Assembly (NCBI GenBank): GCA_903910555.1
Contig: CAIVZZ010000011.1
Location: 1-48,528, forward strand
From: an uncultured Gemmatimonadota bacterium
GTDB taxonomy: Bacteria > Gemmatimonadota > Gemmatimonadetes > Gemmatimonadales > Gemmatimonadaceae
Reading direction: 5' to 3'
Length of the DNA stretch: 48,528 bases
Within the stretch, counting starts at the first letter, position 1. Each line of letters starts with the position of its first letter. The position numbers and the translations under genes are program-made. Below, in pieces: positions 1 through 48,528 of the stretch. The notes beneath the pieces were generated by a model. That model was given only the letters and a program-made list of their open reading frames with translations. It was not told the DNA's origin and ran no database searches.

Positions 1-105
1 ATCTTCCCCCTCACCCCTCACTGATCGTCCCCCTCACCCTTCACTGATCGTACACCTCACTCCTCACCGATCTTCCCCCTCACTCCTCACCCTTCACCGA
101 CTCAA
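1..105. repeat. Degenerate intergenic tandem repeat of CTCAC/GATCG words
   Basis: Words such as CCCCTCACCC and CACTGATCGT recur with a period of about 20-24 bases. No coding potential is apparent. The same CTCCTCACCCCTCAC word returns at 48169-48185, and its complement lies at the start of rsmI near 30857. It follows the stop codon of the FlgD-like-tail gene, which reads toward it. Confidence 0.7.
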
Positions 106-110
106 TTCTC

Positions 111-1202
111 CTATCTGCCCTTAAAGAGCAATTTTTTAGTTGCCGTTATGCCATCCCCAACAAACCGCACCAGATAGACCCCCGGCGGCACCGTGCGCCC
201 GGTGTCGTCCTTGCCATCCCACGTGAGCCGGTCGTCGCAGCCGCTGTCACTCCCGACGGTCGCGCGCCCGTAGCGCCCGGGCGGGTACACCGGGCCCAAG
301 CCGCGCCCCGGCGTGACGACGGCGACATGGTTTCCGCGCAGGTCGAGAATGTCGATGTGCACCGTTGACTGGTTCTTCAGATCGAACCAGATGCACGTGG
401 TCGCGATCCGGCTGTTCGGAAATGGATCGGGGAAATTCTGATACAGCACCGTGGCGAGTGGTGCGTTTGCGCTGAGAATCACGAACGTAGAAAAGCTCAC
501 CACGCGCGTGCTGTCGCCGGTTGAGAGTTTCGCGGTCACGGCCCAGAAGTACGACGTGTTGGTTTCGAGCGGGAAGCCCGTGTATGACGTGTCCGGGATG
601 CCCGACGGGGGCGGCGGGAGTGTGGCCGTGATCGGTCGAAAGCCGTCCGACGTGCGCTGCACGACGAGCTGGAAAGTCCAGGGCGCCACCGGCGGGTGAG
701 TCGCCACTGCGGTCCACAGAAAAGTCGGAACCGTCGTATCAACCATCGAGCCGTTCAGTCCGTTCGGTGAGATCAGGGTGAGCCAGGCCGAGGTCTGCCG
801 CGGTCCGATGGCGTTCGTGATGACGTTCACGCCCAGCGCCGTCCGGATCTTTACCCGCCACCAAATATTTATTTTCTGTGGAAGCAGCCGCGGGATCACG
901 ATCGCCGCAGACGTCCCGGTGACCGTCGTATCGGCAAAGAGTGCGCTGAAGTCCGCTGCGATTGCGACCTGAAGATCGAGCTGCAGCGGCAGCTCGTTCG
1001 GCTGAAAACCTGACGTGGTGATGGTGAACGCCGGGGTCCCGTCGCGAATCGGATTTCCAGCGGGGCCGGTCACGACCGCAGTCCCTGACGTCTGACCGGG
1101 TGTCTGGCTGTTCGCAGGTGCGACGGCCAGCACGATGCCCGCGGCGAGCACGCACGCATGTGCAAACAACTGCGCGCGCTTGCTCACCGCCGCGTCCGTC
1201 AC
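111..1202 (-). CDS. Exported protein with FlgD-like C-terminal domain
   Basis: This 363-residue protein has a basic N-terminus and a hydrophobic signal segment at about residues 12-32, so it is probably exported. The middle looks like Ig/fibronectin-type beta-rich modules with many Pro and Thr residues. The C-terminal ~90 residues match the FlgD Ig-like pattern used as a sorting or assembly domain in secreted proteins: a YQNFPDPF motif, then LTWDGKDDTGR, then PPGVYLVRF. Its start overlaps the end of smc by 4 bases, so it is translationally coupled as the last gene of that group. Its function is unknown. The domain reading is from motif resemblance only. Confidence 0.8.
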   Translation of the reverse strand: MTDAAVSKRAQLFAHACVLAAGIVLAVAPANSQTPGQTSGTAVVTGPAGNPIRDGTPAFTITTSGFQPNELPLQLDLQVAIAADFSALFADTTVTGTSAAIVIPRLLPQKINIWWRVKIRTALGVNVITNAIGPRQTSAWLTLISPNGLNGSMVDTTVPTFLWTAVATHPPVAPWTFQLVVQRTSDGFRPITATLPPPPSGIPDTSYTGFPLETNTSYFWAVTAKLSTGDSTRVVSFSTFVILSANAPLATVLYQNFPDPFPNSRIATTCIWFDLKNQSTVHIDILDLRGNHVAVVTPGRGLGPVYPPGRYGRATVGSDSGCDDRLTWDGKDDTGRTVPPGVYLVRFVGDGITATKKLLFKGR

Positions 1203-4200
1203 GCCGATGCGGCCGCCTCAGCGGCTGGCGACGCATCAGCCGCGACCGTCTCGCCGCCGTCGACCGCGGGACCGCGCATCCGCACGCTCACCAGCGACGA
1301 CACACCGGGCTCCTGCATCGTCACGCCGTACACGGCATCCGCCGCTTCGGTCGTCGTCCGCGGGTTATGCGTGATGACGATGAACTGTGTGTGCGTCTTG
1401 AACTGGTTCAGCATCTTCACGAAACGCCCGACGTTCGCGTCGTCGAGCGGCGCGTCAACTTCGTCGAGCAGACAGAACGGGCTCGGCTTCGTGAGGAAAA
1501 TGCCGAAGAGCAGGGACAGCGCGACAAGCGCGCGCTCTCCGCTCGAAAGCAAATGGATGCGCTGCGTCTTCTTGCCGCGCGGCGACGCATGAATTTCGAT
1601 GTCGCAGTCGAGCGGTGCCTCTTCGTTCTCAAGACGCAGGTCGCAATCGCCGCCGCCGAACAGCGTGTTGAAAATGTGGCGGAAATGCGCACGCACTTCC
1701 TCGAATGTCTTGAGGAACATCTCGCGCGCGGTGACGTCGATCTCCTTGATCGCCTGCTGAAGCGAGACCTGCGCTGTCGCCAGATCCGTCCGCTGCGATG
1801 TCAGGAACTCGAGTCGCTTGGTTTCTTCGTTGTGCTCTTCAATCGCCAGCGGATTCACCGGCCCGAGCGACTCGATGCTTTCGCGCAGCTGTTCGGCTTC
1901 GGCGCGCAGCGCGTCGTCTTCGGCTTCGACGGCGGTGTAGTCGGCAAAGAGATCGTCGAGCGGGCGGCGCCATTCTGTCTCAAGGCGCGTACGAATCGCG
2001 GAACGCAAACCGGCGAGTTCGGTGTGACGGAGCTCGGCGGAGTGCAGTTCGTCGCTCAGCGCGGTGGCCTCATGGCGTTTGCGGTCGAGCGCGTGTTCGG
2101 CATCCGCGAGCGCGGTATCCGCCGTGCGCACCGCTGCTTCGGATTCGGCCTGCAAAGCCTCCGCCTCTGACAGCGACGTCTGGCGCGCGGTGAGGTCGGC
2201 CTTCCACGCCTCCATCTGACGTGCCAGCGCCGCGTCGTCCTCCGAGAGAACGGCGAGTTCGAGCTGAAGTGTCTGCAACCGCGACTGCGCGCTGGCCTGC
2301 TCACGCTCGAGGCGCTCGCGGCGCTCGGTTGCAACTTCACGGCGCGCCTGCGCCTGCGCGTGCGTCACCTGCGCAGCGGCGCGTGCTTCGCGTGCGGCGT
2401 CTTGCCGGCGGTCCGACTCGGTCAGCGTGTCACGCGCGGCCGTGGCGGCGGTCTCTGCGGCCGCGAGAGCGATCGCCTCGCGATCCTGCGTCGCCAGCCC
2501 TTCGGCGACACGTGCGGTCAACTCATCGCGGCGGCCGGCCAAACGTTCAGACAGCGCGACTGCATCGGCGAGCTCGCGCGTTGTGCGCATATGCACCCGC
2601 TCGCGTTCGCCGCGCGCCTGAGCGCTTTCCTGCATCGCCCTGTGCGCGCGCGTGGCCGAATCGGCGGCATGCGTGGCCGCTGCCTCCGCCTGCTGCAGGC
2701 TCGCGTGCACGCTCTCGAGCGTTGCGGCGGCGTGCGAGCGTGTTGCATCCATCGCGGCTGATGCGGCACGGAGTTCCGAAAGTTCTGCGCGGCGGCGGAG
2801 CGGACCGGCACCCGACTGCGTTCCGGGAAGCCACATCGCACCGCGTGCGTCCACAAACGAGCTGCCGCCATCTTCGGCGTGCACGTGGCCGAGCAGCGCG
2901 CTCACCCATGCGCGCACCGGGCCGTCCGTCTGCACGAGTGCGGCGAGTTCACCCGGAGCCGCAGCGCCGAGCGCCGGAACTTTCGCGTCGAGCGGCAGCA
3001 GCAAGAGTGGGCCAGGATTCGCTTCCGCATGCCAGCTGCGGATTGCATTTGCAACCGTGCGGTCGCGAACGACGACGGCGTGCACCGAGGGGCCGAGAAA
3101 ACGTTCGACCAGGAGCGCGGTTGCCGCGTCCGCGCCGATGTAATCTGAAAGCGGGCCGAGCACTGCGCCTTCACCGAACTGGTCGCGGTCGCGCAGCAAT
3201 CGCGCGGCGGCGGGAGCGAGCCCGACACGCTCGCGCTCGAGACCTTCGAGCGCGTTCAGCTTGCCATGCATCCCCGCATGCTCTTCTTCAACGCGGCGCA
3301 CTTCGGCGCGCGCGCCGGCGTCCTTCTCGCGCCAGTCGCGCGCGGCGTCGTGCGCTGCCGCGAGCGCGGCATCTGCTGCTTCCGCGGCGGTCGTTGCGAT
3401 CGCGAGCTGCTCGTCCGCCGTTTCAAGCTCGCGCTGCGCGAGGCGCTGCTGCGCTGCGAGCTGCTCATGCTCGGCGGCAAGCGTATGCGAACGCTGCGCG
3501 ACATCGGCCAGCTCACGCTCGGCGCCCTCGCGCTCGAGTTCGAGCCGGCGCAGCCCGTCGCGCAGTTCGCGCACATGCTTGTCGGCGCGCTCGAGCGCGT
3601 CGCGTCCGGTGGCGACCGCACCGCGTGCCTCTTCTTCCGCGCCAACCTGCCGCTGAAGCGCGTCGACTGCCTCGGTGAGCGATGCTTCCGTTCGCTCTTC
3701 TTCGTCACGCGCCGACGCGTACTCCGCGACGACCCGCTCGCCGAGTGCCGCGCCCTCGCTGCGCTCCTGCTCCGCGCGCGTGCGGCGCGCAAGCGCGTTG
3801 CGATGGCGCTCTTCGGCGACGGCAATTTCACCTTGCAATGTGAGCGACGCTTCGCGGGCATCGCCAACGATCTTGTCACGCTCGTGACGCCGCGCTTCGG
3901 CCGCGGCGCGTGCCGCATGAGCCGAGTCGCGCGCGAGCTCGGCCTCGTGCACATGCTGGAGCGAACCCGGCGCACGTGTGCGCAGTTCCTCAAGCCGAAT
4001 ATCGAGCTGTGCGAGCTCGTCTTTCCACGCCGCCATTTCGCGCGATGCGAGCGTCAGTTCCACCGCAAAACGACGCGTGGTGATTTCGCCGTGGCGCTCA
4101 GCGCGTTTGCGCTGACGGGAGAGCGAACGCACCTGGCTCGTGACTTCGTTGACGAGATCGTCCAGGCGCGACAGATCGGCAGTTGTCTGCTCGAGGCTGC

Positions 4201-4735
4201 GCTCCGTGCTGCGACGGCGATCACGGTAGAGACCGACACCAGCCGCTTCTTCGAACAGCTCACGCCGGTCGTCAGGGCGGTCCGAGAGCAGCGCGTCGAT
4301 CATGCGGCTTTCAATCACCACGCCGCTGTCGGCGCCAAGGCCGGTACCGCGCACGAGATCGTGAATGTCCCGCAGTCTGCACGGCGCGCGATTCAGGAAA
4401 TATTCACTCTCGCCTGCTCGCGACAATCTGCGCGTGATGACGACTTCCTGGAACGGAACCGGAAGGCCGCCGTCTTCGTTCGAAAAGTGCAGCGAGACTT
4501 CGGCGACGTTCACCGCCTTTCTCGCGGATGAGCCCTGGAAAATCACTTCTTCCATCTTGGCGCCGCGCAGCATGCGCGCGCGCTGCTCGCCGAGGACCCA
4601 GCGCACGGCATCTGAAACGTTCGACTTGCCGCAGCCGTTCGGGCCGACGACCGCCGTGACGCCCGTGTTGAAGAGCATCTCGGTTTCGTCTGCAAACGAC
4701 TTGAATCCGTGCAACTCGAGTTTCGTCAACCGCAC
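1199..4735 (-). CDS. smc: Chromosome segregation ATPase SMC
   Basis: SMC is the core of the bacterial condensin-like complex, working with ScpA and ScpB (not in this window) to organise and segregate chromosomes. The 1178-residue length is normal. Walker A GPNGCGKS is at residues 31-38. Two long Ala/Glu/Arg-rich coiled coils flank a hinge at about 505-660. The C-terminal head has an ABC signature of the form LLSSGER and Walker B LLDEVDAPLDD, followed by an Ala-rich tail of about 35 residues. The start is a GTG that directly abuts the stop of the upstream SPOR gene, and the end overlaps the next gene by 4 bases. Together these suggest one transcript from about 7647 to 111. Confidence 0.97.
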   Translation of the reverse strand: MRLTKLELHGFKSFADETEMLFNTGVTAVVGPNGCGKSNVSDAVRWVLGEQRARMLRGAKMEEVIFQGSSARKAVNVAEVSLHFSNEDGGLPVPFQEVVITRRLSRAGESEYFLNRAPCRLRDIHDLVRGTGLGADSGVVIESRMIDALLSDRPDDRRELFEEAAGVGLYRDRRRSTERSLEQTTADLSRLDDLVNEVTSQVRSLSRQRKRAERHGEITTRRFAVELTLASREMAAWKDELAQLDIRLEELRTRAPGSLQHVHEAELARDSAHAARAAAEARRHERDKIVGDAREASLTLQGEIAVAEERHRNALARRTRAEQERSEGAALGERVVAEYASARDEEERTEASLTEAVDALQRQVGAEEEARGAVATGRDALERADKHVRELRDGLRRLELEREGAERELADVAQRSHTLAAEHEQLAAQQRLAQRELETADEQLAIATTAAEAADAALAAAHDAARDWREKDAGARAEVRRVEEEHAGMHGKLNALEGLERERVGLAPAAARLLRDRDQFGEGAVLGPLSDYIGADAATALLVERFLGPSVHAVVVRDRTVANAIRSWHAEANPGPLLLLPLDAKVPALGAAAPGELAALVQTDGPVRAWVSALLGHVHAEDGGSSFVDARGAMWLPGTQSGAGPLRRRAELSELRAASAAMDATRSHAAATLESVHASLQQAEAAATHAADSATRAHRAMQESAQARGERERVHMRTTRELADAVALSERLAGRRDELTARVAEGLATQDREAIALAAAETAATAARDTLTESDRRQDAAREARAAAQVTHAQAQARREVATERRERLEREQASAQSRLQTLQLELAVLSEDDAALARQMEAWKADLTARQTSLSEAEALQAESEAAVRTADTALADAEHALDRKRHEATALSDELHSAELRHTELAGLRSAIRTRLETEWRRPLDDLFADYTAVEAEDDALRAEAEQLRESIESLGPVNPLAIEEHNEETKRLEFLTSQRTDLATAQVSLQQAIKEIDVTAREMFLKTFEEVRAHFRHIFNTLFGGGDCDLRLENEEAPLDCDIEIHASPRGKKTQRIHLLSSGERALVALSLLFGIFLTKPSPFCLLDEVDAPLDDANVGRFVKMLNQFKTHTQFIVITHNPRTTTEAADAVYGVTMQEPGVSSLVSVRMRGPAVDGGETVAADASPAAEAAASA

Positions 4736-6085
4736 TTAGTACGTTCTCCCGGTTCGAAAGGCGAGGACCGGCGCCACTCCCGCCGCGCGCAACGCGGAGG
4801 CCAGCGACGCGGCCTGCGCCGCTGTCTCGAAAGCGCCGGCGTACAGCCGGACACTTCCATCGTTTTGCATCAAAAAATACGGACTGAATCCACGCTGCTG
4901 CCACGTCTTGCGAAGTTCCTCGGCGCCCGGCTGCTCGACATTCTCCGCGAGCACGAGCGCGTACGGCACCTTCACGACGAGTCCCTCACCGCTCCGCACC
5001 AGCTTCTCACGACGCAGCGCCGCGAGAAGTGAATCGGCGCCCGCGCGAGTGTGCGCTGCGCCTACGACGACTTTGTACCACACATTCGTCGAGCCACCCA
5101 CGCCCACCGGCGAAATCGTCGCACCGTTCCGCGACATTTCTTTTGCATTATCCGAGAGAAATGAATTTGCACCCGCGATGGTGTTTGCCGCCATCACTTC
5201 GACGGCGAACTGCGCGGTTGCGGAGCTGTCCGCGGGGTTGACAGGATCGGTGAGACGCACTGTGTCTTGCGGTTCTGCCGCCACTTGTGGCGCTGCCGCG
5301 GGCTGCGCCGCCGTCGCGGAAGGCGCTGCGGCAGTCGTGGCGTCTGGCGCTGCAGCAGCCACGCGCTTCGCCATCACCGCGTGATATGCCCCCGCGATAC
5401 GACTGCGTCCGGCCCAGCCCGCACCGCCGATCGCGGTGATCGCAAGCAGTGTCACCGCTGCGCGGATCCGCCGGTGCTTCTTCGCCGCCGCGCGCGCGAG
5501 TGCCACCGCGTCAACAGGGGCGCTCACCGTAGCGAGCACATGGAAGTTCCGTGCACGCAGCGCCGGAACGTCGACGAGCACCACGCCCGCGACGGCGCCT
5601 GCAAGCGTATTGATTCCGGCCGCGTCTATTGGCGCGACCAGCAACAAGAGCGCGCCAACTTTCGCGAAACCGCTCACGAGACGTGGCCAGCGTTCATGGC
5701 CGAGGATCTCCTCACACGCCACGGGCGGCGATCCCGCCGGAAGAATGAACAGCGAGTCGCGGTCTGGGGCCGGCCGCGCGATGTCGTTCAGCGGGAGCCC
5801 TTGCCGCAGGCAGTCGGAAAGCCCGAACGCATCTTCACCGCCGGCAACAGCGTATAGCGGTGCGGCATCGCCCGTGAGGTCGCCCAGCGCAACGTGCCGA
5901 TGCTCGCTCACCACGCGCGCGATGCCGAGCGCGACGCGAGCCGCGTACTCCGGATTTGTCGCGAGGATCAGCACCGCGGAGAGATCGCCGAGTTCACCGG
6001 CAATCCTGCGACCCTCGTCTTCCCACCATGTGGCAGTTGTCGTGTTAGCGTTACCCGTCGCCCGCGGTTCGAGCGGTGCGGTCAC
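4736..6085 (-). CDS. SPOR-domain membrane protein
   Basis: The protein has 449 residues. The first ~200 resemble a P-loop/ParA-like alpha-beta fold (hydrophobic strands such as AVLILATNP and VALGDLTGD), but I see no Walker A lysine, so it is probably non-catalytic. A membrane segment lies near residue 210, followed by an Ala/Pro-rich linker and a C-terminal region with SPOR-type features: WYKVVVGAAHTRAGAD near 335 and SVRLYAGAFETAAQA near 420. SPOR domains bind septal peptidoglycan stripped of stem peptides, so a cell-envelope role is plausible. It overlaps the downstream end of the next SPOR gene by 4 bases and abuts smc. Confidence 0.75.
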   Translation of the reverse strand: MTAPLEPRATGNANTTTATWWEDEGRRIAGELGDLSAVLILATNPEYAARVALGIARVVSEHRHVALGDLTGDAAPLYAVAGGEDAFGLSDCLRQGLPLNDIARPAPDRDSLFILPAGSPPVACEEILGHERWPRLVSGFAKVGALLLLVAPIDAAGINTLAGAVAGVVLVDVPALRARNFHVLATVSAPVDAVALARAAAKKHRRIRAAVTLLAITAIGGAGWAGRSRIAGAYHAVMAKRVAAAAPDATTAAAPSATAAQPAAAPQVAAEPQDTVRLTDPVNPADSSATAQFAVEVMAANTIAGANSFLSDNAKEMSRNGATISPVGVGGSTNVWYKVVVGAAHTRAGADSLLAALRREKLVRSGEGLVVKVPYALVLAENVEQPGAEELRKTWQQRGFSPYFLMQNDGSVRLYAGAFETAAQAASLASALRAAGVAPVLAFRTGRTY

Positions 6086-7647
6086 GGCGCGCCCTCGTAC
6101 ACCCAGTACGGAAGGCCCGTGCGGCGTCCGGCCTTGTCGGCGTCTTCCTTCGTATCAAACGGTCCGTAGACGACGCGGAACACCGGCGTGCGGTCGCTTG
6201 TCCCCGGCACCACGCGAACGGGGTGGCCGTCGACCGTGATCGATGCGGCCAGCGTCTTGGCACGATCCTCTGAGAGCAGCGCGGCAAAAGAGAGCGTGAA
6301 GGTCCCGCGCTTTGAAACTGCTGGTGCCGTCGGCGCTGCGGCGGGCGCGGGAGCAGGCGCAGCGCCGCGCTGCGGCGCTGCATCGGGCGGTCGCGCGCCG
6401 GCTGGCGTTCGCGCAGGCGCGGGCGCAGGCGGGATCACCGCCGACGCGGCTGCGGCCTGCGCGGCGGCCGCTTCCTGAACGGCGTGAGCGCTATCGCCCG
6501 CGACGGCAGTCGAATCGGAATCAGGATCGAAGCTGACGGGAACGTCCAGCCCCTTGGCGCGAGGGCGGAATCCGTTCCATCGAACAAGCGTCCACAGATC
6601 GGCGGCGCCCGAAAGAAAACGTGCCCGTTCTTTGTGCGTCTCCGCGTCCATGATCACGACGTCCGTATCCTGCAGCACGGCGAGGCCGCCGTCCGGGCCG
6701 AGCAGTGGAAGGTCGGCGCGCCAGCGCGAACGCACGGTTCCAATCGCGCGCGAAGTCCCGATCGCAATCACCCGAACGGAATCGCCGTCGGCGGCACGCG
6801 CGAGCAGATAGCGGCCATCGGGATCCATGCGCAGCGCGGTCGCGGTGCCGCCAATGTCGATCGTCCCCTCAATCTCTTCCGTAAAGCGATCGACTACGGT
6901 GAGCGATTTCTTTCCTTTCACGGCGACAAAAATGCGGTCACCGCTCGGCGTCGCGACGGCGTCGAGCGCCTGGCCTGGGAGCCACACCGTGCGCGTCCGC
7001 GTCAGATCGCGCGTGCGCACGCCGGCCAGTCCGGAATCGCCAATAAAGTAGAGACGGTCGCCGAGTTCGGTGCGGACGAGAAGATCCGCATGCGGAACCG
7101 AAGTCGTTTCGACGATGCGCGGCTCAGGTGGATGCAGCCGGCGCAACTCGTGCCGCTTCCCGTTGTCGCTCAGCAAAATCAGCGAACCGTCGGGGAGCGG
7201 AATCAGTCCGCGTGGTTCAGGCTCGGGTGTGAATGTCCAGGTTCCGCTTGGCGTGAGCCGGCTGACGTCATGCTTGGGCGTGATGCCGTATATCGCCCAG
7301 CCATCGGCGGTCGCGAGGCCGGTGAGCGCAGTCGTCGCGGCGGCGGATGCACTGCCAACCCGCATATCGAGGCGGCCCGGGACGCCTCGCACGTCAACGT
7401 ATGCGAGCGAGCCCTGCGCGTCGTCGAACGCGAGTGTGGATTGCAGGGCAGGGACACGCGAGGGCGACGACCAGAGGACCGAATCGGAGCCCCAGCGATA
7501 CGCTTTCGCCGTGCCGCCGGCCGCGACGAGCCGGATGAATACGGCGTCCGGCCCGTTCGTTCCGCCCGAGAGCGGAGGGTGCGCGCCCGGTGCGCCGCGC
7601 GAGCACGCGGCGAGGGCGAGGAGCAATAGCAGCGTCGGTTGGCGCAC
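6082..7647 (-). CDS. Lipoprotein with beta-propeller-like region and C-terminal SPOR domain
   Basis: The chosen GTG start gives a lipoprotein signal with lipobox LALAAC about 14 residues in. An upstream start would add 25 residues and overlap the preceding gene. The central ~330 residues have repeated beta-strand patterns like YVTN/quinoprotein propellers, for example SGDRIFVAVKGKKSLTVVDR. A Pro/Ala-rich linker follows. The last ~75 residues form a SPOR domain (VFRVVYGPFDTKEDADKAG). It is probably anchored in the outer or inner membrane facing peptidoglycan. It overlaps the next SPOR gene by 4 bases, so the two peptidoglycan-binding proteins are probably made together. The propeller assignment is inferred from pattern only. 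Confidence 0.72.
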   Translation of the reverse strand: MRQPTLLLLLALAACSRGAPGAHPPLSGGTNGPDAVFIRLVAAGGTAKAYRWGSDSVLWSSPSRVPALQSTLAFDDAQGSLAYVDVRGVPGRLDMRVGSASAAATTALTGLATADGWAIYGITPKHDVSRLTPSGTWTFTPEPEPRGLIPLPDGSLILLSDNGKRHELRRLHPPEPRIVETTSVPHADLLVRTELGDRLYFIGDSGLAGVRTRDLTRTRTVWLPGQALDAVATPSGDRIFVAVKGKKSLTVVDRFTEEIEGTIDIGGTATALRMDPDGRYLLARAADGDSVRVIAIGTSRAIGTVRSRWRADLPLLGPDGGLAVLQDTDVVIMDAETHKERARFLSGAADLWTLVRWNGFRPRAKGLDVPVSFDPDSDSTAVAGDSAHAVQEAAAAQAAAASAVIPPAPAPARTPAGARPPDAAPQRGAAPAPAPAAAPTAPAVSKRGTFTLSFAALLSEDRAKTLAASITVDGHPVRVVPGTSDRTPVFRVVYGPFDTKEDADKAGRRTGLPYWVYEGAP

Positions 7648-7666
7648 CCCCCAAACTAACGGGGGT

Positions 7667-10600
7667 TTAGAACGATTGCCCGATCGACCAATTCCAGTAG
7701 CCCACGCTGTTGAACGAGTCACGCGGAATCGCGTAGTCGATCTTCACAATGGCGATGCCGAACACGTTGATGCGGAAGCCGTATCCGAACGCGCGCAGCG
7801 GATAACGCATCGTCGTCGGATCGTAATTCGCCGGCTTGGTGAGGGTGACCGACTGGCCGCCCGTCCACGCCATGCCCGCGTCGTAGAAGAACTCGCCGTC
7901 GACCGGCGGCATCGTAATCGGCAGGAACCCGAGGTCGAAGCGCCGGATCAATGGGAAGCGGAGCTCGATGCTTGCAGCGGCGGTACGGCTGCCCAGCAGC
8001 TGCGCAGACGAGCAACTCGACGCGCCCGCAAATGCCGCCGCGCCGCCTGCCGCCGGCGCGCCGCAATTTGCCGACGAGTTTGCCTCGCGGTCGTAGCCGC
8101 GTATGTAGTTCGGAGAGTACGGATTCGCGAGATACTGTGGGAATAGCGTCTCGCCGCTGCCGACATTCACGTTCGCGTAGAGGTGCGTCGCGACCGTGAG
8201 GTAGCTGAAGATCAGCGCATCGTAGCGCCGGAGATCGGCGATGTAGCTCATCCAATTCTGCGTACCGACGTTCGTCCCGATTTCATAGCGATAGCGATGG
8301 CCGTAGATCCCCGAGCCGGTGCCGTTGAACAGCGCATTGTCGGAGACGTACGCTGCGTAGGGCGACGCGTAGTCGAACGAGCCGGTCCCCTTAACGCTGT
8401 CGACGTTGTAGCCCGTGGTGAAACCCGACGTGAGGTCGGCGATCTGGCTGACGAACTCAGCCGATTTGTCGATGTTCGTGAGCGCCGCGCCGATTTCGAA
8501 CCGCTCGAAACGGTTGCGCGGATAGATAGTCGAGAAGAACGCCGACCGGATGATGAAGCGGTCGATCTCCTCGGAGACCTGGTACTGGTTGTCCGCGAGA
8601 GCGGTCTGCCCGGCGTTGGCCAGGAAGAAGTACGGCTGCTGCTGGAAGCCGGCCGACCAGCTCAAACGTTTCGCGAGGCTGACGTAGTTCACGAAAACTT
8701 GCGCTTCGTCGATTCGGCCGTTGATCGCTGCGGCGGTGATCAACTGTTTGTTGCCGAGCAAGTCGCCGAAGATGATCGCCGTGCCGCCGAACACACCGCG
8801 TCCGTAATTGTTTTGTGCGTAGCCGATCTGTGGCTGCTGCACGGCTTCAGGGCGGAGTGTGGCTTTGTATGGTTCGTCCGTGAAGGTCGCCGGATTCGGC
8901 AGCGCGAGCGCGGAACTGTCGAGCAGCGCGGCTACTGACACGGCTGACTGCGCACCGGGCTGGCCCGCGGCCGGAAGTTCGCCGGAGGAGCGGAGTCCGG
9001 CGGGACCGCGATACACCGACACGCGGCGGCCATTGGTGGAATCAGGCGCTGCGGCGGCCACGGTCTGTTTGTTTTTCTCGGCTTCGTCGTGCGCGATTTG
9101 CTGCAATGCCGCCGCGGCGAGTGACGCGCGCTCCAGCGCGGAGTCGTTCGCCGTCATCTTCGACACGTAGACCTGCTTTGGCGGATCGCGATACGGATCT
9201 TTCTTCAGCTGGCGCGGATTCGCGAGCGACCAGATCGTGAAATCGTTGTTGTCCATGTAGGTGAACGCGATCTTGTCCGCCTGTCGCGCCCACGAAATGG
9301 CCGGGCTGTTCTCGGTCAGCGATTGCACACCGCCGATGAACTTCGTGATTTGGTAGTGTTCTTTTGCATCGAAATCGTAGATGAACAGCTGCGCGATACC
9401 CGTGCGATCGCTGATATACGCGAGTGATTTTCCGTCCGGCGCCCACTGCGGGTTGAGATTCTTGCCCGCCTGCCCGGGGATCACGTCGATGTTGCCCGTC
9501 TGCATGTCGAGCACGTTGATCTGCCACTTGCCGAACTTCAGCGTCTGGAAATCGGTGTTCGGCCCGCGGTCGCTGACGAACGCCACGCGGCGGCCATCGG
9601 GCGACCACACCGGCATCAGTGCTGCCCAATCGCCGGTGGTGATCTGCTGAAGGTTGCGGCCGTCAGAATCGATTCGATACAGATTCGTGAAGCCGCCCTT
9701 CGCGCCGCTGAACACGAGCTGCTTGCCGTCGGGCGACCAGGTCGGCGCGATCATCGACTCGAGGCCGGTGTCGAGACGGCGGAGCACCGTGAGGCTTTTC
9801 ACGTCCTCCAGGTAAATGACGTCCTTGCCGCCGGTCTGCGCCGTGAATGCCAGCGTGCGTCCGTCAGGCGAGAACGAGCTCTGCGAATAGATGTAGCGCA
9901 GCTCTTCGAACTCGGGATTGAGCGTGCTCGTCGTGAGGCGCTTGAGACGCTTGCCGGTGGTCGCGTCGGCGAGATACAAATCGAGAAACACTTCCGCGCG
10001 CAGCAGGCTGCCGCTGGAGATGTAGGCGATCTGGCGGCCGTCCGGCGAGAACGCGGGCGCGACGTACACTGGAATAATTCCGCCCGTACGCTTCGCGTTG
10101 AGCAGGGGCTGCGCGATCTTGCGCGGCCTGTCGAGGCTCGCGACCGCGGGGAGATATGTCGTCTGCATCGTCTCTTTCCACTCGTCGCCGAGTTCGGAAA
10201 GATCGAATCCCGTGTGCCGCTTGAATGCACGGTCGATGCCGAGCGTCGGCGACGCCGCGAGAATCTCGCCGATGATTTCATCGCCCCAGCGCTCGCCGAT
10301 GAATTTCCAGAACGACTCGCCGTACCGGTACGGGAAAAATACGTCCGGCCGTTCGGTCATCTGCTTCATCGACGGGATATTGCCGTTCAACGCGGCGTCG
10401 CGGATCACCGCGTCGGTCGCGGGATGATTGGGGCCGATCGAGAGGTATTCGGCCATGCCTTCCATGTACCAGCTCGGTGGTCCGTTCTGCACCAGCGACT
10501 GGACGGCGTTCCCGGAATGCCCGCGCGAATACACATCGAATTGGAATTGGTGCACCATTTCGTGCGTCATCACATGTTCGGTTTCCGCGAGATCCATTTC

Positions 10601-10993
10601 GAGGAAGAACGTGTTGCGCTGGTGCGTGAAGTCGGTGACGCCGCCCGTCCCCTCGCCGAGATCGCCGAACACATTGCTCTGCGCGAAGTCGCCGCGCGAC
10701 GCAAAAATTACGATCGGCTTCCGCTCTTTGAACGTGTAGCTCAGGAGGCGCGAGAGACGGGCATACGACCGCTCCGCCATGCGCGCGACGATCTTCGCGC
10801 CTTCGGCTTCGGAGGGGTAGTAGTGAACGTCGAAATGCTCGGTGCGCATGATGCGCCAGTCGAACTTCTGGTACTGAACCTGATTCTGCCCGTAGTAGCC
10901 CTGGGCGCCAAGCGGTGCGCTCGAGAGGGACGCGCCGGCGATTGCCGCGGCGGAGAGCAGACGGAGAATGTTTTTTTCTCGACGCGTACGCAT
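7667..10993 (-). CDS. Peptidase-MA-like metalloprotein with TolB-type propeller and C-terminal beta-barrel
   Basis: The protein has about 1108 residues. The chosen ATG has an AGGGAG site about 10 bases upstream; an earlier in-frame start would run into rsfS. A signal peptide ends near an LGAQG site. HEMVH at about residues 143-147, followed by EGMAEY about 35 residues later, is a gluzincin (HExxH...E) site typical of peptidase MA. Five WD40-like PD40 repeats follow (SFSPDGR, TWSPDGK, VWSPDGR types), then a low-complexity linker. The last ~340 residues alternate like an outer-membrane barrel related to bacterial surface antigen/Omp85 tails and end in Phe. It is probably an outer-membrane protein; its substrate is unknown. 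Confidence 0.85.
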   Translation of the reverse strand: MRTRREKNILRLLSAAAIAGASLSSAPLGAQGYYGQNQVQYQKFDWRIMRTEHFDVHYYPSEAEGAKIVARMAERSYARLSRLLSYTFKERKPIVIFASRGDFAQSNVFGDLGEGTGGVTDFTHQRNTFFLEMDLAETEHVMTHEMVHQFQFDVYSRGHSGNAVQSLVQNGPPSWYMEGMAEYLSIGPNHPATDAVIRDAALNGNIPSMKQMTERPDVFFPYRYGESFWKFIGERWGDEIIGEILAASPTLGIDRAFKRHTGFDLSELGDEWKETMQTTYLPAVASLDRPRKIAQPLLNAKRTGGIIPVYVAPAFSPDGRQIAYISSGSLLRAEVFLDLYLADATTGKRLKRLTTSTLNPEFEELRYIYSQSSFSPDGRTLAFTAQTGGKDVIYLEDVKSLTVLRRLDTGLESMIAPTWSPDGKQLVFSGAKGGFTNLYRIDSDGRNLQQITTGDWAALMPVWSPDGRRVAFVSDRGPNTDFQTLKFGKWQINVLDMQTGNIDVIPGQAGKNLNPQWAPDGKSLAYISDRTGIAQLFIYDFDAKEHYQITKFIGGVQSLTENSPAISWARQADKIAFTYMDNNDFTIWSLANPRQLKKDPYRDPPKQVYVSKMTANDSALERASLAAAALQQIAHDEAEKNKQTVAAAAPDSTNGRRVSVYRGPAGLRSSGELPAAGQPGAQSAVSVAALLDSSALALPNPATFTDEPYKATLRPEAVQQPQIGYAQNNYGRGVFGGTAIIFGDLLGNKQLITAAAINGRIDEAQVFVNYVSLAKRLSWSAGFQQQPYFFLANAGQTALADNQYQVSEEIDRFIIRSAFFSTIYPRNRFERFEIGAALTNIDKSAEFVSQIADLTSGFTTGYNVDSVKGTGSFDYASPYAAYVSDNALFNGTGSGIYGHRYRYEIGTNVGTQNWMSYIADLRRYDALIFSYLTVATHLYANVNVGSGETLFPQYLANPYSPNYIRGYDREANSSANCGAPAAGGAAAFAGASSCSSAQLLGSRTAAASIELRFPLIRRFDLGFLPITMPPVDGEFFYDAGMAWTGGQSVTLTKPANYDPTTMRYPLRAFGYGFRINVFGIAIVKIDYAIPRDSFNSVGYWNWSIGQSF

Positions 10994-11006
10994 CAGGTGA
11001 GCTCCC

Positions 11007-11372
11007 TTAGGGCGAAACGGCGAGGGCAGGGGCATCGCCCCAGAGCCGCTCGAGTTGGTAAAACGAACGCAGCGACGGATGAAACACGTGCACCACGAAA
11101 TCGACATAGTCGAGCAGTACCCAGCGGCCCTGCGTCATTCCCTCTACCGACGTGACCCGGTGACCGTCTTTCGCCAGTGTTTCCACGACATGCTGCGCCA
11201 CACTTCGGACGTGGGTATCCGAGGTTCCGGACGCGACGATGAAATAGTCGGTCATATCGGTAACGTCGTGCAGGTCGAGCAGCACGACGTCGTTGGCTTT
11301 GTTGTCCGCACAAATCGCGGCGGCGCGGCGGGCGAGTTCAGTCACGTCTTTGAGAACGGGAGTTGACTCCAT
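11007..11372 (-). CDS. rsfS: Ribosomal silencing factor RsfS
   Basis: RsfS (Iojap/YbeB family) binds L14 on the 50S subunit and blocks subunit joining in slow growth. This 121-residue version has the conserved core VVLLDLHDVTDMTDYFIVASG, a VEG...WVLLDYVDFVVHVFHP segment and a YxLERLW end. The ATG at 11372 is preferred; a GTG 36 bases upstream would add 12 residues with no family counterpart. It lies just before the MA-peptidase gene on the same strand with a 13-base gap. Confidence 0.95.
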   Translation of the reverse strand: MESTPVLKDVTELARRAAAICADNKANDVVLLDLHDVTDMTDYFIVASGTSDTHVRSVAQHVVETLAKDGHRVTSVEGMTQGRWVLLDYVDFVVHVFHPSLRSFYQLERLWGDAPALAVSP

Positions 11373-11493
11373 TGAATTCGGCGAAGCGTGTGGTCCGCGG
11401 GCTGACACTTATTAGACAGGCGGCGCTGAAAAGTTCCGGCGGGAGATGCAACAATAACGATTTGAGCGGGGGTTGGTGAGTCTTGAGTCTTGA

Positions 11494-11629
11494 AACGGCG
11501 GGGCTCGTAGCTGACGGCGGTAAGACACAAGCTGTAAGAGCGGAACGCGGCCGAGGGAACCGTTCCCCAGGCCGCGCTCCGTCTTACAGCTGTGCACTTA
11601 CAGCGGTGAGCTACGAGCCCCCGCCGTTA
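11494..11629. repeat. Long imperfect palindrome (about 58-bp arms)
   Basis: The arm from 11494 and the reverse complement of the arm ending at 11629 match at roughly 50 of 58 positions; both begin AACGGCGGGG. The 19-base centre contains a smaller palindrome, GGGAACCGTTCCC. It starts 4 bases after the rplI stop codon, so as RNA it would form a very long hairpin that could end or protect the rpsF-rplI transcript. There is no T-tract, so a classical intrinsic terminator is not shown. It occupies most of the gene-free region between rplI and rsfS. Confidence 0.8.
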
Positions 11630-11633
11630 AGAT

Positions 11634-12077
11634 CTACGCCTTGATAACCCAGACTTTGATCTCAGGCTTCACATCCGCATGCAGTCTGATCGGAACCTTG
11701 TAAACACCAAGGGCCCGGATCGGCTCGTGCAGATCGATCATTCTCTTCTCAACATCCAACCCCTGCGCCTTCAGCTGGTCCGCGATATCCGACGGCGTGA
11801 CCGATCCGAACAGCTTGCCCTCTTCGCCTACTCGCGCCGAGAACGTCAGCGAGACCTGCTCGAGCTTCGCGGCGAATTCCTGCGCCGTCGCAATTCGTGC
11901 ATCCTCGGCCGCCTGAAGACGGTCCTTTTCCTGCGCGATCCGCTTCTTGTTGCCGGGCGTCGCTTCGTACGCGACACCGCGCGGCAAAAGGAAGTTGCGC
12001 GCATATCCCGCCGAGACTTTCACGATATCGCCCGGATGTCCGAGCTTGTCCACCGCCTGCCGCAGAATGACTTCCAT
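11634..12077 (-). CDS. rplI: 50S ribosomal protein L9
   Basis: L9 binds domain V of 23S rRNA near the L1 stalk and affects translational fidelity. This is a 147-residue, full-length protein with the N-terminal signature GHPGDIVKVSAGYARNFLLP and a C-terminal domain containing LFGSVTPSDIA. The ATG is preceded by GAGG at a proper distance; a longer open frame upstream is only an overlap with the next gene. It is the last gene of rpsF-rpsR-DUF2232-rplI. Confidence 0.98.
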   Translation of the reverse strand: MEVILRQAVDKLGHPGDIVKVSAGYARNFLLPRGVAYEATPGNKKRIAQEKDRLQAAEDARIATAQEFAAKLEQVSLTFSARVGEEGKLFGSVTPSDIADQLKAQGLDVEKRMIDLHEPIRALGVYKVPIRLHADVKPEIKVWVIKA

Positions 12078-12091
12078 CGTAACCTCAATCG

Positions 12092-13141
12092 TTAGGTTTT
12101 CGGCCTGGCCCGCGCGCGCCAGTTCAGCCACGTATCCCCGACTCCGAGTCCCACGCCGAGTGCACAGACCACCGGCGGGAACAGCACTGCGAACACGATC
12201 AAAAACGCCATCAACACGCGGCCGGGAGACAGAAACCAGAGCCCGACCCCAATCCCGCGCAGCGCGTACATCGCGCCGAAGAACACCAGCAGATTCGCTC
12301 CGACGACACTCAGTGATCCGAGCCCCGGAACGACAATCAGTGCAAGCCCGGCGACCAATCCCCACACGAACTGATCGCTGAAGCGGAAATCTCTCAATGA
12401 AGCGAGCGGCGGTCCGAGCCGTTCGCGTCCCATCCGGTGATACAACGCCCATGCCAGCGCCAGCGCGATCAACGATTCCAGCGCGAGCATCGATGGAAAC
12501 AGCGTGGACGCCACGGTCGGTGCGGCTTCCAGTTGTGACTCGATCGTCGTGACAATTTCTTTTGCGTCCGGATTGACCGCAAAAAAATCGGTCCATTCTT
12601 TCGAGCTCGTCTGCTGCCGCCATTCGGCAACCGATCGTTCACTTCGCTTTGCCGCTTCCGTCGAAACCATCTGCGTGATCGTCGTCGCACCCTGCTTTGT
12701 CGCCAGCGTCGCGCCGGCGGCGAACACCAGTGCGATGCCAATCGCCGCGAATGCCTGAGTCGAAAACGATCGCGCTGCGTCACGCTTTGTCAGGATCACC
12801 ACCCCCGCAAACGTCGCCGCCAGGAGCACGGCCCATCCGCATGCGAGATACCCGAACGATCCTGCCGCCGACGTGAACAGCACCAGAATCCAGCCGGCGA
12901 GCGCCACCCATGCGAGCGCTAGCGGAAGCCGCCCCCCGGCCCACCACCCGGCAATCGCGCATCCCGCGATCAACGGAACGATGAGCACGAACACCTGATC
13001 GATCGGCAACACGATTTTGACTACCGGTGTTATCGATACGAACAGGAAAAGCAGCGTTGCCAACACGACGCGCCACCATCCCCGCTCTCGAACGACTGCT
13101 GGTGCTGCTGCTGATGCAGGTTCGGCGGTCACGTCGTTCAT
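12092..13141 (-). CDS. DUF2232 (YybS-like) multi-pass membrane protein
   Basis: The protein is 349 residues with about eight hydrophobic segments (near residues 23-45, 50-70, 75-95, 100-125, 140-160 and four in the C-terminal half), plus a polar loop at about 165-225. Family DUF2232/YybS genes commonly sit between rpsR and rplI, as here, with gaps of 14 and 10 bases. The function is unknown; the fold resembles small-molecule (ECF S-like) membrane proteins, but no substrate can be proposed. The start at 13141 was chosen because earlier codons fall inside rpsR. Confidence 0.85.
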   Translation of the reverse strand: MNDVTAEPASAAAPAVVRERGWWRVVLATLLFLFVSITPVVKIVLPIDQVFVLIVPLIAGCAIAGWWAGGRLPLALAWVALAGWILVLFTSAAGSFGYLACGWAVLLAATFAGVVILTKRDAARSFSTQAFAAIGIALVFAAGATLATKQGATTITQMVSTEAAKRSERSVAEWRQQTSSKEWTDFFAVNPDAKEIVTTIESQLEAAPTVASTLFPSMLALESLIALALAWALYHRMGRERLGPPLASLRDFRFSDQFVWGLVAGLALIVVPGLGSLSVVGANLLVFFGAMYALRGIGVGLWFLSPGRVLMAFLIVFAVLFPPVVCALGVGLGVGDTWLNWRARARPKT

Positions 13142-13151
13142 CTTGTCCAGC

Positions 13152-13373
13152 TTATGTCTGAGCCCCGCGGGTGTACGGCAGCAGTGCGAGGTAGCGGGCC
13201 TTTTTAATGGCCTTCGCCAACTGACGCTGGTGACGGGCATCCACGCCGCTCAGGCGGCTCGGCAAAATCTTGCCGTTATCCGTGATGAATCGGGCGAGAA
13301 GTCGCTCGTCCTTGTAATCCACGAAGCGGATCCCCGCCTCGGTGATCGGACACGACTTCTTGGCCCGACGCAT
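13152..13373 (-). CDS. rpsR: 30S ribosomal protein S18
   Basis: S18 pairs with S6 on the small-subunit platform. The protein has 73 residues with the signature [22 protein letters not shown] and the C-terminal [18 protein letters not shown]. The ATG at 13373 is preceded by AGGA and avoids overlap with rpsF; two other ATG codons just upstream, at 13388 and 13394, are possible but would overlap it. A single Cys (KKSCPITE) remains of the zinc-binding type, so this is a C-minus-like form. Confidence 0.97.
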
Positions 13374-13377
13374 GGTG

Positions 13378-13740
13378 TCAGTCCTCATCGTCATCGTCGT
13401 CGTCTCCCTGTTTGCGAGCGGCCAGCTGCTCTTCGGTCATTGGCGGGGCGCCGAGCTCGTGCTCGTGCACCGAGATCAGATAGCGAACGACGCTGTCGTC
13501 GAGCTTGAGCGAACGCTCGAACTCGGGCAGTGTCTTCGATTCTGCATGGAAGCGTGCGACGATGTAGTAGCCGGTCTCGCGCGTACCGATCTTGTACGCG
13601 AGTTGACGGCGACCCCAATGGTCGAGCTTGATCTCCTGGGACGAACCCAGAAGCGCGTGATGCTTCGCGATTTTGTCGTTTATGGCGGCGTCTTCGAGAG
13701 CAGAATCGAAGATGTACACCGCCTCGTATTCACGAGACAA
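13378..13740 (-). CDS. rpsF: 30S ribosomal protein S6
   Basis: S6 forms a heterodimer with S18. The 120-residue protein begins [14 protein letters not shown] and contains [10 protein letters not shown] and GYYIVARF. A run of Asp residues forms the C-terminal tail ([11 protein letters not shown]), as in many S6 proteins. The start codon is TTG, decided by a strong AGGAGG nine bases upstream. It is the first gene of the ribosomal operon, driven by the promoter at 13857-13885, with a leader of about 110 bases. Confidence 0.97.
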
Positions 13741-13856
13741 TGCGGCAATCCTCCTTTGGTCGTATAGCCCCCCGCGGGTTGCCGGCGCGGGAGGAGGGTG
13801 GCCCCAGTAGGGCAGGTGCCCAGCCGGAAAAAGCCACTATTTCTTGGTAGCCTATG

Positions 13857-13885
13857 AGTTTAGCTCATCGGAGCGCTCAGGTCAA
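13857..13885 (-). promoter_or_regulatory. Sigma70-type promoter of the rpsF operon
   Basis: On the minus strand TTGACC (-35) and TAAACT (-10) are separated by exactly 17 bases. Transcription would start near 13850 and give a leader of about 110 bases before the rpsF TTG. The leader contains a perfect 5-bp hairpin, GGGCACCTGCCC, at 13810-13821, next to a CCGG. It could host S6:S18 autoregulation as in other bacteria, but I cannot confirm the known motif. Confidence 0.65.
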
Positions 13886-13896
13886 CTTGAAAAACC

Positions 13897-13926
13897 TTGG
13901 CGGCGGGGGACGGCGCTGAGTAGACT
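13897..13926 (+). promoter_or_regulatory. Possible promoter giving a leaderless lasso-cluster transcript
   Basis: TTGGCG and TAGACT are separated by 18 bases. The -10 box ends 6 bases before the ATG at 13933, so the transcript would begin at or next to the start codon. No ribosome binding site precedes that ATG, which fits leaderless translation. Each hexamer matches consensus at only 4 of 6 positions. Confidence 0.35.
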
Positions 13927-13932
13927 GCGGGC

Positions 13933-14244
13933 ATGGCCGAAACCCGTCTGCCGCCCATTACGCCCCGGACGCGGGTGGTTGCCTCCCGAAAGCAGCTTTC
14001 CACGAAGCTGTCCGGCGAGGCCGTGATTCTGGGCCTTGAAGACGGCATCTATTACGGACTCGATGGTCCGGGCGCCCGGATCTGGGAGCTGCTCCAGCAG
14101 CCGGCCATGCTCGGCGACGTCGCGGAGACCATCTGCGCGGAGTTCGCGGTTGGACGCGACGCGGCGACGCGAGATTTGCTCAGCCTCGCCGACGATCTCC
14201 TCACCCGCGGCCTGCTCGAACTTGTTCCTGACCCGGCTTCGTAG
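13933..14244 (+). CDS. Lasso peptide B1 protein (PqqD-like precursor recognition element)
   Basis: In lasso biosynthesis the PqqD-like RRE protein binds the precursor leader and delivers it to the B2 protease. This 103-residue protein has the PqqD fold pattern: strand segments around AVILGLEDGIYYGLDG (residues 30-45), then helices with ARIWELLQ and VAETICAEF, ending TRGLLELV. It is the first gene of the plus-strand cluster. Its stop lies 22 bases inside the next gene. It is not evidence for PQQ synthesis, since no pqqABCE genes are nearby. Confidence 0.88.
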   Translation: MAETRLPPITPRTRVVASRKQLSTKLSGEAVILGLEDGIYYGLDGPGARIWELLQQPAMLGDVAETICAEFAVGRDAATRDLLSLADDLLTRGLLELVPDPAS

Positions 14245-14665
14245 TTTTTCGCGATTGCCGGGGGTCGAGCAGCGGCTCGCCGTTCGCGCGATCTGGTGGG
14301 TGCTGATCACGCGGGTGCTGCTGCGGCTGTTTTCCTTCACGCGCGTGCGCGGGCTGACGGTCGGGCGCGCGAACGTGCGCGTTGCAGCGCAAAACGACTG
14401 GCCGCGTGCCGTTCGGCGCGCAGTGATTCGCGCATCGCGATCGGTTCCCGGCACGGCGTGCCTCGCGCAATCGCTTGTCGCCGAACGGTTGCTCCGCGCG
14501 GGTGGTCATCCTGCGCTCCTTTCGATTGGCGTCGCCGATCCCGTGGCCGGCACGGCGCGCAAATCGCTCGATGCGCATGCGTGGGTCGAGAGTGCCGGCG
14601 TGCTCGTCACGGGCGACGATCCGCACGATCAGTATCAACTGCTCGCGACGTTCGGCTCCGGGTGA
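14222..14665 (+). CDS. Lasso peptide B2 protease (transglutaminase-like)
   Basis: B2 is the cysteine protease that removes the leader peptide. The 147-residue length is typical. The family signature is present: catalytic Cys in VPGTACLAQSLVAERLLRAG, then GVADP, then catalytic His in LDAHAWVE, followed by an acidic GDD. A hydrophobic stretch near residues 20-40 is usual in the family. The start is uncertain; the TTG at 14222 gives the family length but overlaps B1 by 23 bases, and a TTG at 14255 is the alternative. The end overlaps the cyclase start by 4 bases (GTGA). Confidence 0.85.
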   Translation: MFLTRLRSFSRLPGVEQRLAVRAIWWVLITRVLLRLFSFTRVRGLTVGRANVRVAAQNDWPRAVRRAVIRASRSVPGTACLAQSLVAERLLRAGGHPALLSIGVADPVAGTARKSLDAHAWVESAGVLVTGDDPHDQYQLLATFGSG

Positions 14666-16065
14666 ACACGTTCGTCGCCGAAATCGTGCGCGGCACGGGC
14701 CCCGTGCGCGCAACAGGGATCGCGGATCCGTCGCAGGGGAGTTGGATTATCGGCGATGTTCGCCTCGATGCGCGCGACGAACTCCGCGATGCACTCGGCG
14801 TCGCGGGGCACACCGCGCCGCGCGACGGGGCTGACATAGAACTCGCGTTCGCCGCCTGGAGCGCGTGGGGCGAACGAGCGACCGACCATCTGCGCGGAGA
14901 TTTCAGCTTCGCGCTCTGGGACTCCGATCGTCGCACGTTCTTTTGCGCGCGCGACGCGCTCGGTGTGCGACCGCTCTATTGGGCTGAGTTGGGCGATCAC
15001 TTCATTTGCAGCAACGCCCTCGCCGGCATCCGCGCGCATCCGCGCGTGACAGCGCGGCTGAACACGCGCGCGATCGTTTCGTTTCTCGAGCGCGGATACA
15101 ACGACGACACGTCGACGACGTCATTCGCGGACATCAATCGGCTCGCGCCCGCGCATCAGCTCGTGGTGCGTGATGATTCGCGCGCAGGGACGCCAGCGCG
15201 CTATTGGGATTTCCCGGTGCCGGAGCCACTGCGGCTGCGCAACGACGCAGCGTACATCGAGCGCTTTCGCGACGTGCTCGGCCATGCAGTGCGCGACCGG
15301 CTGCGTGGCAATAACGCGGGGATCCTGCTCAGCGGCGGACTCGATTCGACGAGTCTTGCGGCGACCGCGCGGCGCGTTGCGCCCGAAGTGAAACTGCTCG
15401 CGTGGACAAATGACATGGGGCCGTCCGCGCCGCACGACGAAGTCCGGCTCGCGAAACAGGTCGCAGCGCGGCTCGGGCTCGCGCACCAGGTGACGCTGCA
15501 TCGCAGTGCGACGCTGTCGCACTTGAGTGAGTCCGGATTTCGAACGCCGGAGCCGCTCGACGAGCCCGAGTGGAGCGGCTGGCGCGATCAACTGCGCGAG
15601 ATTTCCGCGTCGACGTCGACGCTGATCAGTGGCGAGGACGGCGATGCGCTTTTTCGTCCGCCCGGTCTGCTCACCATGCTGCGTGCGTGGCCGGCGCATG
15701 AGGTGATCCGGCGCGTGATCGCATATACAATTTCTTACCGGCATCATCCGCACCTCGGGATCTGGCTGACACGGCGCTTGAACGCGCCATTCATGCGATT
15801 GCCGCGCGGAGCGCATCCCACACGACCGGATGCCGTCGGATATCTGTCGGATCCGATCTGGCAAAGCGTACTCGAAATTGCGCAGCCCTCGTACACCGGC
15901 GTCGCGCTCGACATGGTGTGGCCACTGCTCGACACGCGCGTCATCGACTTCGTCTTTTCGATTCCACCGGTGCCGTGGTGTCAGCGCAAAGAACTCATCC
16001 GTCAGTCGTTTCGCGGCGAACTTCCCGATGAAGTGCTGTCACGAAAGAAGTCACCTCTGCATTAA
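14662..16065 (+). CDS. Lasso cyclase C (asparagine-synthetase-like), ended early by an in-frame TAA
   Basis: The cyclase adenylates the acceptor side chain and forms the macrolactam. The N-terminal half is a glutaminase-like domain that lacks the catalytic Cys at position 2 (VNTFVAEI), as in lasso cyclases. The synthetase half has the PP-motif LLSGGLDSTS at about residues 221-230 and ISGEDGDALF at about 322-331. The GTG start overlaps B2 by 4 bases. The frame stops at SRKKSPLH-TAA (16063-16065), giving 467 residues. Beyond that TAA the same frame stays open for 61 more codons with cyclase-like sequence, so the natural protein was about 529 residues. It is either a nonsense mutation, a sequence error or readthrough; without the tail, activity is doubtful. 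Confidence 0.88.
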   Translation: MNTFVAEIVRGTGPVRATGIADPSQGSWIIGDVRLDARDELRDALGVAGHTAPRDGADIELAFAAWSAWGERATDHLRGDFSFALWDSDRRTFFCARDALGVRPLYWAELGDHFICSNALAGIRAHPRVTARLNTRAIVSFLERGYNDDTSTTSFADINRLAPAHQLVVRDDSRAGTPARYWDFPVPEPLRLRNDAAYIERFRDVLGHAVRDRLRGNNAGILLSGGLDSTSLAATARRVAPEVKLLAWTNDMGPSAPHDEVRLAKQVAARLGLAHQVTLHRSATLSHLSESGFRTPEPLDEPEWSGWRDQLREISASTSTLISGEDGDALFRPPGLLTMLRAWPAHEVIRRVIAYTISYRHHPHLGIWLTRRLNAPFMRLPRGAHPTRPDAVGYLSDPIWQSVLEIAQPSYTGVALDMVWPLLDTRVIDFVFSIPPVPWCQRKELIRQSFRGELPDEVLSRKKSPLH

Positions 16066-16251
16066 TTCTTTGAGACTCAAGTCACAGACTGGCGCGCGGC
16101 ACAGCGTCGGCCATTGTGGAAGTTTAGCGATGCGACTCGCGAGTTCGTTGACAGTGGAAGTGTCGTCAATACATTGAACAGTGGGTCAGTGTGGGACACC
16201 ATCGCGGCGTGGCGAGTGCTGATTCTCGACCAATGGATCCGCGGTCTCTGA
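16063..16251 (+). other. In-frame C-terminal remainder of the lasso cyclase after a premature TAA
   Basis: After the TAA the same frame runs 61 codons to TGA at 16249-16251. It reads first FFETQVTDWR, then RRPLWKFSDATREFVDSGS and finally WRVLILDQWIRGL. This aromatic, amphipathic ending is what follows the KSPL motif in asparagine-synthetase-like cyclases. One base change at 16063 (for example to CAA) would restore a single protein. Confidence 0.75.
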
Positions 16252-16285
16252 ACGCTCGGACACACTTCACTCACAGGACGCAGTG

Positions 16286-16468
16286 ATGGCAGACACCACG
16301 AACCACACTCCTCACGGCGCCGCGCGAGACAAAGGCGCGACCCGCAAGCTGTACAGCGCTCCCGTGTTGCGCATATATGGCGACATCGCACTCATTACGA
16401 AGTCGGTCGGGATGAAGGGAACCACATCCGACGGTGGTGGTGCGCCCGGCATGAGCAAGACGAGTTGA
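16286..16468 (+). CDS. Lasso precursor peptide A1
   Basis: A 60-residue peptide with the lasso leader motif YxxPxLxxxGD..xxT: YSAPVLRIYGDIALITK. An AGGA site lies about 9 bases before the ATG; a GTG immediately upstream is an alternative. If the Thr is at -2, the core is SVGMKGTTSDGGGAPGMSKT plus a final Ser, with its only acidic residue at core position 10. Cleavage two residues later would put Gly1 and Asp8 in an 8-residue ring. The C-terminal Ser is a candidate target for the kinase downstream. The stop overlaps the A2 start (TGATG). Confidence 0.85.
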   Translation: MADTTNHTPHGAARDKGATRKLYSAPVLRIYGDIALITKSVGMKGTTSDGGGAPGMSKTS

Positions 16469-16638
16469 TGCAGCCACCGGATATCGAGCGCGAAGTCCCG
16501 CCGTCTCACGTGCCGCTGCGTGCGTACGCGGTGCCGCGCCTTCGCGTGTATGGCGACATTGTCGCGCTCACGCGCGCGATCTCGAACACGTCGCACAACG
16601 CGGACGGCGGCAGCATGGCGCAGAGCAAGACGGCCTAA
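16468..16638 (+). CDS. Lasso precursor peptide A2
   Basis: A 56-residue peptide paralogous to A1, too short for many gene finders. The leader has YAVPRLRVYGDIVALTR, matching A1 closely. The predicted core is AISNTSHNADGGSMAQSKTA, which shares with A1 a DGG block and a KT-plus-one ending but little else. Its only acidic core residue is again ten residues after the Thr(-2) cleavage point. It ends in Ala, so a C-terminal Ser kinase could not act as on A1. ATG overlaps the A1 stop, so the two are translationally coupled. Confidence 0.82.
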   Translation: MQPPDIEREVPPSHVPLRAYAVPRLRVYGDIVALTRAISNTSHNADGGSMAQSKTA

Positions 16639-16673
16639 GTCAATGGAGCGCCAGCTCCGCAGCGTGCCGCGCC

Positions 16674-17687
16674 GTGTATGAAATCCCGGATTACAATGCA
16701 ATGTTCGCCGATCACGCGCGCACGACCGCGTATCTCGCGGCGATCGAGCGTGCAGTCCACCCCGGAAATGTCGTAGTCGAAATCGGGACCGGCGTTGGAT
16801 TCTTTGCCGTTGCCGCGTGCCGCGCCGGTGCCCGCCGCGTATATGCGATCGAGATGAATCCCGCGGTTGAACTCGCTGAGCGCGTCGCGGCCGACAACGG
16901 CTGTGCCGACCGCATCACGTTCATCCAGAACGATTCGCGGCGCGTAAGCCTTCCGGAACTCGGCGACGTGCTCGTGAGTGATTTGCGCGGCATTCTCCCG
17001 CCGTACGAATCACACTTCGAAACGCTGGTTGATGCGCGCCGACGGCTTGTGCGTTCCAACGCGACGATCGTTCCGCTGCGTGACACGATGTATGCCGCCC
17101 CGTGCGTGGCGCCCGCGCCATGGCACCGCGATCACCTCGCAGGCGGCGATGCACCGCATGGCATCAACCGGCGCGCAGTCACCGAGCGGGTGCGCTCCGA
17201 CTGGACGCGCTGCCGCCTTGACGCTGGCGACCTGCTCGCCGACGGCGCGCAGTGGGCGGCGCTTGACTATGCGACCATCGATTCTCGCGCAGTGAGCGGA
17301 CAAGCAAGCTGGACGATCGCTCGCGACGGAATCGCCGACGGCGTCGCGGTCTGGTTCGATGCTGATCTGGGATTCGACGTTTTTCTTTCCAACTCGCCGG
17401 CCGCGCCGCGCGCGTTGTATGGGCAGGCGTTCTTTCCGTTTGCGAACGCGCTTGCAGTTGCCGCGGGCGACGCGATCTCCCTGGAGATCCGCGCTCATCT
17501 GGTGGGCGACGACTACTTGTGGTCGTGGGACACGACTTTCACACCGGCCGCGCATCAGTTAGCGCCGGTTGTATTCAGGCAATCAAATCTCGCCGCCCGC
17601 GTCATCTCGCTCGGGCGGCTGCGGCAGCCGGGTTCGCGAGACGACAAGGATCAGGACGCATTCCCGACTATTCCGTCTACGGGCTGA
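16674..17687 (+). CDS. PRMT-like SAM-dependent methyltransferase
   Basis: A 337-residue class I methyltransferase. The SAM-binding motif I is VVVEIGTGVGFFAVAA (about residues 33-48); motif II places an acidic residue at VYAIEMNP. FIQNDSRRVSL and LVSDLRGILPPYE follow; the last resembles the arginine-methyltransferase double-E region, with one Glu replaced by Arg-Gly. The C-terminal half is beta-barrel-like. The GTG start gives the family beginning YEIPDYNAMFADHART. It lies 35 bases after precursor A2, so it may methylate the lasso peptide, but its substrate is not shown. Confidence 0.82.
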   Translation: MYEIPDYNAMFADHARTTAYLAAIERAVHPGNVVVEIGTGVGFFAVAACRAGARRVYAIEMNPAVELAERVAADNGCADRITFIQNDSRRVSLPELGDVLVSDLRGILPPYESHFETLVDARRRLVRSNATIVPLRDTMYAAPCVAPAPWHRDHLAGGDAPHGINRRAVTERVRSDWTRCRLDAGDLLADGAQWAALDYATIDSRAVSGQASWTIARDGIADGVAVWFDADLGFDVFLSNSPAAPRALYGQAFFPFANALAVAAGDAISLEIRAHLVGDDYLWSWDTTFTPAAHQLAPVVFRQSNLAARVISLGRLRQPGSRDDKDQDAFPTIPSTG

Positions 17688-18619
17688 CGCTCTCCTCGAG
17701 CGCGGCGCTGTTCGGTCTCCCCGCCGCGCCCGTGCGGCGCGCGCCGGATGTGTCGCTCGCGCTTGATAGCGCGCCGCGCTGGCGCCCGGAATCGCTCGAT
17801 GGCGCTGCGGTCCGCTATCGCACGCCGGTCAGCGAATCGCGTCCGGACGATAATCTGATTGTGTACGAGCTCCCGGAAGGATTTGTGTTTCGGTATGCGG
17901 ATGCCACGGTGTTTCATGTCGCTCGCGACGGGCGCGCGATCTGGGCCACCTGGGCGGCATCGTCGACGCTCGCCGATACGGAGACGTATCTGTTGGGACC
18001 GGTGCTCGGGTTTGTGCAACGACTCATGGGCATTCTCTGCTTGCATGCGAGCGCGGTCGTTGTCGACGATGTCGCGATCGCCCTTTGCGGGCCGGCGTAT
18101 GCAGGGAAAAGCACGACTGCCGGCGCCTTCGCCGCTGCGGGATACGGCGTACTCGCAGACGACATGACCGCGCTTCGCTTCGACGCCGGCACCGTAACAG
18201 CGATGCCGGCCTACGATCATCTGCGCGTGTGGGAAGAGTCCGAGCGGATTCTGCTCGGCAGCAGCGGAACGCTTCCGCGCCTCACGCCGACCTGGGACAA
18301 ACGCGCACTCAACATGCGCGGCCAGGGGTGGATCTGGTGCGACGAGCCTGTGCGACTCGGCGCCATCGTGCTGCTCGACACACGCGTCGACGCCGCGTAC
18401 GCGCCGCGCATTGATGCGGTGCCGGCGGGTGAAGCATTCGTGGCGATCGCGGCGAACAGCTACGCGAACTATTTGCTCGACGATCGCATGCGCGCGGAGG
18501 AGTTTGCGGCAGTCGCGCGGCTCATGGCGATGGTGGATGTCGTGCGCGTCACGCCGCACTTGGATCCCGCCCGGATTGGTGATCTCGTTCGTACGATTGC
18601 CGCGGTGGTGCGCGCGTGA
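17660..18619 (+). CDS. HPr-kinase-like lasso peptide kinase
   Basis: HPr kinase homologues in lasso clusters phosphorylate the peptide tail (C-terminal Ser in known cases). The P-loop is GPAYAGKST at about residues 143-151, preceded by LHASAVVVDD and followed by GYGVLADDMTAL, the classic HprK layout. The start is uncertain: homology begins at DYSVYGLTLS, where only ATT (17660) or CTG (17684, overlapping the previous stop) is available. The first standard codon after it is GTG at 17732, and the frame is open back to GTG 17519 inside the methyltransferase. The end overlaps the next gene by 4 bases (GTGA). Confidence 0.8.
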   Translation: MPDYSVYGLTLSSSAALFGLPAAPVRRAPDVSLALDSAPRWRPESLDGAAVRYRTPVSESRPDDNLIVYELPEGFVFRYADATVFHVARDGRAIWATWAASSTLADTETYLLGPVLGFVQRLMGILCLHASAVVVDDVAIALCGPAYAGKSTTAGAFAAAGYGVLADDMTALRFDAGTVTAMPAYDHLRVWEESERILLGSSGTLPRLTPTWDKRALNMRGQGWIWCDEPVRLGAIVLLDTRVDAAYAPRIDAVPAGEAFVAIAANSYANYLLDDRMRAEEFAAVARLMAMVDVVRVTPHLDPARIGDLVRTIAAVVRA

Positions 18620-19770
18620 GCGTGTCGCGGCCGGCGTACGACCTGCTGCTGGCGTGTGCGGTGTGGGAGCCGTCGGCGCCGCAACTCGATCTCATCCGTA
18701 CGCGCGCGGAGGCGCGCATCGATTGGAATAACTGGCTGGAGCTCGTGCACGCGCACCGGTTGGTGCCGCATGCGCAGCGCGCGCTCGGCGCGGTGCGCGC
18801 GATCTCGCCGCCGCCGGTGGCCGAAGCATTGATGCGGGAAACCGTCACGATCGCCGCGCACTCGCTGGCGCGGACACAGCAGCTGGCTTCGCTGCTGCAG
18901 GCCCTCGATCGCGACGGGGTGCGCGCGCTGCCGTTCAAAGGTCCGGCGCTCTCGCTCGCGGCATACGGCGAGCTCGGCGTGCGCGACTCTGTCGATCTCG
19001 ACGTGGTCGTGTGTCCGCCGGATATCGATCGCGCCCGTGAATCGCTGCTGCGCGCGGGTTATACGCCGCGCACAGAAATGTCGCCGGCGCAGGAGCGGAC
19101 GCTGCAGCGGAGCTTCGGCCATTTTCAGTACGCGGCGCCTGACGGCGGAGCGTGGGTCGAGCTGCATTGGCGGTTCGCGGCGCCGCGCTACCCGTGGTCG
19201 ATTCCAGCGGAAGAGGTTTTCGCGCGCGCAATCACTGTCGATCTCGCGGGCGTGAAGACCGCGAGCCCGGATGCGACCGATCAGCTGCTGCTGCAGCTGA
19301 TGCACGGCGCGCGGCACCAATGGGAGCGGCTGGAATGGCTCGTGGCGTTTGCACAGCTGCTGCGGCACGCACGCGAGAACGAAGAAGTGCTGATCGAGCG
19401 CGCGAACGCGAACGGGTCGTCGCGCGCGCTCGGACTCGCGCTTCGGCTCGCGCACGATCTGCTCGGCGCGCCGCTCTCGCCGCGGTTGTCCGCACTCGCC
19501 GGCGAGGAACGGACCGCGGCGCGCGCCGCGCAGATCGTCGGGGCGATCGAGGCCGCGAAGTTCTCGACGAACCAGCCTTACGTTTTCAACCTGTCGATGA
19601 TGGATCGCAGCGTTGATCGTGCGCGCTACATCGCGCTTAGCGTGCTGTCACCGACAGAGCGCGAGTGGGAACTCGTGCGTCTCCCCGACTGGCTCGTGTT
19701 CCTGTACTACCCGATCCGGATCGTGCGCGTGACGTGGCTCAGGGTGCGATCGCTGTTCGTCAGACGTTGA
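18616..19770 (+). CDS. Nucleotidyltransferase-family protein of the lasso cluster
   Basis: A 384-residue protein of the uncharacterised nucleotidyltransferase family. The core has LPFKGPALSLAAYGELGVRD (about residues 103-123), then SVDLDVVV with the metal-binding Asp pair, then WVELHWRF. In the pseudomycoidin lasso system a kinase and such a nucleotidyltransferase act in series to decorate the phosphorylated tail with sugar, and here the two genes are likewise adjacent and overlapping. GTG start. The 3' end overlaps the 3' end of ychF, on the opposite strand, by 11 bases, marking the end of the cluster; no transporter follows. Confidence 0.82.
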   Translation: MSVSRPAYDLLLACAVWEPSAPQLDLIRTRAEARIDWNNWLELVHAHRLVPHAQRALGAVRAISPPPVAEALMRETVTIAAHSLARTQQLASLLQALDRDGVRALPFKGPALSLAAYGELGVRDSVDLDVVVCPPDIDRARESLLRAGYTPRTEMSPAQERTLQRSFGHFQYAAPDGGAWVELHWRFAAPRYPWSIPAEEVFARAITVDLAGVKTASPDATDQLLLQLMHGARHQWERLEWLVAFAQLLRHARENEEVLIERANANGSSRALGLALRLAHDLLGAPLSPRLSALAGEERTAARAAQIVGAIEAAKFSTNQPYVFNLSMMDRSVDRARYIALSVLSPTEREWELVRLPDWLVFLYYPIRIVRVTWLRVRSLFVRR

Positions 19771-20860
19771 AGCGGAAAAGCAGGACGTCGCCGTCCTGCA
19801 CGATGTACTCCTTTCCTTCCGACCGCACGACGCCCTTTTCCTTTGCGCCTTTCCAGCCGGCGTTCGCGGTGAAGTCGGCGAACGACACCGTCTCGGCGCG
19901 AATGAATCCGCGCTCGAAGTCTGTGTGAATGACGCCCGCGGCCTGCGGCGCAGCATCGCCGCGATGGATCGTCCACGCGCGGACTTCCTGCTCGCCCGCG
20001 GTGAAATACGTTTGCAGTCCCATCAGGTGGTAGCCGGCGCGAATCAGGCGGTCGAGTCCGGCTGACTCTAGACCGAGCGACGCGAGGAAATCTTTGCGGT
20101 CCTCGGGCGGCAGCTCAGCGAGCTCCGCTTCGATGCGCGCGGAGAAGGGAACGACTTCCGCGTGCTCATCGGATGCGGCGATCGCCGCGCGAAGCGCCTG
20201 GACGTGCGGCCCTTCTTCGCCGGCGAGTTCCGAATCCGTCACGTTCGCCGCGTAGAGCACGGGCTTCACCGTGAGCAGCTGCAGCGGCGCGAGCGTGGCG
20301 ATTTCTTCTGGAGTGAGCTTCGCATGCCAGAGTCCCTTACCCTCGGCGAGCGCTGCATTCGCTTTCTCGAGCGCGGGTAGCTCGGCGAGGGCTTCTTTCT
20401 CGCCCGTGCGCGAGGCGCGCTTCACCTTGTCGAGACGTTTTTCGACGGCGGCAAGATCGGAAAGTGCGAGCTCGAACTCGATCACCTCACGATCGCGCAC
20501 CGGGTTCACCGCGCCCATGACGTGCGTGACGTCGGGGTCCTCAAAACAGCGCACGACATGAACAATGGCGTCGGTTTCGCGGATGTTCTGGAGGAATTTG
20601 TTGCCGAGGCCCTCGCCGTCTGCTGCTCCCTTGACCAAACCGGCGATGTCAACGAATTGGACGACGGCGGGAACGGTGCGCTTGGGCTGAACTATGGCGG
20701 CGAGCGCGTCGAGTCTTGGGTCGGGGACTTCTACCATTCCGACGTTGGGTTCGACGGTGCAGAACGGATAGTTGGCGGCTTCGGCTTTGGCGGAAGTCAG
20801 CGCGTTGAATAGCGTGGATTTGCCTACGTTCGGCAGGCCGACAATTCCTATTTTTAGCAT
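19760..20860 (-). CDS. ychF: Ribosome-binding ATPase YchF
   Basis: YchF is an Obg-family P-loop protein that prefers ATP and binds ribosomes. The 366-residue length is normal. G1 is GLPNVGKST at residues 8-16, G3 is [19 protein letters not shown], and the G4 position reads NVTD, in line with ATP preference. The C-terminal TGS domain is clear ([18 protein letters not shown]). It ends tail to tail with the lasso nucleotidyltransferase. Its upstream region now contains one arm of the IVS-like element, so its native linkage to pth is interrupted. Confidence 0.98.
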
Positions 20861-20873
20861 TCTAAATTAAAGG

Positions 20874-20919
20874 CGAGTTGACTGTTAACCACTAACTGTT
20901 GGTCGGTTAACGAAGGTTT
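20874..20919. repeat. Left arm of inverted repeat (element 1)
   Basis: The arm contains the core GTTAACCACTAACTGTTGGT followed by CGGTTAAC. It matches the reverse complement of 21446-21490 except at about 4-5 positions. It lies 13 bases upstream of the ychF start. Confidence 0.85.
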
Positions 20920-21037
20920 TCTGTCCTCGCGGCCAACCGCGATTGATTCATCGCGCAAGGAAAGTTAACGACCTGCGCTGGAACGATGACACTTCTTTTC
21001 CCGCCTCGGCATAACGTGTGCGGAACCGGAGGTGGGC

Positions 21038-21457
21038 ATGCAGGACTACAAAAAACTGAGCGTGTGGGCAAAATCACATCAGCTTGTGCTGCTCATCTAC
21101 AGCGCGACCGGAAGCGTCTCCGAACGCAAGTTTCCCGGGCTCACTTCTCAAATACGACGCGCCGCTGCTTCGATTCCGGCGAACATTGCAGAGGGATGCG
21201 GCCATACAGGATCGCGAGAACTCGCGCGGTTCCTCGGAATAGCGGTCGCATCATCGTTTGAACTCGCCTACCATCTCCAGCTCGCCGCTGACCTCGACAT
21301 GATGTCGAAATCCGAGTTCGCGCGACTTGACGCGCGCACGGAGCAAGTGAAGCGAATGCTCAGCTCGCTCTTGGTGAAGGTCCGTCAGAACGCCGAGCTT
21401 CGCGAGCGCAAACGCCCACCCAAACCCGCAAAGTCTTTGACGGAGAACCTTGGTTAA
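21038..21457 (+). CDS. Four-helix bundle protein (S23/IVS family)
   Basis: A 139-residue protein of the 23S rRNA intervening-sequence (S23, TIGR02436) family, small pentameric four-helix bundles with a basic surface; their role is unknown. Family marks are YKKLSVWAKSHQL, QIRRAAASIPANIAEGCG, and ELARFLGIAVASSFELAYHL. The ATG has GGAGG about 7 bases upstream; a GTG two codons earlier is less likely. The Lys/Arg/Pro-rich tail runs into the right inverted-repeat arm. It is the only gene on the plus strand within a minus-strand operon region. Confidence 0.9.
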   Translation: MQDYKKLSVWAKSHQLVLLIYSATGSVSERKFPGLTSQIRRAAASIPANIAEGCGHTGSRELARFLGIAVASSFELAYHLQLAADLDMMSKSEFARLDARTEQVKRMLSSLLVKVRQNAELRERKRPPKPAKSLTENLG

Positions 21458-21490
21458 CCGACCAACAGTTAGTGGTTAACAGTTCACTCG
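21446..21490. repeat. Right arm of inverted repeat (element 1)
   Basis: Reverse complement of the arm at 20874-20919. It overlaps the last codons of the four-helix-bundle gene and the stop codon of pth. Confidence 0.85.
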
Positions 21491-22080
21491 TCGGACACTT
21501 TGCCCTCGCGCCCAGAAAATGCATTCATCACCGGCAGTATGCCTTCAGCAACCCAAAGCTCAACAGCTTCAACAAACGAAGGCAGCAACTCCCGAACCGT
21601 GCCTGCCTCGGCCTTTCCAAAGTTGCCAAGCACATAATCCGACAGCACCGCCACCTTTCGTTCGGACTCTGCCGGCCCCACCCCCACTCGAAGCCGCGCA
21701 TAGTCCATCGTGCCGAGCGAAGCCTGGACACTCTTCAACCCATTGTGTCCACCCGCCGACCCCTTCGCGCGGAACCTGTACCTCCCAACCGGCAACTGCA
21801 CCTCGTCCGACACCACGAGCAAATCCTGCGCTGCCGACCAAAACGGCCGCCGCGCGTACCGCACCAAAACTTTCCCACTCAAGTTCATGAACGTCTGCGG
21901 CTTGACCAGTCGCACCCGTTTCCCGTTCACCGTTCCGGTCGTGACGTGTGCCTCGCCGTCCTTTTTCCAGCCGTCAAAACGCCAAACGTCGGCCAGGTGG
22001 TCAATGACCCACCAGCCGACGTTGTGACGGGTTCCGGCGTACTCGCGGCCGGGGTTTCCCAGCCCGACGATGACCTTCAC
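21484..22080 (-). CDS. pth: Peptidyl-tRNA hydrolase
   Basis: Pth releases peptides from prematurely dropped peptidyl-tRNA. The 198-residue length is normal. Conserved residues are visible: Asn in VGLGNPG, the catalytic His in TRHNVGWW, KPQTFMNLSG, the Asp in VVSDEVQLPVG, and GSAGGHNGLKS. GTG start. The stop codon is inside the right arm of the adjacent inverted repeat, so element insertion, if that is what happened, left the protein intact. It follows rplY with a 35-base gap. Confidence 0.97.
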   Translation of the reverse strand: MKVIVGLGNPGREYAGTRHNVGWWVIDHLADVWRFDGWKKDGEAHVTTGTVNGKRVRLVKPQTFMNLSGKVLVRYARRPFWSAAQDLLVVSDEVQLPVGRYRFRAKGSAGGHNGLKSVQASLGTMDYARLRVGVGPAESERKVAVLSDYVLGNFGKAEAGTVRELLPSFVEAVELWVAEGILPVMNAFSGREGKVSDE

Positions 22081-22115
22081 CGGAACCCGATCTGTAGAGC
22101 GTTATCGCGTTGTGA

Positions 22116-22808
22116 CTACTTCTTCTTGTCAGCCGGTGCCGCTGCGCCCTCGCCCTCGGCGCCCTCAGCATCTTCCTTCGCCTTGCGGATGAGCTCCGGT
22201 TCCGTCGGTGCCGCTGCCGCATCGGCTGCCGGCGCGACCTCAACGACTTCCTTCGGAATCGTGCACACGCACATCGTGGCGGATGCGTCGTCGAGGATCT
22301 CGACGCCTTCCGGCACTTTCACTTCGCTGACGTGGATCGAATGGCCGACGATCAGGTGGCTGACGTCGACGTCGATGTGGTTCGGGATGATCGACGGGTC
22401 GCACTGGATCTGCAGCTCGTGCATCACGCTGTCGAGAATACCGCCGCCCGTGCGGACACCTTCCGGCGTGCCGACGAAGACGAGCGGAACGCGCACGGTG
22501 ACCTTCTCACCGGCCACAAGTTCCTGAAAGTCCACATGCAGAATGTGGCGCTTGAACGGATGGCGCTGGATCTCGCGGATCAGCGTCTTCGCGTTGGGGA
22601 CGCCGGCGAGCTCGAGCTCGATGACCGTCGTCTTGTAGGAAACTTTCTCGAGGAGACGCTCGAGGGTGTACGTATCAATGGTGAGCGACTGCGGCTCACG
22701 ACCATGTCCGTACACGATTGCGGGAACTGCACCAACTGCGCGGAGCTTGCGAGCGGCGCCTTTGCCGGCCGTGGTGCGAGCTTTTACTGCGAGATTCGCG
22801 GAAGCCAT
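22116..22808 (-). CDS. rplY: 50S ribosomal protein L25 (general stress protein Ctc form)
   Basis: L25/Ctc binds 5S rRNA. The 230-residue protein is the long two-domain form: an N-terminal 5S-binding domain (KARTTAGKGAARKLRAVGAV, VPAIVYGHG) and a C-terminal TL5-type domain (VPLVFVGTPEGVRTGG, ILDSVMHELQIQCDP). It ends in an Ala/Glu-rich tail with a Lys terminus. AAGGA lies upstream of the ATG. It sits between prs and pth as in many bacteria. Confidence 0.97.
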   Translation of the reverse strand: MASANLAVKARTTAGKGAARKLRAVGAVPAIVYGHGREPQSLTIDTYTLERLLEKVSYKTTVIELELAGVPNAKTLIREIQRHPFKRHILHVDFQELVAGEKVTVRVPLVFVGTPEGVRTGGGILDSVMHELQIQCDPSIIPNHIDVDVSHLIVGHSIHVSEVKVPEGVEILDDASATMCVCTIPKEVVEVAPAADAAAAPTEPELIRKAKEDAEGAEGEGAAAPADKKK

Positions 22809-22891
22809 GTCAAAAAAATCCTTCTTGATCGAACATCATGCGCAACGTGGGTTCCCGGTCATTCGCCGGCCCGGCGGCGCAACTGGTGGTG

Positions 22892-23845
22892 CTATTCAAA
22901 CAACGATGAAACGCTCTGATCCGCATGCGTAAACTTGATCGCCTTCGCCAACAATTCCCCGACGCTCAGCACTGACAAAGTCGGAAACCGCTTCGACTCC
23001 GGAATCAGCACCGAATTCGTGACTGCAATCTCCGTGATCGGCGCATTCGAAAGCCGCTCAACCGCGGGGCCCGACAACAACGCGTGCGTCGCGCACACAT
23101 AAATATCTCTCGCGCCGAGTGCTTTCAGCGCGCGCGCCGCTTCGCTTACCGTCCCAGCCGTATCGATCATGTCGTCGGGAATGAGACAATCCATCCCTTC
23201 GACTTCTCCAACCACGTTCACCACTTCTGCGACGTTCGCCTTCGGCCGGCGCTTGTCGATGATTGCGAGCGAACCATTGAGCCGCTTCGCAAATCCTCGC
23301 GCCATCTTCGCGCTTCCAACGTCCGGCGCGACCACCACCAGATTGTTCAGCTGTTTCTTGCGATAGTGCGCCGTGAACACCGGTGCAGCGTACAGATGGT
23401 CGACCGGCAAGTCGAAAAATCCCTGCAGCTGGTGCGCATGAAGGTCGAGTCCGAGCACGCGATCCGCGCCCGCGGTTTCGATCATTCGCGCCATCAGTTT
23501 TGCGCCAATCGCGACGCGCGGCTGATCCTTACGATCCTGCCGTCCGTAGCCAAAGTAGGGCAGCACGCAGGTAATGCGCGCCGCCGAAGCTCTCCGCACC
23601 GCATCGATCAGGAGCAACAGCTCGAGAACATTTTCGGCCGGCGGATTTGTTGGCTGAACGATGAATACGTCCGCACCGCGAACATTTTCATCGATTCGCA
23701 CGAACACCTCGCCATCGGCGAAGCGCGTGATTGTCGCCTTGCAAAGCTCAACGCCCAGTTGCCCCGCGATTTCTTCCGCGAGACCGCGGTTTCCGGTCCC
23801 CGTGAGGACGCGAAAACCGTGCATGGGAACTGACAGTCCATCCAT
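22892..23845 (-). CDS. prs: Ribose-phosphate pyrophosphokinase
   Basis: Prs makes PRPP from ribose 5-phosphate and ATP for nucleotide, His and Trp synthesis. The 317-residue protein has the flag-loop/ATP region PYFGYGRQDRKDQPR at about 96-110, the catalytic LDLHAHQLQGFF, and the PRPP-binding loop DDMIDTAGTVSEAA. A strong promoter (23860-23888) starts transcription only a few bases before the ATG. An AAGG lies 9-10 bases upstream of the ATG. It leads the prs-rplY-pth group. Confidence 0.98.
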   Translation of the reverse strand: MDGLSVPMHGFRVLTGTGNRGLAEEIAGQLGVELCKATITRFADGEVFVRIDENVRGADVFIVQPTNPPAENVLELLLLIDAVRRASAARITCVLPYFGYGRQDRKDQPRVAIGAKLMARMIETAGADRVLGLDLHAHQLQGFFDLPVDHLYAAPVFTAHYRKKQLNNLVVVAPDVGSAKMARGFAKRLNGSLAIIDKRRPKANVAEVVNVVGEVEGMDCLIPDDMIDTAGTVSEAARALKALGARDIYVCATHALLSGPAVERLSNAPITEIAVTNSVLIPESKRFPTLSVLSVGELLAKAIKFTHADQSVSSLFE

Positions 23846-23859
23846 TGGCTTAGCCTTGT

Positions 23860-23888
23860 AACATAAGTGATTGCAGCGCTTTAGTCAA
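23860..23888 (-). promoter_or_regulatory. Sigma70-type promoter of prs-rplY-pth
   Basis: TTGACT (-35) and TATGTT (-10) on the minus strand are 17 bases apart. The predicted start near 23853 leaves a leader of about 8 bases before the prs ATG. Confidence 0.68.
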
Positions 23889-23905
23889 AGTCGGCGGCCG
23901 GTTCG

Positions 23906-23930
23906 ACCGCCGTCCGCCGTCTGCCTTCTG
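23906..23930. repeat. Intergenic GCCGTC/CTGCC word repeat
   Basis: The tract CCGCCGTCCGCCGTCTGCC recurs nearly identically at 45615-45637 (inside the lexA 3' end) and in variant form at 47743-47772 beside a tRNA gene. Confidence 0.6.
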
Positions 23931-23940
23931 TTGTTCACAT

Positions 23941-24010
23941 TGCCCCCAGTGGATTCGAACCACTATTCGCGGATCCAAAGTCCGCTGTCCTGCCGTTGGA
24001 CGAGGGGGCA
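23941..24010 (-). tRNA. tRNA-Gln (anticodon TTG)
   Basis: A 70-base cloverleaf. Acceptor TGCCCCC pairs with GGGGGCA. The D arm is GTCC...GGAC. The anticodon stem GCGGA/TCCGC closes the loop CTTTGGA. The T arm is AGTGG TTCGAAT CCACT. No CCA is encoded. It lies between ispE and prs, reading with them. Confidence 0.96.
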
Positions 24011-24062
24011 GCTAGGTAAAGCTAACTCCGTAGTGGTCGGGATGGCAGACTTCTGGGCCGCG

Positions 24063-24111
24063 GGCGAATGGCGACCGGTAAATGGCGATCTGGTGAGCGG
24101 CGACTCGCGAG
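24063..24111. repeat. Solo arm of the element-2 inverted repeat
   Basis: The 49 bases match the arm at 42987-43035 closely, beginning GGCGAATGGCGAC and ending GCGAG. No partner arm and no four-helix-bundle gene are near. It consists internally of AATGGCGAC-TGG words spaced about 17 bases apart. It fills most of the 122-base gap between tRNA-Gln and ispE. Confidence 0.75.
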
Positions 24112-24132
24112 AGGCGCGTGGATCAGCTCACG

Positions 24133-25026
24133 TCATTCCAGTTCAACCGTCGCGATGGATTCGACGGTCGAAGTTGCAACAACTCGTGCTCCAGAAGCGG
24201 CAATCGCATCGACTGCGCCGCGACCTTTTCCTGCTTCAAACACGCCAAAGACGGTCGACCCCGAGCCACTCATCTGCGCGAGGATCGCTCCATTCGCGCG
24301 CAGTGTGTCCCGAAGCGTTCCGATCTCAGGGTGCTGCGCCTCGACCACGCTCTCCAAATCGTTAGCCGCGAGCGCCGCGATCGCCTTCCACTCGAGCTTC
24401 CGCCCAACCGGCAGTGTCGCGCGCGTTCCTGAATGACGTGCGGCCTTTTGCGCCGCGAACCAGCCAAATGCATCTGCGCTCGAAACACCAAACGGCGGAA
24501 CGGCGAGCAAAATGTCTCGCACCGGCAGCGCTTCCAGCGGAAAGAGTTTCTCCCCGCGCCCGGATCCCAGCGCGAGCACGTGTCGCGAGAGCAAATACGG
24601 CACATCCGCACCGAGCGAGAATGCGAGTTCGGCGAGCGACGCCGGATCGAGCGGCGTCGGGACCAGGGTGTTGAGCGCACGCAACACGGCGGCCGCGTCT
24701 GCGCTGCCGCCGCCGAGTCCGCCGCCGATTGGAATGCGCTTTTCTATTTCGATCTGAAAATTCAGCGGGCCGCCGGCGCGATCCGCAAAGACGACCGCGG
24801 CGCGCCACGCGAGATTCTGTTCAACCGGCCCGGCATCCGCGCCGCGGCAATCGAGCGTTCGTCCCGCGCCGCCGATGCTCACCGTGATCGAATCGGCGAG
24901 TGCGATCCGCTGGAACAGTGTCTCAAGCTGATGGTACCCGCTCTGTTCCCGCGAGAGAATGCGCAGAAACAAATTAATCTTCGCCTGCGCCTCAACTCGC
25001 GCGGTGCGCGGTCCGTGGGCGCGCAC
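24133..25026 (-). CDS. ispE: 4-diphosphocytidyl-2-C-methyl-D-erythritol kinase
   Basis: IspE phosphorylates CDP-methylerythritol in the MEP isoprenoid pathway. The 297-residue GHMP kinase has QAKINLFLRI at the N-terminus, the ATP loop PIGGGLGGGSADAAA at about 95-110, and MSGSGSTVFGVF near the C-terminus. The GTG at 25026, just past the upstream stop and preceded by GAGG, is chosen; an earlier in-frame start would overlap the neighbouring gene by 76 bases. No other MEP genes are in the window. Confidence 0.95.
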   Translation of the reverse strand: MRAHGPRTARVEAQAKINLFLRILSREQSGYHQLETLFQRIALADSITVSIGGAGRTLDCRGADAGPVEQNLAWRAAVVFADRAGGPLNFQIEIEKRIPIGGGLGGGSADAAAVLRALNTLVPTPLDPASLAELAFSLGADVPYLLSRHVLALGSGRGEKLFPLEALPVRDILLAVPPFGVSSADAFGWFAAQKAARHSGTRATLPVGRKLEWKAIAALAANDLESVVEAQHPEIGTLRDTLRANGAILAQMSGSGSTVFGVFEAGKGRGAVDAIAASGARVVATSTVESIATVELE

Positions 25027-25028
25027 TC

Positions 25029-26051
25029 TCAGGCCTCGGGTTTGGGCGCGTTGGCCGCGCCGCTGAAATCGCGAAAGTGGAGCTTCATGCGCGTGAGGTA
25101 CCACGCGCCCATGATCGTGATCGGGATGAACGAGAGGACGTGGAAGCCAAGCACCCAGCCGACCGCCGCGGCGCTGCTCGCACCATAGACCGCGAGTCCT
25201 GCCTTTCCGAAAAACTCAAACGGCCCGAAAAATCCCGGTGTTGACGGAACAGACACACCAATGGCGATCAAACCCTGGATGAGAAGTCCGGCGGAGAAGG
25301 GCGTAGTCAGTCCCAGCGCGCGGAATCCAAGCCAGAACGCAAACGCATTGCACAGCCAGTGCAGCACCGTCCAGAAGAAAACTTCCGCGATGAGCATCGG
25401 ACTGCGCAGCACGTGCAGCCCCGACACAAATCCTTCCAGCAGCCCGCGCACTTTCGGTTCGAAGCGCGGCGCAACGCGCCGCATGACGGCATCAGAAATC
25501 GCGAACACGCGGTCGGGCGCGAATACGAACAACACGAGCCCGCTCAGCACGAGCGCCAGAAAAATCGCCGTCGGCTTCAGATAAAACGCGAGCGTGTGCT
25601 CTCCGATCGGCTGCTGAGACGGAAACGCAGGATCGAGCGTCGCGACCAGCATCAATAAAAGAACGACCGTGCCGTCGAACAGCCGGTCAACCGCAACCGA
25701 TGCGAACGCTGCAGTGAACTTCACCTGCGGCTCGGCGCGCGTCAGCGCAAATGCGCGCGCGAACTCCCCGGCGCGCAGCGGCAAAACATTTGTCGCCATC
25801 ATTCCGATCGCGGTCGACTGCCAGAGCGAGCTGAACGGAAGGCGGCCATACACGGGGGCGAGCAGCGCCTGCCAGCGCCGCGCGCGGAGGGGAAAAATCG
25901 CCGTCGCGAACACCATGCACGCCAACCAGAGCGGCAGGCTCGACTTCGACATGATATCCCACACGGCGTGGAAGCTCGTGTCCTTCATCGTCCACCAGAG
26001 CAACAGCGCGCTCAGGAAAATGCCGAGCGCGGTGCGGACGCCGTTCTTCAT
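25029..26051 (-). CDS. Flippase-like integral membrane protein (LPG synthase TM / UPF0104 family)
   Basis: A 340-residue protein with about eight hydrophobic segments. Family marks include PLRARRWQALLAP, NVLPLRAGEFARAF (the usual xxPxRxGE motif), VDRLFDG and SVPSTPGFFGPFEFF. Relatives of the N-terminal part of lysyl-phosphatidylglycerol synthase move or handle lipids or isoprenoid-linked molecules; the actual substrate is not visible here. It has gaps of 2 and 3 bases to its neighbours, so it is in one operon with ispE and the Hpt-like gene. Confidence 0.85.
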   Translation of the reverse strand: MKNGVRTALGIFLSALLLWWTMKDTSFHAVWDIMSKSSLPLWLACMVFATAIFPLRARRWQALLAPVYGRLPFSSLWQSTAIGMMATNVLPLRAGEFARAFALTRAEPQVKFTAAFASVAVDRLFDGTVVLLLMLVATLDPAFPSQQPIGEHTLAFYLKPTAIFLALVLSGLVLFVFAPDRVFAISDAVMRRVAPRFEPKVRGLLEGFVSGLHVLRSPMLIAEVFFWTVLHWLCNAFAFWLGFRALGLTTPFSAGLLIQGLIAIGVSVPSTPGFFGPFEFFGKAGLAVYGASSAAAVGWVLGFHVLSFIPITIMGAWYLTRMKLHFRDFSGAANAPKPEA

Positions 26052-26054
26052 GCG

Positions 26055-27674
26055 CTACTCCGCTTCAGCGAGCTCGAGCAGGTCGTAGAGCTCCGCGAGT
26101 TCTTCGGCGTTTGGCGTCGCGCCCGATGTCCTGTACGACTGGCCGAGTTGTGCGGCGCGGCGCAGCGCCGACTTGCCGCGATACAGCAAATCCTGAATCG
26201 GCACGACGCCGTCGTCTTCGAGTTCGACGGGTTCCGCGAGCGGTGTGCTGCCGAGGCTCGACAGGCCGCTGATGCCGGCGCCGAGCAAATCGTGAAGCGC
26301 GGCTCCGGACGGCGCAGCTTCGAGCGGCGGGGAGTAGGATTGGGTGACAACCGGCGTCGCCATCGGAGTTGGCGGGCGGACAACCGGCGTCGCCAGCGGA
26401 GTCGGCGTTCGAACGACCGGCGTGGCGATCGGAGTCGGCGGGCGAACAATCGGCGTCGCACTTATCGGCGTCGACGACCGCATCGGTGTCGCGCGTCGCA
26501 CAATCTCCGCGATCTTCGGCGCCAGCGGCTCATCAACTCGCGAGGCGAGCAGTGCGGCCGATTCATCGAGTCCGGTCAGGGCGAGCGGATCAAGCGCGGC
26601 GGCACCTTCGAGCAGCGCGTTCAGAGAATTGGCGACGACGTTCTCACCAAAACTTCCCGCAGACCGCGCAAGTGCGCGCACCGCGCCGCGCAGTTCATAT
26701 CCGAGGCGCTGACGCGACGGCGCATCAACCGCGCGACGCGCGTCACCAACCAGCCGTCGCAAATGCTCGGCCTGGCTCACAACCTCGAGCTTGAACCGCT
26801 CCGCAGGAGTCGTCGGCGGGTTCGGTTCGGCGTGCACGATGTTCTCGCCCGCGCCGTCCGGAAAGAGCGTGTGAATCGGGACGACCTGATCGTCGTCGCC
26901 CGTGCCTTCGACAAATCCCTGAGCGGCAACCGTGAACGCGAACACCGCGTTGGTGCCCGAATCCGGACGGCCGCCGGCCTGAATCGCATCGGAGCCTTCG
27001 CGCAAAACGACAGCCGCCGTGCGGAACAGATCGCGCAGTGCGTCCGTCGCGGTAGTCGCACCGATTTCCAATCCCTTGGCGGCGTCGTCGACAGCGGCGA
27101 CAACCTCCGCGAGCGGTGGCAGATCGAGCAGCGCGGCAACACCGCGCAGCGCGCGAATCTGGGCGAGCGTCGCAGCGAACGCGGCCGGAGTACTCGGAGC
27201 GTCTGCAAACTTCTGCAATCCGGCCGCAACGTCCGATGTTTGCACGGCGAGAAACGCAGCGCTCCCGCTCGCAGCGACCGGAGTTGGCGACGCCGCTCGT
27301 ACAGGCGCAGGCGCGATCGCATTGAGTTCGGCGGTGCGAGCCGCGGCGCGCGCCGTCTCGCCATCGCCCCACGCGCGAACACCGCGAATCAGGATCTTGA
27401 GATCGTCGACTGTTGCGATCACGGCACCACGGAGCGCCGGCGTCCACTCGATGCTCCCGTCGCGCAGCCCCTTCACGATGCGCTCGAGCGCGTTCGCGAC
27501 ATCCGTGATCCCCTGGACCTTCGCCATCGTCGCGCTGCCGCGAAGCGCACGCGCATTTCGCGCAAACGCGTCGATGTCGGGCGCGCCTGAAGCCGCACGT
27601 GCGAGGAGGCCGTCCAGCTGCTCCACACACTCGCTGCCTTCGAGGACGAAAAAGTCCAACAAGCCGGTGCTCAT
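26055..27674 (-). CDS. Hpt-like (CheA N-terminal-like) protein lacking the phospho-acceptor His
   Basis: The protein has 539 residues. The N-terminal ~110 residues match a histidine phosphotransfer domain (FFVLEGSECVEQLDGLL, then NARALRGSATMA), but where Hpt domains have AHxLKG this one has ARALRG, so the phosphorylated His is replaced by Arg. At least one more Hpt/CheA-like helical segment follows. Residues at about 400-445 are a Thr-Pro repeat (TPIATPVVR, TPLATPVVR, TPMATPVV). No kinase core is present. It may be a structural or signalling scaffold; the function is unknown. It is the first gene of a group with the flippase-like gene and ispE. Confidence 0.72.
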   Translation of the reverse strand: MSTGLLDFFVLEGSECVEQLDGLLARAASGAPDIDAFARNARALRGSATMAKVQGITDVANALERIVKGLRDGSIEWTPALRGAVIATVDDLKILIRGVRAWGDGETARAAARTAELNAIAPAPVRAASPTPVAASGSAAFLAVQTSDVAAGLQKFADAPSTPAAFAATLAQIRALRGVAALLDLPPLAEVVAAVDDAAKGLEIGATTATDALRDLFRTAAVVLREGSDAIQAGGRPDSGTNAVFAFTVAAQGFVEGTGDDDQVVPIHTLFPDGAGENIVHAEPNPPTTPAERFKLEVVSQAEHLRRLVGDARRAVDAPSRQRLGYELRGAVRALARSAGSFGENVVANSLNALLEGAAALDPLALTGLDESAALLASRVDEPLAPKIAEIVRRATPMRSSTPISATPIVRPPTPIATPVVRTPTPLATPVVRPPTPMATPVVTQSYSPPLEAAPSGAALHDLLGAGISGLSSLGSTPLAEPVELEDDGVVPIQDLLYRGKSALRRAAQLGQSYRTSGATPNAEELAELYDLLELAEAE

Positions 27675-27750
27675 GAGAACTCAAACACTAAGGTTTGACG
27701 GAGAGGTGGGCAACTTTAGAGACGATTTGCTACGGGTCGAAGACACGATC

Positions 27751-28467
27751 TTATCGAGCCGCGTCCATCGCCCGCCGCATCGCGCGAATCGAATTCGCGA
27801 GCCCTTCGAAAATCGCGTTCGACACGATCGAGTGGCCGATGTTGAGTTCTTCAATCTCAGGAATCGCGGCAACCGGCCCGACGTTCTTCACCGTCAGCCC
27901 GTGCCCGGCGTGAACCGCCAACCGCAGTCCGACCGCCTGTCGCGCGCCGTCGCGGAGCGCGTTGATCGTCCGCACATCGTCCGGATGATGCGCGTAGGTG
28001 CCGGTGTGCAGCTCGATCGCGTCGGCACCGAGCCACGCGGTGCGTTCGATGATCATCGGAACCGGGTCGATGAAAACCGCGGTTCGAATGCCGGCGTTCT
28101 TCAGGCGCGCGATCGCACGCGACAGCAGCTCCGGTTCGCGCGTCACGTCGAGCCCGCCTTCAGTCGTGATTTCTTCGCGCTTCTCGGGCACGAGCGTCAC
28201 CTGGTGCGGCTTGAGACGCTCCGCGATGCCGAGCATCTCCTCCGTGCACGCCATCTCGAGATTGAACGGCTTGCGCAGAACTTTGAGCATTCCCTCGACG
28301 TCGGCGTCCTGCACATGCCGGCGGTCTTCACGAAGGTGCGCCGTGATACCATCCGCGCCGGCGTCTTCGCACAGACGCGCGGCCGCGACCGGATCGGGCT
28401 CGTTTGCCTTGCGCGCCTGCCGAAGCGTGGCGACGTGATCGACGTTGATGCAGAGGCGGAGGAACAT
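27751..28467 (-). CDS. pdxJ: Pyridoxine 5'-phosphate synthase
   Basis: PdxJ condenses deoxyxylulose 5-phosphate with aminoacetone phosphate to make pyridoxine phosphate. The 238-residue length is normal. Conserved parts are LCINVDHVATLRQAR, ADGITAHLREDRRHVQDAD, LEMACTEEML and GLRLAVHAGHGLT. A TAGATT box lies 8 bases before the ATG and no ribosome binding site is seen, so a very short leader is possible. It is divergent from the disrupted lipoprotein gene. Confidence 0.97.
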   Translation of the reverse strand: MFLRLCINVDHVATLRQARKANEPDPVAAARLCEDAGADGITAHLREDRRHVQDADVEGMLKVLRKPFNLEMACTEEMLGIAERLKPHQVTLVPEKREEITTEGGLDVTREPELLSRAIARLKNAGIRTAVFIDPVPMIIERTAWLGADAIELHTGTYAHHPDDVRTINALRDGARQAVGLRLAVHAGHGLTVKNVGPVAAIPEIEELNIGHSIVSNAIFEGLANSIRAMRRAMDAAR

Positions 28468-28555
28468 GTTCTAGAAATCTATTCGGGTAGCGGTAAGCTT
28501 GCTGGCTTTCACGTGTCCCACTAGGTTCAGCTTATACATCGCATCGGAGCCGAGA

Positions 28556-28994
28556 GTGAAGAAAATCGCCTTGTTGCTCGTGCTCGTTGCCGCCTGCAAA
28601 ACGGTGGTCGTTACCGATACAACAATGAGTGGCGGCGCGACTCCGCGTGCAGCGATCGACCGGTTCCTGGCCAGCGCACGCGCAGGACATGCAGGCACTC
28701 GGCGCGGTGTTCGGCAATGACAAAGGACCGCTCCGCGATCACGCTGACCGCACGATGGTCGAACGCCAGCTGATCATCCAGCTGCAGTGCCTCCGTCACG
28801 ACAAGGCCGTTGTGTCCGAGCCGGTTCGCGGCGAAGGCGGCCATCAAATATTTGTCGTCGATTTCACCTCGGGCAAGAACACGGCGAGCGTGCACTTCAC
28901 AACGGTGAAAGGCCCGTCCGACCGCTGGTACGTCGAGGTTTTTGAAATTGTGGTGCTGCAAAACAAGGGGTTCTGCTCCAAAGCCGGCAACTGA
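28556..28994 (+). pseudogene. Small lipoprotein gene with a frameshift
   Basis: From the GTG at 28556 the product has a lipoprotein signal with lipobox LVAAC (about residues 10-14), then TPRAAIDRFLASAR. At about 28680-28684 the frame changes by one base and the +1 frame continues QDMQALGAVFGNDKGPLRD through 28994, ending in KAGN. Skipping one base joins them smoothly into a protein of about 145 residues that resembles small NTF2/DUF4878-like lipoproteins. As written, the first frame stops at 28720. It is either a real pseudogene or a base error in a GC-rich run (GCACGCGCAGG). Confidence 0.7.
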
Positions 28995-29026
28995 ACGAGC
29001 GAAAAACACCGCGCTTCCCGGTTCCG

Positions 29027-29422
29027 TTAGTATTCAGACAGTTCGATGAGGATCCCGCCGGTTGATTTCGGATGCAGAAAGGCGATGCGTTTGCCCTCGG
29101 CACCCATCCGCGGAGTTTCGTCGATCAGCGTGATACCGGCCTGACGGCAGCGCGCGAGCGTTGCGTCGATGTCGTCGACGGTGAAGCAGATGTGGTGGAT
29201 GCCGGGTCCCCGTTTTTCGATGAACTTCGCGATCGGCGATCCATCGTCCACCGGTTCCAGCAGTTCAATGAGTGAGTCGCCGGCGGTGAGGCCGGCAATG
29301 CGGGCGCCGTCGCTGTCGTCGAGCGGCGCGTCGGTAAGGCCGAGTACATCGCGGTAGAAGGGGATCAGGGCATCGATGCGCTTCACGGCGATGCCGACGT
29401 GGGCGATGCGGGTTTGTCTCAT
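29027..29422 (-). CDS. mce: Methylmalonyl-CoA epimerase
   Basis: This enzyme interconverts (R)- and (S)-methylmalonyl-CoA in propionyl-CoA metabolism. The 131-residue vicinal-oxygen-chelate protein has the metal-binding positions His in IAHVGIAV, Glu in LIELLEP, His in GIHHICFTVDD and Glu in GGILIELSE. A longer open frame upstream runs into trxA territory and is not used. It is divergent from trxA across 81 bases; mutase genes are not in the window. Confidence 0.95.
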   Translation of the reverse strand: MRQTRIAHVGIAVKRIDALIPFYRDVLGLTDAPLDDSDGARIAGLTAGDSLIELLEPVDDGSPIAKFIEKRGPGIHHICFTVDDIDATLARCRQAGITLIDETPRMGAEGKRIAFLHPKSTGGILIELSEY

Positions 29423-29503
29423 GCGGTTAAGGGTAGCGCGGCAGGCGGGTGGACGGCACCTGTCCCGATTACGACCAAGTTCAATTTTGGAGAATGCGGC
29501 ACA

Positions 29504-29830
29504 ATGGCAAATGCAATCACGGTAACCGACGCTGATTTCGAGACGCAGGTGGAGAAGCACGCTGGCGTCGTCGTCGTGGATTTCTGGGCTACCTGGTGCG
29601 GCCCCTGCAGAATGATCGCTCCGATTCTCGAGCAGCTCGCGGTGGAGTACGACGGCAAGGTGAAGGTCACGAAGCTTGACGTCGACAACAACCAGAAGAC
29701 CGGAATGCGCTTCAACGTGCGCTCGATCCCGACGCTGCTGTTCTTCAAGGACGGCAAGCTCGTCGATCAGGTCATCGGCGCAGTTCCGAAAGCAGCACTC
29801 GCGGCAAAGTTCGACCAGCACGCCGCGTAA
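29504..29830 (+). CDS. trxA: Thioredoxin
   Basis: A 108-residue dithiol reductase with the active site WCGPC inside VVVDFWATWCGPCRM (about residues 23-37), and the cis-Pro in RSIPTLLFF. The length and all family marks are normal. The ATG follows a GGAGA about 12 bases upstream; the open frame extends to 29399 but those codons overlap mce. It stands alone at the head of a long plus-strand run. Confidence 0.98.
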   Translation: MANAITVTDADFETQVEKHAGVVVVDFWATWCGPCRMIAPILEQLAVEYDGKVKVTKLDVDNNQKTGMRFNVRSIPTLLFFKDGKLVDQVIGAVPKAALAAKFDQHAA

Positions 29831-29873
29831 GAGCGTAGAAATACACACGTCGGCGGGGAGGTAGCGCGAACCC

Positions 29874-30860
29874 ATGCCCCTTCCCGCCGCAACGCTGCAT
29901 TTCCCGCACGACCGCGTGCTGCTTTCGCGCACGCGCCTCGCCTACGTCCATCTGCGGAATCTTCTCACCGACGCCAAGCGCGATCGCGCGGCGCGGGTTT
30001 TTGGATTTGTTGCCGTCTGGCTGCCGGAAGAGCTGCTGTTGCTCTATCTGCAGGAAGGCGAAGTGGTGAATGCCACTGCGACGCTCGACGGAGTGCAGTT
30101 CCGCGCGCTCTCAATCGCTGAAGCGATCGCGATGGTGCCGTCGGCGGCAGAGTTCGGCGAAATTTGTTTTTACGAAGCAGACGACGAACAGCTCGCGACG
30201 ATGTACTGGTCGCAGGTGCTCGCGCCGGTCGCGTGGCCCGGCGAGCTCAACGTGCACGATCCGAGTGCGGTGTTTGCGTTTCTTCACGCGACGATGCATG
30301 ACGGCGTGCTCGAAGTGCACGCGGAAGACGGCGGCGTGAACTATGGCATCGTTCGCAACGGCGTCATCACGCGCGGTTTCTTTGCCGACGCAGGTTCGGC
30401 GGCGCCCGATATTCGCTTGACGGCGCTCCTCGCCGGCGGACGAATTGCCGAGCGAAAAAAGACGCGGCTCTATCCGGTGCCGCCGCCGCTGCCTGTGCAG
30501 GCGCCGCCCTCGATGATTCAGGCGTACCGCGATCTCATGGCAGCGATCGTGAAGCGGCTCGTCGAAGGCGGGATGGATGGCGCGCCGTCCGTCGCCGAAC
30601 ATGCGCGGATGATGCTGGTGGATCGCCATCCATGTCTCGATCGCTTTTCACTGACGCATCCGCACCCGCGCGATCCGGTGACGGATACGCCGGCGCTGAG
30701 CGCAGCGATCGGTGCGTGGATCGGCGAGCTGCTCTGGACGGTTGTACCGCAGGATGGCACCAAGCCTGAGCAACTGATCGGCGAACTCGCGCGCGAACGC
30801 CGTCACATGTTCCAGTCTGCGGGGCTGTTCGATGCGCTGCCGTGGAAGGTCGAGTGGTGA
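29874..30860 (+). CDS. Conserved hypothetical protein (possibly DUF4388-like)
   Basis: A 328-residue soluble protein with no signal peptide. The middle segment FAFLHATMHDGVLEVHAEDG followed by VNYGIVRNGVITRGFF resembles the DUF4388 pattern (a repeat that senses or reports through a GxLxV strand), but this is weak. An early segment, YLQEGEVVNATATLDG, has a similar shape, hinting at two repeats. The C-terminal part is helical. ATG with GGGAGG 12 bases upstream. It overlaps rsmI by 4 bases. I cannot assign a function. Confidence 0.7.
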   Translation: MPLPAATLHFPHDRVLLSRTRLAYVHLRNLLTDAKRDRAARVFGFVAVWLPEELLLLYLQEGEVVNATATLDGVQFRALSIAEAIAMVPSAAEFGEICFYEADDEQLATMYWSQVLAPVAWPGELNVHDPSAVFAFLHATMHDGVLEVHAEDGGVNYGIVRNGVITRGFFADAGSAAPDIRLTALLAGGRIAERKKTRLYPVPPPLPVQAPPSMIQAYRDLMAAIVKRLVEGGMDGAPSVAEHARMMLVDRHPCLDRFSLTHPHPRDPVTDTPALSAAIGAWIGELLWTVVPQDGTKPEQLIGELARERRHMFQSAGLFDALPWKVEW

Positions 30861-31750
30861 GGGGTGAGGGGGAAGTTCAAACGGCCGGCGAGGGGGAAGT
30901 TCAAACGGCCGGTGAAGAGGTAGTTCAAACGGCGGGCACGCTGTTCCTCGTCAGCACGCCGATCGGGAACATGTCCGATCTGAGTGCGCGCGCCGTTGCG
31001 ACGTTCGGTGCGGTGAGCGCGGTGCTCGCTGAAGACACGAGGCACTCGCGACCGCTGCTCGAGAAGCATGGCGTTTCGGCGCCGCTGATCGCGTACCACG
31101 AACACAACGAAGCGAAGACGACTCCGGCGCTCGTCGCGCGAATGCTTGCCGGTGAATCGTTCGCGCTGATTTCGGATGCTGGCACGCCGCTCCTTTCCGA
31201 CCCTGGTGCGCGGCTCGTGCGTGCTGCGATTGATGCGGGGGTTGTCGTGTCGCCGATTCCGGGTGCGTCTGCGTTGCTTGCGGCGCTGGTCGCGTCAGGG
31301 ATCGTCGCAGATCGCTTCACCTTTTTCGGCTTTCTCGAGCGCAAAGGAAAGGAGCGCACCGCTGCCATTCGTGAGATCGCGGAGCTCACGCACACCGCGG
31401 TGCTCTACGAAGCACCCGCGCGCGTTGGCGAGACGCTCGCGGCGATCGCGGCGGCGGGTGCGGGCGCCCGCGAAGCGGTGGTCGCGCGCGAGCTGACGAA
31501 GCAATTTGAGGAATTCCGGCGGGGAACCGTTCAGTCGCTGGCGGAGTCATATCAGGACACGGCGCCACGCGGGGAAATTGTGCTGGTGATTGCCGGCGCC
31601 GAGCTGTTCGAACCCGATGAGGAAACGCTCCGGACGCGTGCCCAGGAATTGCGCGGACAGGGGTTGAGCGCGCGGGATGTGGCGCGCGTATTAACAGAAG
31701 AGTCGCACGCCCCGCGAAATCTGGCTTACCGACTGGCACATGAGAAGTAA
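30857..31750 (+). CDS. rsmI: 16S rRNA (cytidine1402-2'-O)-methyltransferase
   Basis: RsmI methylates the ribose of C1402 in the 30S decoding centre. Family marks are LFLVSTPIGNMSDLS, VLAEDTRHSRPLLEKHG, ALISDAGTPLLSDPG, PIPGASALLAAL and FFGFLERKGKER. The C-terminal helical tail is present. The first ~27 residues are odd: they translate a 24-base tandem repeat (GEGEVQTA twice, then GEEVVQTA), with the true fold beginning at TLFLVSTP. GTG 30857 overlaps the previous stop by 4 bases; GTG 30842 is an alternative. Confidence 0.95.
   Translation: MRGEGEVQTAGEGEVQTAGEEVVQTAGTLFLVSTPIGNMSDLSARAVATFGAVSAVLAEDTRHSRPLLEKHGVSAPLIAYHEHNEAKTTPALVARMLAGESFALISDAGTPLLSDPGARLVRAAIDAGVVVSPIPGASALLAALVASGIVADRFTFFGFLERKGKERTAAIREIAELTHTAVLYEAPARVGETLAAIAAAGAGAREAVVARELTKQFEEFRRGTVQSLAESYQDTAPRGEIVLVIAGAELFEPDEETLRTRAQELRGQGLSARDVARVLTEESHAPRNLAYRLAHEK
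30864..30935 (+). repeat. Three 24-base tandem repeats inside the rsmI 5' end
   Basis: Units 30864-30887 and 30888-30911 differ by one base; 30912-30935 is more divergent. Each contains AGTTCAAACGGC. Twenty-four bases equal eight codons, so the repeat keeps the frame. Confidence 0.85.
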
Positions 31751-31753
31751 AAA

Positions 31754-32428
31754 GTGACCGGAATGCTCCGCCTCGTTTTGTCCGCTGTTTTGCTTGCGGT
31801 GACGTCTGCTCCGGCGCCGTCGCCACGTCTGACTATCGCCCGCCTCCAATACGACGGCGGCGGCGACTGGTACGCGAATCCATCGAGCATTCCGAACCTG
31901 CTTCGCGCCATTCGCGAGCGGACTTCGTTCCCGGTGGAGCAAGCTGAGGCACGCGTCACGCTGATGGACGACCGGATATGGGACTATCCGTTCCTGCACG
32001 TGACCGGACACGGGAACATCAAATTCACCGACGCCGAGGTGGTGCGGCTGCGCGAGTATCTCACGCGCGGTGGATTTCTCCACGTGGACGACAACTACGG
32101 GATCGACGAGAGCTTTCGCCGTGAGATTAAGCGCGTGTTCCCGGATCGCGAGTTGGTGGACGTGCCGCTCTCGCATCCGGTCTACCACATCGTGTATGAT
32201 TTTCCGACGGGGATTCCGAAAATCCACGAGCACGACGGTCATCCGGCGCGCGGGTTTGGAATTTTTCTCGGTAACCGGCTTGCGGTGTATTACAGCTGGG
32301 AAAGCGACCTCGGCAACGGATGGGAAGACGTGGGCACCTACAACGATCCGCCGGAACTGCATGAGGCCGCGTTGCGCATGGGTGTGAACCTGTTCGTGTA
32401 CGCCATCACGAGCCGCCCGTCCGCGTGA
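31754..32428 (+). CDS. DUF4159 domain protein, exported
   Basis: A 224-residue protein with a signal peptide (LRLVLSAVLLAVTSAPAPSP) and a DUF4159 domain: RLQYDGGGDWYANPSS, YPFLHVTGHGNIKFTDAEV, GGFLHVDDNYGIDESF and AVYYSWESDLGNGWED. The fold is related to glutamine amidotransferase-like/ThuA domains of unknown activity. GTG at 31754 or ATG at 31763 may be the start. It begins a tightly packed plus-strand group with DUF4175, TPR and the AsnB-named gene. Confidence 0.85.
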   Translation: MTGMLRLVLSAVLLAVTSAPAPSPRLTIARLQYDGGGDWYANPSSIPNLLRAIRERTSFPVEQAEARVTLMDDRIWDYPFLHVTGHGNIKFTDAEVVRLREYLTRGGFLHVDDNYGIDESFRREIKRVFPDRELVDVPLSHPVYHIVYDFPTGIPKIHEHDGHPARGFGIFLGNRLAVYYSWESDLGNGWEDVGTYNDPPELHEAALRMGVNLFVYAITSRPSA

Positions 32429-32435
32429 CGAAACC

Positions 32436-35400
32436 ATGACGATCTTCGAGCTTATCGCGCGTGAACGTGCCCGTGTCGCACAGCTGGTGCGCGCGGATGC
32501 GTGGACGCGCGCCGCAGTCGCGCTCGTCGCGGCGCTGACGCTCGGTGCGCTCTTGCTTGGCGGGTCGCGATGGATCGCGCTCCCGCGGATTGTGCCGTTC
32601 TTGGTCTGGGCGGTCGCGATTGCCGCGGCGGTGTATCTCGTGCGGCGCGGCGTGGACGCGCTGCACCGCGTGGCGGCGAGTGTCGCCGTCGCCGACGCGG
32701 TGGAGCGCGAGCAGAAGATGCGCCGCGGCGCGGTACGCGGAATTATCGAACTCTCGGGCGACACCAGCGCCTTTGCGGCGTACGCAGCACGGCGTCTCGG
32801 CGAAACGCTCGCGAGTCGCGGCAGTGCGCTCGCGCCGGAATTGCAGCGGCGACTGCGGCGCGGCGCCATGGGCGCCGGCGCGGTGCTCGTGCCGGTGGTG
32901 CTCATTGCGACGTTCGTTGCGGCGAAGCGCCCTGATGGTTTTCGTGCGCTCGCGCATCCGGTTGACGCATGGCGCGGCGCGCTGCTGCCGCGCCTGAAGA
33001 TTTCTGACGCGCCGTCGCGCGCGCTGCGCGGGTCGACGCTGAAGCTCACGGTGAGCGCGAGTGGACGTTCGAGCGTCTCGCTGCGCCGGCGTACGACTGG
33101 AAATGCGTGGGTTGAGACCGCGCTCGAGGTTTCGAACGGCACGGTGAGCACAGAGCTAGGTCCGCTCGATGCCGATCTCACGCTCGTGGCGAGCGACGGC
33201 CGCGCGGTGAGTGATACGGTTGTCGTGCGTGTTGTGGACCGGCCCTTTCTTGGCGATGTCGCGGTGCGCGCGACGTATCCGGCGTATCTGCATCGTGCCA
33301 GCGAGGCGTTGCCGGGCGATGCGCCTATCCGCGTGCCGAAGGGAACAGAGTTGGAGATTGAGGGGCACGCGTCGGAGGCGCTTGCCTCGGTGTGGCTCGT
33401 CGCCGCGCATGACAGCATCAAACTTGCGCCATCAGAGCGCCGTTTCAGCGGACGCTTCACTCCGTCCGCAACCGGGACCTGGGGATGGAGCGCGCGCGGC
33501 GCGAGCACGGCGATCGCGGATGTCCCCGCGCCGCTTACGGTGGAAGTGGTGCCGGATTCAGCACCCGTCGCGGAGATTCTCCAGCCGGCGTCGGACAGTC
33601 TCGCCCTCCCGAACGTGAAAATCGAAATGCAGCTCGTGGCGAGCGATGACCACGGCTTGCAGTCGGTGACGCTGAAGACGTGGAAGGTCACGCGCGCCGG
33701 AGTTGCGCAGGCCGCGAGTGCTGCGAAACTCGCCGGCGGCGGGATTCCCGACTGGGCTGGTGTGGTCACGCTCGATCTCGCCGCGTTCCCGCTCGATCCG
33801 GGCGACGCTGTGCATGTGCAGCTCGTTGCGCGCGATGAATCGCCGGCTGGCCAGGAAGGACTGAGCCGGGAGCTGATTCTTCGCGTGCCGGCGACGGATG
33901 AACAGCGCGCAGCGGCTCGTGCAGCCGGTGATTCTGCGGCGGCACGTGCGGCCGCCGCCGTGAAGGCGCAGGGCGGACTTCAGCAGCGTACGGCCGACGC
34001 TGCGCGCGCTGCGGCAACCGCGAATCAGGCGACCGGCGCAAAGCCCGGCGACCCGATGAAGTACGAGGGCGCGCAGCAGGCCAAGGCGCTCGCGACAGAA
34101 CAGAAAGAGATGGCCGCGCGCGTACAACAGCTGCAACAGGCGTCGAAGATGCTGGAGGATCGCCTGCGCGCGGCCGGCGCGCTCGACACGAATCTCTCTG
34201 CGCAACTGCGTGAGGCGCAGAAACTTTTGCGCGAGGCACTGACACCGGAGATGCTCGAGGCGCTGAAAAAGCTCGACAACTCCGCGCAGCAGCTCTCGGG
34301 CGATCAAGCCAAGCAGTCGCTGCAGCAGCTCTCGGATCAGCAGAAGAAAATGCGCGAAGCGCTCGAGAAGAGCGCGGAGATTCTCAAGCGCGCCGCGCTC
34401 GAGGGGTCGATGCAGACGCTGAAGGACGAGGCGACGGAGCTCGCGAAGAGTGAGCGCGCGCGGGCGGACAGCGCGAAGTCGGGATCGCCGATGCCTGACG
34501 ACGCGAAGCGGCTGCAGCAGCGCACCGATCAACTCGCGAAGGATCTCGAGCAGCTCAAGGAGCGGCTCAAGCAGGAGAACGCAGATCCTGCGGCAAAGAA
34601 AGCAGATGAGGCGCTGAAGGATCTCGAGCAGGCGCAGAACGCGCTCGAACAGAAGGGCGGCGCGCAAAGTCCGCAGCAGCAGAAAGGTCAGCAGGGTCAG
34701 CAGAACCAGCAGACCGGCCAGTCAGGCGGCCAGCAACAGAGTGGCCAGCAGGGCGGGCAGCAGGGCGGCCAGCCGCAGAACGGCCAGCAGCAGGGGAGCA
34801 AGCCGAGCGGCCAGCAGCAGAGCGGTCAGCAGCAGAGCGGTCAACAGAGCGGTCAACAGAGCGGCCAGCAAAGTGGACAGCAGGGCAGCCAGCAGTCAGC
34901 GAATCAGGCGGCTGACGCGATGGAGCGTGCGTCGAAGGCGCTGGGCGAAGGCCGCAAGCAGCAGGTCGACGAATGGAAACAGGAACTCACGGGCGAGCTC
35001 GACCAGTCGCTGCAGGAAATGCTGCAGCTCGCGCGCGAGCAGGACGGCCTCGCAGATAAAGCCAAGAAAAATCCGATGGATCCGAACCTGCGCGGCGAGG
35101 AAAGTGCGCTGCAGCAGGGTGTGCAGAAAGCGTCGGAGCGGCTCGGCTCACAGGCGAAGCGTTCTGCTCTCGTCTCGCCGCGGTCGACGCGCGCGATGAG
35201 CGACGCAGAACAGAAAGTGGAGCAGGCCGCGCGCGACGCGGGCGATCCGCGTACGGCAACGCAGGCCTCGCAATCGATGAGCGACGCCGCCAATGCGCTG
35301 CGCCAAACGGCTGCAGCGCTCGCGCGCGATCGTGAACGGGCGGGGAATTCGCAATCAGCGTCAGGACTTCCCGAGCTGCTCGCGCAGCTGCAGCAGCTCG

Positions 35401-35912
35401 CGCAGCAGCAGGGGTCGCTCAACGGGCAGATGCAGAGTCTCGTGCAGCAGGCCGGCGCGCAGAAAGGCGGGCAGGGTGTGTCGCCGGACATGCAGTCGAA
35501 TGCGCGGTCGCTCGCGAAATCACAGCGTGATGTCGCGAACCAGCTCGATGAAGTTGGCGATGCCGACGCGAGCGGCCGCGCGGCCGAACTCGCACGTGAA
35601 GCGCGGCAGCTCGCGCAGACGCTTGAGCAGGGCGCCGTGGATCCCACAGTGCTCGAGCGGCAGCAGCGCCTGTTCCGCCGCATGCTCGATGCGGGGCACA
35701 CGCTGGAGAACGATCAGAAAGAGGAATCCGGTAAGCGCGAATCGCGTCCGGGCGATCAGAACAATCCGTTCCTGCCGCAGGGCGGCGTTGCCACCGGAAA
35801 AGCCGCGGAGAAGTATCGCGTCCCCGACTGGAACGAACTGCGCGGGCTGAGTGCGGACGAGCGCCGGTTGGTGATCGAGTATTTCCGCCGGCTCAACGGC
35901 GACAAACCTTGA
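32436..35912 (+). CDS. DUF4175-type large membrane protein with Gln-rich coiled coil
   Basis: The protein has 1158 residues. There are three membrane segments near residues 25-48, 50-70 and 148-168, then a beta-rich extracytoplasmic region (to about 490) with Ig-like strands. Long charged coiled-coil helices (about 500-1060) follow, and a Gln/Gly/Ser-rich tract at about 745-830, of repeated SGQQ and GGQQ words. The end is conserved-looking (YRVPDWNELRGLSADERRLVIEYFRRLN). DUF4175 proteins occur beside DUF4159 genes and MoxR/vWA modules. The role is unknown, possibly envelope assembly. Confidence 0.82.
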   Translation: MTIFELIARERARVAQLVRADAWTRAAVALVAALTLGALLLGGSRWIALPRIVPFLVWAVAIAAAVYLVRRGVDALHRVAASVAVADAVEREQKMRRGAVRGIIELSGDTSAFAAYAARRLGETLASRGSALAPELQRRLRRGAMGAGAVLVPVVLIATFVAAKRPDGFRALAHPVDAWRGALLPRLKISDAPSRALRGSTLKLTVSASGRSSVSLRRRTTGNAWVETALEVSNGTVSTELGPLDADLTLVASDGRAVSDTVVVRVVDRPFLGDVAVRATYPAYLHRASEALPGDAPIRVPKGTELEIEGHASEALASVWLVAAHDSIKLAPSERRFSGRFTPSATGTWGWSARGASTAIADVPAPLTVEVVPDSAPVAEILQPASDSLALPNVKIEMQLVASDDHGLQSVTLKTWKVTRAGVAQAASAAKLAGGGIPDWAGVVTLDLAAFPLDPGDAVHVQLVARDESPAGQEGLSRELILRVPATDEQRAAARAAGDSAAARAAAAVKAQGGLQQRTADAARAAATANQATGAKPGDPMKYEGAQQAKALATEQKEMAARVQQLQQASKMLEDRLRAAGALDTNLSAQLREAQKLLREALTPEMLEALKKLDNSAQQLSGDQAKQSLQQLSDQQKKMREALEKSAEILKRAALEGSMQTLKDEATELAKSERARADSAKSGSPMPDDAKRLQQRTDQLAKDLEQLKERLKQENADPAAKKADEALKDLEQAQNALEQKGGAQSPQQQKGQQGQQNQQTGQSGGQQQSGQQGGQQGGQPQNGQQQGSKPSGQQQSGQQQSGQQSGQQSGQQSGQQGSQQSANQAADAMERASKALGEGRKQQVDEWKQELTGELDQSLQEMLQLAREQDGLADKAKKNPMDPNLRGEESALQQGVQKASERLGSQAKRSALVSPRSTRAMSDAEQKVEQAARDAGDPRTATQASQSMSDAANALRQTAAALARDRERAGNSQSASGLPELLAQLQQLAQQQGSLNGQMQSLVQQAGAQKGGQGVSPDMQSNARSLAKSQRDVANQLDEVGDADASGRAAELAREARQLAQTLEQGAVDPTVLERQQRLFRRMLDAGHTLENDQKEESGKRESRPGDQNNPFLPQGGVATGKAAEKYRVPDWNELRGLSADERRLVIEYFRRLNGDKP

Positions 35913-35931
35913 GTCGCCCAGACAAGCGCGC

Positions 35932-37611
35932 GTGAATCGCACGCTCGCGTTCATCTCGTTGTTGGTCGCGCTCCCTGTCATCGCTTCAGCCCAGGCACAG
36001 ACCGCGGTGGTGAACCGCGCGTTCGATTTCGAGCAGGCAGGGCGGATGCGCGAGGCCGTCGGAGCCTGGCGTCAGGTGATTGCATCCGGCCAGACGGGGC
36101 AGGGAATCCTCGGCCTCGAGCGCGTGTTCGCTGCGCTCGCGCAGGACGACTCCGTCCTGCCAACGCTCGATTCGCTGCTCACGCAGACTCCGACTGACAA
36201 AGTCCTGCGTGGCGTACAGCTGCGCGTGCTGCGCTCGCTCGGGCGCGAGCGCGAGGCCCACCTTGCGTTCGACGACTGGGTGAAGCTCGTTCCGCACGAC
36301 GCAGCGCCCTATCGCGAATACGCCGGCGAGCTGCTCGCCGACGGGCGCGCGGCCGCGGCTGATACAGTTCTTCAGCAAGCGTCGGCGCAGCTCGGATCGA
36401 CCAAAGCGCTCGCGATTGAAGTCGCACAGCTTCGCGCGGCGCTCGGACTTTGGCCCGCTGCCGCCGCCGCTTGGCGCGATGCGATGGTCACCGAGGAGTA
36501 TCTCGAGCAGACCGTTGTGTATTCGCTTCAGGCCGCGCCGATCGCGCAGCGCGATTCTGTCCGCGCCGTGCTGCGCGCGTCGACGACGGCATCATCCAAG
36601 AGGGTTCTCGGCTCGCTTGAGCTTCAGTGGGGCGCCGCGCGCGACGGCTGGCGCGCGATCGCAACGCTGACGGTTGCCGACTCTGCGTTCAATACGTGGA
36701 ATGACTTTGCGCAGGACGCCGAGCGTCAGGGCGCGTGGCTCGCCGCGCGCGATGCGTACGCGGCGATGAACAAGATGCGCCCGACAGCGGCCACCGCCAT
36801 GCGCGCGGCGTCGATGGCGATCGCTGGTGGAGAGCCGGCGTCGGCGCTCGATCTGATCGCGTCGGCGCGAACACAGCTGCAGCCACTCGCGATTCGCACG
36901 CAGGTACTTCCCGTTCAGATTCGTGCGCTCACGCAGCTCGGCCGCGCGGCGGAAGCTGAAGCGCTCGTCGCGCACGACAGCGCGTCGCTCGACGCCGGCA
37001 CCAAACGCGCGTACTCCCGGCTCATTGCGTGGGGATGGATTCGCAGCGGCCAGGTCGAGAAGGCACGCGCAGCGATTGCGGGCGCGAGCGGTGACGACGA
37101 GGATGAAGTGACCGCGTGGATCGCGCTGTACGATGGTGATCTCGCCAAGGCGCGCGGTGGGCTGCGGCGGCCGACCGAGACGACCGCAGAGGTTCTCACG
37201 GCAATGGCGCTGCTCAGTCGCACAAAGGCGGACAGCTCGCGATCCGCCGGTGCGGCATTTCTCGCGCTTGCGAAAGGTGACAGTGCGCAGGCCGCAGTGC
37301 GGTTCGAGCGCGCCGCCGAAGAACTTCCCGACGCGGCGCCGCTGTTGCTCGCCCTCGCCGCGCGCGTGCAGAGCGCGCGGCATCAGGACGGCCCCGCGAT
37401 TGCGCTTTGGCAGCGCATTCTCAATCAGTACGCGACCGCGCCTGAAGCCGCCGAATCCGATTTGGAATGGGCCCGTACGCTGCGCCGGAAGGGCGATATG
37501 CCCGGCGCGGTTGATCACCTCGAGCATTTGATTCTTACTTATCCGCAGAGTGCGCTCGTGCCGCAGGCGCGTCGTGAACTCGAAGCCGCGCGCACCGGAA
37601 ACGCAGAATGA
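35932..37611 (+). CDS. Exported TPR-repeat protein
   Basis: A 559-residue protein with a signal peptide (LAFISLLVALPVIASAQAQ) and Ala-rich helical repeats typical of tetratricopeptide solenoids, such as AFDFEQAGRMREAVGAWRQV and the final DLEWARTLRRKGDMPGAVDH. It probably works in the periplasm as a scaffold. GTG start 19 bases after the DUF4175 stop; the end overlaps the next gene by 4 bases (ATGA). Together this suggests one transcript from rsmI through dinG. Confidence 0.8.
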   Translation: MNRTLAFISLLVALPVIASAQAQTAVVNRAFDFEQAGRMREAVGAWRQVIASGQTGQGILGLERVFAALAQDDSVLPTLDSLLTQTPTDKVLRGVQLRVLRSLGREREAHLAFDDWVKLVPHDAAPYREYAGELLADGRAAAADTVLQQASAQLGSTKALAIEVAQLRAALGLWPAAAAAWRDAMVTEEYLEQTVVYSLQAAPIAQRDSVRAVLRASTTASSKRVLGSLELQWGAARDGWRAIATLTVADSAFNTWNDFAQDAERQGAWLAARDAYAAMNKMRPTAATAMRAASMAIAGGEPASALDLIASARTQLQPLAIRTQVLPVQIRALTQLGRAAEAEALVAHDSASLDAGTKRAYSRLIAWGWIRSGQVEKARAAIAGASGDDEDEVTAWIALYDGDLAKARGGLRRPTETTAEVLTAMALLSRTKADSSRSAGAAFLALAKGDSAQAAVRFERAAEELPDAAPLLLALAARVQSARHQDGPAIALWQRILNQYATAPEAAESDLEWARTLRRKGDMPGAVDHLEHLILTYPQSALVPQARRELEAARTGNAE

Positions 37612-38873
37612 AAAAGTTGATCAGTGGAGCGTTCGTATTTGCGATGCTCCTGCTCGCCTCGCCGCTCGCCGCGCAGCACTTGCTCGTGCCGATGGATGAT
37701 TCACAGCAGAATCATCTCAAGGCGTACGGGCTCACGTTCTTCGCGCTGAAGGCTGGCGATAAAGCCGAGTGGTTCCTGAATTATCGCAGCGGAAGCTTTT
37801 TGCTTCCGGATGATCCCGCGCTCCGCCGCAAGGCTGCGCTTGATGGTGTGACCGTGCTGCCGATCGACGAGAGCGCCGTCGCCGCGGCGCGAAAAGAGAT
37901 CGCCGCCGGCAACATGGATGCGATCACGCTCGAAAAGGCGCCGCACATCGCCATCTACGCGCCGGCGAAATCACCGCCGTGGGATGACGCCGTCACCCTC
38001 GCGCTCAAATACGCCGGCATCGAGTACACCCAGATTTGGGATGACGAGATCCTGAAGACGGATATTTCCAAGTTCGACTGGATCCATCTGCATCACGAAG
38101 ATTTCACCGGCCAGGAGAACAAGCTCCACCTCGGATTTCGCGACGCGCCCTGGTTCATCGAGCAGCGCGACAATGATCTTGCGGCCGCGCAACGCAACGG
38201 TTTCTCCAATATCCCTGCATTGAAAAAAGCCGTCGCCGGACGTCTGCATGACTTTGTCGATAAAGGCGGTTTTCTGTTCGCCATGTGTGGCGCGACGGAA
38301 ACACTCGAACTCGCCATGGCCGCGCAGAATGTCGATATCGCCGGCCCGTTCTTTGACGGCACACCGATGGATCCGGACGCCGATTCGAAAATGGACTGGA
38401 CCCGCGCGTTTGCATTTCAGAATGCGCACCTCGAGATGTCGCCCGGCGTCAACGCGATGAGCGACATCGACGGCCATCAGGTGAACGTGCCGACACGCCG
38501 CCAGCCGCTTGGTCAGTTCACGCTCTTCAATTTCTCGGCGAAGTTCGATCCCGTTGCATCGATGCTCGTGCAGAATCATCGTCAGGTCATTCCGGATTAC
38601 TACGGCGTGACCACCTCGTTCAATAAATCGGTGTTGAAGCCGGGCGACGTTGTGCTCGCCACCGAAGATGGCGCGCCATGGGTGAAGTATCTCCATGGCG
38701 ATTACGGCAAGGGGTCGTGGACCTATCTCGGCGGTCACGATCCCGAAGATCCGCAGCACAACATCGGCGCGCTTCCGACAGATCTTTCGCTGCACCCGAA
38801 CTCGCCCGGCTACCGGCTGATTCTGAACAACGTGCTCTTTCCGGCCGCGAAGAAGAAGCCGCGCAAGACGTGA
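37608..38873 (+). CDS. Exported protein of the type often named asparagine synthetase B (not an AsnB)
   Basis: A 421-residue protein with a signal peptide (MLLLASPLAAQ). It has MDDSQQNHLKAYGLTFFAL, WFLNYRSGSF, WIHLHHEDFTGQ and LFAMCGATETLELAM. The pattern is that of a ThuA/glutamine-amidotransferase-like fold, with Cys, His and Glu present around MCGATE. Homologues in Bacteroidota carry the name asparagine synthetase B, but the protein has no PP-loop or glutaminase-synthetase architecture, so that name should not be used. It shares the operon with DUF4159, which may have a related fold. Function unknown. Confidence 0.75.
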   Translation: MKKLISGAFVFAMLLLASPLAAQHLLVPMDDSQQNHLKAYGLTFFALKAGDKAEWFLNYRSGSFLLPDDPALRRKAALDGVTVLPIDESAVAAARKEIAAGNMDAITLEKAPHIAIYAPAKSPPWDDAVTLALKYAGIEYTQIWDDEILKTDISKFDWIHLHHEDFTGQENKLHLGFRDAPWFIEQRDNDLAAAQRNGFSNIPALKKAVAGRLHDFVDKGGFLFAMCGATETLELAMAAQNVDIAGPFFDGTPMDPDADSKMDWTRAFAFQNAHLEMSPGVNAMSDIDGHQVNVPTRRQPLGQFTLFNFSAKFDPVASMLVQNHRQVIPDYYGVTTSFNKSVLKPGDVVLATEDGAPWVKYLHGDYGKGSWTYLGGHDPEDPQHNIGALPTDLSLHPNSPGYRLILNNVLFPAAKKKPRKT

Positions 38874-41404
38874 GCGCAGGCGCCACTCACGAGACAAATC
38901 GAATCGGAGTCGGGCCGGCGAAGGCGATGCGCACGACGATCGCGCTCGCCGGCGGCAATGAAGTTTGCTTTGCCTGCCAGGTCGGCCCCGATGGTGTGAT
39001 CACCGGCGCGCGCCCCGTTGCGCGCGGTGACGTGAGCAGCGTCCTCGCGCTGCCGGGTTTCGCGCAGCGCGGCGAGATGCTCGTACACAATCATCCCAGC
39101 GGCGTGCTCGAGCCGTCGGGCCCCGATATGGAAATCGCCGCACGCGTCCATGGCGACGGCATCGGATTCGGCATCATAGACAATCTGGTGACCGCCATCT
39201 GCGTGGTGGTCGAAGTCCCCCGCGAGAAGGAACGCGTCGCGCTCGATCCGGCGCAAATCGGCGCGATGCTTGGTCCCGATGGCCCGGTGGCCGCGCATCG
39301 CTCGCTGCTGTCCCAGCTCGGCCGCTTCGAAGATCGCCCGAGTCAGCGCGAGATGGCCGAGCGAATCGCACGCCTCTACAACCTCGGCGGGATCGCGCTG
39401 ATCGAAGCCGGCACAGGCGTCGGCAAATCGCTCGGCTATCTCATTCCTGCTCTGCGCTGGGCCGCGGCAAACGGTGAGCGAACGATCGTCTCCACGAATA
39501 CGATCACGCTGCAGGAGCAGCTCGTCGGAAAAGATCTTCCGTTCCTGAAGGAGGCGCTCACCGATCAGTCCGTGCGGTTTGCGCTGCTCAAGGGATGGAG
39601 AAACTATCTCTGCCTCCTGCGCCTCGAGCAGGCGAGAGGTTCCGGGCAAACGCTTTTTGCGGACGAAGCCGAATCACAGCTCGCCGCGCTCGAGAGCTGG
39701 GCGGAGAAAACTACCGACGGCTCAACCGCCGATTTACCTGCGCCGCCGCGTCAGGATGTGTGGGATGAAGTTGCTGCGGAGCCGGATCTGTGTACGCGGC
39801 TCCGCTGTCCGCATTTCGACAAATGCTTTGTGTTCCGCGCACGCCGCCTGGCGGCGCAGGCAGATGTGGTCGTGGTGAACCATCACCTCTTGATGGCGGA
39901 CATCGCGGTGCGGCGCGCGTCGCAGAACTGGAGCGAGTCCGCCGTGCTGCCAGCGTACACGCGGATCGTGATCGATGAAGGTCATCACCTTGAATCGGCG
40001 GCGTCTGCGCATCTCGGACAAACCGTCACGCGTCGCGGACTGCAGCGTCTTTTTTCACGTCTCGAGCGGCGGGGGAAGGGGCTGCTTCCCGCACTGGAGC
40101 GCAAACTCGCGGCAGCGAATGATCTGCTCAGCGTGGCAAGCCTCGATCTTGTGCACCAGCGGCTCTATCCCTCGACGAGCGCGGCACAGCGGCTTTCCAC
40201 CACGCTGTTCGACTTGCTCGATGAGTGGATCACATCGAAGGCCGAGTCGCAGGTGCGTCTTACCGATGCGTTTGACGACGAGGCGATCTGGAAGGCCGGA
40301 CTCGATGCAACATTGGACGACTTGCTCAAAGAGATCGAACTGCTCGCCGCCGGCCTCCGGATGGTGCGCGACCGTCTCGAGACCGATACGAAGCGTGCGG
40401 AAGAACTCGCGCCCGTGCTGAACGAAGTGAGCGGTGTGTCGCGGCGGCTCGGGAACGCATCCGATGCGCTGCGCAGCGCGCTTCGCCCGGGGATCGACGC
40501 GAACTCGCGCGTGCGCTGGATCGAGGCAGGCGGCGCGCGCGAAGGAAGCGCTGAAAAGCGGAACGTGAGCGTCGCGTCCGTTCCGCTCGACCTCGCGCCC
40601 ATACTTCGTGAAGATCTTTTTCGTCGCGTTGAGACATGCATCGTGACGAGCGCGACTCTCGCGGTTGGCGACGGATTTGGATTTGTGGAGCGGCGGCTGG
40701 GGCTCGATCAGGATGATGTCGAGCCGGTGACAGCCGTGTTGCCGTCGCCGTTCGACTACCCGACGCAGGCCGTGCTGGCGATTCCTTCGGACTTCCCCGC
40801 GCCCAACGAAGATGGCGCGCTGCATTTCCGCAGAACCGTCCAGGCCGGCGCGGATCTCATCGAAGCGGCGGGTGGCGGCGTATTCCTATTGTTCACGAGT
40901 CACCGTGACGTGCGCGAAGCGGCGCAGGTACTTCGGGCATTGGGCGCGGACAGCCGGTGGCCGCTCCTCGTGCATGGTGAGGCGCCGCGCGATGTTCTCC
41001 TGCGCAGATTTCGTGAGCAGGGCGATGCGGTACTGGTGGGGACGGCGTCCTTTTGGGAGGGTGTCGACGTACCGGGGCGAGCGCTGCGCGGATTGCTGCT
41101 CTCGCGGATCCCGTTTCGTGTGCCCACGGAACCGGTTACCGCGGCGCAGTGTGAGGCGATCGAGGCGGCAGGCGGCGATGCGTTTGCCGATTACATGGTG
41201 CCGCACGCGGCGCTCCGCCTCAAGCAGGGGTTCGGCAGGCTGATACGCACGGCGACGGACCGCGGGGCAGTCGTTTTGTGTGACCCGCGCGTGCTGCGGA
41301 AGTCGTATGGGCGCGCCCTATTGAGCGGGCTGCCGCCGGCACGGAGACTGGAAGGAGATTGGGCCGCGCTCAGGGCGGAATTGACACGTTTTTACACAGA
41401 ATAA
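38870..41404 (+). CDS. dinG: DinG-family iron-sulfur DNA helicase with N-terminal JAB/JAMM domain
   Basis: The protein has 844 residues. Residues up to about 130 hold a RadC/JAB-type domain with the full JAMM motif HNHPSG then SGPD (about 71-85). The helicase follows: Walker A EAGTGVGKS at about 180-188, four Cys for a 4Fe-4S cluster at about 246, 306, 312 and 318, DEGH near 368-371, and motif VI GRLIRTATDRG near the C-terminus. DinG resolves R-loops and forked DNA. GTG overlaps the previous stop by 4 bases. The fusion hints at a protease or scaffold role beside the helicase. Confidence 0.9.
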   Translation: MSAGATHETNRIGVGPAKAMRTTIALAGGNEVCFACQVGPDGVITGARPVARGDVSSVLALPGFAQRGEMLVHNHPSGVLEPSGPDMEIAARVHGDGIGFGIIDNLVTAICVVVEVPREKERVALDPAQIGAMLGPDGPVAAHRSLLSQLGRFEDRPSQREMAERIARLYNLGGIALIEAGTGVGKSLGYLIPALRWAAANGERTIVSTNTITLQEQLVGKDLPFLKEALTDQSVRFALLKGWRNYLCLLRLEQARGSGQTLFADEAESQLAALESWAEKTTDGSTADLPAPPRQDVWDEVAAEPDLCTRLRCPHFDKCFVFRARRLAAQADVVVVNHHLLMADIAVRRASQNWSESAVLPAYTRIVIDEGHHLESAASAHLGQTVTRRGLQRLFSRLERRGKGLLPALERKLAAANDLLSVASLDLVHQRLYPSTSAAQRLSTTLFDLLDEWITSKAESQVRLTDAFDDEAIWKAGLDATLDDLLKEIELLAAGLRMVRDRLETDTKRAEELAPVLNEVSGVSRRLGNASDALRSALRPGIDANSRVRWIEAGGAREGSAEKRNVSVASVPLDLAPILREDLFRRVETCIVTSATLAVGDGFGFVERRLGLDQDDVEPVTAVLPSPFDYPTQAVLAIPSDFPAPNEDGALHFRRTVQAGADLIEAAGGGVFLLFTSHRDVREAAQVLRALGADSRWPLLVHGEAPRDVLLRRFREQGDAVLVGTASFWEGVDVPGRALRGLLLSRIPFRVPTEPVTAAQCEAIEAAGGDAFADYMVPHAALRLKQGFGRLIRTATDRGAVVLCDPRVLRKSYGRALLSGLPPARRLEGDWAALRAELTRFYTE

Positions 41405-41440
41405 GAAAAACATTTCACAAACTTCGGGGTAGATTCAAGC

Positions 41441-42055
41441 ATGGAACGTCCGGGAAAGATTGTGTGCGTCGGCCGCAACTATCGTGACCACGCCAAAGAG
41501 ATGGGGAACGACGTGCCCGTCGAGCCGATGCTTTTCTTCAAGCCGCCTTCGTCTGTCATCATGAACGGCGCCTCGATCGAGCTTCCGGCGGACGCAGGGC
41601 GCGTCGACTTCGAGGGGGAAGTCGGCGTCGTCATCGGTGCGAAGCTCTCCAAGGCGACCGAAGCGCAATGCGCCGCAGCGGTTCGTGGCATTGTCGCCGC
41701 GAATGACGTGTCGGCGCGCGAGTGGCAGAAGAACGATGGCCAGTGGGCGCGCGCCAAAGGATCGGACACCTTTCTTCCGCTCGGCGAGGAGTCGCGGAAG
41801 CCGCACGATCTCGGCGCACTCACGTTGGTCACCCGCGTGAACGGCGTTGAGCGCCAGCGGACGAGCACGGCCGAACTGGTCTTCCCGATCCCGACTCTGC
41901 TTTCGTTTATTTCGCGATATATTACGCTGCAACCGAATGATCTGGTGCTGACGGGAACGCCGGCCGGTGTAGGCCCGCTCGCAGCGAACGATGTGGTGGA
42001 GGTTGAAATCGTGGGGCATTCGCAGGTACGCAGCCCCGTGGTCGCCCTCGCATGA
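41441..42055 (+). CDS. Fumarylacetoacetate hydrolase family protein
   Basis: A 204-residue FAH-fold protein. Metal ligands fit Glu58 and Glu60 (VDFEGEVGVVIG) and Asp89 (AANDVSARE). The family signature GRNYRDHAKEM and the Lys in FFKPPSS are present, as is LTGTPAGVGPL. Small members act as acylpyruvases or oxaloacetate tautomerases/decarboxylases; which one cannot be decided here. A TAGATT box lies 5 bases before the ATG with no clear ribosome binding site. Confidence 0.9.
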   Translation: MERPGKIVCVGRNYRDHAKEMGNDVPVEPMLFFKPPSSVIMNGASIELPADAGRVDFEGEVGVVIGAKLSKATEAQCAAAVRGIVAANDVSAREWQKNDGQWARAKGSDTFLPLGEESRKPHDLGALTLVTRVNGVERQRTSTAELVFPIPTLLSFISRYITLQPNDLVLTGTPAGVGPLAANDVVEVEIVGHSQVRSPVVALA

Positions 42056-42068
42056 GCGCGCAGCCGAA

Positions 42069-42962
42069 GTGAGTAACGAGCGCCGTCGCGCGATAACGAC
42101 ACCCGGCGAGCGGGGCGATCCCGCCCGCCGCGGGCCGGCGAGCGCTTTCGTTTCTGTCATCATCCACATTGTGGCGATCGCGGTGCTCGTTCGCGTGGCC
42201 ATCGTCCCGTTGAACTGGCTGGGCGGATCGCGTGCCGAAGAACCGCAGGCGACGCACGTGACGTTTGTGCAGCCTGCGGCGGACACCGGCTCTCGCCGGC
42301 GCGCAGGTGGCGACAATCGCGCCGCCAAGAACAACACGCCGACCGCACCGCTGCTTACGCCGTCTGCGATTCCGTCGACACTTCCGCCCGTTCCTGAAGC
42401 GCCCAAGGTACCGGCAGCCGCAGCGCCGTCGGACAACGGCACGGGCGCGATGGTCGGCGGCGGCGGACCGACACGCGGCGTCGTGCCCGCGTATTCTGAT
42501 CAGCGCATTTGGTCGCCGAGCGATCCAGTTCCGACGAAGCCCAAAAACCTGACGGAGAAACTCGATAGCGCGATCGCGATGCGCTGGCAGCACCTCGAGG
42601 ACTCACTCAAGGCACTCGGCTACGTGCGCGCCGACGGCGACTGGACGATGAAGGGGAAGGACGGCAAGAAATACGGCATCGACCAGAAGTACATCCACCT
42701 CGGCAACTTCTCGATTCCGACCGCGCTGCTCGCGCTCCTGCCGCTGAACATCCAGGGGAATCCCACGACGTACGAGAACGCGCGCCGCATCGGCAACATG
42801 CGCGCCGAGATTCTCCAGCAGGAAGCGCGCGCCACGCGCGATAACGAGTTCAACGCGGCCGTTCGCGAGCTGCGCGAACGGAAGCAGAAGGAACGGGCGG
42901 ACAAGGCAAAGGAGGACGCAACGATTCCCGATGCGCCGCCGCCGGTAAGAATCGTTCCCTGA
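42069..42962 (+). CDS. Single-pass membrane protein with Pro-rich linker
   Basis: A 297-residue protein. After a short basic N-terminus there is one membrane helix (FVSVIIHIVAIAVLVRVAIV, about residues 24-43), then a Pro/Ala-rich stretch of about 90 residues, then a charged C-terminal domain with RWQHLEDSLKALGYVRADGD and a Lys/Arg/Glu-rich helical end. The layout recalls TonB-like periplasm-spanning proteins, but I see no TonB C-terminal motif. The GTG lies 14 bases after the FAH stop. Function unknown. Confidence 0.7.
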   Translation: MSNERRRAITTPGERGDPARRGPASAFVSVIIHIVAIAVLVRVAIVPLNWLGGSRAEEPQATHVTFVQPAADTGSRRRAGGDNRAAKNNTPTAPLLTPSAIPSTLPPVPEAPKVPAAAAPSDNGTGAMVGGGGPTRGVVPAYSDQRIWSPSDPVPTKPKNLTEKLDSAIAMRWQHLEDSLKALGYVRADGDWTMKGKDGKKYGIDQKYIHLGNFSIPTALLALLPLNIQGNPTTYENARRIGNMRAEILQQEARATRDNEFNAAVRELRERKQKERADKAKEDATIPDAPPPVRIVP

Positions 42963-42986
42963 AGCGCGGCCGCTCGCGTAGCGACG

Positions 42987-43035
42987 GCGAATGGCGACTG
43001 GTAAATGGCGACCTGGTGCATGGCGAGTGGCGAGC
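42987..43035. repeat. Left arm of inverted repeat (element 2)
   Basis: Begins GGCGAATGGCGACTGGTAAA. It matches the reverse complement of 43588-43636 with about 3 mismatches, and the solo copy at 24063-24111. Confidence 0.88.
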
Positions 43036-43058
43036 CGCTCGTAGACCAGGCCATGAGA

Positions 43059-43508
43059 TTACCACGACTCGAATTTTCGGCCGGTGCGTTCTCTGATCCG
43101 CGTGAGCAGACCGATTAGCATGCGGCAGATTCGAGCGAGCCGCTCCAGGCGATCGGCGAACAGCGCCGTGTCATCCGCCGATCGAAGCAGGCGATACCAA
43201 GTCATGGCTTCGCGCGCTGAGCCGAGGGCGTAGGAAAAGAATCGCACGCGGTCGGCCGATGTTGGCCGTCCGTATCCCTCTGCGACGTTCGCCGCGATCG
43301 ATCCGACAGCGCGAACTAACTGTCCCTGTGCCTCCTCGTCCGCACCCGCGCGATCGAAGCGCCGGATGTCATCGCGCACCAACTCGACAAGGAAAAGCGC
43401 CTCTCGAAAGCAGTGCAGCCGCCAAATCGGATCACCCGTGACCGAATCGGGCTGCCGCGCCTCCCACTCCCTGATTGCCGTATCCGCGGCCGCCGTGTCA
43501 TTCGCCAT
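43059..43508 (-). CDS. Four-helix bundle protein (S23/IVS family)
   Basis: A 149-residue protein with the family core LVRAVGSIAANVAEGYGRPT and RFFSYALGSAREAMTWYRLL, preceded by a helix WRLHCFREALFLVELVRDD. The ATG at 43508 is chosen because codons upstream run into the inverted-repeat arm; a 41-residue extension from 43631 is formally open. No clear ribosome binding site. Compared with the first four-helix protein in the window it is quite different in sequence, so they are not a recent duplication. Confidence 0.85.
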   Translation of the reverse strand: MANDTAAADTAIREWEARQPDSVTGDPIWRLHCFREALFLVELVRDDIRRFDRAGADEEAQGQLVRAVGSIAANVAEGYGRPTSADRVRFFSYALGSAREAMTWYRLLRSADDTALFADRLERLARICRMLIGLLTRIRERTGRKFESW

Positions 43509-43587
43509 GCGAACAACTTGCCGTTCGGGCAGCCGAAAACCTTCACCAAATGTTTGCACAAGGAATCGATCGCTTGCCTTCGAGCGA

Positions 43588-43636
43588 CTCGCAAATCGCC
43601 ATGCACCAGATCGCCATTTACCAGTCGCCATTCGCC
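43588..43636. repeat. Right arm of inverted repeat (element 2)
   Basis: Reverse complement of 42987-43035 at about 46 of 49 positions. It lies 21 bases from the stop codon of the PQQ-dependent dehydrogenase. Confidence 0.88.
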
Positions 43637-43657
43637 CTCTAGCAACCAGTCGCCGCG

Positions 43658-45592
43658 TTAAGGAATGGCGTACACCATCAACTGCGACGCCACCCCCCCG
43701 CGCTGATCGTCAACCCAAAACGCGATGTACTGCTTGCCGTTGACCGCGTACGTCATCGGCACGCTGCTCACTGATCCGGGCAGCGGCGTGCTCCAAACAA
43801 CTTCGCCGGTCTTCTTATCCAGCGCGCGGAAAATCGGCGCGCCGCCCCAGCCTTCGGCGGCGAACAGCAGTGTTTTCGTGACGAGCACGACCGGGCGTGC
43901 GAATCCGCCCGTTGTCGGAATCGTAATTCCCTTGAGCGCGGGGCTGTTCTTCACGCGGTCCGGTGTTTCGCCGCTCGGAATCTGAAAGAGGAAATCGCCG
44001 CGGTTCATGTTGATCGCGGTGATGCGGCTGTAGAGCGGCTTCAAGAGCGGCAGCCCCTGAACCGTCGGCGGTCCGCCGCCGAGGTTGACGACGTTCATAT
44101 CCGAGTGCACAGAGTCGCGCGCCATCGCGAGCACGCTGATCGCGGTGTGCGACCCGACATACACGACGCCGGTTTCGAGATCGGCAGCTCCGCCTTCCCA
44201 GTCGGCGCCGCCGAGCGATCCGGGCAGCGACAGCAGCCCTTTCGTGCCGTCAGCCGCCTTCTGCAACGTGGCGGGCGTGAAGAGCGGTCCGATGTGATAC
44301 GGCTTGATCGCCTCGAGTGCGGCGGCGCGAAGTTCCGGCGTGAAATCAATGAGATCGTCGACGCTCACACCCTGACGATCATATGCGGGCGGCTTGGTGG
44401 GGAAGGGCTGCGTTGGTGCGGTGCGCTCTCCCGGAATGTCGGACGTGGGCACGGGCTTCTCGACAAACGGCCACACCGGTTTTCCCGAGACGCGATCGAA
44501 CACATAGGCGAACGACTGCTTCGTCAGCTGCACGACGGCCTCGATTTTCTTGCCGTCGACATTGATGTCGGTAAGGATCGGAGCGGTCGTGTTGTCGTAA
44601 TCCCAGATGTCGTGGTGAACGATCTGGTAATGCCACACGCGCTTGCCGGTGCGGATGTCCACGCAGAGCAGTGTCGTGGAAAAAAGATTGTCGCCGAGGC
44701 GGTGTCCGCCGTAGTAGTCACCGGTCGCGGCTTCAACGGGGAGATACAGCCAGCCGCGCGCCGGATCGAGTGTGAGCGGCGCCCATGCGCCTGTGTTGCC
44801 GGTGTAGCTCGCGGAGTTTCCTTCCCACGTGTCGAAACCGAATTCGCCCTGCGTCGGAATCGTATTGAAGCGCCAGCGAAGTTTTCCGGTGCGCGCGTCG
44901 ATCGCGAGGATGCGGCCGGGAACGTTCTTGTACGACACGGGGCGCGAGCCGACTTCAAGCGCGGGTCCGATCACGACAAAATCTTCGAACACCAGCGGAG
45001 GCGAACTCGCGCCGATCACTGCTTTGTCGACATCGAGCGGCACACCGATCTGCAGCTTGAGGTCGACCACACCGTTTGTGCCGAACGTCGGAATCATCGC
45101 GCCGGTCTTGGCGTCGAGCGCAATGAGTCGATAGCCCGGTGTCGTGACAAAAATGCGCTCTTCTTTTCCGTCGGTCCAATAGCTGACGCCGCGTCCGGAT
45201 CCGCGGCGCGGCGCGATCTCACCGCGCACGCCCTCGTCCTGGTGCCAGCGCCATTTCTGCTTGCCGGTCGTCGCATCCGCCGCGACAACATCGCGGTTGA
45301 GCGCCGTCGTGAAGTAGAGCACGCCATGGATCATCAGCGGCGTGCTCTCGTTCTTGAACTCGCGCGGCGCGACTCCGCTATCGGGCTTCCACACAAATGC
45401 GACGGCGAGCTTGCTCACCGTGCTGCGATCGATCTGGCTCAGCGCCGAATAGCGCGAGCTGCCGAGATCGTGATTGTAGTTGTGCCACTCACCCGGCGGG
45501 TCGGCGGCGGGCTTTGCGGTCTGCGCGCCGAGCGCGCCCGCGAAAAGTGCACCCGCGCCGAGAATGGAAGAGATCCGCAAACGTGTGGTCAT
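43658..45592 (-). CDS. PQQ-dependent dehydrogenase, periplasmic
   Basis: A 644-residue quinoprotein of the alcohol/glucose dehydrogenase superfamily. A signal peptide ends at about ALGAQ. Several tryptophan-docking propeller motifs are visible (GKQKWRWHQD, GKLRWRFNTIP, GKRVWHYQIVHHDIWDYD, GEVVWSTPLPGS). The central region has WEGGAADLETGVVYVG. No cytochrome c CxxCH motif and no extra membrane domain are seen, so electrons go to an external acceptor. PQQ synthesis genes are absent here; the PqqD-like gene at 13933 belongs to the lasso cluster. The substrate is unknown. It lies 20 bases downstream of lexA. Confidence 0.92.
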   Translation of the reverse strand: MTTRLRISSILGAGALFAGALGAQTAKPAADPPGEWHNYNHDLGSSRYSALSQIDRSTVSKLAVAFVWKPDSGVAPREFKNESTPLMIHGVLYFTTALNRDVVAADATTGKQKWRWHQDEGVRGEIAPRRGSGRGVSYWTDGKEERIFVTTPGYRLIALDAKTGAMIPTFGTNGVVDLKLQIGVPLDVDKAVIGASSPPLVFEDFVVIGPALEVGSRPVSYKNVPGRILAIDARTGKLRWRFNTIPTQGEFGFDTWEGNSASYTGNTGAWAPLTLDPARGWLYLPVEAATGDYYGGHRLGDNLFSTTLLCVDIRTGKRVWHYQIVHHDIWDYDNTTAPILTDINVDGKKIEAVVQLTKQSFAYVFDRVSGKPVWPFVEKPVPTSDIPGERTAPTQPFPTKPPAYDRQGVSVDDLIDFTPELRAAALEAIKPYHIGPLFTPATLQKAADGTKGLLSLPGSLGGADWEGGAADLETGVVYVGSHTAISVLAMARDSVHSDMNVVNLGGGPPTVQGLPLLKPLYSRITAINMNRGDFLFQIPSGETPDRVKNSPALKGITIPTTGGFARPVVLVTKTLLFAAEGWGGAPIFRALDKKTGEVVWSTPLPGSVSSVPMTYAVNGKQYIAFWVDDQRGGVASQLMVYAIP

Positions 45593-45612
45593 TTCAATTC
45601 TGTTTGAGTGGT

Positions 45613-46227
45613 TTACTGCCGTCCGCCGTCTGCCGTCCTAAACACCCCCGCCAAGACGCCGAGCACAACGTAGTCATCACCTTGCCCAAGCTCGAGATCC
45701 GCGCCCGCGCCCGGCGCCGCAAGATGCAGCGTGGCGCCTTGGCGCGTCATCGCCCGCACTAATACGGCGTTCGCGGCGCGAACGATGACGACGTCGCCGT
45801 CTTTGGCGCGCGACGACGGCCGCACCAACACGAGATCGCCGAGCTGCACGCCGTGCGCGGGTGCGGGCTCACGCGTCGCGCGCATCAGGAACGCATCGTC
45901 CGCGGGAACGAGCCGGCGGTCGAGCGTGATGTGATCTTCGGTGTGCAGCGCGGCGTGTCCCGACTCGGCGCGCATCACGGGAACTGGAATCGTCCCGGCA
46001 CCGCCGGCAAACCCGATGATGTTTACCCCGCGCGAACGCCCCGCCTCAAGCTCTACATAGCCCTTCTTCTCGAGCGCCGCGAGCAAATCCGTCACGGACT
46101 TGGTCGACGGAATCTTCAGCTGCTTCGCGATCTCGCGCACGCTCGGCTGGAACGTGTGCTCCGAGAGAAAGTCGAGCAGGAAGTGATAGACCTCCTGCTC
46201 GACCGGCGAGAGCGGCGCGCGCGTCAC
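45613..46227 (-). CDS. lexA: LexA-family repressor with a degenerate self-cleavage site
   Basis: A 204-residue protein with a LexA-type winged helix (PSVREIAKQLKIPSTKSVTDLL, split around residue 40) and a C-terminal S24-like domain (FLMRA, GVQLGDLVLVRPS, DGDVVIVR, YVVLGVLAGVFR). Aligned by eye to E. coli LexA, the catalytic Ser position (SGMSM) reads REPAP, the Lys (TVKR) reads LVRA, and the Ala-Gly cleavage pair reads ESG. It therefore probably binds DNA but cannot cleave itself. The C-terminal residues TADGGRQ are encoded by an intergenic-type repeat word. It overlaps gltX by 4 bases. Confidence 0.85.
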   Translation of the reverse strand: MTRAPLSPVEQEVYHFLLDFLSEHTFQPSVREIAKQLKIPSTKSVTDLLAALEKKGYVELEAGRSRGVNIIGFAGGAGTIPVPVMRAESGHAALHTEDHITLDRRLVPADDAFLMRATREPAPAHGVQLGDLVLVRPSSRAKDGDVVIVRAANAVLVRAMTRQGATLHLAAPGAGADLELGQGDDYVVLGVLAGVFRTADGGRQ

Positions 46228-47660
46228 GTGGCGAGCGCTGCCGCCTCTTTGAGTCGCTGCAGCGAAACATCGCGGCCGATCTGCACCAGCACTTCAAAAA
46301 TCCCCGGACTGACCGTGCTGCCAGTTACCGCGACGCGAATTGGCTGGAACACCTTTCCGGCTGCGAGGCCGTGCTTCTCGGCGACCGCACGCAGCGCGGC
46401 CTCCATCGCTTCCGGCGTCCAGCCGGTGAGCGCTTCAAGCGCGGTCGTCGAATCCGTAAGCAGCGCCTTCGTGACGGCGGCGTCTTTTCTCAAATGCGAG
46501 TCGACGAGCGCCGGGTCGATCGTGAACGGAAGCTTCGTGAAATATGGCCGGGCGAGCCGCGCGAGATCGTCCAGCGTGCGGCAGCGCTCTTTGACGAAGT
46601 CGAGGAGCTTGTAGAACTCCGGCGACGTTGCAGTCGGATCGTTCTCCGTGAGCAAACCCTCACGGATGAACGTCGCCATCGCGAGCGGTGCGAGCGCCTC
46701 CGCCGACAACCGCGACAGGTGCTGGCCGTTCATCCAGTCGAGTTTCTTGGTATCGAATACGGCGGCCTTCCGCAGCAGTCCCTTCTCGGAGAACAGCTGG
46801 ATCATTTCGTCCATCGACATCACTTCGCGGTCGCCGCCGGGACTCCAGCCGAGCAGGACCAGGAAGTTGTTCATCGCCTGGGGGAGAATGCCGAGGTGTT
46901 GATAGTCGCTGACCGCAGTCGCGCCGTGGCGCTTCGAAAGCTTTTTGCCGTCGAGCCCGTGGATCATCGGAAAATGCGCGAAGCGCGGAAGCTCGGCGCC
47001 AAGCGCGCGGTAGAGCTGAATCTGCTTTGGTGTGTTCGAGATGTGATCGTCGCCGCGCATCACGTGGGTGATGCGCATGGCGATATCGTCGGAGACGACG
47101 GCCATGTTGTAGATCGGCGTGCCGTCAGAGCGAAGAATCACGAAATCTTCGATGTCTTTGTTCGGAAAACTGATCGTCTCGTGAACGATGTCGTCCCATG
47201 AAGTTTCGCCTTCGGGTACGCGAAAGCGAATCACGAACGGCATGCCGTCCGCAACACGCTTGCTCACTTCGTCAGGCGCGAGACGATCGCAGCGGCGGTC
47301 GTACTTGAATGCCTCTTTGCTCGCTGCGGCGAGCTTGCGGCGCTGTTCGAGTTCCTCAGGCGTGCAGAAGCAGCGGTACGCGGCGCCGGCATCGAGCATC
47401 CGGCGCGCGTCTGCCTGATGGCGCGGGAGATTTGCGCCCTGATAGACGACGTCTTCGTCCCAGTTGAGGCCGAGCCAGTTCAGCCCGTCGAAAATCGCGC
47501 GGGTGGATTCGTCGGTGCTGCGGGCTTTATCCGTGTCTTCGATGCGCAGCAAAAACTGGCCGCCCTGCTGACGGGCGTAGAGCCAGTTGAACAAGGCGGT
47601 GCGGGCACCGCCGACGTGGAGATAACCGGTGGGGCTGGGGGCAAAACGGACTCTTACCAC
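46224..47660 (-). CDS. gltX: Glutamate--tRNA ligase
   Basis: GltX charges tRNA-Glu (and in some bacteria tRNA-Gln for transamidation). About 478 residues. Class I signatures are FAPSPTGYLHVGGA at the N-terminus (HIGH-like) and DGKKLSKRHGA (KMSKS-like). LLRIEDTD and GDDHISNTPKQIQLYRALG are also typical. The GTG at 47660 starts right before the conserved first strand; the frame is open 18 codons further, but those codons are a GATGCGG-type repeat. The end overlaps lexA by 4 bases, an unusual pairing. Confidence 0.96.
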   Translation of the reverse strand: MVRVRFAPSPTGYLHVGGARTALFNWLYARQQGGQFLLRIEDTDKARSTDESTRAIFDGLNWLGLNWDEDVVYQGANLPRHQADARRMLDAGAAYRCFCTPEELEQRRKLAAASKEAFKYDRRCDRLAPDEVSKRVADGMPFVIRFRVPEGETSWDDIVHETISFPNKDIEDFVILRSDGTPIYNMAVVSDDIAMRITHVMRGDDHISNTPKQIQLYRALGAELPRFAHFPMIHGLDGKKLSKRHGATAVSDYQHLGILPQAMNNFLVLLGWSPGGDREVMSMDEMIQLFSEKGLLRKAAVFDTKKLDWMNGQHLSRLSAEALAPLAMATFIREGLLTENDPTATSPEFYKLLDFVKERCRTLDDLARLARPYFTKLPFTIDPALVDSHLRKDAAVTKALLTDSTTALEALTGWTPEAMEAALRAVAEKHGLAAGKVFQPIRVAVTGSTVSPGIFEVLVQIGRDVSLQRLKEAAALAT

Positions 47661-47742
47661 GTGATGCGGGATGCGGGGTTGGGATGCGTGATGCGGGACA
47701 GTGCGATGCGACATCCGGGCGAGAACAGAAACGGGAGACGCA

Positions 47743-47772
47743 ACTGCCGTCTCCCGTCCGTCGTCTGCCGTC
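47743..47772. repeat. GCCGTC/CCGTC word repeat near tRNA-Ser
   Basis: CTGCCGTCTCCCGTCC, then GTCGTCTGCCGTC. It belongs to the same family as 23906-23930 and 45615-45637. Next to it, 47660-47715 holds repeats of GATGCGGGATGCG. Confidence 0.55.
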
Positions 47773-47781
47773 TACAAAACA

Positions 47782-47871
47782 CGGAGCGGGAGGGATTCGA
47801 ACCCTCGATACAGGTTGACCCCGTATGCCGGTTTAGCAAACCGGTGCCTTCAGCCTCTCGGCCACCGCTCC
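47782..47871 (-). tRNA. tRNA-Ser (anticodon GCT)
   Basis: A 90-base tRNA with a long variable arm, as expected for Ser. Acceptor GGAGCGG pairs with CCGCTCC, with discriminator G. The anticodon loop is TTGCTAA, flanked by ACCGG/CCGGT-type stems. T arm GAGGG TTCGAAT CCCTC. No encoded CCA. Confidence 0.96.
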
Positions 47872-47960
47872 CCACGATCTGAGCAGAGTAAGGTAGCGTC
47901 AGGCGGGAGGTTGTGGGAGTGCAATTTTCGAGTATCGAGTCTTGAGTCTAGGGTCTGTGG

Positions 47961-48025
47961 TCTAGCGTCTGAAAACCCGCAGTACGCAGTTGTGAACTGC
48001 AAACTGCGGGTTCTCAGACGCTAGA
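47961..48025. repeat. Near-perfect 65-bp palindrome
   Basis: Arms of 31 bases beginning TCTAGCGTCTGA, with about 3 mismatches and a 3-base centre (GTG). It stands alone between the two tRNA-Ser genes. Weaker symmetry continues outward in GTCTTGAGTCTAG-like words. There is no T-tract; function unknown. Confidence 0.85.
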
Positions 48026-48071
48026 TACAAGACTCCAGACACAGACTGTCACGTGTATCGCCAGCATCCTA

Positions 48072-48156
48072 CGGAGGGTACAGGACTCGAACCTGTAAGC
48101 GACTTTCGCCGCGCCAGTTTTCAAGACTGGTGCAATAGCCATTCTGCCAACCCTCC
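48072..48156 (-). tRNA. tRNA-Ser (anticodon TGA)
   Basis: An 85-base tRNA with a long variable arm. Acceptor GGAGGGT pairs with ACCCTCC, discriminator G. The anticodon stem CCAGT/ACTGG closes loop CTTGAAA with anticodon TGA. T arm ACAGG TTCGAGT CCTGT. Confidence 0.96.
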
Positions 48157-48248
48157 AAACCAACGTCTACTCCTCACCCCTCACTTTCGCACCACCGACC
48201 AATAAATCCAAGTAGCGCACCATGTGCTACGGTTCTAAGTTAACGCAT

Positions 48249-48395
48249 ATGCCGCCCCAAATCCCTGACGACGCAAAGCCCGCGCTTGACATGCTCCGAA
48301 GCGTGGGCGGCGACGAAATGCTCGCGATGATGATGCAGACCTTCCTGTAGTTCGCCGAGGAACGGCTCGCGAAAATGGTCGAGGAGGCGAATTGA
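48249..48395 (+). pseudogene. Remnant of an Hpt-like gene with an in-frame stop, cut by an IS element
   Basis: From ATG 48249 the frame gives DDAKPALDMLRSVGGDEML then MMMQTFL, followed by TAG (48348-48350) and FAEERLAKMVEEAN, then TGA at 48393. The two halves read as one helix of the kind at the start of histidine phosphotransfer proteins. Changing TAG to CAG or GAG would join them. The frame ends 3 bases before the inverted repeat of an IS3-type element, so the rest of the gene may have been displaced. Confidence 0.55.
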
Positions 48396-48397
48396 GT

Positions 48398-48528
48398 TGT
48401 ACTGAGTTTGGTGGACAGTGAGTTTACGCTACTGCTGCTCCCCGCTCGAAGTTTGCGGGACTGACATTGCCGAGCGTTGAGTGCCGGCGCGTCGGATTAT
48501 ACCAGCGCTCGATAAAATCAAAGACATC
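48398..48528 (-). mobile_element. IS3-family insertion sequence, one end only
   Basis: The terminal sequence TGTACTGAGTTTGGTGGACA beginning at 48398 is IS3-like. Behind it, on the minus strand, is the end of a transposase gene. The rest of the element lies outside the window. Confidence 0.75.
48424..48528 (-). CDS. IS3-family transposase OrfB, C-terminal fragment
   Basis: Thirty-four residues plus a TAA stop, running off the window edge. The fragment has FDFIERWYNPTRRHSTLG and SPANFE, the classic C-terminal end of the IS3 OrfB DDE transposase. The 5' part is beyond the window, so completeness cannot be judged. Confidence 0.88.
   Translation of the reverse strand, partial: DVFDFIERWYNPTRRHSTLGNVSPANFERGAAVA

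Follow-up and report, generated by a model that had tools for sequence, protein, structure and literature searches.

An in-frame stop codon probably inactivates the cyclase of an otherwise intact lasso peptide cluster in an uncultured Gemmatimonadota bacterium

Known lasso systems and the cluster in the window

Lasso peptide clusters of the B1-B2-C-A type are known to occur together with genes for a methyltransferase, an HprK-like kinase and a nucleotidyltransferase-like protein. In the microcin J25 system, the peptidase and the cyclase are each active only with the other one present, even as an inactive mutant (PMC13352647). A 2026 review states that no crystal structure of a lasso cyclase is available (PMC13352647). 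The cyclase considered here shares an N-terminal glutaminase-like domain and a C-terminal ATP-PP synthetase domain with the fold of asparagine synthetase B, beta-lactam synthetase and carbapenam synthetase. The window is the whole stretch of 48,528 nucleotides from an uncultured Gemmatimonadota bacterium (family Gemmatimonadaceae; contig CAIVZZ010000011.1) and contains a lasso cluster with the same gene set, gene order and domain architecture as the clusters described. In contrast to the McjC/FusC-type lasso cyclases, its cyclase C stops shortly past an invariant lysine, and no other member found does so. Searching the literature for truncated lasso cyclases returned nothing relevant.

The genes of the cluster lie on the plus strand, and those around the cyclase are intact. 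The putative PqqD-like leader-binding protein (RRE) B1 (13933–14244; 103 aa) is 66% identical to its counterpart in the genome G002 and matches NF033536 (lasso_PqqD_Bac) with an E-value of 3.7e-13 and 49 bits against a curated cut-off of 80. The gene B2 (14237–14665, start approximate; about 142 aa) scores 73.1 bits against NF033537 (lasso_biosyn_B2), above the cut-off of 33, and is thereby assigned as the lasso leader peptidase. Downstream of the cyclase and two precursor genes, a SAM-dependent methyltransferase-like protein of 337 aa is encoded (16674–17687; 60% identical in G002, at the same place). It is followed by an HPr-kinase-related protein of about 310 aa (17687–18619; 65% identical in G002), which matches TIGR04352 (HprK_rel_A) below the cut-off with an E-value of 1e-8. 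A nucleotidyltransferase-like protein of 384 aa (18616–19770) is 80% identical in G002; it has no NCBIfam match and is named by analogy with other lasso clusters.

The interrupted cyclase frame

As annotated, the cyclase gene (14662–16062, plus strand) starts with GTG at 14662 and comprises 467 codons with the C-terminus RKKSPLH. Codon 468, at 16063–16065, is a TAA in frame with this start, and direct reading of the surrounding DNA gives CGA AAG AAG TCA CCT CTG CAT TAA TTC TTT GAG. The frame then continues through 61 sense codons (16066–16248) ending in AAWRVLILDQWIRGL and closes with TGA at 16249–16251. The original prediction had given both the position of the stop and the sequence of the tail correctly; its joined length of 529 was likewise confirmed as 529 codons, the stop position being counted. 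The tail stretch (16066–16251) keeps the conserved residues D497, R518, L522, D523 and W525.

The best NCBIfam match of C is the lasso cyclase model NF033535 (E-value 1.1e-59), the score lying under a very high curated cut-off of 525 bits that intact relatives do not reach either. The gene adjoins B1, B2 and the precursors, and this synteny is kept in relatives; on these grounds it can be regarded as a lasso cyclase homologue. The joined frame is 58% identical to the intact Gemmatimonadota orthologue in G002, located in the same chromosomal slot. The tail belongs to the same protein, as had been proposed from the sequence alone: it matches the contiguous C-termini of relatives, and a tblastn search with the tail alone gave E-values of 7e-14 in G002 (locus L002, the closest, with 46.7% identity) and 3e-11 in G005. 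The profile of the relatives' cyclases runs straight through the TAA with 720 bits, covering model positions 1–524 of 529.

A profile search of 179 family genomes, one genome per species, yielded 39 matches in 35 genomes. Among about 36 cyclases of these 35 genomes, that of the window is the only one with an internal stop; two other rows flagged with TGA merely showed the terminal stops of the genes themselves. The frame of every relative examined extends about 60 residues beyond the invariant lysine of the RxK motif. Family members normally ending at KSPL had been named as the finding that would speak against a premature stop, and none of the relatives ends there. Locus L042 was considered as such a member and rejected, as the local match stopped at 468 yet the frame continues.

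The encoded product retains the ATP-pyrophosphatase motif SGGxDS (SGGLDS, residues 224–229) and the invariant Lys463, whose counterpart in the alignment is the lysine of the asparagine synthetase (ASNS) RPK; the product ends four residues after Lys463. It covers positions 2–287 of the 354 of the Pfam Asn_synthase model, versus 2–353 for the joined frame. The truncation thus removes the last fifth of this domain, or roughly the last eighth of the enzyme, and the C-terminal helices of a complete Asn_synthase domain are missing. When the joined chain was modelled with AlphaFold2 (mean pLDDT 90), residues 469–529 came out helical with high confidence (469–480, 490–493, 498–507 and 510–528), the pLDDT being about 92–96 over 490–529. 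This full-length model aligns to its last residue with TsnB9, beta-lactam synthetase, AsnB and carbapenam synthetase (VIA Z 23–28). The solved members of the fold reach the end of the full-length model, whereas the product encoded in the window lacks the C-terminal helices. The truncated chain is modelled with the same fold, and confidence is lower at the new end and at residues 281–310, where the pLDDT per block of ten falls from 85, 87 and 91 in the joined chain to 72, 66 and 82; this drop is weak evidence, since AlphaFold is no test of stability.

Translation is expected to halt four residues past the invariant lysine, so that the final helices are lost together with the terminal part of the Asn_synthase domain. 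Instability or inactivity of the truncated cyclase is the most likely consequence, in which case no mature lasso peptide would be made. The suggestion in the original prediction that the cluster may be silent is thus shared here as a possibility, the key enzyme being without its conserved C-terminus. By analogy with the mutual dependence of the two microcin J25 enzymes, an unstable cyclase might also halt the removal of the leader. No second lasso cyclase was found in the genome of the window.

Origin and age of the stop

The residue aligned to the TAA is glycine in 15 of 18 relatives and alanine, tryptophan or proline in the remaining ones. In the closest relative, the site reads CTG CGC GGA TTT, with GGA at the position of the stop. 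The explanation of the stop by a single base, given in the original prediction, is insecure for this reason: the conversion of a glycine codon into TAA takes two changes. One change would be enough only if the site had already left glycine, and from the codon typical of the family the stop would not simply be a one-base event unless the site changed earlier. Two adjoining residues of the window likewise stand out, with RKK in place of RPK and H in place of R.

Compared with 13 outgroups, the tail of the window shows identities practically equal to those of the intact G002 tail. When neutral decay of the G002 tail was simulated, a similarity at least as high as that of the window was reached in 36% of the runs at 0.05 substitutions per site, in 6% at 0.1 and in 0.3% at 0.2. 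Neutral decay of at least about 0.1 substitutions per site would thus fit the tail poorly (P 0.06). In the cyclase body, one of 58 near-invariant sites deviates, and intact relatives are alike in this respect; third codon positions differ by 52% from G002. The absence of decay in the tail and body implies that the stop is either young relative to the divergence of the clusters or absent from the organism. The tail also has a lower GC3, which was discounted as evidence of decay since it recurs in intact relatives whose genes follow the same order.

Other broken genes occur in the genome. A second in-frame TAA lies near position 35042 of its contig (L119, G000:C17), where it interrupts a GGDEF protein within the response-regulator domain; the same site is GAG in G012 and GAA in G010, which are 95% and 94% identical. 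A peptide-transporter-type (Dpp/Opp) ABC ATPase is spread over two frames (L116, G000:C8:58489–58967, minus strand), which may reflect a frameshift or an assembly indel. This makes two breaks in conserved genes per about 126 domain matches, a rate that fits ordinary pseudogenes or a modest base-error rate. A coding-score scan for more in-frame stops mainly picked up adjacent genes sharing a frame, together with antisense frames, and so does not add to this count.

The lasso cluster is located between rpsF (S6) and ychF, and the clusters of G002, G005 and G016 occupy the same slot. The sister species G012 shares 96% identity with the window in rpsF and 94% in ychF, and the interval of 1.2 kb between its two genes holds no lasso gene. 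The genus can thus do without the cluster, which makes a loss of the cyclase plausible. Within the G012 slot (L217, G012:C33:33421–34607) lie a frame resembling a methyltransferase gene and, beside rpsF, a short duplicate of the 3' end of ychF.

Taken together, these data point to a recent, lineage-specific nonsense mutation as the probable origin of the TAA, one that would inactivate the cyclase of an otherwise intact lasso cluster. The stop is presumably present in the organism and not merely in the assembly, and the cyclase activity is presumably lost. The gene carries a disabling mutation missing from its orthologues, as pseudogenes do. It shares with an ordinary nonsense-mutation pseudogene a single in-frame stop in an otherwise intact gene, a dispensable accessory locus and the company of other broken genes; it differs in that the stop is too young for further decay and that the sequence alone cannot separate it from an assembly error. 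A base error or a strain mixture in the assembly, with a sense codon at 16063 and a complete cyclase in the organism, is the main rival and carries a real though clearly smaller chance. It would account for the undecayed tail and body and for neighbouring genes that are all intact, and the frameshift and the other in-frame TAA per about 126 domain matches are what a modest base-error rate could yield. However, this handful of broken genes is also compatible with ordinary pseudogene content, the core genes of the contig appear full-length, and a true glycine codon, as in most relatives, would need two adjacent wrong bases.

A real stop combined with a still active cyclase of 467 residues, as the original prediction also considered, is unlikely; the last 61 residues would then be dispensable in this lineage. 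Lys463 and all earlier motifs are kept, the body is undecayed and the model of the truncated chain preserves the fold; the clustered changes of RPK to RKK, R to H and glycine to stop could moreover represent co-adaptation. On the other hand, none of the relatives is truncated, the lost R518, W525 and L522-D523 are conserved and still encoded in the untranslated DNA, and the modelled confidence falls at 281–310 and at the new end. The missing decay says little when fewer than about 0.1 substitutions per site have accumulated after the stop arose. It is more doubtful still that the lineage uses a minimal cyclase of 467 residues and that the former 3' end has been freed to serve as a mere precursor promoter and leader. 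Read-through of the TAA had also been put forward; a suppressor tRNA or stimulated read-through would give a full-length cyclase, and the post-stop frame is indeed open and conserved. This is very improbable: no tRNA with the anticodon UUA (TTA) is present among the 49 tRNA genes of the genome, and TAA is an ordinary stop that terminates the second precursor gene of the same cluster and, in about 0.85 Mb of the genome sampled, 70 of 344 long ORFs. Folding revealed no stimulating RNA structure, the RNA downstream of and around the stop being less structured than shuffled sequences (z +2.3). Hardly any weight can be given to a split cyclase in which the tail, an intact frame of 61 codons, is translated separately and complements the body. 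The tail frame contains no early ATG or GTG and no evident ribosome-binding site, the first possible start in this frame is a TTG some 16 codons into the tail, and no relative in the family profile survey is split. Apart from these questions, a tRNA-Sec(tca) gene is predicted in the genome of the window, and the organism may make selenoproteins.

A nonsense mutation of this kind is an ordinary event in an interesting enzyme. Genome miners would score the cluster as complete, and a failed expression could be misread if the cut in the key enzyme were overlooked. Should the truncated enzyme prove active, it would mark the minimal form of a lasso cyclase.

A promoter-like site in the cyclase tail and the precursor peptides

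The tail contains a promoter-like sequence TTGACA-N16-TACATT (10 of 12 positions) at 16148–16175 on the plus strand, 110 nt before the first precursor gene. This site is a candidate promoter of the precursor genes. Sites with 9–10 of 12 positions are found at nearly matching places in G002, G016, G006, G008 and G017; L035 has one as well, at a different place in its tail. The pattern TTGAC(A/G)-N16-TANNTT occurs in the cyclase tails of the window and of L002, L004, L006, L007, L008 and L035; for L006, L007 and L004, the order of cyclase followed by precursor was confirmed by reading frames. Resampling of synonymous codons seldom reproduces such sites (P 0 to 0.03). The site is present at 7 of the 11 loci with a precursor directly downstream of the cyclase, the four others being without it, and the roughly twenty loci where no downstream precursor is recognised all lack it (best 5–8 of 12). 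This association is suggestive; six of the seven loci belong to one genus, so that the seven cannot be counted as independent events. On this view, selection may still act on the tail DNA despite the stop, and transcription of the precursors may continue, probably from this candidate promoter within the cut-off stretch. In relatives with downstream precursors, a site within the 3' end of the cyclase gene suggests a route to stronger transcription of the precursor than of the enzymes.

The first putative precursor, A1 (16286–16468, plus strand; 60 aa, intact), matches NF033528 with an E-value of 2e-5, below the cut-off, and is 56% identical over 43 aa in G002. The second one, A2 (16468–16638, plus strand; 56 aa, intact), ends in TAA, and its NCBIfam score is also below the cut-off. 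Both carry the leader motif YxxPxL...G...T, and the acceptor Asp follows the Thr by 11 residues instead of 9–10. The same distance of 11 residues is found in the precursors of L002, L008, L033, L007, L035, L037 and L040. Lasso rings are known with 7–9 residues. A Thr at position −2 would mean a ring of 10 residues; otherwise the Thr would be at −3, and residue 1 would be V, I, T or N. There is a precedent for Asn1 in metanodin (PMC12670498). The precursors of L233 (G175) and L035 carry two Cys in the core (TQTTTCAKGYNDGTATGCKNSFKKS) and could possibly give rise to Gemmatimonadota lasso peptides with a disulfide.

Follow-up and report, generated by a model that had tools for sequence, protein, structure and literature searches.

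The unit formed by an S23-family gene and its inverted repeat between pth and ychF, in the 48,528-nucleotide stretch of DNA analysed here (the window), is probably the master copy of a REPIN-like family, with the S23 protein acting in trans to recognise its own hairpins and spread them; we put the probability of this reading at roughly two in three. The association of S23 genes with hairpins is well supported, and we infer the mechanism by which the hairpins would spread. The window comes from a genome of 3.2 Mb in 32 contigs (G000, hereafter the source genome), and most of the genomes with which it was compared are metagenome assemblies. The features of the window are as follows.

11494-11628, no strand: stand-alone hairpin of the S23 family L001, about 135 nt.
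19760-20860, minus strand: ychF (GTPase), flanking host gene (PF06071/PF01926).
20874-20925, plus strand: left arm of the window S23 element, family L004; inverted repeat of 52 nt at 90%, with dispersed copies elsewhere, beginning 14 nt upstream of the ychF start codon.
21038-21457, plus strand: S23/IVP-family (four-helix bundle) gene, ATG at 21038 or alternatively GTG at 21032, identified by PF05635, TIGR02436 and an AF2 model.
21439-21498, minus strand: right arm of the window S23 element, with its core at 21439-21490 and a tip in common with stand-alone copies to about 21498; contains the pth stop codon at 21484-21486.
21484-22080, minus strand: pth (peptidyl-tRNA hydrolase), flanking host gene (PF01195, E 1.5e-59), with its last codons within the element tip.
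42983-43049, plus strand: left arm, 67 nt long, of another S23 element (family L008), with 88% complementarity to 43573-43639.
43059-43508, minus strand: second S23-family gene, of a variant subfamily with a longer N-terminus (PF05635 at 43113-43409, E 1.5e-14; TIGR02436, E 4e-19).
43573-43639, minus strand: right arm of the second S23 element, forming the inverted repeat with 42983-43049.
47938-48047, no strand: stand-alone hairpin of the S23 family L005, between the tRNA genes at 47782-47871 and 48072-48156.

The arms at 20874-20925 and 21439-21490 are 52 nt long, 90% complementary and 513 nt apart, so that an earlier note, made from the sequence of the window alone, was right to see an inverted repeat here and slightly short in giving it arms of 45 bp with few mismatches. 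The same note assigned the enclosed gene to the S23 family, and the gene indeed scores far above the curated cut-offs of both PF05635 (E 3.8e-31, 107.9 bits against 33.8) and TIGR02436 (E 1.9e-31, 108.5 bits against 24). As the note had remarked, the right arm includes the pth stop codon, a TGA that reads on the complement of 21484-21486. The tip past this stop (CACTCGTCG.ACACT) is also present in stand-alone copies elsewhere, which places the right end of the element at about 21498 and means that the element provides the final codons of pth. In an inverted-repeat scan of the whole window, the two highest-ranking repeats both surround S23-family genes, the one at 43 kb ranking first and the one between pth and ychF second. 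The family of the 43-kb element, L008, has three stand-alone hairpins elsewhere in the scanned sequence of the source genome. The only known RNA families found in the window are tRNAs.

The source genome carries 11 S23 genes, and all of them, as the earlier note had proposed to check, are enclosed by an inverted repeat of their own. The arms are 45 to 118 nt long, or form a longer composite, and their sequence is different for each gene. The score for inverted repeats in the flanks ranges from 58 to 175 for the 11 S23 genes. In 1,089 other genes of the same genome its 99th percentile is 29, and a single one exceeds 32 (score 62, a gene inside a repeat cluster). These control genes, together with 296 control positions, rule out a chance inverted repeat. 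In the 1.30 Mb of the source genome that were scanned for repeats, about 40% of the genome and picked to contain the S23 genes, inverted repeats enclosing 250 to 1,500 nt stand out at 12 places, and S23 genes are found at 11 of the 12. The twelfth (L106, C13:15161-17128) was considered as a further element and rejected, being a cluster of several hairpins of the L010 type and repeats around ordinary genes.

The arms of the window element reappear elsewhere in the source genome as gene-free inverted pairs about 60 to 70 nt apart, and the stand-alone hairpins of the S23 arm families in general are 100 to 250 nt long and contain no gene. In the 1.30 Mb, 79 hairpins reach 50 bits or more: 51 stand alone and belong to families, 4 lie beside S23 genes, and the other 24 are singletons, most of them short and terminator-like. 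When the hairpins are clustered, each family takes in the arms of one S23 gene and no more (the window family has 18 stand-alone members), and the 1.30 Mb contain no multi-copy hairpin family without an S23 gene. Stand-alone cognate hairpins accompany 10 of the 11 S23 genes. In the exception, L007 (1457-1864), the S23 gene is N-terminally truncated at its arm and there are zero stand-alone hairpins, as expected of a dead master copy. Long stems result when the arms or the stand-alone copies are folded, in agreement with the stem that the earlier note had expected of the arms. What that note missed is that the arms belong to dispersed repeat families, each with a single cognate S23 gene, so that the unit works in the manner of a REPIN/RAYT system and not of a lone IVS.

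REPINs are extragenic, hairpin-forming inverted doublets with a variable spacer and compensatory changes, and the RAYT gene that goes with them is present in one copy, lies between repeats of its own type and has a largely vertical phylogeny (PMC3116915). The S23 system shares with them the dispersed extragenic inverted doublets that form hairpins, the variable spacer with compensatory changes, the single cognate gene per family, flanked by the same repeat, and the mostly vertical inheritance of that gene. It differs in that the cognate gene encodes a four-helix bundle and not an HUH (Y1) tyrosine transposase, in its longer arms (45 to 118 nt), which are often made of 7- to 8-nt words, and in its copy number, the S23 hairpins occurring in dozens of copies, whereas REPINs reach hundreds.

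S23 genes are present in 105 of 200 genomes of Gemmatimonadota. They are absent from two genomes of the same genus (G015 and G003), and in 400 kb of these, 200 kb from each, there is no hairpin of at least 60 bits, compared with 28 in 700 kb of the source genome; this natural-absence test covers the two related genomes. A genome with one S23 gene (G006) has, besides terminators, essentially one repeat family, made of its own arm words. Arms of the source-genome type are dispersed only in the source genome, G002, G012 and G010, while the arms of the element in G001 occur at many places in that genome and in 0 of 11 others. The arms of an S23 gene from a Holophagales genome likewise occur at more than 10 other places in it and are absent from three genomes of other groups. 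The S23 genes between pth and ychF are found in 12 genus members and form one clade (support 0.90), so that the gene at this locus has been inherited in place. Its arms score a median of 29 within a genome and 10 between species. In some species they are decayed, and G012 is one of these although it retains stand-alone copies. The pth-ychF gene is old and vertically inherited within the genus, so that the recent movers in this lineage are the hairpins and not that copy of the gene.

The plan of the element is that of the 23S rRNA IVSs that carry an S23/IVP ORF in Leptospira and Coxiella, with complementary arms around a PF05635 gene in about 430 to 620 nt and the ability of the arms to form a long RNA stem (PMC4990558). 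The earlier note had recognised this plan outside rRNA, and it recurs in all 11 elements of the source genome. Its description as a free-standing IVS-like element holds for the plan only, because an element outside rRNA is not an IVS by definition: the window element lies between the protein genes pth and ychF, and the arms of the S23 elements, unlike those of IVSs, are dispersed families in the same genome. The 23S gene of the source genome aligns with its family from end to end, with 2,954 bases for the 2,925 positions of the model, and thus has no large insertion and no IVS. These results bear on an RNA-only explanation, in which the arms would serve for the excision of the insert from transcripts by RNase III and the S23 ORF would be a passenger. 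The 28-bp stem of the Coxiella IVS, excised by RNase III (PMC4990558), provides a precedent with the same plan, and the stems of the elements in the source genome are long. However, this explanation accounts neither for the one-to-one tie of stand-alone copies to S23 genes nor for the absence of hairpins from S23-free genomes, and it sits badly with a 23S gene free of IVSs, so we regard it as very improbable. In CPR bacteria, PF05635 ORFs are scattered over several 16S and 23S insertion sites (PMC11270868), which is consistent with occasional insertion of a mobile unit into rRNA.

Comparison of filled and empty sites, another check named in the earlier note, gave examples for both kinds of unit. 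The stand-alone hairpin C4:70441-70582 of the source genome has no counterpart in G012, whose orthologous site has 8 nt between the aligned flanks instead of 187. The S23 gene in the order nrdB-S23-nrdA on a Nostoc edaphicum plasmid faces an uninterrupted nrdB-nrdA pair in Calothrix NIES-4105, at 85% identity. Two NIES-4105 plasmids also lack an S23 insertion that is present in Calothrix 7716. The flanks of the compared filled and empty pairs are diverged, and no clear target-site duplication, of the kind that marks classical DDE insertion sequences and MITEs, was found at them. Duplicated plasmid copies of Calothrix brevissima were rejected as markers of the element ends, having a longer block of similar genes in common. 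The note's suggestion of a small mobile unit agrees with the empty sites of hairpins and S23 elements alike, but has to be shifted, for the pth-ychF locus, from the vertically inherited gene to the recently moving hairpins.

The hairpin L110 8187-8336 (C4:68187 in the source genome) has an orthologue in G012 (L130, near 6700-6930) with the same centre and entirely different arms, both changed together, so that arms can be rewritten with their pairing kept. Across 22 copies of the window family, the consensus fold has 58 pairs, of which 24 vary on both sides; over the whole fold, 91% of cells pair, a count made without a tree-aware null. As for their placement, none of 54 hairpins lies inside an ORF, against 68% of random stretches; they are intergenic or over gene ends, with 19 between convergent and fewer (6) between divergent genes.

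Such placement, the conserved pairing and the retention of the C4:68187 hairpin at the same site in G012 with other arms could also be expected if S23 were a sequence-specific nucleic-acid-binding regulator and the hairpins its functional sites, at mRNA 3' ends, as terminator-like or processing signals, kept by selection and not by self-spread. We consider this unlikely, given that one genome can hold up to 11 parallel S23-hairpin families, that individual hairpins, or all of them, are missing from close relatives, that the arms turn over completely between species within one genus, and that S23 genes sit at unrelated places, for example within nrd and cas gene sets.

The AF2 model of the window S23 protein (pLDDT 92.9) is a four-helix bundle with fold matches to 2gsc (Z 19.3) and 2rld (Z 17.2), each of which has five chains. 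It also matches Avd, both alone (4dwl, Z 14.4) and in its complex with reverse transcriptase (8ub8, Z 14.3), and the homology between PF05635 and Avd has been noted before (PMC10053308). Across 31 sequences, seven residues (W10, S45, N49, E52, G53, S72 and E75) never vary. No nuclease or polymerase motif is recognised in S23, and a host partner enzyme must therefore be assumed. Searches of the source genome for the reverse transcriptase domain RVT_1 (PF00078) and the Y1 transposase (PF01797) gave no match, which excludes an Avd-like reverse transcriptase route in cis and RAYT-driven REPs; the S23 system thus shares the fold of Avd with the diversity-generating retroelements and differs from them in having no reverse transcriptase gene in the genome.

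Replication template switching alone is able to maintain palindromes. The hairpins might accordingly be moved by another agent, be it an HUH nuclease, a reverse transcriptase or replication slippage alone, with S23 as captured cargo or a hitch-hiker, a possibility that the lack of a known catalytic motif in S23 would favour. We think it quite improbable, since neither Y1 transposase nor RVT_1 occurs in the source genome, each hairpin family has an S23 gene of its own, and comparable enclosure was met in only 1 of the 1,089 other genes.

For S23 as the spreading factor, we envisage the following mechanism. One S23 gene lies between the two arms of its cognate palindromic repeat, and the same arms occur elsewhere as gene-free hairpins. 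An S23 oligomer, as an Avd-like four-helix bundle, may bind the folded cognate hairpin, either as single-stranded DNA or as RNA, and the bound protein would promote the copying of the hairpin to new intergenic sites, aided by host enzymes. The S23 gene itself would mostly stay put and pass on vertically, while the hairpin population would turn over alongside it.

The arms-around-gene plan extends beyond this genome. Of 54 S23 loci elsewhere, 34 score above the maximum of the 296 control positions and 43 above their 99% level; the remaining 11 have no flanking inverted repeat above that level. The loci above the controls include members of Gemmatimonadota, Planctomycetota, Bacteroidota, Acidobacteriota, Chloroflexota and Actinomycetota, and several S23 copies on cyanobacterial plasmids show the plan as well. 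This suggests that S23 genes with dispersed cognate hairpins are an unrecognised, tiny mobile repeat system of at least six bacterial phyla. No match to S23 was obtained in a search of phages, and no literature linking S23 with dispersed repeats was found among openly licensed papers, preprints not included.

The arms of many S23 elements are made of degenerate 7- to 8-nt words such as TAGGGAG, AGCTGTT and TCAGTTA. Two of the elements on cyanobacterial plasmids (L222 1200-2000 and L218 1380-1920) occupy cas6-cas4 and nrdB-nrdA sites, and their arms consist of 7- to 8-nt words that resemble known cyanobacterial short tandem repeats. Intergenic repeats of the heptamer TAACTGA have been described in Beggiatoaceae, Cyanobacteria and Bacteroidetes in a paper that does not mention S23 (PMC4679880). 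Such heptamer repeats, including the cyanobacterial STRRs, are like the S23 arms in their short words (for example, TCAGTTA and TAGGGAG), and a link between the two, which we propose here from this resemblance, is a lead. In a wider and tentative reading, about which we are more doubtful than confident, S23/IVP proteins might mobilise hairpins across bacteria in general without a nuclease or polymerase of their own, and rRNA IVSs, with or without an ORF, as well as many heptamer-built intergenic repeats, would be special cases.

If S23 spreads its cognate hairpins, the S23 family would gain a function, and rRNA IVSs and many unexplained intergenic repeats would gain a source. S23 would then be a second, unrelated gene family to have reached a REPIN-like logic. 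Each S23 gene predicts a repeat family of its own, which makes the question testable.

Follow-up and report, generated by a model that had tools for sequence, protein, structure and literature searches.

LexA2, a gltX-linked LexA paralogue of Gemmatimonadaceae without Ser-Lys dyad and Ala-Gly cleavage pair: a probable repressor outside RecA control

Ordinary LexA is a one-way switch, the self-cleavage of which is triggered by RecA filaments. A non-cleavable LexA is described for the cyanobacterium Synechocystis sp. PCC 6803, where the Ala-Gly pair is changed to Gly-Gly and the catalytic Ser119 to Asp; according to the cited passages this protein is thought not to regulate the SOS response, and a gradual control by modification has been suggested (PMC3091678, PMC7567884; also PMC13416735). 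Second LexA proteins are described as well. Leptospira interrogans has two lexA genes (PMC3789691), a model of LexA duplication with diverged motifs has been presented (PMC8565304), and Deinococcus radiodurans contains two LexA homologues, with recA not being under their control (PMC8072749). A search of the open-access literature returned no paper dealing with LexA in this phylum, and the hits naming the phylum looked incidental.

The gene described here lies in a window of 48,528 nucleotides, i.e., the whole stretch of DNA analysed, from an uncultured bacterium of the Gemmatimonadaceae. It belongs to a subfamily of LexA paralogues linked to gltX, for which we coined the label LexA2 (gene lexA2). 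As in the LexA of Synechocystis, as far as it is described in the cited passages, both the cleavage pair and the catalytic Ser are replaced and the DNA-binding domain is kept. However, window LexA2 also lacks the Lys, its gene has a fixed place next to gltX, and within genera intact LexA2 orthologues occur alongside degenerate ones. The parallel to the non-cleavable cyanobacterial LexA had already been drawn in a sequence-only reading of the window; it holds for the loss, but not for the setting of a sole LexA (the setting of PMC7567884 as interpreted here), since an intact LexA coexists in the window genome. The chemistry of the loss is the one known from Synechocystis; the setting, with an intact LexA alongside and the gene still intact in near relatives, is a different one. 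Similar to the duplicated LexA pairs in the cited sources, LexA2 would be a second LexA having a DNA specificity of its own, and it resembles the pair of D. radiodurans in that two LexA homologues are present and in not controlling recA. Duplicated LexAs elsewhere are discussed in these sources as SOS regulators or as candidates to take SOS over, whereas LexA2 appears to lose cleavage repeatedly and the primary LexA to keep SOS.

The window protein matches the Pfam families LexA_DNA_bind (PF01726, 1.9e-15) and Peptidase_S24 (PF00717, 2e-6, 27.9 bits versus a cut-off of 23.3) above cut-off, and with 106.4 bits it lies just below the cut-off of the NCBIfam lexA model (TIGR00498, 110.95). An AlphaFold2 model, calculated from an alignment of window LexA2 and 59 relatives, predicts a LexA fold with confidence (mean pLDDT 91, pTM 0.86), and superposes on LexA structures with both domains (Foldseek and VIA-align; Table 1). 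The intact DNA-binding domain and the coupling to gltX, both noted in the sequence-only reading, hold.

Table 1. Features of lexA2 and its upstream partner in the window.
Feature	Position	Strand	Basis
lexA2, LexA paralogue lacking the Ser-Lys dyad and the Ala-Gly cleavage pair	45613..46227	-	204 aa, GTG start; Pfam, NCBIfam, ortholog alignment, AlphaFold2 model
N-terminal winged-helix DNA-binding domain, residues 1-72	46012..46227	-	Pfam LexA_DNA_bind; model versus LexA DNA-binding domain 1lea: Z 12.2, rmsd 1.4 over 70 residues
Recognition helix, residues 42-54, TKSVTDLLAALEK, Ser41 just before	46066..46104	-	helix H42-54 in model; column counts (core near-invariant across subfamily)
S24-fold C-terminal domain, residues 79-198, catalytically degenerate	45634..45993	-	Pfam Peptidase_S24; model versus LexA C-domain 1jhc: Z 14.9, rmsd 2.3 over 122 residues
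Cleavage-site region RAESG, residues 86-90, without Ala-Gly	45958..45972	-	alignment with orthologues
Pro121, position of catalytic Ser (E. coli Ser119)	45865..45867	-	alignment with orthologues
Arg158, position of catalytic Lys (E. coli Lys156)	45754..45756	-	alignment with orthologues
GTGA common to gltX stop and lexA2 start, 4 bp overlap	46224..46227	-	putative translational coupling
gltX, glutamate--tRNA ligase, upstream partner conserved across class	46224..47714	-	TIGR00464, 541 bits; neighbourhood comparison

Alignment with the intact orthologues confirms the catalytic and cleavage-site losses, which had first been called by eye: Pro takes the place of the catalytic Ser, Arg that of the Lys, and the cleavage region holds no Ala-Gly. 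A different gap placement giving a Ser and a Lys was sought as well, but none is possible. Past residue 75, Ser is present only at 89, 138, and 139 and Lys only at 142, and in 49/49 intact orthologues Ser and Lys are 36, 37, or 39 residues apart and Ala and Ser 35. The sole Ser/Thr-Lys pair of window LexA2 that is spaced by 30-45 residues, Thr101-Lys142 (41), is off the active-site position. Since the only Lys of the C-terminal domain has no Ser within a suitable distance, no gap choice restores the dyad. Ala-Gly pairs are found at 62, 74, 77, 174, and 193, i.e., in the linker and near the C-terminus, and the alternative cleavage pair Cys-Gly is absent, as the protein has no Cys at all. In the E. 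coli LexA mutants S119A, G85D, and K156A (PDB 1jhh, 1jhf, 1jhe) the same positions are changed and the fold is kept; in window LexA2, however, the changes are natural and all three elements are lost. This loss is not particular to the window genome, but recurs across the class, in which intact orthologues are still present.

By genome search, LexA2 was found in 98/118 genomes of the family, the 20 without it including all seven of g4 and all five of g21, and gltX lies directly upstream on the same strand in 97/97 family loci with a readable upstream side. Among the matches listed for 246 genomes of the class, LexA2 is also present in the families f4, f5, f6, and f9, and the matches of f2, f7, and f8 score like canonical LexA, so that LexA2 is not distinguishable there. 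At 33 of the 40 loci fetched from other families, gltX is located at most 330 bp upstream; of the others, two show a match that is weaker or farther away (L335, L350) and five have none in the stretch. At two loci of f4 a tRNA-Gln (CTG) predicted by ARAGORN apparently lies between gltX and lexA2 (L332:461-533, L357:2880-2954). Of six genomes from another class of the phylum, five had matches scoring at the level of canonical LexA and the sixth had none; one of the five, G003, also contains two short matches to S24 only, open frames of 143-155 aa (L373, L374). In a scan of named genomes, the 80 of 225 relatives listed are almost exclusively MAGs of Gemmatimonadaceae/Gemmatimonadetes, and Roseisolibacter sp. 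H3M3-2 is also among them. The region of the recognition helix reads I-x-S-T-K-[T/S]-V in LexA2, the window protein included, versus Y-N-S-L-A-T-V in canonical LexA.

A second LexA of the cleavable type was sought in the window genome (3.2 Mb in 32 contigs, completeness given as 100%) and is present: the one other LexA (C18:68928-69527, 207.7 bits) has Ala-Gly, Ser, and Lys all in place (VAAG, GNSM, TVKR) and is 26% identical to window LexA2. An operator upstream of recA was sought, too. The direct repeat TTCG-N7-TTCG precedes recA in 23/23 and canonical lexA in 21/21 cases, the own genome included, with block-shuffle means of 0.24 and 0.16, respectively, although the shuffles of our motif tests, mononucleotide or 2-mer block, are weak controls. 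Several copies precede canonical lexA (own lexA at L134 ~8770-8840, own recA at L165). The repeat was found in 0/63 gltX-lexA2 spacers of at least 50 bp, and there is no copy in the 146 bp upstream of the own gltX of the window genome. Because it is placed before recA and lexA, TTCG-N7-TTCG can be assumed to be the SOS box of the family; its geometry resembles that of the alphaproteobacterial GTTC-N7-GTTC quoted in PMC8565304. In two family genomes the recA matches are split in two pieces (L185 and L187 in G086, L186 and L188 in G168), which may reflect a frameshift or an assembly error.

The 138 LexA2 proteins comprise 49 with Ala-Gly, Ser, and Lys, 74 without all three, and 15 mixed ones; L127, the second piece of a split gene, was left out before the counts, and L126 for the spacers. 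The Ala-Gly state depends on the alignment where the loop is shortened, and Ser and Lys are the safer columns. Intact proteins account for 39/98 in f1, 9/9 in f6, 0/18 in f5, 0/6 in f9, and 1/7 in f4, the last one (L328 of G283, matched only from model position 42) being counted as intact f4 but doubtful, as it looks like a Gemmatimonadaceae protein from a mixed bin. The intact orthologues reside at the same locus (L063 and others, and L274 of Roseisolibacter). Both states or part-states occur in the genera g7, g8, g13, g20, and g23, and g13 harbors intermediates with Ser and Lys but without Ala-Gly, with Ser only, and with all three gone. As a LexA2 tree could group by shared decay, gltX was chosen as independent marker (the spurious match L335 was removed from all gltX trees except one earlier tree). 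The minimum numbers of changes on the gltX tree (125 rows) are 14 for Ser, 14 for Lys, 15 for Ala-Gly, and 12 for Ser-and-Lys, and counted as irreversible losses Ser/Lys would have been lost on 15-16 occasions, according to the root, and the single traits on 18-21; all these counts are approximate, because the tree was built quickly and many of its nodes are weak. They suggest that the loss of Ser/Lys happened many times independently. A coupled loss of Ser, Lys, and Ala-Gly was rejected as a claim: the counts are striking, but with so few independent starred pairs they do not reach significance (Ser versus Lys: 4.7 the same way, 1.0 opposite, median p 0.22).

The spacer between gltX and lexA2 has a median of 110 bp in 38 intact versus 9 bp in 50 fully lost cases (Mann-Whitney p 3e-7), and the genes overlap by 4 bp at 6/8 loci of g1, the window genus. 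In most members of the window genus the own promoter region of lexA2 is gone and the gene rides on gltX. As a correlate of the loss the short spacer was nevertheless rejected, as the independent pairs on the gltX tree gave 0.2 the same way and 5.8 without difference, and the non-cleavers of f5 and f9 keep long spacers. Short spacers go back to a few clades, chiefly g1, g2, g9, g10, and part of g12, and the disappearance of the spacer promoter follows clade and is not independently repeated. A palindrome EM search on 41 spacers led to TGTACG-N4-CGTACA upstream of intact orthologues. It is present in 7/17 genera whose switch is completely or largely intact (300 2-mer block shuffles gave 1.3 on average and 6 at most, none reaching 7) and in only 1/10 non-cleaving genera having a spacer, and may be the old LexA2 operator. 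When 12 genomes were scanned for the exact core, the result was uneven against the reversed control and clearly exceeded it in G254 and G158 only. Both exact GTACG-N4-CGTAC sites of the window genome sit within apparent coding sequence, and this search gave no operator for the window lineage. The spacers of f5, f6, f9, and f4 mostly contain promoter-like elements (CACATTAGGATAGC in f5, GTTGAC in f6) or tRNA, and a shared operator was rejected there.

We consider it likely that lexA2 is an old LexA paralogue in this class, situated downstream of gltX, and that in the window lineage it now encodes a constitutively active DNA-binding repressor no longer subject to RecA. The ancestral LexA2 would have been a self-cleaving repressor with its own DNA specificity that became fixed downstream of gltX. 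The window lineage, like many others independently, lost cleavage site and dyad and kept the DNA-binding domain and the predicted S24 fold. With the switch lost and these domains kept, window LexA2 is most likely a dimeric DNA-binding repressor that cannot be removed by activated RecA, and since the own promoter region is gone, its level in the window lineage is presumably set by the gltX operon. Thus, we infer that window LexA2 is non-cleavable, dimerizes, binds DNA, represses, and is translationally coupled to gltX. It would be a standing repressor, the dose of which follows gltX expression, and it presumably regulates something other than SOS, which would be run by the separate canonical LexA.

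LexA2 might still be switched by proteolysis, by an IrrE/ImmA-type metalloprotease, by canonical LexA in trans, or by Clp/Lon. DdrO, which is cleaved by IrrE according to the cited part of PMC8072749, is a precedent, and Clp/Lon-type turnover is possible for any protein. However, the genome has no Peptidase_M78 above cut-off, the one sub-threshold piece reaching E 0.0026 and 18.8 versus 22 bits, and the scissile pair is gone, so that trans-cleavage by canonical LexA would have no target. We therefore regard such a switch as unlikely.

It appears quite improbable, too, that lexA2 is a decaying paralogue on its way to loss by slow pseudogenization and without present function. Such a decay is suggested by g4 and g21, which lack lexA2 and nest inside a non-cleaving clade (set of 20 rows without those of f5 and f9, support 96*); at the loci read in these two genera no lexA2 remnant was found, and gltX is soon followed by an opposite-strand open frame. 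Moreover, the C-domain is relaxed in several lineages, with dN/dS (NG86) up to ~0.44. In the 65-70% gltX identity bin, mean identities are 0.65 (DNA-binding domain) and 0.41 (C-terminal domain) in the lost set versus 0.75 and 0.64 in the intact set. After the loss both domains thus change faster at matched gltX divergence, the C-domain most, and as this includes the DNA-binding domain, the DNA specificity may drift. Against the decay stands the window protein itself. Compared with L036, the closest of the relatives fetched after the genome search (90% identity), dN/dS is 0.088, i.e., about 0.09 in both domains (0.085 in the N-domain, 0.099 in the C-domain), and lexA2 of the window lineage is under purifying selection. 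Overall values range from 0.009 to 0.376 in eleven non-cleaving pairs and from 0.043 to 0.095 in eight intact ones, with 0.037 in a mixed one. A reading of lexA2 as pseudogene was therefore rejected because of the low dN/dS, and the non-cleaving orthologues extracted are open frames without stops. In the 77 proteins without both Ser and Lys, the Ser, Thr, and Val of the recognition helix are kept in 77/77 and the Lys of its STK in 73/77, the other four having Arg. This near-invariance in non-cleavers argues that selection acts most strictly on the DNA-reading surface. That LexA2 acts on the SOS regulon as heterodimer partner or modulator of canonical LexA is highly improbable, since despite the same predicted fold and the retained S24 domain both proteins share only 26% identity and differ in the recognition helix, and f2, f7, and f8 have, among the matches listed, canonical LexA without a recognizable lexA2.

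Beyond a constitutive repressor, it is conceivable, though rather a long shot, that LexA2 began as a second damage-switched repressor at gltX and that its S24 domain repeatedly became a reversible sensor or partner-binding domain, e.g., for glutamate or tRNA charging. If so, the same operators would be under the control of RecA in some genera and of metabolism in others. In the literature cited, as far as its passages go, the non-cleavable LexA is a peculiarity of a single cyanobacterium, whereas here it concerns one orthologous gene at one locus, which some species have in intact and their close relatives in degenerate form, with intermediates as in g13. LexA2 therefore offers a natural series for asking how the switch of a proteolytic repressor is lost, in which order, and what controls the repressor afterwards, with the canonical LexA of the same cells as internal control for the comparison.

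Two further observations concern other parts of the window. A free-standing ORF at 43059-43631 encodes a four-helix-bundle protein of the 23S rRNA intervening-sequence family and adjoins a PQQ-dehydrogenase-like gene. A long imperfect inverted repeat, seen by eye, is located at ~47930-48045 between two tRNA-Ser genes.
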